NCBI GenBank assembly: GCA_016222905.1
Contig: JACRPZ010000025.1
Coordinates: forward strand, 1-34,197
Source: Nitrospirota bacterium
GTDB lineage: Bacteria; Nitrospirota; Thermodesulfovibrionia; UBA6902
Direction of reading: 5' to 3'
Length of the DNA stretch: 34,197 bases
Shown here piece by piece: positions 1 to 34,197 of the stretch. How positions within the stretch are numbered: position 1 is the first letter of the stretch; each line of letters begins with the position of its first letter. Position numbers and translations under genes: made by a program. The notes beneath the pieces were generated by a model, which was given only the letters and a program-made list of their open reading frames with translations, was not told where the DNA came from and did no database searches.

Positions 1-250
1 CCGGGCTTCACTCTCTCTGCCGGGGTAACCTGTTGTCTTTCGCCTCTTGGTGCATTGCCGCCTTCAGGCGCTAAGGTTTTTCTCTTCTCTTCGGGCTGAA
101 CCTGCTTCCTCTCACCTCTGCCTGCGGGACTGGATACAGGAGCACCGGGCTTCACTCTCTCTGCCGGTGTAACCTGTTGTCTTTCGCCTCTTGGTGCATT
201 GCCGCCTTCAGGCGCTAAGGTTTTTCTCTTCTCTTCGGGCTGAACCTGCT
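1..250. repeat. Two tandem 144-bp coding repeats (48 residues) in the tail of the FecR-type protein
   Basis: Bases 1-106 and 145-250 are identical except for one substitution near base 24/168. The offset is 144 bp, i.e. 48 codons, so the repeat keeps the reading frame. Each unit encodes a basic, Pro-rich block (VQPEEKRKTLAPEGGNAP, then RGERQQVTPAERVKPG). The left copy is cut by the window edge, so the total number of units is unknown. Near identity at DNA level implies recent expansion. Confidence 0.9.
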
Positions 251-1682
251 GTATTGAAGGTTTCCCCTTACCAGGAGTTCTCGGCGTGGTAACAGTAATC
301 ATAGGCAATGTCTTAGGTTTAACCCCAAGGTTCATGACAGATTTTTCCGGCTCTTTAATAAACCGGCGTGACTGTTTTAATTCTTTTACCTGAATGTTCC
401 TTACAGGCTGCGGTGGAAGTTTGAGCTGCGGAATCGCCTTGTCCGATGCAAAATAACTCGCCATTGTAGGTTTGATATCAGGCCTGCCGACACTAATGTT
501 ATTTTTTACGAATATTTTCTCCTGAATAATGTTCTTACTGACATTAACCATAGTTGGAGAGCCTGTATTAAAGGTATTACGGTTGACAACTGTCACTCCG
601 TTGTTAATGTACACGTTCTTATATACATTAGTAATGTTGACCTGGTTGATATTTACGTTGGTAATGTTAACGCTGTGCCGGCCGTAATTGCCGCGTCCGT
701 AATATATTTCTCCCGGTGCCAGGGGGACCCATGCCACATAATCATTAGTCCTGACCCAGCCGACATAGCCCGGACTCCAGTAAACCTCACTCGCAATAGG
801 CGGCACCCAGAACCAGCCTATATTTACACCAAAACTCCATCTGCCATAATGGTAGGGCGCCCATCCCCAGGGCTCGTAACCAACCCAGACATAATCATCA
901 CCCCTCCATATCCATCTGCCGTTTCTGTAGGGGGACCAGCTGGCCCCTATAACAATCGTCGGCGTCCAGACATAACCGTACTCAGGGTCTTGTATCCATC
1001 TGCCGCTGTTGTCAAAATCATAAGAATACGCCCTTAGTTCGGCCGGCAGATAACGCGAACTGTTGCCTTCACTCGCATAAATCCTTTCGTTTCTCCTCTT
1101 GTTCCATCTTTCCCACTCATCAGGCGGCCCCATTGGGGCAACCTCTCCGTTTGTATTCTGTCCGAGAGACACCATACTGCCCGCATTTATCCTTGTATTT
1201 CCGAGCTGGTTCTCTGTTTCAACGTATCCCTTGTAAACCGACACATCAGTATACCTATCCGACATGTCAATTCTGAAGATCGCCCTGTTGAAAGCACGGG
1301 TTGACGCATCGGGGGTATCAACCTGTATGACACTCCCCCTCGGCGCATCATAAGAAATATACGCATATCCCTGCGAAAGATAAAACTGGGAAGAGTCCTT
1401 ATCAATTGAAAGTATCTGGAGAGCCGTGTCCTCGTCAAGCCTGATATATGTCCCGCTGTTCAACTGGAGTTCAGCCCTACTGCCCTGCGGGACCCAAACC
1501 TGATCACCCTCGGCCAGCGGCGTGTTTATAGAGGCGTAACCCCAGTCTTCTGTGTCAGGCGTTTTAATCTGTACGTCACCTTCTGCAAGACTTATGCGCA
1601 TGTAGCCAAGATTCGAAGAAAAGGCATAAGCCGGCACTAACAATAGCACCACCGCAATCATCACTGCTTTTAATATCTTCAT
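1..1682 (-). CDS. Secreted FecR-domain, Trp/Tyr-rich (DUF6600-like) protein, C-terminus off window
   Basis: One uninterrupted frame of about 560 codons runs off the left edge with no stop seen. The start (ATG at 1682) follows TAAGGAGGATGAT, a good ribosome binding site. A cleavable signal peptide (MKILKAVMIAVVLLLVPAYA) leads into a FecR-like beta region (about residues 28-165, with the family-type phrases LAEGDQVWVPQG and VDTPDASTRAFN). Next comes a Trp/Tyr-rich stretch (about 230-320) with repeated G-R-W-x-W and Y-V-W-V-G-Y-E-P-W-G-W motifs typical of DUF6600 proteins, then an Asn-rich segment (NITNVNINQVNITNVY), then a Pro/Lys/Gly-rich tail with tandem repeats. It is probably a periplasmic or outer-membrane-associated structural protein; no enzymatic residues are evident. 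It is the last gene of a long same-strand cluster of exported proteins. The family assignment is from recall of the W-rich pattern; the biological role is unknown. Confidence 0.8.
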   Translation of the reverse strand, partial: MKILKAVMIAVVLLLVPAYAFSSNLGYMRISLAEGDVQIKTPDTEDWGYASINTPLAEGDQVWVPQGSRAELQLNSGTYIRLDEDTALQILSIDKDSSQFYLSQGYAYISYDAPRGSVIQVDTPDASTRAFNRAIFRIDMSDRYTDVSVYKGYVETENQLGNTRINAGSMVSLGQNTNGEVAPMGPPDEWERWNKRRNERIYASEGNSSRYLPAELRAYSYDFDNSGRWIQDPEYGYVWTPTIVIGASWSPYRNGRWIWRGDDYVWVGYEPWGWAPYHYGRWSFGVNIGWFWVPPIASEVYWSPGYVGWVRTNDYVAWVPLAPGEIYYGRGNYGRHSVNITNVNINQVNITNVYKNVYINNGVTVVNRNTFNTGSPTMVNVSKNIIQEKIFVKNNISVGRPDIKPTMASYFASDKAIPQLKLPPQPVRNIQVKELKQSRRFIKEPEKSVMNLGVKPKTLPMITVTTPRTPGKGKPSIQQVQPEEKRKTLAPEGGNAPRGERQQVTPAERVKPGAPVSSPAGRGERKQVQPEEKRKTLAPEGGNAPRGERQQVTPAERVKP

Positions 1683-1806
1683 ATCATCCTCCTTATAATT
1701 ACATCTTTGTCTATAGATAACTATAAAACAATGAAGCAATTATGAATTCACAGCCTTTCAACCATTATCACTGATCAACGATTAGTTACAATAATTAATC
1801 ATGCTC

Positions 1807-2133
1807 TTAGTCATCATGCCCGCGCTTCCAGCCTTTGCCTTTTTCATCGCCCCTGCCCTTCCTGATCTCTTTTGGGTAGTGTCCCCTTGGCAGGTCTACC
1901 CATGGTCCGCTCTTTGCGTTTGAGTAGAACCAGCGGTCGTTATTGTAGTAATAGTAATAACCGCTATGATAATAGTATGGTTCTTCTTCCAAAACCACAA
2001 GCGCCGGAAGAGGCGGCACCACGACTACTCCGGAACCATGTCGTCCGGCTGGCACAAACACGCATGCGGCGAGCATAATAAACACCGCGAGAAGAGCAAA
2101 CGGTACTAATGTTCTGAAAATACTTTTTCTCAT
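1807..2133 (-). CDS. Small Tyr-rich lipoprotein of unknown function
   Basis: 108 residues. The start follows a clear ribosome binding site (AGGGAGGGAAAAA then ATG). The N-terminus is a lipoprotein signal with lipobox L-A-A-C (Cys24), so the mature protein is probably lipidated and exported. A Val/Pro-rich segment is followed by a run of tyrosines (EEEPYYYHSGYYYYYNNDRW), then W-F-Y-S-N-A-K-S-G-P-W, resembling the short YXWGXW-type surface proteins, and a very basic, Gly/Lys/His-rich tail. No catalytic motif is visible. It sits in the run of envelope proteins transcribed leftwards. Function is not recognised; an outer-membrane-associated stress lipoprotein is an inference from composition and neighbours. 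Confidence 0.75.
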   Translation of the reverse strand: MRKSIFRTLVPFALLAVFIMLAACVFVPAGRHGSGVVVVPPLPALVVLEEEPYYYHSGYYYYYNNDRWFYSNAKSGPWVDLPRGHYPKEIRKGRGDEKGKGWKRGHDD

Positions 2134-2170
2134 TTTTTCCCTCCCTGTGGCTGAAACGTTTTGCTGTTAC

Positions 2171-2392
2171 TCAGCCCTTTTTGTTTCCCACGACCAGCAA
2201 TACAATTCCGCCCACGAGCGCAATAGCACCTACAATCGGCGGAAGCGGAAGCGTTTTTGTCTTGTCAGCAGTCACCTCGAGCGAACCGATATCTATGACC
2301 TTCTCTCTGGTCGTGTAGGTGATGCCCTGATACGCGAAAGCGATTATGCCTATCACGATTAGGATAATGCCTATCAACGGGTTTGTTTTCAT
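2171..2392 (-). CDS. Small two-transmembrane protein (DUF3185-like)
   Basis: 73 residues with two hydrophobic helices (about 6-22, PLIGIILIVIGIIAFAY, and about 51-68, PPIVGAIALVGGIVLLVV) separated by a polar loop (REKVIDIGSLEVTADKTKT). A ribosome binding site (GGGGGAGCAAA) precedes the ATG. This architecture is common among small inner-membrane proteins that sit next to BON-domain and lmo0937-type genes in Desulfobacterota and Nitrospirota. DUF3185 membership is a guess from shape only. It lies between the lmo0937-family gene and the Tyr-rich lipoprotein on the same strand and is probably co-transcribed with them. Confidence 0.7.
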   Translation of the reverse strand: MKTNPLIGIILIVIGIIAFAYQGITYTTREKVIDIGSLEVTADKTKTLPLPPIVGAIALVGGIVLLVVGNKKG

Positions 2393-2443
2393 TTTGCTCC
2401 CCCTTTCTGCTGCACCCTGTATTAGTTGATAATCTCCTGAAGA

Positions 2444-2593
2444 CTACAAAGGTCTGCGTCCCTGAATTATTCTGATCAACACCACAACGATCGCGATAAC
2501 CAGAAGTAGATGAATGAATCCACCCATCGTGTAACTGCTCACCAGCCCCAGCGCCCACAGAATTATCAGTATCACAGCAATTGTCCACAACAT
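2444..2593 (-). CDS. lmo0937-family small membrane protein
   Basis: A 49-codon gene. It starts at ATG 2593 behind a strong ribosome binding site (GAAAGGAGGATCAT) and ends at TAG 2444. The protein begins MLWTIAVILIILWALGLVSS, continues Y-T-M-G-G-F-I-H and then a second hydrophobic helix (LLLVIAIVVVLIRII), ending in a basic tail (QGRRPL). The order of first helix, SYTMGGFIH, second helix and basic C-terminus is the signature of the lmo0937 family of small inner-membrane proteins, whose function is unknown and which often accompany stress genes. It lies directly downstream of the three-BON-domain gene. Confidence 0.88.
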   Translation of the reverse strand: MLWTIAVILIILWALGLVSSYTMGGFIHLLLVIAIVVVLIRIIQGRRPL

Positions 2594-2667
2594 ATGATCC
2601 TCCTTTCAGTTTCACCGCCGGCTTGGCTGGCTTGCGCGCCCTGCACAAGCCGGCAGCTATCCGGAGT

Positions 2668-3435
2668 CTATTTGGACTCATCGACAGTCATCATGTTTTT
2701 TACGCTTTTCACACCCTTGACGTCTTCTACGAGTTTGGTAACCAAGTCCTTTTCGGCCATATTTTTGGCCTTGCCACCTAACATGACCACGCCTTTGTTC
2801 GTATCGACCTTAGTGTTGACAGCGCTTGTCGAGCGATGGAACAGCAGCGTCATCTTGACCTGGGCGGTGATGGAAGCATCATCAATCGTTTCGCCTACCG
2901 TTGGCGTCATTTTCGAGGTCTTTGGCACGGTCATCTCATTATTTACGTCTTTGACACCTTCAATATCCTTGACATATTCGGTTGTCAGGTCCTTTTGTGC
3001 CTGATTATCAGCTTCACCTCTCAGGATCACGTTTCCTTCTTTGGTGCTAACCTCTGTCATGGCGCTAACGCTCCTATGGAATAAGAGCGTGGTTTTTACT
3101 TTTGCAGTGATCCATGCATCCGACATCTCAGCGGGGTGTTCACCTTTGACTTCCAACCTGTTGTCCACATTTTTGACCCCCGGCAGACTCGCCACAGTAT
3201 CATGTGCCAAAGATTTGTGGTATTCTTCGGCGACAGTCCCTTTCAAGGTGACGGCCCCATCCTCAGACTTGATCTTAATATCATCGTCCTTGAGGTAGGT
3301 CGTGAATACATGCGACTTCTTGAATGATGATTCAATACGATCATCCATCTCATTCGCACATACAGGCATGCCGGTCACTAACAGGACCGCTGCAGCCACC
3401 ATCATAGCCACATAATACATTGCTTTCATCTTCAT
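2668..3435 (-). CDS. Periplasmic protein with three BON domains
   Basis: 255 residues with a signal peptide ending near VCA-NE and three successive BON domains (about 35-98, 105-170 and 188-252). Each shows the family pattern: a short helix, an (I/V)x(V/L)-type strand with G-x-V-x-L-x-G, then a helix ending in x-G-V-K-x-V-x-N. BON domains are known to bind phospholipid or membrane surfaces and occur in OsmY-like osmotic stress proteins. Domains 2 and 3 share the unusual phrase TLLFHRS and are clearly an internal duplication. The start is set by AAAGGAGAAAGTACA before the ATG. It is downstream of two single-BON lipoproteins on the same strand. Periplasmic envelope protection is the likely role; no ligand can be read from sequence. 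Confidence 0.88.
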   Translation of the reverse strand: MKMKAMYYVAMMVAAAVLLVTGMPVCANEMDDRIESSFKKSHVFTTYLKDDDIKIKSEDGAVTLKGTVAEEYHKSLAHDTVASLPGVKNVDNRLEVKGEHPAEMSDAWITAKVKTTLLFHRSVSAMTEVSTKEGNVILRGEADNQAQKDLTTEYVKDIEGVKDVNNEMTVPKTSKMTPTVGETIDDASITAQVKMTLLFHRSTSAVNTKVDTNKGVVMLGGKAKNMAEKDLVTKLVEDVKGVKSVKNMMTVDESK

Positions 3436-3572
3436 TGTACTTTCTCCTTTATGTTGTTTATATTGGTACGTTTTGTGCCGGCTTATTCAATCCTTAGCTC
3501 CTCCTTTCCGGTCAGGCATCATTCCCTTTTCTTCCATCATTACCCGTCATAGACGCGGATCTCTAATCTCCT

Positions 3573-3887
3573 TTACTTTTTCTCTTCCACCGTCAAGTGA
3601 CTATGTACGGCTTTAACGCCCTTGATTTGGCTGATTTTACTTACAAGTCGTTTCTCAGCCTCATTGTTGTTCACAACACCTGTGAGCGTCACTTCGCCCT
3701 TTTCAGTTGTCACATCGATCTTCAAAAACTTGGCGCCGGGGTCATTGACGATTATTGCATTAGCTTCCGTTGTAATGCCTGCATCATCAATATTTTCGCC
3801 CGCCGTTTTGCCTGTCATAGATGCGCAGCCCGAAAACAAGGCCAATCCAAAAACCATTAAGACTGACAACAAAATAAACTTTTTCAT
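3573..3887 (-). CDS. BON-domain lipoprotein (copy A)
   Basis: 104 residues. A lipoprotein signal (MKKFILLSVLMVFGLALF, lipobox S-G-C at Cys21) is followed by one BON domain (about 36-100) containing the typical G-E-V-T-L-T-G-V-V and I-K-G-V-K-A-V-H elements. The ATG follows AAAAGGAGGAGTAAA. It is a near-identical tandem duplicate of the next upstream gene (3938-4273); the two differ mainly in the middle of the BON domain and at the N-terminus. It is likely anchored to the periplasmic face of a membrane. Duplicated BON lipoproteins suggest dosage selection in envelope stress, which is inference. Confidence 0.87.
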   Translation of the reverse strand: MKKFILLSVLMVFGLALFSGCASMTGKTAGENIDDAGITTEANAIIVNDPGAKFLKIDVTTEKGEVTLTGVVNNNEAEKRLVSKISQIKGVKAVHSHLTVEEKK

Positions 3888-3937
3888 TTTACTCCTCCTT
3901 TTTTTAGCTATATTAAATTGTGATCTCCAATCTCCTT

Positions 3938-4273
3938 TTACTTTGTCCCTTCCACTGTCAAGTGAGTATGTACGAATTTAACGCCTTTGATCTGCCTAAT
4001 TTTTTCTACAAGACGTCGCTCTGTCTCATAACTGTTTACAGCACCTGTGAGCATAACATCGCCCTTTTCACTTTCCACATCAATCTTCAAAAATTTGGCG
4101 TCCGGGTCATTGACGATTATTGCATTAGCTTCCGTAATAATCGCCGCATCATCAATGTTTTCGCCCGCCGTTTTGCCCGTCATAGATGCGCAGCCCGAAA
4201 ACAGGGCCAATCCAAAAACCATTAATACTGACAGCAAAATAAACTTTTGTCTTAAGCACCTACTGTTGTTCAT
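3938..4273 (-). CDS. BON-domain lipoprotein (copy B, altered N-terminus)
   Basis: 111 residues from ATG 4273, chosen because AAAGGAGGAGAGAA lies directly upstream; an in-frame codon at 4315 lacks such a site. From about residue 9 it parallels the neighbouring copy (KFILLSVLMVFGLALF, lipobox S-G-C, then one BON domain). Where copy A begins MKKF, this copy begins MNNSRCLRQKF, so eight extra residues including a Cys precede the shared signal. The nucleotide sequence over the signal and first part of the mature protein is almost identical to copy A, so the duplication is recent. Role as for copy A: an exported membrane-anchored BON protein. Confidence 0.85.
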   Translation of the reverse strand: MNNSRCLRQKFILLSVLMVFGLALFSGCASMTGKTAGENIDDAAIITEANAIIVNDPDAKFLKIDVESEKGDVMLTGAVNSYETERRLVEKIRQIKGVKFVHTHLTVEGTK

Positions 4274-4326
4274 TTCTCTCCTCCTTTTCTTAGATGTGCA
4301 ATCATCCGATTGCAACGTTAATAACC

Positions 4327-4357
4327 GTAAGCAGGGCGCATTGCAATACGCCCTTAC
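4327..4357. repeat. Palindromic REP-like element downstream of the OmpA-type gene
   Basis: A hairpin-forming sequence whose arms read GTAAG(CA)GGGCG and CGCCCTTAC around a core ATTGCAAT. The motif GGGCGTATTGCAATACGCCC is one I recall as a dispersed intergenic palindrome in several Gram-negative phyla; this copy has a 2-nt bulge and one substitution. It lies between the OmpA-like stop (4367) and the BON copy B start (4273). There is no T-run on the minus strand, so it is not a canonical terminator, though it could stabilise or attenuate the transcript. Confidence 0.55.
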
Positions 4358-4366
4358 CTCATACTC

Positions 4367-5149
4367 CTATTTCACTACGATCTCAAAAACAACTCTTCTG
4401 TTAGCCTTAGCTGCCGCCGATTCTATTATCTTAGGGTTCGGCTCAGGCATTTCAAGCATTGTCTCACCATATCCGATTTTGGAAAGCCTGTTTGATGCAA
4501 TTCCTCCTTCATTAATGAGGAAGGCTTCGACAGAAGCTGCCCTTCTGTGGCTTAAAGCATGATTGTATTCTTCAGAGCCGGAAGCAGAGGTATGCCCTTT
4601 AATAACAATTTTCATATCAGGGTTTTCTTTCAGAACCTGGATATTCCTTCTCAGTATCACCTGCGCTTCTTTTGTAAGGGTCGACTTGTCGTGATCGAAA
4701 TGTACATCCTCAAGGGCAACAACGATTACCTTCTCCTCAGCCTTCGGTTCAGGCGCAGGGGCAATTACCTTCTCCTCAGGTTTAGGCTCAGGCATCGGTT
4801 GAGGTTTCATCTCTGCAACTGGCTTGCGCGGACAAAGGGCCTTAATCTTGGCAGTTGCCTCATTGGCCATAATTATGGCTCCCTCAGTATCACATCCCCT
4901 GTAGACGCTCCAGACTTCGTCTACCCTATCTTTTAAAGCGTTAAATTCTTGCGGACATTCCTTGTCTTTGCCAAACTTGCGAGCATCATCCAGTTCCCGG
5001 TCTGCATTGACCAATGGTGAGGGATAGTAAAAAAACCATCCGGTTCTGTCTGCGGGTCTTTTCTCCATCCCGGCACACCCAACCAGAAAACTGATGGAAA
5101 ACACGGCAATGAGGACTATGAACACTCTCTTTGCTGTTATTGCTTGCAT
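4367..5149 (-). CDS. OmpA-family peptidoglycan-associated lipoprotein
   Basis: 260 residues from ATG 5149 (GGAGGTGTAAAA upstream). Lipoprotein signal with lipobox L-V-G-C. A middle region of about 90 residues has conserved Cys and helix-forming sequence, followed by a Pro/Glu/Lys-rich linker with two repeats (PEPKPEEKVIAPAPEPKAEE). The last 115 residues are an OmpA C-terminal domain: VHFDHDKSTLT, then I-K-G-H-T-S-A-S-G, then Y-N-H-A-L-S-H-R-R-A-A-S-V, and finally ANRRVVFEIV. The Asp and Arg of this fold bind diaminopimelate in peptidoglycan. An alternative in-frame ATG at 5197 also has a good ribosome binding site and would add MKKILLCKKIHGGGVK; the lipobox favours the shorter form. It tethers the outer membrane to the cell wall. 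Confidence 0.88.
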   Translation of the reverse strand: MQAITAKRVFIVLIAVFSISFLVGCAGMEKRPADRTGWFFYYPSPLVNADRELDDARKFGKDKECPQEFNALKDRVDEVWSVYRGCDTEGAIIMANEATAKIKALCPRKPVAEMKPQPMPEPKPEEKVIAPAPEPKAEEKVIVVALEDVHFDHDKSTLTKEAQVILRRNIQVLKENPDMKIVIKGHTSASGSEEYNHALSHRRAASVEAFLINEGGIASNRLSKIGYGETMLEMPEPNPKIIESAAAKANRRVVFEIVVK

Positions 5150-5265
5150 TTTTACACCTCCTCCATGAATTTTTTTACATAATAAAATCTTTTTCATTCT
5201 ATAACCTCCCAATGTTAGGTTAATGTTCCTGTTTCCGGTTCATTGAAACAAAAAATTCCTGTTCT

Positions 5266-5472
5266 TCACCTACCCCAACGCATTTCTCCAACATGCATCT
5301 TTGAGATGGGGCCTATGACCCCGAACACATTCAACAGCCAGAGAATCACGATAATAATGACTACGGCATTCAGGATTTTCTTTATGGTGGCCTGCATTGG
5401 GATGTAGCTATTAATAACCCATAGAATCACCCCTACAACCACCAAAGTAATAACTAATTGAATCAGCGGCAT
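5266..5472 (-). CDS. Thivi_2564-family small membrane protein
   Basis: 68 residues with two transmembrane helices (MPLIQLVITLVVVGVILWVI and about 37-53). The opening PLIQLV.TLVVVGV.LW.IN.YIPM followed by IKKILN is the recognisable pattern of the Thivi_2564 family of inner-membrane proteins of unknown function. The start lies inside the end of the ABM-domain gene (10-bp overlap), behind an excellent ribosome binding site (ACAGGAGGTGAAGA), so the two are translationally coupled. It is typical of small-protein stress clusters with BON and lmo0937 proteins. Confidence 0.85.
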   Translation of the reverse strand: MPLIQLVITLVVVGVILWVINSYIPMQATIKKILNAVVIIIVILWLLNVFGVIGPISKMHVGEMRWGR

Positions 5473-5819
5473 TCTTCACCTCCTGTCCCCTTATTGCCTG
5501 CCTTGATCACAGCTTCTATGAGTTCGATCCCCGCCGTGCGTGACACCGTGTTGAATTGCAATTCAGGCTGCTTGCTCAGAAAATCCATGAGCGCGAGTAT
5601 CTGCCGTTGATTGTCTGTAAGTAGGTGGCTCTCAAGATCATTCTGTGTCTTCCACTTCTCAATCAGGATAAAGGTATTCCTGTCTTCTATATCTTCATAG
5701 AGACAGTAACTCAGGCAGCCCCTTTCGACCCGTGCGGGTTCGAGCATACCCCGTATCGTTTCCAAAAGATCACCCCGTCTTTCAGGACGGACACTCATTC
5801 TTAATGTTGCAAGTATCAT
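5463..5819 (-). CDS. ABM-domain (antibiotic biosynthesis monooxygenase-like) protein
   Basis: 118 residues with the dimeric alpha+beta ferredoxin-like ABM fold: MILATLRMSVRPERRGDLLETI, then RVERGCLSYCLYEDIED, NTFILIEKWKTQNDLESHL, and a C-terminal helix-strand pair. The central E-x-W-K motif and the RG-C-x-x-Y segment are typical of the family, which includes quinol monooxygenases (YgiN) and small stress-related oxygenases. Many members act on quinols or lack known substrates, so the specific activity is unresolved. It is cytoplasmic with no signal peptide. It overlaps the Thivi_2564-family gene downstream and follows the basic secreted protein gene. Confidence 0.8.
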   Translation of the reverse strand: MILATLRMSVRPERRGDLLETIRGMLEPARVERGCLSYCLYEDIEDRNTFILIEKWKTQNDLESHLLTDNQRQILALMDFLSKQPELQFNTVSRTAGIELIEAVIKAGNKGTGGEECR

Positions 5820-5871
5820 CGTAATACCACGCTCCTAAGATTTATACATTAGATCCCGGTTCGTCATCGCC

Positions 5872-6369
5872 TTAATACCGTTTTTCGTGCTCACCGTGCC
5901 GCCCGCGGTTATGATCGTCGCGCCCTCCACGGTCCTGCTCACCTCGCCTGTCCCAATATTTTTCCCTCTCCCATTTCTTCCAGTTCTTTTGCACGTTTCC
6001 GTAGGGGACCCGTTCGTATCCGGGCGACAGACGATAACGATAGTCATGCGGCAATGCTTTCAATCCACGGGGAATCCTCCAGGGCTTTACGTAACGCCAC
6101 TGCCCTCTATAGTCCCGGGATCTGTACCAGCGCCCTTCATAAGGACGCCACCAGTAGCCTTGATAAAATAAAATATCCACATCAATGTCAGGGACTATGT
6201 AAACATATGTTCCAGGTATCACAACTACTTCAGGCGGAGCAGAAAACCTGAAAACCGGGAGATTGATCCCTACACTTACATTTACTTCTGCCTCACTTCG
6301 GGTTGCAGATCCTGTTAAAACTAAAAGCAGGACGCCAATAACCACTAAACTCGACTTTATCTTCTTCAT
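5872..6369 (-). CDS. Secreted aromatic/basic protein of unknown function
   Basis: 165 residues. Signal peptide (MKKIKSSLVVIGVLLLVLTG, cleavage near SEA-EV). The mature part starts with beta-type sequence (VNVSVGINLPVFRFSAPPEVVVIPGTYVY), then Y-Q-G-Y-W-W-R-P-Y-E-G-R-W-Y-R-S and W-R-Y-V-K-P-W-R-I-P, and ends in a highly charged Arg/Asp/Gly/His tail. Proteins of this make-up are common and uncharacterised in Geobacter-like and Nitrospirota genomes. The start is supported by GAGGAGGAACGCAGA. It lies 33 bp downstream of the entericidin-like gene and is probably in the same transcript, behind the sigma-54 promoter of cassette 1. No enzyme motif is visible. Confidence 0.78.
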   Translation of the reverse strand: MKKIKSSLVVIGVLLLVLTGSATRSEAEVNVSVGINLPVFRFSAPPEVVVIPGTYVYIVPDIDVDILFYQGYWWRPYEGRWYRSRDYRGQWRYVKPWRIPRGLKALPHDYRYRLSPGYERVPYGNVQKNWKKWEREKYWDRRGEQDRGGRDDHNRGRHGEHEKRY

Positions 6370-6402
6370 TCTGCGTTCCTCCTCATCAAGACATTTGCCC
6401 GG

Positions 6403-6537
6403 CTATTTTCCTGAAGACTCCTCGATGGCCTCTCCGCCTTCCTGTATGTCCTGACCGACACCTTTGACGGTATGGCAGGCTGTCAGGGTCCACACACATA
6501 TAAGAAGCACAACAGCAGCTATGATCTTTCTTATCAT
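6403..6537 (-). CDS. Entericidin A/B-family small lipoprotein
   Basis: A 44-residue gene. ATG 6537 follows AGAAAGGAGAAAGAA and the gene ends at TAG 6403. The protein is MIRKIIAAVVLLICVW then TLTAC (lipobox T-A-C), then H-T-V-K-G-V-G-Q-D-I-Q-E-G-G-E-A-I-E. The post-lipobox pattern N/H-T-V-x-G-x-G-x-D-I-x-x-G-G-x-A-I is the entericidin signature. Entericidins are small membrane lipoproteins produced under osmotic or stationary-phase stress; EcnB promotes bacteriolysis and EcnA counters it. Only one is present here. It is the first gene after cassette 1 and thus the likely immediate target of that sigma-54 promoter. Confidence 0.88.
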   Translation of the reverse strand: MIRKIIAAVVLLICVWTLTACHTVKGVGQDIQEGGEAIEESSGK

Positions 6538-6627
6538 TTCTTTCTCCTTTCTATAAATGTTAATACTCTTTCTGATGCGCCTATCGCATCAAAAGGGAAC
6601 ATATCTTGGTGTTTGCTATTGAATTGT

Positions 6628-6787
6628 AGAGCAGAATGTGTGCCAGGACTGTTGCTGACAGGACAGGACTCTCTATGATATTGATAACATTGAGATTTCA
6701 GATAAGACTGCGATGAGAAATTACTAATGTGAAAAGATGCCGGCTTCTGACATATCAGGAGTCTCCTGATATGTCAGGAATTTTTTT
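6628..6787 (-). repeat. Sigma-54 promoter/enhancer cassette, copy 1
   Basis: First of three copies of one intergenic sequence. Over 151 aligned bases (6628-6778 against 24870-25020) there are no gaps and scattered substitutions. Read on the minus strand it begins with an inverted repeat (arms 6765-6777 and 6747-6759, 13 bp each, 5-nt loop 6760-6764), then a conserved spacer, then the -24/-12 promoter at 6631-6645. Its arms carry C and G where copies 2 and 3 have T and A, and the change is compensated on the other arm. It lies between the glycosyltransferase stop and the entericidin gene, whose start is about 90 bp beyond the promoter. No coding frame fits it. Confidence 0.85.
6631..6645 (-). 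promoter_or_regulatory. Sigma-54 promoter upstream of the entericidin/envelope cluster
   Basis: The minus strand reads TGGCACACATTCTGC: GG and GC doublets separated by exactly 10 bases, with the -24 box TGGCAC perfect and the -12 box CTGC close to TTGC. Expected transcription start is near 6619, giving a leader of about 80 nt to the entericidin ATG at 6537. The same element with the same spacing occurs in the two other cassettes. Confidence 0.72.
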
Positions 6788-6823
6788 GCTTAAATCTAAG
6801 AAGCAAGCGCTTCATAATTCCTC

Positions 6824-8347
6824 TTAAGCGCCATTCTGCTTTTTTTGAAAATGTGTTACTTTTATTCTATTAAACTTGAAGGAGATCAAATCATTTGCCT
6901 CGAAATATTTGTATAGTTTGTTGATTAGTCCCGATTTATGATTCAACGAGTATTCCCTTGACTCTGTTTCTGTATAATTGTCGTTAATATAATTCAGCAC
7001 TTTTGGGGTTTCTGCATTATAGCCCCCGCGGGAAATTATCAGCCAGAATTGTTTCTCATCTATTTTTTTTACTTCCTGAAGAGAATCTACAGGGTAGATT
7101 CCTTTATTATAAGAACAGGTGTATAGATCGTTACTTTGAAAACATTCCTGATCGAAATAATATGAAAACGGCAGTATCTCATAAGAAGTAATAATTATAA
7201 CTTTATCCTCTTTTTGATTACTCGTTTGAATATATTCGGCGGCTTTATTCCAGGGATCTTTTGTTGTTTTATTCTGTTGTACAAGCAATGTTGCAATAGA
7301 TAAAATAATCATTGCTGAAATAAGTATCGGCCTGATTTCTGCTTTCATACTGAAGAGCGACCGGGAAGCTATTAAATATAAAGGCAAAGAAACAAAATAT
7401 GTGTACTTTGGGATAAAAATCGGAGTAAACAATAAAGAATAAGTGAAGGGGATTAAAATAGGTATCAATATCCAGAGGGGAAAAAGAATATTACTTCCTA
7501 ATTTATATCTCAGGACCAATAAAGAGCATATCAGCATTAATGCTAATCCATAAAATGAAAACACCGTTCCGGAAAAGAAAAAATATATCATATAAATTAA
7601 TTCCAGAAACGAAGGCTTTGCAATCCAGGAATGATAATTATCCAAGATTATACCCGGGAGTTGGATTATCCTTGGAATATAAAATATGAAAACAATAAAT
7701 TGTAATAAGACCCATGCCTTCACTTCCCTCGAAAGCTTAAACCTGTTTACAATAAATTGATGCAGGTTCTGCACTAAGAAAATTAGCAGGGCATACAAAT
7801 GTGCGTATATGAGAAAAACCGTGCTTATCAAATAGCCGGCAATAATCCATTTTGAAGTGACTTTGCTCAATTTAGAATAAAAATACATTGACAATAATGT
7901 CAGTGTAAATAAAATAGAATAAGTTCTTGCCTCCTGTGAGAAGTAAATATGCAATGGAGAACAAGCAACTAAAAGAGCAGAATATATTCCAACTTTCTTA
8001 TTGAAAATATGGGCGCCTAACAAATAGATAATAAAAACTGAAGCGGTCCCGAATAAAACAGAAAGCAACCTTACCGAAAACACTGAGGTTCCTGTGAACT
8101 TAATCCAGAAATGAAGTAAAACATAATAAAGCGGTGGGGAGAGGTCTTTAAAACTTATCGCATGTATAAAATTCTGCTGGCTGTGATATATGGAGTAAGC
8201 TTCGTCCAGCCATATACTCTGAGAGGACAACTTATATAATCTCAGAATAAACCCTGAAACAATTATAAGTCCTAAAAAAAAATAAGTGGATTTTTTTTTA
8301 TCGTTGGGGATTGGCGGAGCCGGCAAGCTTCTTCCTTTAAAAAAGGG
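6824..8347 (-). CDS. GT39-type membrane glycosyltransferase (ArnT/PMT-like)
   Basis: About 507-521 residues with many transmembrane helices. The first (about TYFFLGLIIVSGFILRLYKL) is followed by S-I-W-L-D-E-A-Y-S-I-Y, the W-x-D-E motif with the catalytic Asp of GT39/GT-C enzymes that use polyprenyl-phosphate sugars at the periplasmic face. Then comes A-I-S-F-K-D-L-S-P-P-L-Y-Y, also typical. The C-terminal third is soluble. The start is uncertain: ATG 8347 and TTG 8389 are both possible and neither has a strong ribosome binding site. By eye the gene is distinctly AT-richer than its neighbours, suggesting transfer. It follows mlaC by about 80 bp on the same strand. Likely role: sugar modification of lipid A, glycan or protein; substrate not inferable. 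Confidence 0.82.
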   Translation of the reverse strand, partial: PFFKGRSLPAPPIPNDKKKSTYFFLGLIIVSGFILRLYKLSSQSIWLDEAYSIYHSQQNFIHAISFKDLSPPLYYVLLHFWIKFTGTSVFSVRLLSVLFGTASVFIIYLLGAHIFNKKVGIYSALLVACSPLHIYFSQEARTYSILFTLTLLSMYFYSKLSKVTSKWIIAGYLISTVFLIYAHLYALLIFLVQNLHQFIVNRFKLSREVKAWVLLQFIVFIFYIPRIIQLPGIILDNYHSWIAKPSFLELIYMIYFFFSGTVFSFYGLALMLICSLLVLRYKLGSNILFPLWILIPILIPFTYSLLFTPIFIPKYTYFVSLPLYLIASRSLFSMKAEIRPILISAMIILSIATLLVQQNKTTKDPWNKAAEYIQTSNQKEDKVIIITSYEILPFSYYFDQECFQSNDLYTCSYNKGIYPVDSLQEVKKIDEKQFWLIISRGGYNAETPKVLNYINDNYTETESREYSLNHKSGLINKLYKYFEANDLISFKFNRIKVTHFQKKQNGA

Positions 8348-8426
8348 CATAATAGCCCCGGTGATTAAGGCGGTAGCGGAGAGATTCAATAATTTTATGT
8401 TCCATCAGCGGTTTTTTATAAACTGC

Positions 8427-9041
8427 TCATATCCTACCCACCTTTTTCCTCAGGGTTTCAAGTAATGACTCCGGCGGTTTGTTTGCGAGTATCTCGTTGA
8501 ATTGAGAGCGGTAGTTACTGATGAGGCTTACCCCTTCAATGACTACATCATAGACCCTCCACGAACCGTCCTTAATAATTAGCCTGTAGTAAATCGGGAT
8601 ATCTCCTGCCTTTCTCAGAACTTTGCTCTGTACCTCCACTGTCTTCTCTGTGAGTGCAACCTCTTTGCTGAAGTCTATCTTTTCATCGGTGTACACCATT
8701 ATCTTATCTGCATAGGCATCCTCGAGAAGAGACGTATATAGCTCGATAAACTCCTTCTGCTGTTCAGCAGCGAACTTGCCCCAGTTCTTGCCTAATGTCC
8801 TCTTTGAGAGTTCGGTGAAGTCAAACATCTTCTCGGAGATAGAACGGATCTTATCCTTCTTGGCTTTCTTGGCAGATTCGGCCTTGAGTGAAGGGTCGCG
8901 CAGTACATCCAGCACCTTATCGACGTGGCCTTTTACTGCTTCAAGAGGCGCGCCCGCAAAGACAGTGATGGGAAAGATCAAACACAGAATGAGTGTCATT
9001 ACAACAATGCAGTTTTTCACTATTTCCTCCTGTAGTTTCAT
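8427..9041 (-). CDS. mlaC: MlaC-type periplasmic phospholipid-binding protein
   Basis: 204 residues with a signal peptide ending around VFA-GAP. The body shows the Tol_Tol_Ttg2/MlaC family pattern: P-L-E-A-V-K-G-H-V-D-K-V, then K-I-R-S-I-S-E-K-M-F-D-F-T-E-L-S-K-R-T-L-G, W-G-K-F-A-A-E-Q-Q-K-E-F-I-E-L-Y, and a terminal Y-R-S-Q-F-N-E-I-L. MlaC ferries single phospholipids across the periplasm between the outer-membrane MlaA complex and the inner-membrane MlaFEDB transporter. Its start overlaps the mlaD stop by 4 bp (ATGA), and it is the last of the mlaE-F-D-C set. No mlaA or mlaB lies in the window. Confidence 0.9.
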   Translation of the reverse strand: MKLQEEIVKNCIVVMTLILCLIFPITVFAGAPLEAVKGHVDKVLDVLRDPSLKAESAKKAKKDKIRSISEKMFDFTELSKRTLGKNWGKFAAEQQKEFIELYTSLLEDAYADKIMVYTDEKIDFSKEVALTEKTVEVQSKVLRKAGDIPIYYRLIIKDGSWRVYDVVIEGVSLISNYRSQFNEILANKPPESLLETLRKKVGRI

Positions 9042-9514
9042 TCGCTCTCCTCCTTATTATCGTCCTTTTTAATATCTCCAAACGCGTATTTACTGATCAG
9101 GTCCTCTAAATCAAGTGGAGAGGTGGTCTCGGTGATCGTCCCCCACGGCCTCAGGATATCACCGCCCCCCCCGGGATCGATCTTGACGAACTTATCGCCT
9201 ATGAGACCGGCAGTCCTGATTGATGCTCCGGCGTCATCGTAAACCTTAATGCCTTTTCTGATCTTTAATTCGATCACGGCCATCTGTTTTTCCTGGTTTA
9301 TGCTCATTTGCTCCACCCGTCCGACCTCAATGCCGTCAATCTCAACGGGGTTGCCGACCCGCAATCCCGATACTGAACCGAAGTGCGCATACAGTGAATA
9401 GTAATCGTCTCCGAACAGGGAGACCTTGCCAAGCTTAACGGTCATGTATGCCACACCTATAAGGCCTATGAGCACAAAAATGCCGACAACTGTTTCAATC
9501 GAGTACTTTTTCAT
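9038..9514 (-). CDS. mlaD: MlaD-type MCE-domain protein
   Basis: 158 residues from ATG 9514 (AGGAGGGTGGTTTGAA upstream), which overlaps the mlaF stop by 4 bp. One N-terminal transmembrane helix (about 6-24) is followed by one MCE domain with the family phrases G-L-R-V-G-N-P-V-E-I-D-G-I-E-V-G-R-V, A-S-I-R-T-A-G-L-I-G-D-K-F-V-K-I and a Pro/Gly turn. MCE domains form a hexameric ring with a hydrophobic pore that carries phospholipid between MlaE and MlaC. Length fits short proteobacterial MlaD. The acidic C-terminus (DDNKEESE) is unremarkable. Confidence 0.92.
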   Translation of the reverse strand: MKKYSIETVVGIFVLIGLIGVAYMTVKLGKVSLFGDDYYSLYAHFGSVSGLRVGNPVEIDGIEVGRVEQMSINQEKQMAVIELKIRKGIKVYDDAGASIRTAGLIGDKFVKIDPGGGGDILRPWGTITETTSPLDLEDLISKYAFGDIKKDDNKEESE

Positions 9515-10761
9515 TTCAAACCACCCTCCTTGCCGCACTGATATCGTGCGATCTTCTCCTGCTTTGCCTCAGCTTTTTTCATGATCTGTTCAATGTCATC
9601 AGCGGAGCTGCTTTCAGTTACGCCAGCGTACACAAATATTTCGAAGCATCCATCGGCTGCTATCTTACCCTTGGCAAGGGACTCGATCTCAGGCAAGGCC
9701 GTTTGCTGAAGCTCCCGAGCAATATCATGGACTAATTGCCATCCTTCTTCAATGCCTATATGAGGCAGAATGGTAAGTATCTTGTCCTTGCTGTGACGCG
9801 CCGAGAAACCTCCCAAAGGACTGAAATATTTATTTACGTGCTCTCCAACTGCCTTGAGGACCTCTATAGCGGACTGAGGACCGAGCACATTAGAGATAAA
9901 GTCAAAGTTGAGGCTGAAAAGCACGGCTGTAATTGTGGTGTCAACCCGTCCGCCGCTCAGTGTCAGGGCATACCGGGACCTGAACATCTCTTTGGAGAGG
10001 AGGCCGGTGAGCTCGTCCCGAAGACCCTCAATGCTCTTGACGAATTCATCTATCATTGGATGTTTAAGCCTTGTCATCTCATCATAGTTACCGCTAAAAC
10101 CGATCTTCCCTTCCCACAGAAGCAGTATGCGGTCAGAGATAAAGAAGACATCCGGGATATCATGACTGATGAGAATAGCGGTAAATCCAAACTGTTTTCT
10201 GTAATGCGCTATCATGCTCAGGATTACGTTTCTCCTTACAGGGTCCTGGCTGGTTGTTGGCTCGTCAAAGAGCACGATAGCCGGGTCTGTTACAAGGGCC
10301 CGGGCCAGGGCCACACGTTTCTGCATACCGCCTGAGAGCTCTGCCGGGTACTTTCCAACAGCATCCGTGAGTTCCATCTGCTCAATCCTCGACATTGCCT
10401 TTGAGTTGACCTCCTTTTTTCTCAGGTTCGTTGTCTGTCTGAGCGGGAGGGCTATGTTTTCAAGGACGGTCATGGAATCAAAAAGGGCATTGTTCTGGAA
10501 CATATAGCTGATCTTGCTCCTGTATCCTTCCCATTCCTTTTTCTTCATATCATGGACCGGCTTCCCTCTGAAGAATATGCTCCCTTCGTCAGGGGTAAGG
10601 AGGCCGATTATATGCTTGAGAAGAACGCTCTTGCCGCTGCCGCTCTTCCCGATTATCGTCGTGATCTGGTTCTCATAAATCGAGAGGTTTGCCTTGTCGA
10701 GAATGGTCTTTTCGTCAAAGCGCTTGGTGACCTCTCTGAATTCTATCAATGGCGTTTCCAT
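9511..10761 (-). CDS. mlaF: MlaF ATPase fused to a C-terminal degenerate GGDEF-like domain
   Basis: 416 residues against about 250-270 for usual MlaF. Residues 1-245 are a complete ABC ATPase: Walker A GKSGSGKS (38-45), Q-loop near FQNN (88-91), signature LSGGM (142-146), Walker B IVLFDEP (162-168), H-loop His200. Residues about 246-405 are extra. They start D-E-L-T-G-L-L (the D-x-L-T-G-L opening of GGDEF domains), continue with a strand plus F-D-F-I-S-N-V-L-G, and contain R-H-S-K-D-K-I-L-T-I-L-P at 322-333, which aligns residue for residue with R-x-G-G-D-E-F-x-x-x-L-P. The signature is SKDKI rather than GGDEF, so cyclase activity is improbable. It energises phospholipid transport with MlaE/MlaD. 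The fusion suggests nucleotide or protein sensing; that is inference. Confidence 0.88.
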   Translation of the reverse strand: METPLIEFREVTKRFDEKTILDKANLSIYENQITTIIGKSGSGKSVLLKHIIGLLTPDEGSIFFRGKPVHDMKKKEWEGYRSKISYMFQNNALFDSMTVLENIALPLRQTTNLRKKEVNSKAMSRIEQMELTDAVGKYPAELSGGMQKRVALARALVTDPAIVLFDEPTTSQDPVRRNVILSMIAHYRKQFGFTAILISHDIPDVFFISDRILLLWEGKIGFSGNYDEMTRLKHPMIDEFVKSIEGLRDELTGLLSKEMFRSRYALTLSGGRVDTTITAVLFSLNFDFISNVLGPQSAIEVLKAVGEHVNKYFSPLGGFSARHSKDKILTILPHIGIEEGWQLVHDIARELQQTALPEIESLAKGKIAADGCFEIFVYAGVTESSSADDIEQIMKKAEAKQEKIARYQCGKEGGLK

Positions 10762-10769
10762 AGATGCCC

Positions 10770-11579
10770 CTACATGAGAAAAGATGTTACAACATAGTCT
10801 GAGATTAGTATAGTTACACAGGAGAATACGACTGCCGAGGTGGTCGAGAGGCTGACGCTCTTTGCGCCGTAGCTGTCGGTACGGAGGTGCGTGAAGTATC
10901 CCTGATAACAGCAGATTGTGGAGACTAATACAGCGAAGACGAGTGATTTTATGAACCCGCCCCTTATGTCTACCATCTCCACATATGAATGGATACGATA
11001 AAAGTAGGCGCCTTTATCCACCCCGAGGAGGACCACGCCGGTAAGATATCCTCCGAGTATCCCGATGAGATCAAAGAAGGCCGTCAGCAATGGAAAACTG
11101 ATGATCGAGGCGGCGATACACGGGCTGATGAGATACCGCTGTGGGTCAATGCGCATGGTATAGAGAGCGTCTATCTGTTCGGAGATGCGGAGGTTACCGA
11201 TCTCCGCGGTCATTGCAGAGCCTGCCCTTGCGGTTATCATGATCGCGGTAAGCACCGGCCCCAGTTCCCTGATGAGCGTGAGGGCCACGACTGAACCGAG
11301 TACCCCCTCGGACCCGAATTTATTCAGGGTATAGAAAAGCTGAAGGCCCAGGACCATGCCTGTGAAGAGGCCGACGAGTATCACGATATTCGCTGACTTG
11401 GCTCCGATATAAAAAACCTGCTGAACAATCTCCCTGATCTGTTTGGGCCGAAATATCTTCAGAAATGAAACGGCAAAGAATACGGTTACGGCGCCAAGGT
11501 TGTTGATGATCTTCATCGTCCTTTTTCCGAGGAAATTAATGAAGAGCCAGAAGTAACTGTGTTTTATTGTGGATTCCAT
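10770..11579 (-). CDS. mlaE: MlaE-type phospholipid transport permease
   Basis: About 269 residues from ATG 11579 (a TTG at 11585 is also in frame). Multi-spanning permease with the MlaE signatures V-L-V-G-L-F-T-G-M-V-L-G-L-Q, A-L-T-L-I-R-E-L-G-P-V-L-T-A-I-M, and R-A-G-S-A-M-T-A-E-I-G-N-L-R-I-S-E-Q-I-D-A-L. MlaE is the membrane subunit of the MlaFEDB complex that moves phospholipid between the inner membrane and periplasmic carriers. It is the first gene of the operon, 8 bp before mlaF, with a strong sigma-70-type promoter upstream (11619-11647). The N-terminal amphipathic segment (FWLFINFLGKRTMKIINNLG) is normal for the family. Confidence 0.92.
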   Translation of the reverse strand: MESTIKHSYFWLFINFLGKRTMKIINNLGAVTVFFAVSFLKIFRPKQIREIVQQVFYIGAKSANIVILVGLFTGMVLGLQLFYTLNKFGSEGVLGSVVALTLIRELGPVLTAIMITARAGSAMTAEIGNLRISEQIDALYTMRIDPQRYLISPCIAASIISFPLLTAFFDLIGILGGYLTGVVLLGVDKGAYFYRIHSYVEMVDIRGGFIKSLVFAVLVSTICCYQGYFTHLRTDSYGAKSVSLSTTSAVVFSCVTILISDYVVTSFLM

Positions 11580-11618
11580 ATGCAATGTTGATAATTGTAA
11601 CTACAGCTATGTGATACC

Positions 11619-11647
11619 TTTATATCACACGGTGAAGGTACTGTCAA
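11619..11647 (-). promoter_or_regulatory. Sigma-70-type promoter of the mla operon
   Basis: The minus strand reads TTGACA (11647-11642), 17 bases, then TATAAA (11624-11619). The expected start is near 11612, leaving about 33 nt of leader to the mlaE ATG. It is a close-to-consensus housekeeping promoter in the 260-bp divergent region shared with the asmA-like gene. Confidence 0.7.
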
Positions 11648-11774
11648 CTTTTCCAGAACCATACCCTTCATCGATGGCAGATGTGCCCAAAAAAAGCTTG
11701 CGAAACTTGTGCGCGGGGTTGATTTTCAAAAAAATAGTATAACATATTAACAAGAGGCGAAAAGAAAATCAGAG

Positions 11775-11843
11775 ATGAAAAAAAACTTCATTTTAGTAAA
11801 AGGGCCCGCGGCACTCTGTGCCATGAGTAATCTGCACGCATGA
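11775..11843 (+). CDS. Possible 22-codon leader ORF translationally coupled to the asmA-like gene
   Basis: ATG 11775 opens a short frame (MKKNFILVKG then PAALCAMSNLHA) whose TGA overlaps the ATG of the asmA-like gene in an ATGA arrangement (11840-11843). The asmA-like start has no ribosome binding site of its own, so re-initiation after this leader would explain its translation. The leader's own Shine-Dalgarno is weak (GAGGCGAAAAG further upstream). There is no recognised family. It could be a chance frame. Confidence 0.35.
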   Translation: MKKNFILVKGPAALCAMSNLHA

Positions 11844-13522
11844 ATGACAAGATGAAAAAAGTCCTTCTTGTCCTTGGAAGCGGCGCGGCAGCACTTGTTC
11901 TTGCCGCTGTAATTTTCATCCTCACCTTCGACATAAATTCCTACAGGCCCCGCATCGAGGCCGCCGTTTCCGGGGCGACCGGAATGGATGTCAGGATCAA
12001 TGGGAAGATGGGGATTTCTTTCTTTCCCTTTAGCATATCGGCTGAGGATATCCACGTCTCCAACAGGGGAGACAAGATCATATCCCTCGAAAACCTAAAG
12101 CTGAGGGCAGAGTTAATGTCCCTGCTGAAAAAGCAGCTCAAAGTCACCAGTTACGAGCTTGTCAAACCTGCTTTCACTATCGTGAAGGAGACTGATGGGA
12201 AATATAATTTTGAAAACGCTGAAAAAAAATCCACCAAAGGAAAAACCGGAGCAGCTTTCAGTTTGAATGAGCTCAAGCTATCCAAAGGGTCACTTGTCTA
12301 TCTCGACAAGAAGACAGGGGAAAAGACGGAATTTAAAGATTTCGATCTTGATGTCAAAGACCTCTCTATAGCAGGGGATGTCATAAAGAACGCCTCGTTC
12401 ACTGGAAGCTTCGACTGCAAGGAGGTACTGCAAAAGAACTTAAGGATAGAGAATCTCAAGTCTTCCATAAGGGCGGTCAGGGGGATATATAATTTCGAAC
12501 CTCTTGCCATCGGGTCCTTTGTCTACTTTGACAAGAAGGCCGGTGAAAAAACCGAGTTAAAGGAAATCAATCTGGCTGTCAAGGATCTTTCAGTAGGGGA
12601 CACCTCAGGGGTTACCATAAAGAATATTGCATTCACGGGAAACCTGGACTGCAAGGAGGTAAGAAAAAAGGGCCTTAATATCGACAACGTCAAGAGTCTT
12701 ATGAAAGCGGAGAAGGGAGTGATATACCTCACATCCCTTAACATGGATATCTTCGGCGGGAAGGCTGAAGGAGATATTACAGCAGACAAGTCTGGAGCGG
12801 ATGCCGCATATAAAATCAATTTAAAGGTATCGAAGCTGGACTTCGAAAAATTGCAGGAGTTCTTCGGCACAAAAAACGTTATCGGCGGCAAGGGGGATCT
12901 TTATGCTTCACTGACAATGAAAGAAAAAGAAGATCGTGATATGATGAGCGGCATGGACGGTACTTTTTCTCTGCAGGGTGATAATCTCGTCATTTATAAT
13001 ATGGACCTCGACACGCTCCTCACAAAATATGAAACGAGCCAGAAGGTGAACCTCGTCGACCTCGGCGCTTTCTTCATCGCCGGCCCTATCGGCACCGCTG
13101 CTATGATAGGCACCGTTGCTCTCAAGGGGTACCGTTATGGAGACGTTTATTCCCAGCAGTCCCGGGGAGGGCAAGGTACCATCACACAGTTCATCTCCCA
13201 CTGGAATATCAGGGACGGTGTGGCGGACGCTGCGGACTGCGCCCTTGCGACACGACATAATCGGGTTGCCCTTAAAGGCAAGCTCAATCTTGTCAGCGAA
13301 CGATATGATAATGTGATAGTGGCGCTTCTTGATGACAAGGGATGCGCAAAATTAAAACAGAGCATCAGAGGTCCTTTCGGCAGTCCAGATGTAGGCGCGG
13401 TGAGCGCGGTCGAGTCCTTTGCCGGCCCAATCTTCAATATTTTCAGGAAGACAAAGCGCTTTGTTCAGGGCAGCAGATGCGAGGTCTTTTATAACGGCTC
13501 TGTGCAGCAACCTTCAAAATGA
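11840..13522 (+). CDS. AsmA-family protein with an internal duplication
   Basis: 560 residues. One N-terminal transmembrane helix (about 7-30, ending in TFDINSYRPRIE) is followed by A-A-V-S-G-A-T-G-M-D-V-R-I-N-G-K and S-F-F-P-F-S-I-S-A-E-D-I, the classic AsmA opening. The C-terminal half (MSGMDGTFSLQGDNLVIYNMDLD, later V-A-L-K-G-K-L-N-L) matches AsmA C-terminal domains. AsmA-like proteins are inner-membrane-anchored beta-groove proteins thought to move or control phospholipids on the way to the outer membrane. Residues about 150-216 and 225-295 are a duplicated unit (G-S-L/F-V-Y-L/F-D-K-K-x-G-E-K-T-E, ending in x-F-T-G-x-x-D-C-K-E-V). It is divergent from mlaE, so lipid transport in both directions may be encoded here. 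Start at 11840 or 11852. Confidence 0.85.
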   Translation: MNDKMKKVLLVLGSGAAALVLAAVIFILTFDINSYRPRIEAAVSGATGMDVRINGKMGISFFPFSISAEDIHVSNRGDKIISLENLKLRAELMSLLKKQLKVTSYELVKPAFTIVKETDGKYNFENAEKKSTKGKTGAAFSLNELKLSKGSLVYLDKKTGEKTEFKDFDLDVKDLSIAGDVIKNASFTGSFDCKEVLQKNLRIENLKSSIRAVRGIYNFEPLAIGSFVYFDKKAGEKTELKEINLAVKDLSVGDTSGVTIKNIAFTGNLDCKEVRKKGLNIDNVKSLMKAEKGVIYLTSLNMDIFGGKAEGDITADKSGADAAYKINLKVSKLDFEKLQEFFGTKNVIGGKGDLYASLTMKEKEDRDMMSGMDGTFSLQGDNLVIYNMDLDTLLTKYETSQKVNLVDLGAFFIAGPIGTAAMIGTVALKGYRYGDVYSQQSRGGQGTITQFISHWNIRDGVADAADCALATRHNRVALKGKLNLVSERYDNVIVALLDDKGCAKLKQSIRGPFGSPDVGAVSAVESFAGPIFNIFRKTKRFVQGSRCEVFYNGSVQQPSK

Positions 13523-13565
13523 TCCTCTTCTTGCGGCGGGCTTTGTTTTTGATTTTATCCCCGCT

Positions 13566-13740
13566 CAGTTGTCGACAAAGTGTCGACAACTCAATACCGT
13601 CTTCGGATTTTACTCTGATTTTCATCTTATACCAGTAATCCCGAGGATTTATTCTATCGGTTAATGCTGAAACGACATCTACAACAGAGAATCACCATTC
13701 TTTGTTATAAATTGTTTTTCGAATTCCCTTACCCCTGGAA
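13566..13740 (-). pseudogene. Remnant of a Bro-N (phage antirepressor-type) gene
   Basis: Reading the minus strand from about 13740 gives G-I-R-K-T-I-Y-N-K-E-W-stop-F-S-V-V-D-V-V-S-A-L-T and continues in the same frame through D-R-I-N-P-R-D-Y-W-Y-K-M to L-S-T-L-C-R-Q-L. This is the beginning of a Bro-N domain and parallels K-Q-I-R-R-T-L-H-K-N-E-W-W-F-S-I-I-D-V-I in the intact gene next door. The stop (TGA, + strand 13692-13694) replaces a Trp codon. Homology ends at about 13566, so the rest of the gene is lost. It begins only about 6 bp after the stop of the intact copy. Confidence 0.82.
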
Positions 13741-13746
13741 ACACTC

Positions 13747-14577
13747 TTACGTCAGTTTCTTTTTTCTTGGTTGCGTCAATAATTTGTAGTTTCGGCTGCT
13801 GACCACCGGCGTACCGCTCTGCCTTTCAATATCTTTGCGTGTTCTGCCTGCAACAGCTCCGCCGTCCTGAGCGTCCTTTTTGAGAGGAGTAAAACCCTTA
13901 GAATCTCTGTCTCTCGTTATCTTTGTTGTCGTGGCTTCGCCCAGCATAGTTAAGATCAGTTCAATGTCCGTCATATGGTCACGAAGGTTCTCTCTCTCCA
14001 ACCCCTTCACCTGCTTGTACTCATCGACCTTCAGTTCAAACGCCCCCTGCATAATCTCATTGGTCAGAATGGCAAATTCCTGATTGCTCCGGACTCCCCT
14101 GTTTTTCCATTCATCGGTCAAATCCTGACGGACTGCAATCCCCCGCGTCCGCTTGTCTATCCATTCCTTGGGATACCCCTTCTTTTCATAAAGCTCTTTC
14201 ATCCGCTCCATGGAGAGTTCAGGGTTTTCTATCTCCTCAATCCGCTCCCTACCGACCCGAGCCAGCCAGCGTTTGAGCGGCTCCACCTTTGGCGATGGGA
14301 TGGACTGGATAATGCGGAAGAGAGTTTCGGTATTGGCGCAGTCGGTCAGGCGCATTTTCCCGTCAGGGGTAGGCATTTTCAACTGTCCGATTTTTTCGGA
14401 CACTTCAATATAACCTTCTGAAATTAACTTATTTTTCAGGTCGCTCCAGTATTTTCTCGGCCTGTCGCCTCCAACCAGAACCTCGATAACATCAATGATA
14501 GAAAACCACCATTCGTTTTTATGAAGAGTCCGCCTTATTTGTTTGCCCTTAAAAACCGCTAAATGTGTTTCCGTCAT
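13747..14577 (-). CDS. Bro-N domain protein (phage antirepressor family)
   Basis: 276 residues. The N-terminal Bro-N domain (about 1-100) shows L-A-V-F-K-G-K-Q-I-R, E-W-W-F-S-I-I-D-V-I, Y-W-S-D-L-K-N-K-L and then D-G-K-M-R-L-T-D-C-A-N-T-E-T-L-F-R-I-I-Q-S-I-P-S-P-K. The C-terminal half (ERIEEIENPELSMERMKELY, RGIAVRQDLTDEWKNRG) is the usual chromosomal extension of this family, with a basic tail. Bro-N domains bind DNA and occur in phage antirepressors and in stand-alone chromosomal genes near defence loci. The start has GGGAGGGTGTAA upstream. Fragments of two relatives flank it, so the locus has been reshaped by repeated insertion or recombination. The target is unknown. Confidence 0.83.
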   Translation of the reverse strand: MTETHLAVFKGKQIRRTLHKNEWWFSIIDVIEVLVGGDRPRKYWSDLKNKLISEGYIEVSEKIGQLKMPTPDGKMRLTDCANTETLFRIIQSIPSPKVEPLKRWLARVGRERIEEIENPELSMERMKELYEKKGYPKEWIDKRTRGIAVRQDLTDEWKNRGVRSNQEFAILTNEIMQGAFELKVDEYKQVKGLERENLRDHMTDIELILTMLGEATTTKITRDRDSKGFTPLKKDAQDGGAVAGRTRKDIERQSGTPVVSSRNYKLLTQPRKKKLT

Positions 14578-14616
14578 TTACACCCTCCCATCAAAAAATA
14601 GACTCTCTGAACCCTA

Positions 14617-14691
14617 TCAACTTCCTGACTCTACGAACTCTATATGTTTTCCCTGAAAGACGGCGAGTTTGTTGTCTTCACTATTTCTCAT
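14617..14691 (-). pseudogene. N-terminal fragment of a second Bro-N-like gene
   Basis: ATG 14691 opens 24 codons: MRNSEDNKLAVFQGKHIEFV then E-S-G-S and stop at 14617. The phrase L-A-V-F-Q-G-K-H-I corresponds to L-A-V-F-K-G-K-Q-I at the start of the intact Bro-N protein immediately downstream. Homology is lost after about 16 residues. It is the upstream piece of a decayed paralogue, so Bro-N debris lies on both sides of the intact gene. It is too short to be sure of independently. Confidence 0.55.
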
Positions 14692-14770
14692 TTACATTCA
14701 CTAAGTTCTTGAAGCGGGTTTTGTGCTTATGTTTTTTATCATTGCAATATTTATTAACTCGGACTGCCTT

Positions 14771-15247
14771 TCAGAATACCCAGCGTTCACGGCGCATCAA
14801 CTCCAGTAGCTCAATGCAATTGACATGAAGCTCTGCGCAAACATCCGGGATATAATGAGAGCGTCGGTTAGGATTTCTTTTCAACCTTGCGGCAGTTTCG
14901 TGAGTGACTACGGTAAACCCTCGTACCTTTGCAAGGGCAATCACATACCGGTCTGCTTCGTCATGGATGGCATTTGGATCAATGAAACCGGGGAATTGTT
15001 TCAGGATTTCATTAGCCTCCTTTTGTATGATCTGATCGTGAGGCAGAAAGATACTACTATTTTGTTTTGCCCAAGCTTTCAAGTCTGGAGGGCCGATATG
15101 CTGTATTTCGTCCCCGACCCGCTTTGGCGCATGAAATTGACCGCTATTTGCCAATTGCTCAAATCGCATCTGCACACAGGGGAAAATATCGGGCGGGTAT
15201 CTTCTTACCCACCAATCTATGAAGATATTAGTATCTATTGAATACAT
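14771..15247 (-). CDS. DUF4411 PIN-like nuclease (toxin partner)
   Basis: 158 residues. It opens MYSIDTNIFIDWWVRRYPP (the S-I-D-T/S-N x-x-I-D PIN-like start with a first acidic residue), has E-I-Q-H in the middle, A-D-R-Y-V-I-A-L-A (a second acidic cluster) and V-V-T-H-E-T near the end. This pattern is DUF4411, a PIN-fold family that is usually encoded directly after an XRE-ImmA/IrrE gene, as here. PIN nucleases cut RNA and act as toxins in type II toxin-antitoxin systems. Its start lies 3 bp after the stop of the peptidase gene, so the pair is co-translated. Confidence 0.82.
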   Translation of the reverse strand: MYSIDTNIFIDWWVRRYPPDIFPCVQMRFEQLANSGQFHAPKRVGDEIQHIGPPDLKAWAKQNSSIFLPHDQIIQKEANEILKQFPGFIDPNAIHDEADRYVIALAKVRGFTVVTHETAARLKRNPNRRSHYIPDVCAELHVNCIELLELMRRERWVF

Positions 15248-15250
15248 GCG

Positions 15251-16459
15251 TTAATCAACGCCATCCATAACGGGCTCGAATTGTCGCGCCATTGCGACGT
15301 TGCGTCGTAAGGTTTCGATGTGCGGAAAGTTTAACTCCAAATAATGAGAAGCTTCGACCGAGGTGATTCGCTCAAGACTCAAAGCATTGAGCACCAGCTG
15401 AGTGAAGGATCGGCCATTTCGGTTCAAAGCTTTTTCCGCAGGAGTCGCAATTCCACCTCCGGGTTTTGGAGGATGAGCTTTGAGGTAGTCTTCCCAATCG
15501 TCAATCCATTTGCGATATCCAGCCGGTGTGCACTTGCTTATCCATAACAACCGTGTAATCATGGCTTTGGGGGTCACTTTATAACGCCGGGCGAGCTTAC
15601 GGACTTCAGGAATATTCCAATAGTTACCGGATGTCCTGTTTGCAATTTCCGGCTCCTTAAGAAGAGCCGCGGATGGCATCAGGACAGCTCCTGCCACTGC
15701 TTCGGCAAATCTCTCAACCTTCAACCAGTCTTGGTCATTTCGTTTCTCCAGCAATGCCGGTTTTTCCTCATCGGCATGGGCAAGCATTATGTGGACTAAC
15801 TCATGCAGGAGGCTGAATGGTTTGGAAGCAGGCACCTCCTTGCTGTTAATGCCGATTACCGGAAGCGGGAAATCTAAAAGTGACACGCCGCGCACTTCTT
15901 TCGGGTTGACTTTGGAAAACTGGAACACTAACACCCCAATATCTTCTACAGCAGCCCGCCAACCATGCCAGGCTCGGAATTCATTAGGCCATGCATGTTG
16001 CGTTTCGATGGAAATGCCCAGTTTTGACCTGATATGAGTGGCTACATGCTCTGTATCCTCTTGCAAATGGGCAGACAGCAAAAACTTATCCGGCTTATCC
16101 GCAAGTTCTGAAATAAGGCCAAGTGCCACTTTTCGCCTATAGATCATCTGGCGAATGGCAAACCGCAACTCTGGTGACTCAGCGCCGGGTCTAACTCCCG
16201 GTAGTCGGCGATATTCGGAGGCCAAGGGCTTAGTCTTTGGAGGCTCGCTCAGACAAAAAACAGAGTATGGACGATGATAGAGCTTGGCAAGTTTTTCAGC
16301 CTGTCGCAACGTGGGTTGAAACAAGCCGCTTTCCCATGCCTGAAGCTTTTCGGTGGAGAAATCAGCCCGTTCTGCGGCTTGTTCTATCGAAAAGCCAGCG
16401 TCTTCTCTTGCCCATGTGAGCAAAGAGGAATTAACTAATGCCGGGATTGATCGTGCCAT
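15251..16459 (-). CDS. XRE-HTH plus ImmA/IrrE-type metallopeptidase
   Basis: 402 residues. An N-terminal helix-turn-helix (about 10-65: L-L-T-W-A-R-E-D-A-G-F-S-I-E-Q-A-A-E, ending L-R-Q-A-E-K-L-A-K-L-Y) is followed by a zinc peptidase domain with H-E-L-V-H (His219, Glu220, His223) and a third ligand candidate Glu253 in F-A-E-A-V-A-G-A-V-L-M-P. Such proteins are DNA-binding regulators that degrade a partner, as ImmA does for the ICEBs1 repressor. Many pair with DUF4411 toxins. The gene starts just after the hsdS stop and is followed by the PIN-like gene. It is therefore embedded at the end of the type I restriction operon and may control it; this is inference. Confidence 0.88.
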   Translation of the reverse strand: MARSIPALVNSSLLTWAREDAGFSIEQAAERADFSTEKLQAWESGLFQPTLRQAEKLAKLYHRPYSVFCLSEPPKTKPLASEYRRLPGVRPGAESPELRFAIRQMIYRRKVALGLISELADKPDKFLLSAHLQEDTEHVATHIRSKLGISIETQHAWPNEFRAWHGWRAAVEDIGVLVFQFSKVNPKEVRGVSLLDFPLPVIGINSKEVPASKPFSLLHELVHIMLAHADEEKPALLEKRNDQDWLKVERFAEAVAGAVLMPSAALLKEPEIANRTSGNYWNIPEVRKLARRYKVTPKAMITRLLWISKCTPAGYRKWIDDWEDYLKAHPPKPGGGIATPAEKALNRNGRSFTQLVLNALSLERITSVEASHYLELNFPHIETLRRNVAMARQFEPVMDGVD

Positions 16460-16460
16460 A

Positions 16461-17624
16461 TCAAATTATAGCAGATTCGACCATAGCTGCACTGTGCTGT
16501 TCTATATCCATCTTGCTCAAATCCAACTCCCCTTTAAACGCCCGCTGGCTGAGAGAACTATAGAGGTTTTCGAGTTCTTTAAGACTGGCCTGATAGTTGG
16601 CTTTGAGTGCTTCTGCTTTTTCTGCGACTTTGGAGAATTGTTCCTGAAGTTCGAAAGGAGGCTTAATCATCCTAATTCCTTCAAAAGTGGATTTTGTGAT
16701 GATCTTCTTCATTCCTTTTGAGGCAACATTTTGAATATATTTTCTGCATATTTTAAAAAGCCAATAAATGAAAAGGGGCGAGATATTATTATTGGGCTGT
16801 ATTGCATTTATCTGTTGGTTAAACGAAATACTTCTATTAGTTAATGCTGCATTCCCTATTGATTTCAAACTGCCAGCAATGCAAGTAACCAACAAAGCAC
16901 CCTCTTTAAGAATCCTTGCCTTGATAGCACCCGATTCTGACAAATATTCGAGTGCCGAAGTTACAAATATTTTATCATCATTAATATTATCTGTTTTAAT
17001 CCATTCAATAAATTTATTGGAGTAGTTCTCTTTATTTGCCCGCGGAGGAGTATTGCCTGTTATAACTGCTCCGAAATTACATAAATTAGTTTTCGCCCAG
17101 CCTTTCTCATTCCTCACCGGATCCCCAAACATCTCCAAAAACGTACTCTTCAACAGTTCATCCAGCAGGCGGAGGCTTTCTTTGCGCTGGACTATCAATG
17201 CCTCGGCTTTGCTTAGTAATGTGGCTATGCGGATTTGGTCGGAGAGAGGCGGAAGAGGGATTTTTGCATCCGTGAGATAATTTAGTTTTATATACTTAAT
17301 TATTCCACCTATGGACATTCTGCGAAGATTGTTGATATAGCCACGCATGAAATAAAACAGATATTTACAAAACAGCTCTTCCTTTTTGCTAATCTGGATT
17401 ACATACGTTCTTTGATAAGCATTGAATTTTCCTTGATAATACTTTACGTTTAAGTCACCATTTCCGGCAATAAGTATTGCTTCTGTATCAAATGCATATT
17501 CATTAATTTTATAAGGCAATTCTGCACAAGTGAAGAAAGGATACTTCCCGTCGGGGGTGCCCGCATTAACATCAAGTTTGCCAGTTGTAATTTTAGTTAG
17601 ATTGCCAAGAAGTTCATGCTTCAT
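16461..17624 (-). CDS. hsdS: Type I restriction specificity subunit (HsdS)
   Basis: 387 residues with two target-recognition domains and two conserved helical spacers. The first half ends I-P-L-P-P-L-S-D-Q-I-R-I-A-T-L-L-S-K-A-E-A-L (the usual P-L-P-P-L-x-x-Q-x-x-I-A helix). The second recognition domain starts near K-T-N-L-C-N-F-G-A-V-I-T-G-N-T-P and ends P-P-F-E-L-Q-E-Q-F-S-K-V-A-E-K-A-E-A-L-K. The C-terminus carries a normal S-L-S-Q-R-A-F-K-G-E-L segment. HsdS fixes the DNA sequence recognised by the methylase and nuclease; the site cannot be read from sequence. The start overlaps the hsdM stop by 4 bp. The recognition domains are AT-rich compared with hsdM and hsdR, as is usual. Confidence 0.93.
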   Translation of the reverse strand: MKHELLGNLTKITTGKLDVNAGTPDGKYPFFTCAELPYKINEYAFDTEAILIAGNGDLNVKYYQGKFNAYQRTYVIQISKKEELFCKYLFYFMRGYINNLRRMSIGGIIKYIKLNYLTDAKIPLPPLSDQIRIATLLSKAEALIVQRKESLRLLDELLKSTFLEMFGDPVRNEKGWAKTNLCNFGAVITGNTPPRANKENYSNKFIEWIKTDNINDDKIFVTSALEYLSESGAIKARILKEGALLVTCIAGSLKSIGNAALTNRSISFNQQINAIQPNNNISPLFIYWLFKICRKYIQNVASKGMKKIITKSTFEGIRMIKPPFELQEQFSKVAEKAEALKANYQASLKELENLYSSLSQRAFKGELDLSKMDIEQHSAAMVESAII

Positions 17625-19192
17625 CTCAGAATCTCTTCAAGCTCATTCAACTCCTCACTTATCCCACCTTCCATCGTCTTGAGCCTATCAAGAATCACAG
17701 GCGGTTTCTCATACGACACCTCTTCAAACACATCTTCCTTGTATTTGCTCATAGAAAGGTCGTACCCTTCCGCCACAATCTCTGTTTTGGACACAAAGAA
17801 GAACTTTGCTTTGCGGTCGCTGTCTTTTTTCGGATTACGATTTTTATACTGGATGATGATGTCCTGCAAATCTCCATACCCTTCCTGCTTTGTCCGCTTA
17901 TCATCAAGGCTATATCCATCGCTTTGCATGTCATAAAACCATGTCTCTCTTGTCTCGCCGCCTTTTGTAAAGATCAAAATAGCCGTACTCACTCCGGCAT
18001 AGGGTTTAAAAACACCGCTCGGCATGGCAATGACGGCTTTAAGCTCGGCCTCGTCCACCAATTTTTTTCTTGCCTGCACAAACGCTTTCCCACTGCCGAA
18101 CAATACACCCTGTGGCACAATGATGGCGGCTGTGCCTCCCATTTTCAGCATGTTAAAACAGGTCTCTACAAAGAGCAGTTCGGTTTTTGTAGTTGGCAGT
18201 TTCAGGCCTTCGTTAATATCTCCTTTATCAATGTTGCCGGTAAAGGGAGGGTTAGCCATTACCATGTCATACTGGCTGTCTTGATTAAAGCTCTTGCTCA
18301 GGGTGTCTTTATAATCAATCTGCGGATTATCTATGCCGTGCATCATCAGATTCATCAATCCCAGACGTACCATTGTAGTATCAATATCAAATCCTGTCAG
18401 GCTTTTTTCTATGATAGTCTTCACATTTTCGGTAAGCACTGCGCTCATTGAGCCACGTTCAAATCCGTCTTCGTCGCGTACAAGCTTGCCGGGGTCTTTT
18501 TTGCGAACTAATTCAGTGAGGATATATTGATAAGCGCCCAATAAAAACCCGCCTGTTCCGTCGGCAGGGTCAGCAAAGCGCTGGCCTAATTGCGGAGCCA
18601 CCAGATCGACCATTAATTTGATAATGTGTCTTGGAGTCCTGAACTGTCCATTCTTCCCTGCCGTGGCAATCTCGCTCAACAGCATTTCATACACATCGCC
18701 CTGTATGTCCTGAAATGCCTGCCCGCCTTGCTCGGCATCTTTTGCGATTTCTTCAAATAGCTGTTCAATTATGTTGATCGCCTCTACCAGCAAAGATGGT
18801 TTCGGCATAATGAACACAGCATTTGCCATTGATTTTGTAAAAGGCGAAGTGCTTCCGTTTAAATCTTTCAGAAAAGGGAATACTTTGGTCTGAACATGCA
18901 GCAACATCTCTTCCGCCGGCCTTCTCTTAAAATTACTCCAGCGCAGTTCACTTTTATCAACTTCCTCAGTGCTTCCGGGAACTTTGTATTTCCCGCTGAA
19001 TCTTGAAGTGTATTTTTCTCCTGTAAATTCAGCATCCCGTTCCCGCTTGGCTTCCAGATCGTCGAGCCGTTTCATAAAGATCAGGTAAGTGATCTGCTCA
19101 ATAGCAGTTAAGGGATTGGATATGCCGCCGCTCCAGAAGTTATTCCAGAGTTTATCGATAAGGCTTTTCAGTTGTGTGTTGTTTTGTAGCAT
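17621..19192 (-). CDS. hsdM: Type I restriction N6-adenine methyltransferase (HsdM)
   Basis: 523 residues. An N-terminal helical HsdM domain (L-W-N-N-F-W-S-G-G-I-S-N-P-L-T-A-I-E-Q-I) is followed by the methyltransferase: SAM-binding F-A-D-P-A-D-G-T-G-G-F (motif I, 206-216) and catalytic N-P-P-F (motif IV, 314-317). The phrase Q-F-R-T-P-R-H-I-I is also typical. It transfers methyl from SAM to adenine N6, in complex with HsdS. There is one base between the hsdR stop and this start, and a 4-bp overlap with hsdS, so the operon is tight. It is full length with no frameshift. Confidence 0.95.
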   Translation of the reverse strand: MLQNNTQLKSLIDKLWNNFWSGGISNPLTAIEQITYLIFMKRLDDLEAKRERDAEFTGEKYTSRFSGKYKVPGSTEEVDKSELRWSNFKRRPAEEMLLHVQTKVFPFLKDLNGSTSPFTKSMANAVFIMPKPSLLVEAINIIEQLFEEIAKDAEQGGQAFQDIQGDVYEMLLSEIATAGKNGQFRTPRHIIKLMVDLVAPQLGQRFADPADGTGGFLLGAYQYILTELVRKKDPGKLVRDEDGFERGSMSAVLTENVKTIIEKSLTGFDIDTTMVRLGLMNLMMHGIDNPQIDYKDTLSKSFNQDSQYDMVMANPPFTGNIDKGDINEGLKLPTTKTELLFVETCFNMLKMGGTAAIIVPQGVLFGSGKAFVQARKKLVDEAELKAVIAMPSGVFKPYAGVSTAILIFTKGGETRETWFYDMQSDGYSLDDKRTKQEGYGDLQDIIIQYKNRNPKKDSDRKAKFFFVSKTEIVAEGYDLSMSKYKEDVFEEVSYEKPPVILDRLKTMEGGISEELNELEEILR

Positions 19193-19193
19193 G

Positions 19194-21992
19194 TTATGCC
19201 GCCTTTATTTTTTCGGTTAAGGTTAATATGTCTTCTATTTCATTAGGCTTGAAAATGCCCCTGATGCCTTCAGGATGCAGCATGGTGAATGGTGATTGTA
19301 TCAAATCCTTCTTCTGTAAATCTCCTTTTTCCAGAATGAAATTTCTAAGCAGATCAAGAAATTGTAACTGACGGCTTGATAAGTAGCTGTGAGAGGCTAT
19401 GAAATGGTCAAATGCCTTTGACACCGTCTCAGGGAAACTTTCGAGAATTTCGATGCCCAAAATGTGCTTGATAAACTGGACGAACTGTGCCCTGCCGTTG
19501 TTATAGACTCTACGCAGCAAATCTACGGTAATATGCGGATGCTCGTTATGTAATTGTTCTGCCAATTCTTCAGCTTCCAACGCTGTAATCTCCTGGCCGT
19601 CCTTAATCTTCCGCAATAATGGATTGCTCATGATAAGCTCCATTATTTTTTGCTCTACGAGTTCTTTATATCTGGCTATGCTTATAGCTTCATGCTGAGG
19701 GCCGAATTCAACAAACTCTTTGCTGTGGATAAGGTCTTTCAGGTTGAACTTCTCAGGGCCGAGAGGAACAACTGATTCATGGAACTTCATTAATGGGCTG
19801 AGCTTATCAATAAGTTCATCGAACTTATCTTCTGTGATGGTTGCCCAAAAGTTATTGGTCTGGCTCAGCCTGATAAGTTCTTCCTCTTTGGCTACAATAT
19901 TTACCGAAAGCGGCAGTTCAGAAATCTCTTCAATGATACTTTCTTTAAGTACCTCAAACTTTTCTTTTTCAGCGGAGAGGTGGGCTAAAGAAACCTCGAC
20001 AATATCTTTTTCAAAACGCATTGCCTTGAAATCAGCTGTTGATATTGTACGGAGCAATGGCTTTACTATTGTACGGAGGAATTCAATCTTATCGGCAGAA
20101 AGCGACACCCAGAAGTTTTCATCTTCCAGACGCTGCAATTCAAATTTGGCATCCATAATCACTATAGAATTTTGCGGCAATCCGTCAATCTGCATTCTCA
20201 GCTTACTGATCTCTTTGGTAGCGATTTCAGGCTTATTCTGTTCTTGAGCCTTTTCTATCTTTTCTAATCGCAAACCGAATAGCCTGACAGGCAGAGGGAT
20301 CTGCGGTTTGAGTTCTTTCCCTTTGGGATTTAGCTTAAAATACTCAAAGTTGTCCCAACAATCCAATATAAGAAAAGCATCCTTCTTCTTACACCAAGGC
20401 TTTATCTTTAGGTCTTCGAGCAAACGAGTTCCTCGTCCTATCATCTGCCAGAATTTGGTGTAGGAATATACCGGTTTTGCAAAAACAAGGTTGGTAAGCT
20501 CTCTTATATCTATTCCTGTGTCGAGCATATCCACACTAATAGCTACACGGGGCATATCATTATTAGTGAACTGATGAAGCAACCCGCCTTTGCCATAAAC
20601 GCGAGGGTCGTCGGACACAATGACTTTTGCCAGTTCACCCTTGTATTCTGGATAGAGCGCATCAAAAATCGCTTCCATCCTTCTTGCATGCGCCATACTG
20701 ATACAGAAGAAAATTGATTTTCCGGGAAGGACGTCGTTGTGGTCTTTAATGCATTCTTCCATAAACTCCCGGACAATGAGCGCGTTAGTCCCGCGATTGA
20801 CAACCGATTTCTCAATCTCAGTGCCTTCGTAATTTATCTCTTCAATCTCTTTCCCTTCAATGATGAGCTTCTTCTGGTCTTCAAGTGAAATGGTGCGTTT
20901 GTTTATACCTTCTTCCTGAAACTTTGTCTTGATCTTCATGACCTGAAAATTACACAGATACGGAGGAATATGATTGATGGCTTCTTCATAAGAATAAGCA
21001 AAGGTAGGCACGCCGTCTTCGCATTCAAATAACTTGAACGTATTGTGGTCAATTACATCTGTTGGGGTTGCCGTCAATCCAAGGGTAATGGTGCTGAAGT
21101 AGTCCAATACTTCCTGGTAGGTATTGTAGATGGAACGGTGACTTTCATCCACAACGACTAAATCAAAGAAATGAGGAGAAAGCCGCGTTTCTTCATCACG
21201 AATGATGTTAAGCATGGTGGGATAAGTAGAAACATAAATTCTTCTGTCTGTGGCAATAGCCTTTTCACCAACTTTGGGCCAGCGGGGTTCGTTGGGCATA
21301 TGCTCCTTGAATGCGTCTAATGCCTGATCACGTAAAGCAATGCGGTCAACGAGGAACAATGTTCTTTCAGCCCATCCTGCTCTCATCAAAGCATCTACCA
21401 AGGCTATACAGGTTCTGGTCTTCCCTGTCCCTGTTGCCATCACCAGCAAGAAAGTGCGCTTCCTTTTTTCAATAGCCTCCATTACTGCTCGTATAGCCCT
21501 GATTTGATAATCACGTCCGGCAATGTTTGTATTTATAAATTCACCGGCCAAGGCTTTCCTTGACTTGCGTATATACTGATAACGCTCAAGGTCGTCACGG
21601 GTCGGAAAACCATAGACTTTTCTTGGAGGATAATTATCCAAATCCCAGAAAAAGATGTCGTGCCCATTCGTATAGAAACAAAATGGAAGTTCACGTCCAT
21701 CCTTTTTCTGAATATTGGAACAGTATTGTTTGGCCTGTTCCCTGCCAATTGCTGCATCAACCGCGGTCTTCTTAGCTTCTACTACAGCTAAAGGTTTACC
21801 ATCTTTGCCAAGCAAAACATAGTCGCTAAATTGGTGGCCTTGAAATGGTGTTTTTGCCTCGCTAACCCCTTCCGGTAAAGCAACCTCAATATCAAATTCT
21901 TCTATTACCTGCGACAGGTCAGTAACATTCCAACCCGCAGATTGCAGTTTCTTATCTATAATTTCTTTTCGAGTACGTTGTTCGTTCTTCAC
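19194..21992 (-). CDS. hsdR: Type I restriction endonuclease/translocase (HsdR)
   Basis: 932 residues from a GTG start. The N-terminal nuclease domain has the PD-(D/E)XK core as S-D-Y-V-L-L (Asp57) and A-V-V-E-A-K-K (Glu72, Lys74). The SF2 helicase motor has Walker A A-T-G-T-G-K-T (about 186-192), V-V-V-D-E-S-H (DEAH-like), L-G-L-T-A-T-P and Q-M-I-G-R-G-T-R. The C-terminal part is helical and carries H-I-L-G-I-E, as in EcoEI-type HsdR. It cuts unmethylated DNA after ATP-driven translocation. It is first in the operon, and all key residues are present, so the system looks intact. The ORF6N gene lies upstream on the same strand. Confidence 0.95.
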   Translation of the reverse strand: MKNEQRTRKEIIDKKLQSAGWNVTDLSQVIEEFDIEVALPEGVSEAKTPFQGHQFSDYVLLGKDGKPLAVVEAKKTAVDAAIGREQAKQYCSNIQKKDGRELPFCFYTNGHDIFFWDLDNYPPRKVYGFPTRDDLERYQYIRKSRKALAGEFINTNIAGRDYQIRAIRAVMEAIEKRKRTFLLVMATGTGKTRTCIALVDALMRAGWAERTLFLVDRIALRDQALDAFKEHMPNEPRWPKVGEKAIATDRRIYVSTYPTMLNIIRDEETRLSPHFFDLVVVDESHRSIYNTYQEVLDYFSTITLGLTATPTDVIDHNTFKLFECEDGVPTFAYSYEEAINHIPPYLCNFQVMKIKTKFQEEGINKRTISLEDQKKLIIEGKEIEEINYEGTEIEKSVVNRGTNALIVREFMEECIKDHNDVLPGKSIFFCISMAHARRMEAIFDALYPEYKGELAKVIVSDDPRVYGKGGLLHQFTNNDMPRVAISVDMLDTGIDIRELTNLVFAKPVYSYTKFWQMIGRGTRLLEDLKIKPWCKKKDAFLILDCWDNFEYFKLNPKGKELKPQIPLPVRLFGLRLEKIEKAQEQNKPEIATKEISKLRMQIDGLPQNSIVIMDAKFELQRLEDENFWVSLSADKIEFLRTIVKPLLRTISTADFKAMRFEKDIVEVSLAHLSAEKEKFEVLKESIIEEISELPLSVNIVAKEEELIRLSQTNNFWATITEDKFDELIDKLSPLMKFHESVVPLGPEKFNLKDLIHSKEFVEFGPQHEAISIARYKELVEQKIMELIMSNPLLRKIKDGQEITALEAEELAEQLHNEHPHITVDLLRRVYNNGRAQFVQFIKHILGIEILESFPETVSKAFDHFIASHSYLSSRQLQFLDLLRNFILEKGDLQKKDLIQSPFTMLHPEGIRGIFKPNEIEDILTLTEKIKAA

Positions 21993-22070
21993 GGTAGTTT
22001 AATAAATACCCAAGGTAAGCTCTTGTTTCTTGCATCCCGCATTTCTCAGTCAAATCAATTCTCGCTCTCA

Positions 22071-22592
22071 TCATTTATCCGGCTCCCGTCTAAACCCAAT
22101 CGGTTTTTTCTTCGGCGTTTCAGGCGGCACCATGAGCTGGCGGATAGCATTAAAGATTCCCTTTATTTCACCATCATGCTTTTCAATCCTATTTTCAATC
22201 AGCGTCAGCTTGTGAGCAAGCTCTTTGTTTGCCGACAGCATTTCCCGCAGCTTCACAAAAGTCCTCATTATGGCTATGTTCACCTGAATTGCTCTCCCGC
22301 TGTTCAGCACCCCCGAAAGCATGGCCACCCCCTGCTCCGTAAAAACAAATACATTAGGGGCATGCTTTATGCGGGAACTTATCACAATTTGTGATAAGTT
22401 CATGATCTCGTCGCGAGTCAAAGAAAACATAAAATCCTCAGGGAATCGTTCAATATTTCTGCGCACAGCCTGATTCAGAACACGTGTCTCAACTTTGTAA
22501 AGCTCTGCAAGATCCCGATCCAGCATAACCTTATGTCCCCGGATCAGATAAATCTTTTTCTCAATGATTTCAACAGGAATCAGTTCTTTCAT
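22071..22592 (-). CDS. ORF6N-domain DNA-binding protein
   Basis: 173 residues. The N-terminal ORF6N domain (about 5-90) shows I-Y-L-I-R-G-H-K-V-M-L-D-R-D-L-A-E-L-Y, V-L-N-Q-A-V-R-R-N, R-F-P-E-D-F-M-F-S-L-T and F-V-F-T-E-Q-G-V-A-M-L-S-G-V-L-N-S-G-R-A. A C-terminal helical stretch follows (L-R-E-M-L-S-A-N-K-E-L-A, then L-I-E-N-R-I-E-K-H-D-G-E-I). ORF6N is related to KilA-N and occurs in phage regulators and in stand-alone chromosomal genes. The start has GGGAGGAAGCGAGTAA upstream. A 31-bp near-perfect palindrome lies 19 bp before the start, and a related palindrome lies inside the gene, suggesting autoregulation. It is upstream of hsdR and may regulate the island. Confidence 0.88.
   Translation of the reverse strand: MKELIPVEIIEKKIYLIRGHKVMLDRDLAELYKVETRVLNQAVRRNIERFPEDFMFSLTRDEIMNLSQIVISSRIKHAPNVFVFTEQGVAMLSGVLNSGRAIQVNIAIMRTFVKLREMLSANKELAHKLTLIENRIEKHDGEIKGIFNAIRQLMVPPETPKKKPIGFRREPDK
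22375..22401. promoter_or_regulatory. Perfect 27-bp palindrome inside the ORF6N gene (possible second operator)
   Basis: Thirteen-base arms, GAACTTATCACAA and TTGTGATAAGTTC, flank a single central T with no mismatch. In the gene this encodes N-L-S-Q-I-V-I-S-S. The inner core TCACAATTTGTGA and outer AACTT/AAGTT arms match the layout of the palindrome upstream of the gene (core TCGCAAATTGCGA, outer AACTT/AAGTT). The centres are about 238 bp apart. Confidence 0.5.
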
Positions 22593-22610
22593 TTACTCTC
22601 GCTTCCTCCC

Positions 22611-22641
22611 AACTTGATGTCGCAAATTGCGACTTCAAGTT
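22611..22641. promoter_or_regulatory. 31-bp palindromic operator candidate upstream of the ORF6N gene
   Basis: The arms read AACTTGATGTCGCAA and TTGCGACTTCAAGTT around a central A. Only one of 15 base pairs mismatches. It lies 19-49 bp upstream of the ORF6N start, overlapping where its promoter should be, which is the usual place for an autorepressor site. It is non-coding in every frame that matters here. Confidence 0.68.
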
Positions 22642-22852
22642 CCCATACTCTTCATTCCCCTTTGACTCAAACGAGTGTTTAAGAATAATACCTTATATCT
22701 ATGAAAAACAAGAACTATTTATTCTTGCGTCCTGCCTATTTGTCTCTGTGAAGCGACCAGCCGGGGCTGTGAGGAAGCGTTTGGATGTTTTGTTGCCTGG
22801 AATGCAGCGTCATATGGTTGGAGTGTCCAGACACTTACTGAAGACGAAATGC
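22642..22852. other. Intergenic stretch between the ORF6N region and the phospholipase gene
   Basis: Nothing recognised. A plus-strand frame through about 22740-22890 stays open (C-E-E-A-F-G-C-F-V-A-W-N-A-A-S) and a minus-strand frame overlaps the phospholipase 3-prime end. Neither has a ribosome binding site or family resemblance. It could hold decayed coding sequence at the edge of the accessory island. Confidence 0.3.
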
Positions 22853-24244
22853 TTACAACCATCGGACGAATAAATTCAAAAACCACTCCCTGATCCTCTC
22901 TAACAAAGGCCTTTTCTTCCACTCATTCCATTGAATCTGTCTGGAATCCGCAAGGTCGCTGACAAACATCTTCTCCATTTCTACGGCAAACTCTTGACTC
23001 AGGATGACCGCGTTCACCTCGTCATTGTTTAATAAGCTCATAAAGTCCATGTTGGTTGAGCCTACTGTTGACCAGACCTTGTCAACCACCGCGGTTTTCG
23101 CGTGCAGCAGGGAAGTATTGTGCTCGTATATCTTCACTCCCGATTTCAAGAGCGCAGAATAATGATACCTCTGTGCATATAATGCCAGCTTAGAATCGGT
23201 GGTCCCGGGGAGAATGATCTTTACGTCAACACCGCGCTCAGCAGCATCAGTAAGGGCCTTTACAATTTGGTCGTCAGGGATAAAATAGGAATTCGTCATG
23301 TGAATCGAATGCTCTGCAAAAGTGATGGCGGACACATATACAATAAAAGTTATCCGGTTGTCCTCTCCCGGGGTGCTGCCGACCACCCGCACCAGTGAAT
23401 TCCCAGCTTCTTTCAGAACAGGGAAATAGTTCCGTCCGGAAAGTTTCGGCCCCTTCTGCTTCAGCCATGTGTCAAGAAAGAGCTTCTGGAATTCAGCCAC
23501 GGACGGGCCTTCAATTTGAATGTCTGTATCACGCCAGTGAATTGGCGTCTTTTTGTTTTGTTTCCGTTTAAAAGGATTGCCAGAATAAACCTCGCTGATG
23601 TTGATGCCCCCGGTTATGGCGGCTTTGCCGTCTACGATCAAGATCTTGCGGTGGTCGCGGGGTGTCAGCCCCCATTTCTCCGGGGTCTTCAGAGGATTTA
23701 TAGGATTGAATTCGACAACCTGAATTCCGCTGTCGCGCAGGCGCTGAAAAAAAGCAGCGGGTGTATTCATACTGCCCACGCTGTCATAAATGAGATTGAC
23801 CTGGACCCCTTCCGCTTGTTTTTTCAGCAGCAGACCGGCAAATTTTCGGCCTGTTTCATCATCTTCAATGATATAGCTTTCAAGGTTGATATGGTCTCTG
23901 GCATTCTCTATGGCTTTGAACATGGCAGCATAGGTCGCCTGGCCATCGGCGAGCAGAGTGACCTTGTTCCCCTTCGTCAGAGGGCTTTCGCTGACCGATT
24001 CTTCCACTACGATGTGGCGCTGCAGAATGTCCGTCGGGTTGACAGATCGCTTAAGCCGCTCCATGATGGCCTTGCTTTTTTGGGGGGATAACAGTCCTTT
24101 GGACGAAACGATCTGACGAGGTTTCTGTGCTTTCGGCGTCTCATCAATCTTTTCAGATACGTCCGGCAAGTTCTTGCATCCATTACTGAAGCTCAAGATG
24201 GATACGAACAGAAAGAACAAAAATAAAGACTTGACGATTGGCAT
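22853..24244 (-). CDS. Phospholipase D / cardiolipin synthase-type lipoprotein
   Basis: 463 residues. The N-terminus is a hydrophobic export signal with a possible lipobox (S-N-G-C, Cys23). Two PLD domains follow, each with an HKD motif: H-R-K-I-L-I-V-D (His198, Lys200, Asp205) with G-G-I-N-I after it, and H-A-K-T-A-V-V-D (His381, Lys383, Asp388) with S-T-N-M-D after it. This pair and the spacing fit cardiolipin synthase and related phosphatidyltransferases, which join two phosphatidylglycerols. Unlike ClsA it lacks two N-terminal transmembrane helices and appears to be exported, so another periplasmic phospholipid reaction is possible. It follows the glycine-zipper gene on the same strand with a hairpin between. 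Confidence 0.85.
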   Translation of the reverse strand: MPIVKSLFLFFLFVSILSFSNGCKNLPDVSEKIDETPKAQKPRQIVSSKGLLSPQKSKAIMERLKRSVNPTDILQRHIVVEESVSESPLTKGNKVTLLADGQATYAAMFKAIENARDHINLESYIIEDDETGRKFAGLLLKKQAEGVQVNLIYDSVGSMNTPAAFFQRLRDSGIQVVEFNPINPLKTPEKWGLTPRDHRKILIVDGKAAITGGINISEVYSGNPFKRKQNKKTPIHWRDTDIQIEGPSVAEFQKLFLDTWLKQKGPKLSGRNYFPVLKEAGNSLVRVVGSTPGEDNRITFIVYVSAITFAEHSIHMTNSYFIPDDQIVKALTDAAERGVDVKIILPGTTDSKLALYAQRYHYSALLKSGVKIYEHNTSLLHAKTAVVDKVWSTVGSTNMDFMSLLNNDEVNAVILSQEFAVEMEKMFVSDLADSRQIQWNEWKKRPLLERIREWFLNLFVRWL

Positions 24245-24258
24245 ATTTAATCAACTCA

Positions 24259-24294
24259 GGCGGCATAAGATGACCGGAATCATCCTATGCCGCC
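24259..24294. terminator. Long hairpin between the glycine-zipper and phospholipase genes
   Basis: Arms GGCGGCATA-A-GATGA and TCATC-C-TATGCCGCC pair with a single internal mismatch around a 6-base loop (CCGGAA). It lies 80 bp after the glycine-zipper gene stop and 15 bp before the phospholipase start. No T-run follows on the minus strand, so it may be an attenuator, transcript stabiliser or weak terminator rather than a canonical Rho-independent one. Confidence 0.55.
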
Positions 24295-24374
24295 AAAAGT
24301 TAAATTGAAACATCCGGGATAAGAGGCGCTCAGAAAGATATGTCCTTGCGACTCTTTCTGATTGTTTAAAACAA

Positions 24375-24797
24375 TTAGTATCTTCTCTCTTCTCTCCTCC
24401 CCTCACAAACTTCTCTTACATGGTCTCTGACCAGTCTCCCGTCCTCCCATACTTGTTCCCGTACTTTACGGCATCGTGTCGAGCCATCATTATAATAATC
24501 ACTCTCTGGTTCCGCATAATATCTGCCCCTTCCATCCTCCGTTCTATACTCTACCGGCCTTCCATAACTTACTGCCTCCTGTGAACCTCTGACTGAAATA
24601 TCAGCAATGGTTGCGCCTGCTATGGCCCCGATACCCGCACCGATGAGTCCGCCACGCCACGGATTACGGTTGTCAAGGAGCGCCCCGGCAATGCCTCCGA
24701 CGGCGCCACCTACACCGGCTCCCTGGGCGTGATATGGCGTACATGATGCGAGAGGCAATAAAGCAAGCATAAGCAGAATCATTACTATCTTTTTCAT
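24375..24797 (-). CDS. Glycine-zipper lipoprotein
   Basis: 140 residues from ATG 24797, chosen for GAGGAGGAGGTTAAC just upstream. Lipoprotein signal with lipobox L-A-S-C, then G-A-G-V-G-G-A-V-G-G-I-A-G-A-L-L and G-G-L-I-G-A-G-I-G-A-I-A-G-A-T-I, a double glycine-zipper that packs as two membrane helices. The C-terminal half is polar with two Cys (C-R-K-V-R-E-Q-V and R-E-V-C-E-G-R). It resembles SlyB/17-kDa surface-antigen-like proteins that sit at the outer membrane and respond to envelope stress. It is preceded by cassette 2, with a sigma-54 promoter about 75 bp upstream of the start. Confidence 0.83.
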   Translation of the reverse strand: MKKIVMILLMLALLPLASCTPYHAQGAGVGGAVGGIAGALLDNRNPWRGGLIGAGIGAIAGATIADISVRGSQEAVSYGRPVEYRTEDGRGRYYAEPESDYYNDGSTRCRKVREQVWEDGRLVRDHVREVCEGRREERRY

Positions 24798-24869
24798 GTT
24801 AACCTCCTCCTCGTGATTTTTTTTGCTTCTTACCATCCTATTGCTAAGATGACACCTATATGGTATTTA

Positions 24870-25034
24870 AGAGCAGAATGTGTGCCAGGACTGTTGATTA
24901 CAAGACAGGAGTTTCTATCATATTGATAACATTGAGATTTCAGAGAAGACTGTTATGAGAGGTTGGTAATGTGAAAAGATGCCGGCTTCTGATATATCAG
25001 GAATCTCCTGATATATCAGGTATTTTTCTTATTT
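24870..25034 (-). repeat. Sigma-54 promoter/enhancer cassette, copy 2
   Basis: Nearly identical to copy 3 from the T-rich flank (25021-25034) through the inverted repeat (arms 24989-25001 and 25007-25019, loop 25002-25006) to about 24890, and collinear without gaps with copy 1 over 151 bases. On the minus strand the order is A-rich flank, inverted repeat, spacer, -24/-12 promoter, then the glycine-zipper lipoprotein gene. In this copy each arm is also self-palindromic (CTGATATATCAG). Confidence 0.87.
24873..24887 (-). promoter_or_regulatory. Sigma-54 promoter upstream of the glycine-zipper lipoprotein
   Basis: The minus strand reads TGGCACACATTCTGC, identical to the promoter in cassette 1, with GG and GC ten bases apart. 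The start is expected near 24861, giving about a 64-nt leader to ATG 24797. The inverted repeat is centred about 119 bp upstream of the -24 GG, a normal enhancer distance. Confidence 0.72.
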
Positions 25035-25138
25035 AATATTGAGGGATGCCGATCGAGTCCTGTGTCAACGTCCCGGTGAGTATTATGAGAGGTGACGTCG
25101 GCATTCCAGTGTAAGAGCGCCCGGCAGGGCGCACTGCA
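25035..25138. other. Intergenic stretch with a short GC-rich hairpin
   Basis: Between cassette 2 and the cytochrome terminator. A compact hairpin GCGCCC-GGCA-GGGCGC lies at 25117-25132 within GTAAGAGCGCC...GCACTGCAA, reminiscent of dispersed REP-like palindromes. A wider pair ATGCCGA/TCGGCAT also flanks this region. No coding frame was found. Confidence 0.45.
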
Positions 25139-25170
25139 AAGAAGGCCCCGGATCACTCCGGGGCCTTCTT
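25139..25170. terminator. Rho-independent terminator of the porin-cytochrome operon
   Basis: Perfect 14-bp stem AAGAAGGCCCCGGA / TCCGGGGCCTTCTT with a 4-base loop, 30 bp after the dodecaheme cytochrome stop. The stem is very GC-rich and is bordered by A on one side and T on the other, so it can work in both directions; the minus-strand tail is TTCTTT. Confidence 0.85.
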
Positions 25171-25200
25171 AATCTCAAACCTTATTGATGTAACATCTTA

Positions 25201-27519
25201 TCAAAACCGCTCGGTCTCAGCTCCTGTTGGCACACCACCGTTAATCAGGAATGTAATCGCGTCGGCCTTATAAAGCGCTACTTCCGGATCAAGCGCATTC
25301 AAGGTAGCTCCAACCGAATAATTCAGCGTGTTATCGTCAATCCAGTCGATAGAGTCGTAGATTACCCGTCGTGTGTAGTAGCGGTTGTGGGCCACCGCGC
25401 CGGGATCATGAACCAGCAGGTTGAAGTTAAAGGCCGCCCCCATGTTGTGCTTACCGGTTGTATCGCCGGTTTTATCCGTATCGCCGGGGGAGAGCCAGTT
25501 TTTGTTCGAAAAATACGGATAACCAGTTGTAAAATTAAAGCCTTTTAATGCCAACTGGGCAGAGAGAGCATCAAGAGCGGCATCAAGCCTGAGCTTCCAG
25601 GTCCCCTCGAACCAGGTGACCTTGGCGTTCGTGCCAGCGCCGCGGGTAGGGTGACAGTTAACACAAACAGGGTTGAGTGCGACATCACCCGCGGCATACT
25701 CAGTAAAGGGGCTGAAAGCGTGAGAGCTTTTCCGTCCAAGTTCCTGACTCGTCATGTGACAGACCGCGCAGGGACCGCTCTTGCTGAGGTTATTGTCGGC
25801 GATATATGCATCAGCAGCAGCAACCCCGGTGGCCGATACGCCAAGCATGTCGTGAAGAAAACCGTTTGGCGTCGAATCATAGCTTCTGTCGCCATACGTG
25901 TAGCCGGTTTTTTCGAAAACAGTGCCGCCGCCAGACAGGTAGTGGGAGTTGATGAAGCTTCTGTTGCTGAAATCAGTCGTAGCTGGAAAATTCTTAATGC
26001 TGTCGCCTGTCTCGCGACCGGTGTGACAGGCAACACAGACGTTTGAGTGCCCAACGTCAGGATAAGTGGCTGTAGCATTGTTCGTATATACGAACGTAAG
26101 AGGGCCTGGATCTCGCAACTGACCAGTCCCGGCGTTGCTGTGGCAGCCCCAGCAATAGAGCAACTCATTTTGAGGTGAGGTCTTGTTCGAATTTGTCCAG
26201 CCTGACAGATGTGTGAAACTGTTATTGACGGGGTCATAGGTCGTCGGGTTGTTCAGGAAATTGGAAACGCCCGTCGAGGTGTGGCACCGCTGACAAGCTT
26301 TACGATCATCACCGGAAATGCCGGTACTGTTGTCCCAATTGTAATGAATCCACGCTACACCGCTTTCCTCGGTGACGCCTGCCTTCATGACCGCATCAAC
26401 CTGGGCAACGGTCCTGTCAGCAGCACTGGCAGCTGCCGCCACTTTCTGACTCAGTAATTCCCCTGCATGTCCCGATTGCGCCCAGTCAGTGAAGATTGTG
26501 CCGCCCCGTTCAGGCCTGCCAGCCAGGGCACGGGTGTTTGTCTTGTACTCATGCCCATGACAGTCGAAACACGGGTTCTTGACAGTCTCGGAAACCTTCC
26601 TGACATTGTATCCCTCAATCACTCCGCCTGCAACGGCGATAGACGCCGGCTGGTCATAATGGGTGGAAGGCAGGGTGCGATACCATGCGGTATTGTGATA
26701 AAATGGGGCCGTCGGTACGTCTACGCTGGTATCTGTGCCGGTTGCTATGGTGAGAATGTTGCCGCTGCCGATCAGAACTCCGTCGTTAGTGGTCAAGGTG
26801 TGGCAGCCGGTGCAGAGGTCGATCTGATCGTTAATGAAATTCTTGTTCGGGTCCCAGGCCACGATGTTGCCGTTGGCGTCGCGTGTTGTCCACTGGCGCA
26901 GGTTGCCGCCATGCTCATGACAGGTCCCGCATCTGATGGTGTTGAAGGTTTCCGGGTTCCTGGGGAGTACCGGCTCGTAGGCCGCGTTGTTCAGAATCGT
27001 TTTATCTCCCGTAAAACCTGCTGTTCCCTGAAGGACCGCACCCTCATGAGAGTGGCAGCGGCTGCATTTGGCCTCATGTGCCTCTTCAGCGCTGAAGGGG
27101 TTGGCGTGGTTGCCGTTCTGGAAGTTGGGGGAGCTGCTCAGCGGCGCAACTTTGCCCTTGAACTCGGTAACACCATTGTGGCACATTGCGCAACGCTCAG
27201 CCTTCTGTGCATCGCTGACCCCGCTGTTCAACGTGTAAGGGAAGGGACCGATGCCGTTGTGCTGGGCTCCGCCGCCATGGCAGCTTTCGCATCCGAGCTC
27301 GGCATGGAGCGAACGTTGATACTGCTCAATAAAGGTGTCGCCTGTCAGGGGATCGGCTGTTGCTGCGTGACACTGGAAGCAGGCTGTATCTCCCACCTCA
27401 CCCACGGTTTCAGGTGTTCCCGAAGCTGATCCATCCCTGCTGGACGAGCCGCAGCCGTAAAGAAAGACTGCAAGGGACAACATACATAGCATAATGATAC
27501 TAAACTTCCTTGTACTCAT
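25201..27519 (-). CDS. Dodecaheme outer-membrane lipoprotein cytochrome c (OmcB-like)
   Basis: 772 residues from ATG 27519, preferred over ATG 27525 because the ribosome binding site (AAAGGAGGAAA) is correctly spaced only for the former. Signal MSTRKFSIIMLCMLSLAVF with lipobox L-Y-G-C. Twelve C-x-x-C-H heme sites are visible, in order CFQCH, CESCH, CAMCH, CSRCH, CGTCH, CTGCH, CFDCH, CQRCH, CWGCH, CVACH, CAVCH and CVNCH. Size, lipidation and heme number fit OmcB of Geobacter, the surface-exposed cytochrome that passes electrons to Fe(III) or other external acceptors. It is last in the operon after the porin and octaheme cytochrome. Family-level identity is inferred from architecture; sequence similarity to OmcB itself was not tested. 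Confidence 0.87.
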   Translation of the reverse strand: MSTRKFSIIMLCMLSLAVFLYGCGSSSRDGSASGTPETVGEVGDTACFQCHAATADPLTGDTFIEQYQRSLHAELGCESCHGGGAQHNGIGPFPYTLNSGVSDAQKAERCAMCHNGVTEFKGKVAPLSSSPNFQNGNHANPFSAEEAHEAKCSRCHSHEGAVLQGTAGFTGDKTILNNAAYEPVLPRNPETFNTIRCGTCHEHGGNLRQWTTRDANGNIVAWDPNKNFINDQIDLCTGCHTLTTNDGVLIGSGNILTIATGTDTSVDVPTAPFYHNTAWYRTLPSTHYDQPASIAVAGGVIEGYNVRKVSETVKNPCFDCHGHEYKTNTRALAGRPERGGTIFTDWAQSGHAGELLSQKVAAAASAADRTVAQVDAVMKAGVTEESGVAWIHYNWDNSTGISGDDRKACQRCHTSTGVSNFLNNPTTYDPVNNSFTHLSGWTNSNKTSPQNELLYCWGCHSNAGTGQLRDPGPLTFVYTNNATATYPDVGHSNVCVACHTGRETGDSIKNFPATTDFSNRSFINSHYLSGGGTVFEKTGYTYGDRSYDSTPNGFLHDMLGVSATGVAAADAYIADNNLSKSGPCAVCHMTSQELGRKSSHAFSPFTEYAAGDVALNPVCVNCHPTRGAGTNAKVTWFEGTWKLRLDAALDALSAQLALKGFNFTTGYPYFSNKNWLSPGDTDKTGDTTGKHNMGAAFNFNLLVHDPGAVAHNRYYTRRVIYDSIDWIDDNTLNYSVGATLNALDPEVALYKADAITFLINGGVPTGAETERF

Positions 27520-27552
27520 TTGCATTTCCTCCTTTGTTGGTTATTTTCATAA

Positions 27553-28245
27553 TTAATAGGTCCCCGGGATATGGCACTTGATGCACATTTTTTCATTGAT
27601 CCTGTCCTTGAAATTTCCGGCCCTCCAGTTCCTGGGATGAGGCCTGACTTTGCCGCTGCTGTGGCACTGGATGCAGACGTCTCCTTCGGGATGGCAGTTC
27701 TGGCAGGATTGCAGATCTCTCCGCGCCTCTGTAGAATGTTCGCCTATTGCAGCGGTATATTTCTGGCCATCTGGTCCCAGCATCATGTGTGATTTGATCC
27801 GCAGTGAGCCCATGGGAAAGCGGCTGTGGCAGGCGCTGCAGTACGACTGGTCGTGGCAGCGGTAGCACAACTGCGGGTTGTCCTGGGCCTTTATCGGGTG
27901 GATATTTATAAAGTCGCTTCGATGGCTCTTGGGCTTAAAGTCCCGTCCAAAGTTCCCTTTGTCAAGAGCAGAACCGTCGCCGCCGCCCTGATGGCAATCA
28001 AGGCACCAGGTTTGGTCATGGCACTGATTGCAGTTATTTCCGGCTTTGCCGGCAAGGACGCGATGTCCTCTCACAAAGTCGGCATCATGATTGGATGCAA
28101 TCCCTTCGCCCTTGTGGCAGTCATTGCACTCCTTGATTGCCATTGAAGCGTAATCCTGATGCGACATCTTCTCTGCATAAGACTGCTGCTGGAGATACAC
28201 CAGGGCGCATCCCAGAAGCGCAACTATCAAAATAATCTTTTTCAC
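27553..28245 (-). CDS. Octaheme periplasmic cytochrome c (OmaB-like)
   Basis: 230 residues from a GTG start with AAAGGAGGAACATCA upstream. Signal peptide MKKIILIVALLGCALVYLQQ, cleavage near SYA-EK. Eight C-x-x-C-H sites: CNDCH, CNQCH, CLDCH, CYRCH, CSACH, CQNCH, CIQCH and CIKCH. Many extra His residues are available as distal heme ligands. An 8-heme periplasmic cytochrome of about 25 kDa between a porin and a 12-heme lipoprotein is the layout of Geobacter OmaB, which sits in the porin barrel and links periplasmic carriers to the outer cytochrome. It is 15 bp downstream of the porin stop. Confidence 0.88.
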   Translation of the reverse strand: MKKIILIVALLGCALVYLQQQSYAEKMSHQDYASMAIKECNDCHKGEGIASNHDADFVRGHRVLAGKAGNNCNQCHDQTWCLDCHQGGGDGSALDKGNFGRDFKPKSHRSDFINIHPIKAQDNPQLCYRCHDQSYCSACHSRFPMGSLRIKSHMMLGPDGQKYTAAIGEHSTEARRDLQSCQNCHPEGDVCIQCHSSGKVRPHPRNWRAGNFKDRINEKMCIKCHIPGTY

Positions 28246-28260
28246 TGATGTTCCTCCTTT

Positions 28261-29469
28261 CTAAAAGTTATAGTTGAAGGCAAGACGGCCCTGCCAGTCG
28301 TTCTCATATGTGGCATTGACGTTGTCTTCGATCCGTACTGAGGCGGACATGTCCTTATTGATTTTGTAATTGCCGCCGGTCCAGTATTTGCGGGCGGTCT
28401 CCCTGCCGGTGGTGCGATCGCGCTCGTATACGTCATAGTGGATGCCTCCGGCCAGTTCAAGTTTCTTGCTCGCCTCGTAAGAGACCTCTGCGATGCCACC
28501 GTTCAGATTGCCCCCGTCTCCGTTACGGTAATCATAGTTCAGGCTTACCTGAAGGTGCTCCAGCGGGCGGATGCGGCAGCCGAGTTCAAACACATCGGCA
28601 TCGCCGGTCTCATACATCTGCCTGTTGTACTCTGTATTGACCGAAATTTTGTCGCTGATCGTATAGTCTGCGCGGAACACGGCTTCCTCATAACGGTCAA
28701 CGGCAAAAACCGCATAGATCGAGGTGTTATCAAAATTCGGATAACTCTGGTACCATTCTCCTGTAAATACCAAAGCGGAGGAGGGATAATACTTGCCGCC
28801 CACAAGCGCTTCACTGAACGACTCACTGGCCAGGTCAAAGCGTGCGTTGGCATAGACCTTTATGGAATTTAACAAATACTGTTTGAAAGATGCGCCCAGC
28901 TGGTCACGGGCTATACCGTCCTCGTCCCACTTCACGAAGTAACTGATTTCAGCATCGGTGCTTTTCAAACCGACGAGATATGCTGCTGCACCGAGTACAA
29001 AGTCCTCAGATCCTGTTCCCTCGCCGTTCAGATTAAAAAATACATTGCGCCCTCCCATTACTGAAAAAGCAACAGGCCCGATGTTTTTCAGCTCCGCCTT
29101 ACCTCCGTCTACGATGGCGGTCCCGGCCGCATAGTTAACAAACTGCCGGCCCAGGCGAAGGTCGATCTTGTCATACAAATCACGGTAATTAAGGTAAAGA
29201 AAATACAGTCTGCCGTTGAGACGCTCACTGCCATGGATAGCCTGGGAGACACGTCCGTATCCCGTAATAGAAAGTTTGTTGTCCTTGTCAAGCTGGGTAA
29301 TTGAAAAGTTAAGATATTCCGTAAATTCAGCTTGCTTTTCATCGGTCACGATATCGTTGAACCACAGAAACTGAGTCGAACTTCTGCCGTGAATCTCCAC
29401 TGACCACGCTGTCGAGGCAACCAGCAGCGGGATACAGGCGAGCATTCGAAAAAACCATTTAATGCCCAT
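28261..29469 (-). CDS. Outer-membrane beta-barrel porin of a porin-cytochrome complex (OmbB-like)
   Basis: 402 residues from ATG 29469 (AAAGGAGGTAAATTTG upstream). Signal peptide ending TAWS-VE. The mature sequence is a run of alternating strands with aromatic girdles (F-L-W-F-N-D-I-V, L-S-I-T-G-Y-G-R-V, L-R-L-G-R-Q-F-V-N-Y) and ends in Phe (RLAFNYNF), as outer-membrane barrels do. It is first in the operon with the octaheme and dodecaheme cytochromes, matching ombB-omaB-omcB order. It probably sheaths the octaheme protein across the outer membrane. The leader is long (about 250 nt from the cassette 3 promoter). Porin families diverge quickly, so the role rests on context. Confidence 0.85.
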   Translation of the reverse strand: MGIKWFFRMLACIPLLVASTAWSVEIHGRSSTQFLWFNDIVTDEKQAEFTEYLNFSITQLDKDNKLSITGYGRVSQAIHGSERLNGRLYFLYLNYRDLYDKIDLRLGRQFVNYAAGTAIVDGGKAELKNIGPVAFSVMGGRNVFFNLNGEGTGSEDFVLGAAAYLVGLKSTDAEISYFVKWDEDGIARDQLGASFKQYLLNSIKVYANARFDLASESFSEALVGGKYYPSSALVFTGEWYQSYPNFDNTSIYAVFAVDRYEEAVFRADYTISDKISVNTEYNRQMYETGDADVFELGCRIRPLEHLQVSLNYDYRNGDGGNLNGGIAEVSYEASKKLELAGGIHYDVYERDRTTGRETARKYWTGGNYKINKDMSASVRIEDNVNATYENDWQGRLAFNYNF

Positions 29470-29730
29470 CAAATTTACCTCCTTTCCAAATATCAAATCA
29501 ACGACCTTATGTAGAATTTCTCTTGCCTCCTTTCGTTTCAACCTTATTTATTGTGAAACTTATTATCTCCCTGAAAATCTCGTAATTGAGATTAATTTAC
29601 ATGTTATCATAAGATTAAATGCCATGCAAATGCTTATTGCAAATACTTATATCTTTGGTTTAGGAGTCCCCACAATTGGTTGTCTGCGGCTACACAGTAG
29701 CGTTATTTGAATGTTTAGTACATATTAAAC
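29470..29730. other. Long leader/upstream region of the porin-cytochrome operon
   Basis: 261 bp with no gene. It is AT-rich and holds a small stem (AATCTC / GAGATT at 29576-29593). If the cassette 3 promoter is used, nearly all of this becomes a 5-prime untranslated leader, long enough for a regulatory RNA structure. No known riboswitch consensus was recognised. Confidence 0.4.
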
Positions 29731-29745
29731 GCATAAGTTGTGCCA
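29731..29745 (-). promoter_or_regulatory. Sigma-54 promoter upstream of the porin-cytochrome operon
   Basis: The minus strand reads TGGCACAACTTATGC: perfect -24 box, ten bases between GG and GC, -12 box ATGC. The spacer and flanks differ from copies 1 and 2 (including one extra base on the enhancer side), yet the -24/-12 elements and their spacing are kept. That is what selection on a promoter would give. Confidence 0.72.
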
Positions 29746-29893
29746 GAAGTTTTTGATTACAAGACAGGAGTTTCTATCATATTGATAACATTGAGATTTC
29801 AGAGAAGACTGTTATGAGAGGTTGGTAATGTGAAAAGATGCCGGCTTCTGATATATCAGGAATCTCCTGATATATCAGGTATTTTTCTTATTT
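29731..29893 (-). repeat. Sigma-54 promoter/enhancer cassette, copy 3
   Basis: Same order as the other two: inverted repeat with arms 29848-29860 and 29866-29878, loop 29861-29865, then spacer, then promoter. From about 29755 to 29893 it is almost identical to copy 2. Identity with copy 2 stops at 29893, which is the last base of the activator's TGA stop codon (+ strand 29893-29895). The cassette therefore abuts the activator gene exactly. Confidence 0.87.
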
Positions 29894-31416
29894 CATTTAG
29901 TGGTCTTCAGAGCCTCTATTATGTGCCGTTTCTCTGTCTCTTCGAGAGTCTCTGTCGGGTTTGCACCTGACTGAGTGATACTTGGCACAACCAAATGCAG
30001 CACAGGTCCGGCGGTGATGATCATTGCACGCTCTGTAACATTCCTCAGTTCCCTGACATTGCCCGGCCAGGGGTAAGCTTGAAGGGTTTCAACTTCCTTA
30101 TTCGGGATTGATTCGATCCGCTTGCCCATTTTCTTGCTGAAGTCCTGAACAAAAGACCATACGAGCGGCAATATGTCGTCCCGGCGCTCGCGAAGAGGCG
30201 GCACTTTAATCTGAAAGACGTTTAAACGGTAGTAAAGGTCTTCGCGGAACTTGCCTTTTCTGACCAACACGGTAAGATCGCAGTTCGTAGCCGAAATGAT
30301 TCTGACGTCAACTTTCACGGTCCGGGGGCTGCCCAGGCGCTCAAATTCACCGCTCTCTAATACCCGAAGCAGCTTGGCCTGGAGTTCCAGCGGTAAGGAG
30401 TCGATCTCATCCAGGAAAATAGTTGAAGTATCCGCAAGCTCAAAACGGCCTATTTGCTTTGACAGCGAGCCGGTAAAAGCGCCCTTCTCACGGCCGAACA
30501 GTTCACTTTCGATGAGGGTCGGCGGCAGGGCCCCGCAGTTGACTTTAATCATGAGCCGGTCCTTTCGGGAACTCATCCCATGTATAGCATTTGCGACCAA
30601 TTCCTTTCCGGTGCCAGTCTCCCCCTGGATCAAGACAGTCGACTCTGTTCCCGCAACTTGTTCTATCTGCTTCAAAACGGTCCCGATAGCTTCACTGTTG
30701 CCTACTATGTCATCGTGTGAGTTCAATAGATTAAATTCTTCCTTAAGGTAGAGATTCTCCTCGCGCAATTGGTTTTTTAACTGCTTGACTTCCTTGAGCG
30801 CTTCCCGCAATGACTCCTCTGCCTTCGTGCGCTCCGCTATTTCACTTAAGAGCTGCTGGTTTGATTTGAGCAGGTCTTCAGTCCGCTCCTTCACGCGCAC
30901 TTCCATCTCATCATATGCCTTAACGAGCTCCTCTTCAGCCTCTTTTCGGGAAGTGATGTCGCGGACATTGCACTGGATAATTTTCTCCTTATCAACGAGG
31001 TAGACATTGCTGACAAATTCGACATGAATGAGACAGCCATCTCTTGTTTCAAGCGGTAAATTTTCATACCGTACATACCCCTTTGCCTGTAATTCTGAAA
31101 ATCGGAGCCTGGATTCTGCAATGTCGCTGAAAGGGCCGATTTCCCAGAGTTTTTTACCTATAAAATCTTTATGCGAGTACCCCAGCATATCCAGCAGGAA
31201 TGGGTTGACGTCGAGAATCTGTCCTGTGTCCGCATCGAGAAGCAATATCCCGTCCTGAGCAGTTTCAAAGAGCCTCCGGTAACGGGTTTCCGATACCTTC
31301 AGCGCCTCCTCTGTCTTCTCGCTTTTAGTTTTCTTTGCTTCCAACTCTTGAATGCGCTTATGTAATTCCGCTGATTCATTTATAAGCTGCTCTTTTGTTT
31401 TGTCCTTATATTTCAT
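29893..31416 (-). CDS. PAS-AAA+ sigma-54 activator lacking the C-terminal helix-turn-helix
   Basis: 507 residues. N-terminal coiled coil (KTKEQLINESAELHKRIQEL), one PAS domain (about 44-158: R-Y-R-R-L-F-E-T-A-Q-D-G-I-L, then I-I-Q-C-N-V-R-D-I-T), a second coiled coil (about 160-232), and an AAA+ domain with Walker A G-E-T-G-T-G-K-E (265-272), sigma-54 contact loop G-A-F-T-G-S (312-317; usual GAFTGA), Walker B I-F-L-D-E-I and Y-P-W-P-G-N-V-R-E-L. The end is E-E-T-E-K-R-H-I-I-E-A-L-K-T-T-K-stop: the first helix of a Fis-type domain, then nothing. Relatives continue W-R-(I)-x-G and a helix-turn-helix. The stop coincides with the boundary of cassette 3. The PAS ligand is unknown. Confidence 0.88.
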   Translation of the reverse strand: MKYKDKTKEQLINESAELHKRIQELEAKKTKSEKTEEALKVSETRYRRLFETAQDGILLLDADTGQILDVNPFLLDMLGYSHKDFIGKKLWEIGPFSDIAESRLRFSELQAKGYVRYENLPLETRDGCLIHVEFVSNVYLVDKEKIIQCNVRDITSRKEAEEELVKAYDEMEVRVKERTEDLLKSNQQLLSEIAERTKAEESLREALKEVKQLKNQLREENLYLKEEFNLLNSHDDIVGNSEAIGTVLKQIEQVAGTESTVLIQGETGTGKELVANAIHGMSSRKDRLMIKVNCGALPPTLIESELFGREKGAFTGSLSKQIGRFELADTSTIFLDEIDSLPLELQAKLLRVLESGEFERLGSPRTVKVDVRIISATNCDLTVLVRKGKFREDLYYRLNVFQIKVPPLRERRDDILPLVWSFVQDFSKKMGKRIESIPNKEVETLQAYPWPGNVRELRNVTERAMIITAGPVLHLVVPSITQSGANPTETLEETEKRHIIEALKTTK

Positions 31417-31423
31417 ATTTAAC

Positions 31424-31452
31424 TTTATATCAAAATACTTATCTTATGTCAA
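31424..31452 (-). promoter_or_regulatory. Consensus sigma-70 promoter of the activator gene, likely leaderless
   Basis: The minus strand reads TTGACA (31452-31447), 17 bases, TATAAA (31429-31424). The expected transcription start is about 31417, one base before the ATG at 31416, and there is no Shine-Dalgarno sequence. Either the mRNA is leaderless or translation begins further inside. Confidence 0.65.
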
Positions 31453-31494
31453 TTTTATAAGGACTTTCTTTTTAGAATAATTTTTATCCTAATT

Positions 31495-31519
31495 TGTCAC
31501 CCTGAGCTTGTTGAAGGGG
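31495..31519. repeat. Degenerate dispersed-repeat motif
   Basis: TGTCACCCTGAGCTTGTTGAAGGGG resembles TGTCACCCTGAGCTTGTC-GAAGGG, a motif I recall as a widespread intergenic repeat in environmental genomes. Only one copy is in the window, in the 214-bp gap between RNase R and the activator gene. The rest of that gap shows nothing beyond the activator promoter. Confidence 0.35.
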
Positions 31520-31630
31520 GGAGAAACCTTTGGGGTCAGGCGTGCCAACATATATTCAGGAATAGAATGTCAAGTTGATGCCTTTACAATTTATTAGAAC
31601 TTCCGAATCAATTTTTCAGGGGAAAGTAAT

Positions 31631-33730
31631 TTAGACCAGCCCGAACGTAATATCTCTCTCCTCAACATCAACGCGCTCTACCCTTACGCTGATCTCATCG
31701 CCTAAGGTAAATCTTTTCTTCCCGCGTCTGCCGATTAGGCGGTACTTTTCTTCATCGAACCTGTAATAATCATCGGTCATTGATGATACGCGCAGGAATC
31801 CTTCCACAAAGAAATCTTTCAACTGTATCTTTAAGCCCTGCGAGTTAATGCCGGCGACCACCCCTTCGTATTCGTTCCCGACCTTGTCTTTCATGAACCA
31901 CGCCTTCATAGCCATGACGATCTCGCGCTCGGCATCTGCCGCTGTGCGCTCGGTCTGCGAAGAATGGGCGGCTATCTGAGGGAGGTTCTTATTCAGGTAC
32001 TGCCTCATATTTTCCGAAAGCTTCTTATGCCCAATAACCTCTTTCAGTATCCTGTGGACAGCAAGGTCAGGATAACGTCTTATCGGCGAAGTGAAGTGCG
32101 TATAACTCTTTGAGGCAAGGCCGAAATGCCCCACATTGTCTGTTGAATATTTTGCCTGCTTGAGGGAGCGGAGGAGGAGTATATTGAGCATAGACTCTTC
32201 CGCTGTCCCTTTTGCCTTATTAAGAATTGAACGAAAGACGCTTCCGCCTGATTTTTTTGTCTCATAACCAAGCGCCTTAAAGATCGGTTTGAGCTCATCA
32301 AGTTTTGAAGTATCAGGCTTCTCATGGACCCTGTAGATTGAAGGCACGCCAAGGCTTTCGAGGTGAGAGGCAACGGCTTCATTGGCCGCTATCATAAACT
32401 CCTCGATGATCATGTGGCTCATATACCTCTCCGCCTTGATGACAGCCTCAGGCGCTCCCTGTATGTCAAGGAGAATATCAGGCTCGGGCAGGTCAAAATC
32501 AAGGCTGCCCTGACTTGTCTTCTTCTTTTTGAGAATGTTGTAAAGCTCTTCCATCATCTCAAAGTTTTCAAGGAGGTATCCGTATTTTTTTCTTTCAGCC
32601 GGTTCTCTGTCCGTCAGTATCTTCTTTACAGAGGTATAAGTCATTCTCTCGTTGCTATTTATGACGCTCGGATAAAAATCCTTCTTCATTATCGTCCCGC
32701 TCTTATTAATGTGAAGTTCGGCAGTAAATGTCAGGCGGTCTTTTTTCGGCACAAGACTGCACAGATTGTTTGAGAGTCTTTCAGGAAGCATGGGAATTAC
32801 GCTGCCGGGGAAATATACGCTTGTCCCGCGCTGTCTTGCTTCAAGGTCAAGCACGGAGTCCCACTTAACATAATGGCTAACGTCCGCTATATGCACATAA
32901 AGCACGAAGCCGTCTTTTCCCCGGCTGATCGATATGGCATCATCAAAGTCCTTTGCGTCTTCTCCGTCAATCGTCACAGTCAAAAGGCCGCGGCAGTCAA
33001 CCCTTCCCCGCGTGTGCACGGTATCCGGAAATTCGCCTGCCTCTTTCAGTACGTGAGCAGGGAACCGCCGGGGAAGTGAGCGCTCTTCCACTATCATATC
33101 AATTTCCATGCGCGGCTCATCCACTTCAGGCAGTACCTTCACCACCTTACCCTCAGGCCCCCTGACAGGGGTTGGATATGTTGTGATCTCCACAACCACA
33201 AGGCTGCCGCTCTTTGCTCCGCCCTTATTGCCGGGGCTGATATAGATATCAAATGGAAAATTCCTGCCTTTCGGCTCCACATAAAAGCTCTGCTTGTCTT
33301 GATGCAGCCTTCCGATCATCTTCTTCTTGCCGCGTTCAAGTATCTTGATTATGGCGCCGTCTCTCTTTACAGGGCTCTCCACGCGGGCTATAACGCGGTC
33401 GCCTGACATAGCGCCCATCGTCTTTCTTCTTGGGATGAAGAGGTCGCCCTCGCCGGACTTATCAGGAATAACAAAGCCGAAGCCGTCTTTGTGCGCCTGA
33501 AAGCTGCCGTTGATGAGGTTCATGCTCTCAGCCGGACCGTAAAGACCTATACGCGTCTTGTAGATATCGCCCGAATTAATTAATGAATTCAGAATGCGCT
33601 TGAGAGCGCGGGATTCATGCTTCGGCAGGCGGAGCGCGGCTGAGATCTCCTTCAGGCTGACAGGCCTGTCAGTCTTTGTCTTTAAGAAGCTTAGGATCGC
33701 TTCTCTTTCTTTGATGGCTTTTGGGATCAT
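31631..33730 (-). CDS. rnr: Ribonuclease R
   Basis: 699 residues. An N-terminal winged-helix (about 1-70) is followed by cold-shock/OB domains (G-S-F-Q-A-H-K-D-G-F-G-F-V near 75-87), the RNB catalytic domain with T-I-D-G-E-D-A-K-D-F-D-D-A (catalytic Asp cluster at 255-264) and H-F-T-S-P-I-R-R-Y-P-D-L-A-V-H-R, and a C-terminal S1 domain (about 618-699). It degrades structured RNA 3-prime to 5-prime in the cytoplasm. Length and order are normal for the VacB family, without the Lys-rich tail of E. coli RNase R. The ribosome binding site is poor. It is housekeeping, unlike much of its surroundings. Confidence 0.95.
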   Translation of the reverse strand: MIPKAIKEREAILSFLKTKTDRPVSLKEISAALRLPKHESRALKRILNSLINSGDIYKTRIGLYGPAESMNLINGSFQAHKDGFGFVIPDKSGEGDLFIPRRKTMGAMSGDRVIARVESPVKRDGAIIKILERGKKKMIGRLHQDKQSFYVEPKGRNFPFDIYISPGNKGGAKSGSLVVVEITTYPTPVRGPEGKVVKVLPEVDEPRMEIDMIVEERSLPRRFPAHVLKEAGEFPDTVHTRGRVDCRGLLTVTIDGEDAKDFDDAISISRGKDGFVLYVHIADVSHYVKWDSVLDLEARQRGTSVYFPGSVIPMLPERLSNNLCSLVPKKDRLTFTAELHINKSGTIMKKDFYPSVINSNERMTYTSVKKILTDREPAERKKYGYLLENFEMMEELYNILKKKKTSQGSLDFDLPEPDILLDIQGAPEAVIKAERYMSHMIIEEFMIAANEAVASHLESLGVPSIYRVHEKPDTSKLDELKPIFKALGYETKKSGGSVFRSILNKAKGTAEESMLNILLLRSLKQAKYSTDNVGHFGLASKSYTHFTSPIRRYPDLAVHRILKEVIGHKKLSENMRQYLNKNLPQIAAHSSQTERTAADAEREIVMAMKAWFMKDKVGNEYEGVVAGINSQGLKIQLKDFFVEGFLRVSSMTDDYYRFDEEKYRLIGRRGKKRFTLGDEISVRVERVDVEERDITFGLV

Positions 33731-33817
33731 AATTCAGAAATGGTTCAAGACTCTAAAAACAGTTTAAACGGTTTTAAAGGTTTTAACAACCTCTAATTAT
33801 AAACAATTTTTATTATA

Positions 33818-33846
33818 TTGACCCATCGAAAAATTAATGATATTAT
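33818..33846 (+). promoter_or_regulatory. Sigma-70-type promoter facing right
   Basis: TTGACC at 33818, then 17 bases, then TATTAT at 33841-33846. A start near 33853 would give a transcript with an excellent Shine-Dalgarno (AAGGAGGGAAAGGA) before ATG 33895. It is divergent from RNase R. Confidence 0.62.
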
Positions 33847-33894
33847 CCAGAAAATTATGTACTAACTGGTTATGAAATATAAGGAGGGAAAGGA

Positions 33895-33942
33895 ATGAAT
33901 AACCTTGCACAGTGGATTGTCCTGCCGATCACCACATTATAG
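33895..33942 (+). CDS. 15-codon ORF with strong translation signals, possibly a broken gene
   Basis: MNNLAQWIVLPITTL then TAG. It has a strong ribosome binding site and upstream promoter but is very short. The frame one base over stays open downstream (P-H-Y-R-W-S-Y-H-Y-R-Y-N-G-A-D-G-F-V-L-Y-V-D-D-N-D) to a TAA at 34049-34051, which looks protein-like. The simplest reading is a frameshifted or truncated gene, next to an insertion-sequence end. No family recognised. Confidence 0.4.
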   Translation: MNNLAQWIVLPITTL

Positions 33943-34059
33943 GTGGTCTTATCACTATCGCTACAATGGAGCAGATGGATTTGTTTTGTATGTTGATGAC
34001 AATGATCAATCAATCACTTCGGTCGCAATCAAAATTGAAAAGATCGCATAATTCGAGCC

Positions 34060-34197
34060 TGTTGCCTCACATAAGAATCGATACAAAATGATATACGTTG
34101 CCTCATGTAAAAATCTATACAAAAGGTATAGTTCATCAGGCAGCCTTTTTCTTCTTTGGAGATCGTTTTTGAGCGTTCAATCTGTATAACTCTTGCT
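34060..34197. mobile_element. End of an insertion sequence (IS21-like?), continuing past the right edge
   Basis: Two imperfect direct repeats (34061-34095 and 34097-34130) both begin GTTGCCTCA, contain ATACAAAA and end TATA. The first is preceded by T, so the end would read TGTTGCCTCA. Repeated terminal motifs with a 5-prime TG are typical of IS21-family ends. A minus-strand gene ending 5 bp inside the second repeat supports a transposase or helper gene reading toward this end. Confidence 0.5.
34136..34197 (-). CDS. C-terminus of a probable transposase or helper ATPase, cut by window edge
   Basis: The minus-strand frame entering from the right edge reads Q-E-L-Y-R-L-N-A-Q-K-R-S-P-K-K-K-K-A-A and stops at TGA (34138-34136). 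A basic C-terminal tail ending just inside terminal repeats fits an insertion-sequence gene (for example IstB of IS21-type elements). Only 19 residues are visible, so the family cannot be proven. Confidence 0.45.
   Translation of the reverse strand, partial: QELYRLNAQKRSPKKKKAA

Follow-up and report, generated by a model that had tools for sequence, protein, structure and literature searches.

A degenerate GGDEF domain fused to an MlaF-type ATPase, probably retained as a non-enzymatic regulatory or dimerization module

The window, a stretch of 34,197 nucleotides from contig JACRPZ010000025.1 of a Nitrospirota bacterium, contains an mla operon on the minus strand. The permease gene mlaE (10770..11585; PF02405 245 bits, TIGR00056 over its cut-off) lies upstream of mlaF (9511-10761), which is followed by mlaD (9038..9514; TIGR04430 138.6 bits against a cut-off of 135) and by mlaC (8427..9041; PF05494 159 bits), encoding the periplasmic lipid carrier. 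In the window sequence, the stop codon of mlaF and the start codon of mlaD overlap as ATGA (9511-9514). The mlaF reading frame has an ATG start and encodes 416 residues, an ABC ATPase followed by additional C-terminal residues 247–416. With mlaE, mlaD and mlaC linked to this fused mlaF, the locus encodes an Mla system.

The MlaC protein is scored higher by the hopanoid-associated HpnM model than by the E. coli MlaC model, with both scores below the cut-off. In the position after mlaC, which is occupied by mlaA in most relatives, a gene for a PMT_2-type glycosyltransferase is found (6824-8389, minus strand). The sole MlaA of this genome is encoded at another locus (C59), beside a different, tail-less Mla operon. 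On the opposite side a divergent gene of the AsmA/YhdP family (11840-13522, plus strand), which belongs to a lipid-transport class, adjoins the mla operon. This family is also encoded near the fused operon at two further loci (L092 and L099).

Residues 1–246 (10024..10761, minus strand) form an MlaF-type ABC ATPase domain (PF00005, 127 bits). All ABC motifs are intact: Walker A (GKSGSGKS), the signature (LSGGMQKR), Walker B (IVLFDEP), the MlaF-type QDP D-loop and the H-loop with His200. The best named NCBIfam match is MlaF PRK11831 (187.5 bits); the cut-off of the MlaF equivalog model NF008809 (441 bits) is not reached by this score, the model being centered on E. coli. In a search of PDB sequences with the ABC domain, solved MlaF chains rank top. 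Judged by these motifs and by the similarity to solved MlaF, the ATPase is a member of the MlaF subfamily. None of the four further MlaF-like ATPases encoded in the genome has the C-terminal tail, in agreement with the first-pass annotation, which had described about 170 residues as absent from normal MlaF.

The tail (residues 247–416, 170 residues; 9514..10023, minus strand) is recognized as a GGDEF domain by PF00990, with 27.6 bits for the whole protein and 30 bits (E 5e-7) for the tail alone, both above the gathering score of 23.8. It is the weakest among 14 matches in a genome-wide GGDEF search. PF00990 also matches 42 of 44 homologous tails (best E 4e-14), and fused members of other branches reach E-values down to 6e-21 and scores of up to 75 bits. 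When the tail is aligned with seven true GGDEF domains encoded in this genome, the opening motif DELTGL (residues 249–254; 10000..10017, minus strand) shares its column with DxLTGL and corresponds to the DxLT wide-turn motif at the start of the domain. The former RxGGDEFxxxLP hairpin (residues 322–333; 9763..9798, minus strand) now reads RHSKDKILTILP and occupies exactly the columns of R-x-G-G-[DE]-E-F-x-x-x-L-P. Both correspondences had been read from the single sequence and hold in this alignment.

An AF2 model of the tail was calculated from 44 natural sequences (pLDDT 82.3, pTM 0.81). It has the GGDEF fold, rather than another fold or disorder, and the order of strands and helices is the one previously proposed. 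All 50 PDB matches listed by Foldseek/VIA for this model are GGDEF-domain entries. VIA aligns it with DgcB (Z 15.5, rmsd 4.7, 159 residues) and SadC (Z 15.0, rmsd 2.7, 148 residues); SadC is also matched by Foldseek (E 3e-7). A profile search of PDB sequences with the tail gave one weak match, the diguanylate cyclase 5m3c (E 0.006). The model of the full-length fused protein, with a pTM of only 0.48, gives hardly any information on where the tail sits with respect to the ABC domain. The profile matches, the alignment and the predicted fold together identify the tail as a GGDEF domain that is catalytically dead.

Both metal aspartates, the guanine-binding Asn and Asp, the GGDEF letters and the I-site arginine are gone from the tail of the window protein. 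The same largely holds for the family. The metal- and guanine-binding columns 283, 290 and 299 are substituted in the fused tails; Ser, Thr, Asn, Gly and others stand in the metal-aspartate columns, and FKxxND and GH..GD are for the most part substituted as well. The C-terminal phosphate-binding lysine is mostly Cys. The I-site (RxxD) normally precedes GGDEF by five residues; its arginine column holds Pro, Ala or Ser in nearly all fused members. The metal aspartates, FK..ND, GH..GD, the I-site arginine and the GGDEF letters show little or no variation among the canonical GGDEF domains encoded in this genome. An intact GG[DE]EF signature is found in none of the 93 aligned fused proteins. The window protein has SKDKI at this site, as pointed out in the first-pass annotation; this is a local variant, and the form found throughout the family is [SG]-R-[DN]-[EQK]-I. 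The previous conclusion that the domain is non-catalytic is borne out by these losses.

Other positions are retained. Arg322, two residues before the former GGDEF, is invariant in all 93 fused proteins and Gly253 in all 66 clusters formed at 80% identity. The DxLT turn is kept, with Asp in 71 of 93 proteins and LTG in nearly all, and so are positions of the core. The spacing from Phe240 in the last ABC helix to Asp249 of the DxLTG turn is nine residues, free of insertions and deletions, in 93 of 93 proteins. In some relatives the hairpin is far more similar to GGDEF than in the window protein; it reads RFGADEF in one member (L191) and RFGPEEI in another (L180). The persistence of these two sequences supports the descent of the tail from a true GGDEF domain. 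The family clearly illustrates how a GGDEF domain can be retained for structure once its chemistry is lost. An active diguanylate cyclase attached to a transporter would be in keeping only with the fold and with the RFGADEF-like hairpin of L191. This explanation is hardly conceivable, however, because the first metal-binding aspartate is absent in the counted fused proteins and the GGDEF signature is never intact.

Alternatively, the remodeled GGDEF pocket could bind a nucleotide or another metabolite and signal to the ATPase. The model for such a sensor is the ACT-like C2 domain of MetN, which passes a methionine signal to its ATPase (PMC7367683). The sensor explanation can point to a conserved block around the former active-site hairpin (GGFSARxSRDxILTILP) with the invariant Arg322, and to the discussion of degenerate GGDEF domains as regulatory or effector modules in the literature. 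On the other hand, the known residues for binding guanine, metal, phosphate and c-di-GMP are replaced in the tails, and the positions conserved throughout the family are mostly structural (the DxLTG turn, Arg322 and the Ala-Gly of a core strand). A metabolite sensor is unlikely. The first-pass annotation had considered nucleotide binding and a tie to cyclic-di-GMP signaling; neither is supported, since the guanine-, metal- and phosphate-binding residues and the I-site are gone. It is similarly doubtful that the tail is a repurposed signaling module in which a messenger, bound in a rebuilt pocket, gates phospholipid transport. If so, outer-membrane lipid trafficking in two phyla would be under direct control of a second-messenger type.

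A search for further fused MlaF proteins revealed a family in two phyla, wider than first thought. A scan of contigs with the single tail sequence found nothing, and a scan with an alignment of tails detected fused genes. Within the family and class of the window's genome, fused proteins score about 650–885 bits versus less than 290 bits for tail-less MlaF. In a scan of named genomes, fused genes occur in Nitrospirota and in metagenome-assembled genomes (MAGs) of Thermodesulfobacteriota (the former Deltaproteobacteria), with taxon names taken from the records. In a sample of 395 genomes from the phylum of one such genome (G421), about 55 contain all or most of a fused gene. No fused form was found among 398 genomes from the phylum of a gammaproteobacterial genome, a set without a positive control, and the scan of viral contigs gave no relative. 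About 90 fused homologues were read, and the thinned set used for alignment comprises 93 fused proteins. A MAG chimera or a fusion private to the window's genome is ruled out because the identical junction is present in many independent assemblies, one of them a single contig (CP070632.1).

When the ABC domains are placed in a maximum-likelihood tree, the fused proteins lie in a single clade (77 rows, SH-aLRT 97); five tail-less rows branch at the base of this clade or within it. Gain and loss of the tail require three state changes on this tree versus 22 expected with shuffled labels. On the simplest reading, the tail would have been gained once and lost once or twice; some inner branches are weak. 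Members from Nitrospirota and Thermodesulfobacteriota are intermixed in the clade, which suggests horizontal transfer. Two genomes (G421 and G560; L164 and L181 with L152) encode two fused MlaF paralogues each, located on different branches of the clade.

For the least saturated pairs, dN/dS is about 0.08–0.26 for the tail and 0.04–0.10 for the ABC domain, so that the tail has one to four times the value of the ABC domain; larger values belong to saturated pairs. The tail is under purifying selection, and the fusion is old and maintained across two phyla. A decaying leftover without a role might be suspected from the absence of the tail in some genomes within the clade and from two MAG copies that are broken inside it. 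However, dN/dS is low in every comparable pair, residues are invariant, the junction is fixed and the family spans two phyla. Moreover, the breaks occur in draft MAGs and could stem from misassembly. A mere vestige is very improbable. The disrupted genes (L072/L073 in G360 and L127 in G020:C112) carry a deletion or frameshift within the tail and may represent either real loss or assembly errors.

The gene order mlaE - mlaF(GGDEF) - mlaD - mlaC (- mlaA) is conserved. Among 89 fused loci, MlaE is encoded upstream in 85, and MlaD and MlaC are present in 85 and 78, respectively; MlaA follows mlaC in 47 of the 68 loci with sufficient room. Of the STAS/MlaB matches listed for about 70 fused genomes, not one is encoded within 15 kb of a fused operon. 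With MlaE, D, C and A conserved in the operon, the Mla-type system is thus complete except for MlaB. The proposal that the tail merely stands in for MlaB is weakened, since STAS genes are also lacking in tail-less MlaF genomes of the same class and in the genomes of the tail-less members L185 and L189 of the fused clade. MlaB is sparse across bacteria generally (PMC10665443).

The tail might also act as a docking site for a second protein, be it a c-di-GMP enzyme, an envelope protein or a polar landmark, and in this way place or switch the transporter. A precedent is the inactive GGDEF domain of Shewanella PdeB, which binds the landmark HubP and activates its own phosphodiesterase (PMC9061725). 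Yet the few gene tables contain no conserved extra gene beside the fused operons beyond MlaE, D, C and A, and such a docking function is quite improbable.

We consider it probable, with some reserve, that a diguanylate-cyclase (GGDEF) domain joined the C-terminus of the MlaF of an MlaE-F-D-C transporter in a single ancient event and that, once the residues for catalysis and c-di-GMP binding had disappeared, it was retained as a non-enzymatic C-terminal regulatory or dimerization module. The final ABC helix leads directly, with no linker, into the DxLT turn of the GGDEF domain, and the two tails of an MlaF dimer would accordingly sit under the ABC domains. Paired in this position, they would hold the ABC domains together and influence their closing. 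The tail would occupy the site of the dimerizing C-terminal extension of E. coli MlaF (residues 247–269). This extension starts at the same residue number (247) and forms a domain-swapped handshake; E. coli MlaF without it is non-functional, and a fused GCN4 dimerization domain (zipper) largely restores function (PMC7367683).

By analogy, the tail would mediate dimerization, and it may control the ATPase activity. A folded domain on both subunits of the ABC dimer would most simply serve dimer stability and conformational control. In active cyclases the DxLT turn joins the signaling helix to the catalytic domain, and the register of the helix carries the signal (PMC8041772, PMC10396304); the fixed junction would fit a rigid coupling of ATPase and tail. 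That the tail tunes phospholipid transport, as had been proposed from the sequence of the gene, is plausible. It counts against the retained module that the tail is dispensable in L185, L189 and L186-188, because these lie beside or within the fused clade without it.

The fused protein shares a full ABC domain, MlaF-type motifs and an operon with MlaE, MlaD and MlaC with E. coli MlaF and its relatives (PDB entries 6xbd, 7cgn and 7d06). In contrast to the extension of about 25 residues and the MlaB partner of E. coli MlaF (PMC7367683), it has a folded domain of 170 residues. The tail resembles GGDEF domains of the group III nucleotidyl cyclase fold (SadC 4wxo, DgcB 6ttr, PleD 2wb4) in fold, DxLT turn, hairpin position and the arginine of RxGGDEF. 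Unlike these, it lacks catalytic, substrate and I-site residues and has an ABC ATPase rather than a sensor as its fusion partner. The C-terminal regulatory domains of the ABC importers MetN (C2) and MalK likewise are folded domains after an ABC domain, expected below the ABC dimer (PMC7367683), but belong to a domain family unrelated to the GGDEF tail. Reuse of the GGDEF fold without cyclase activity is found in Shewanella PdeB (PMC9061725). Both PdeB and BcsE work within c-di-GMP enzymes or effectors, whereas the fused tail is located on a lipid-transport ATPase. Effectors of the BcsE type reportedly use non-catalytic GGDEF domains as switches.

Regulatory domains of ABC ATPases and dead GGDEF domains are known already; the combination on MlaF, at this age and with so wide a distribution, was not found in the open literature. 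A survey covering the Mla systems of 1083 genomes does not mention GGDEF. Regulation of Mla in E. coli involves MlaB and a short tail, and most bacteria are without MlaB. With a reused cyclase fold as part of the ATPase, Nitrospirota and lineages of sulfate reducers and syntrophs would have an ancient alternative. The tail is a defined, deletable domain for testing the regulation of lipid transport. Because the Pfam threshold is passed, annotation pipelines may miscount fused genes as c-di-GMP enzymes.

The STAS/MlaB and STAS-MlaE systems of the same genome (C68 and C10) also have an accessory cytoplasmic domain on an MlaE-F transporter, but this domain is STAS rather than GGDEF and is carried by a different subunit. 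Altogether five MlaE/F systems with differing accessory arrangements are encoded in the window's genome (G000: C6, C68, C10, C59 and C87; L140-L143). These arrangements comprise the fused dead GGDEF domain, a separate STAS protein, a STAS-MlaE fusion, a tail-less form beside MlaA and a tail-less form with a long MlaD.
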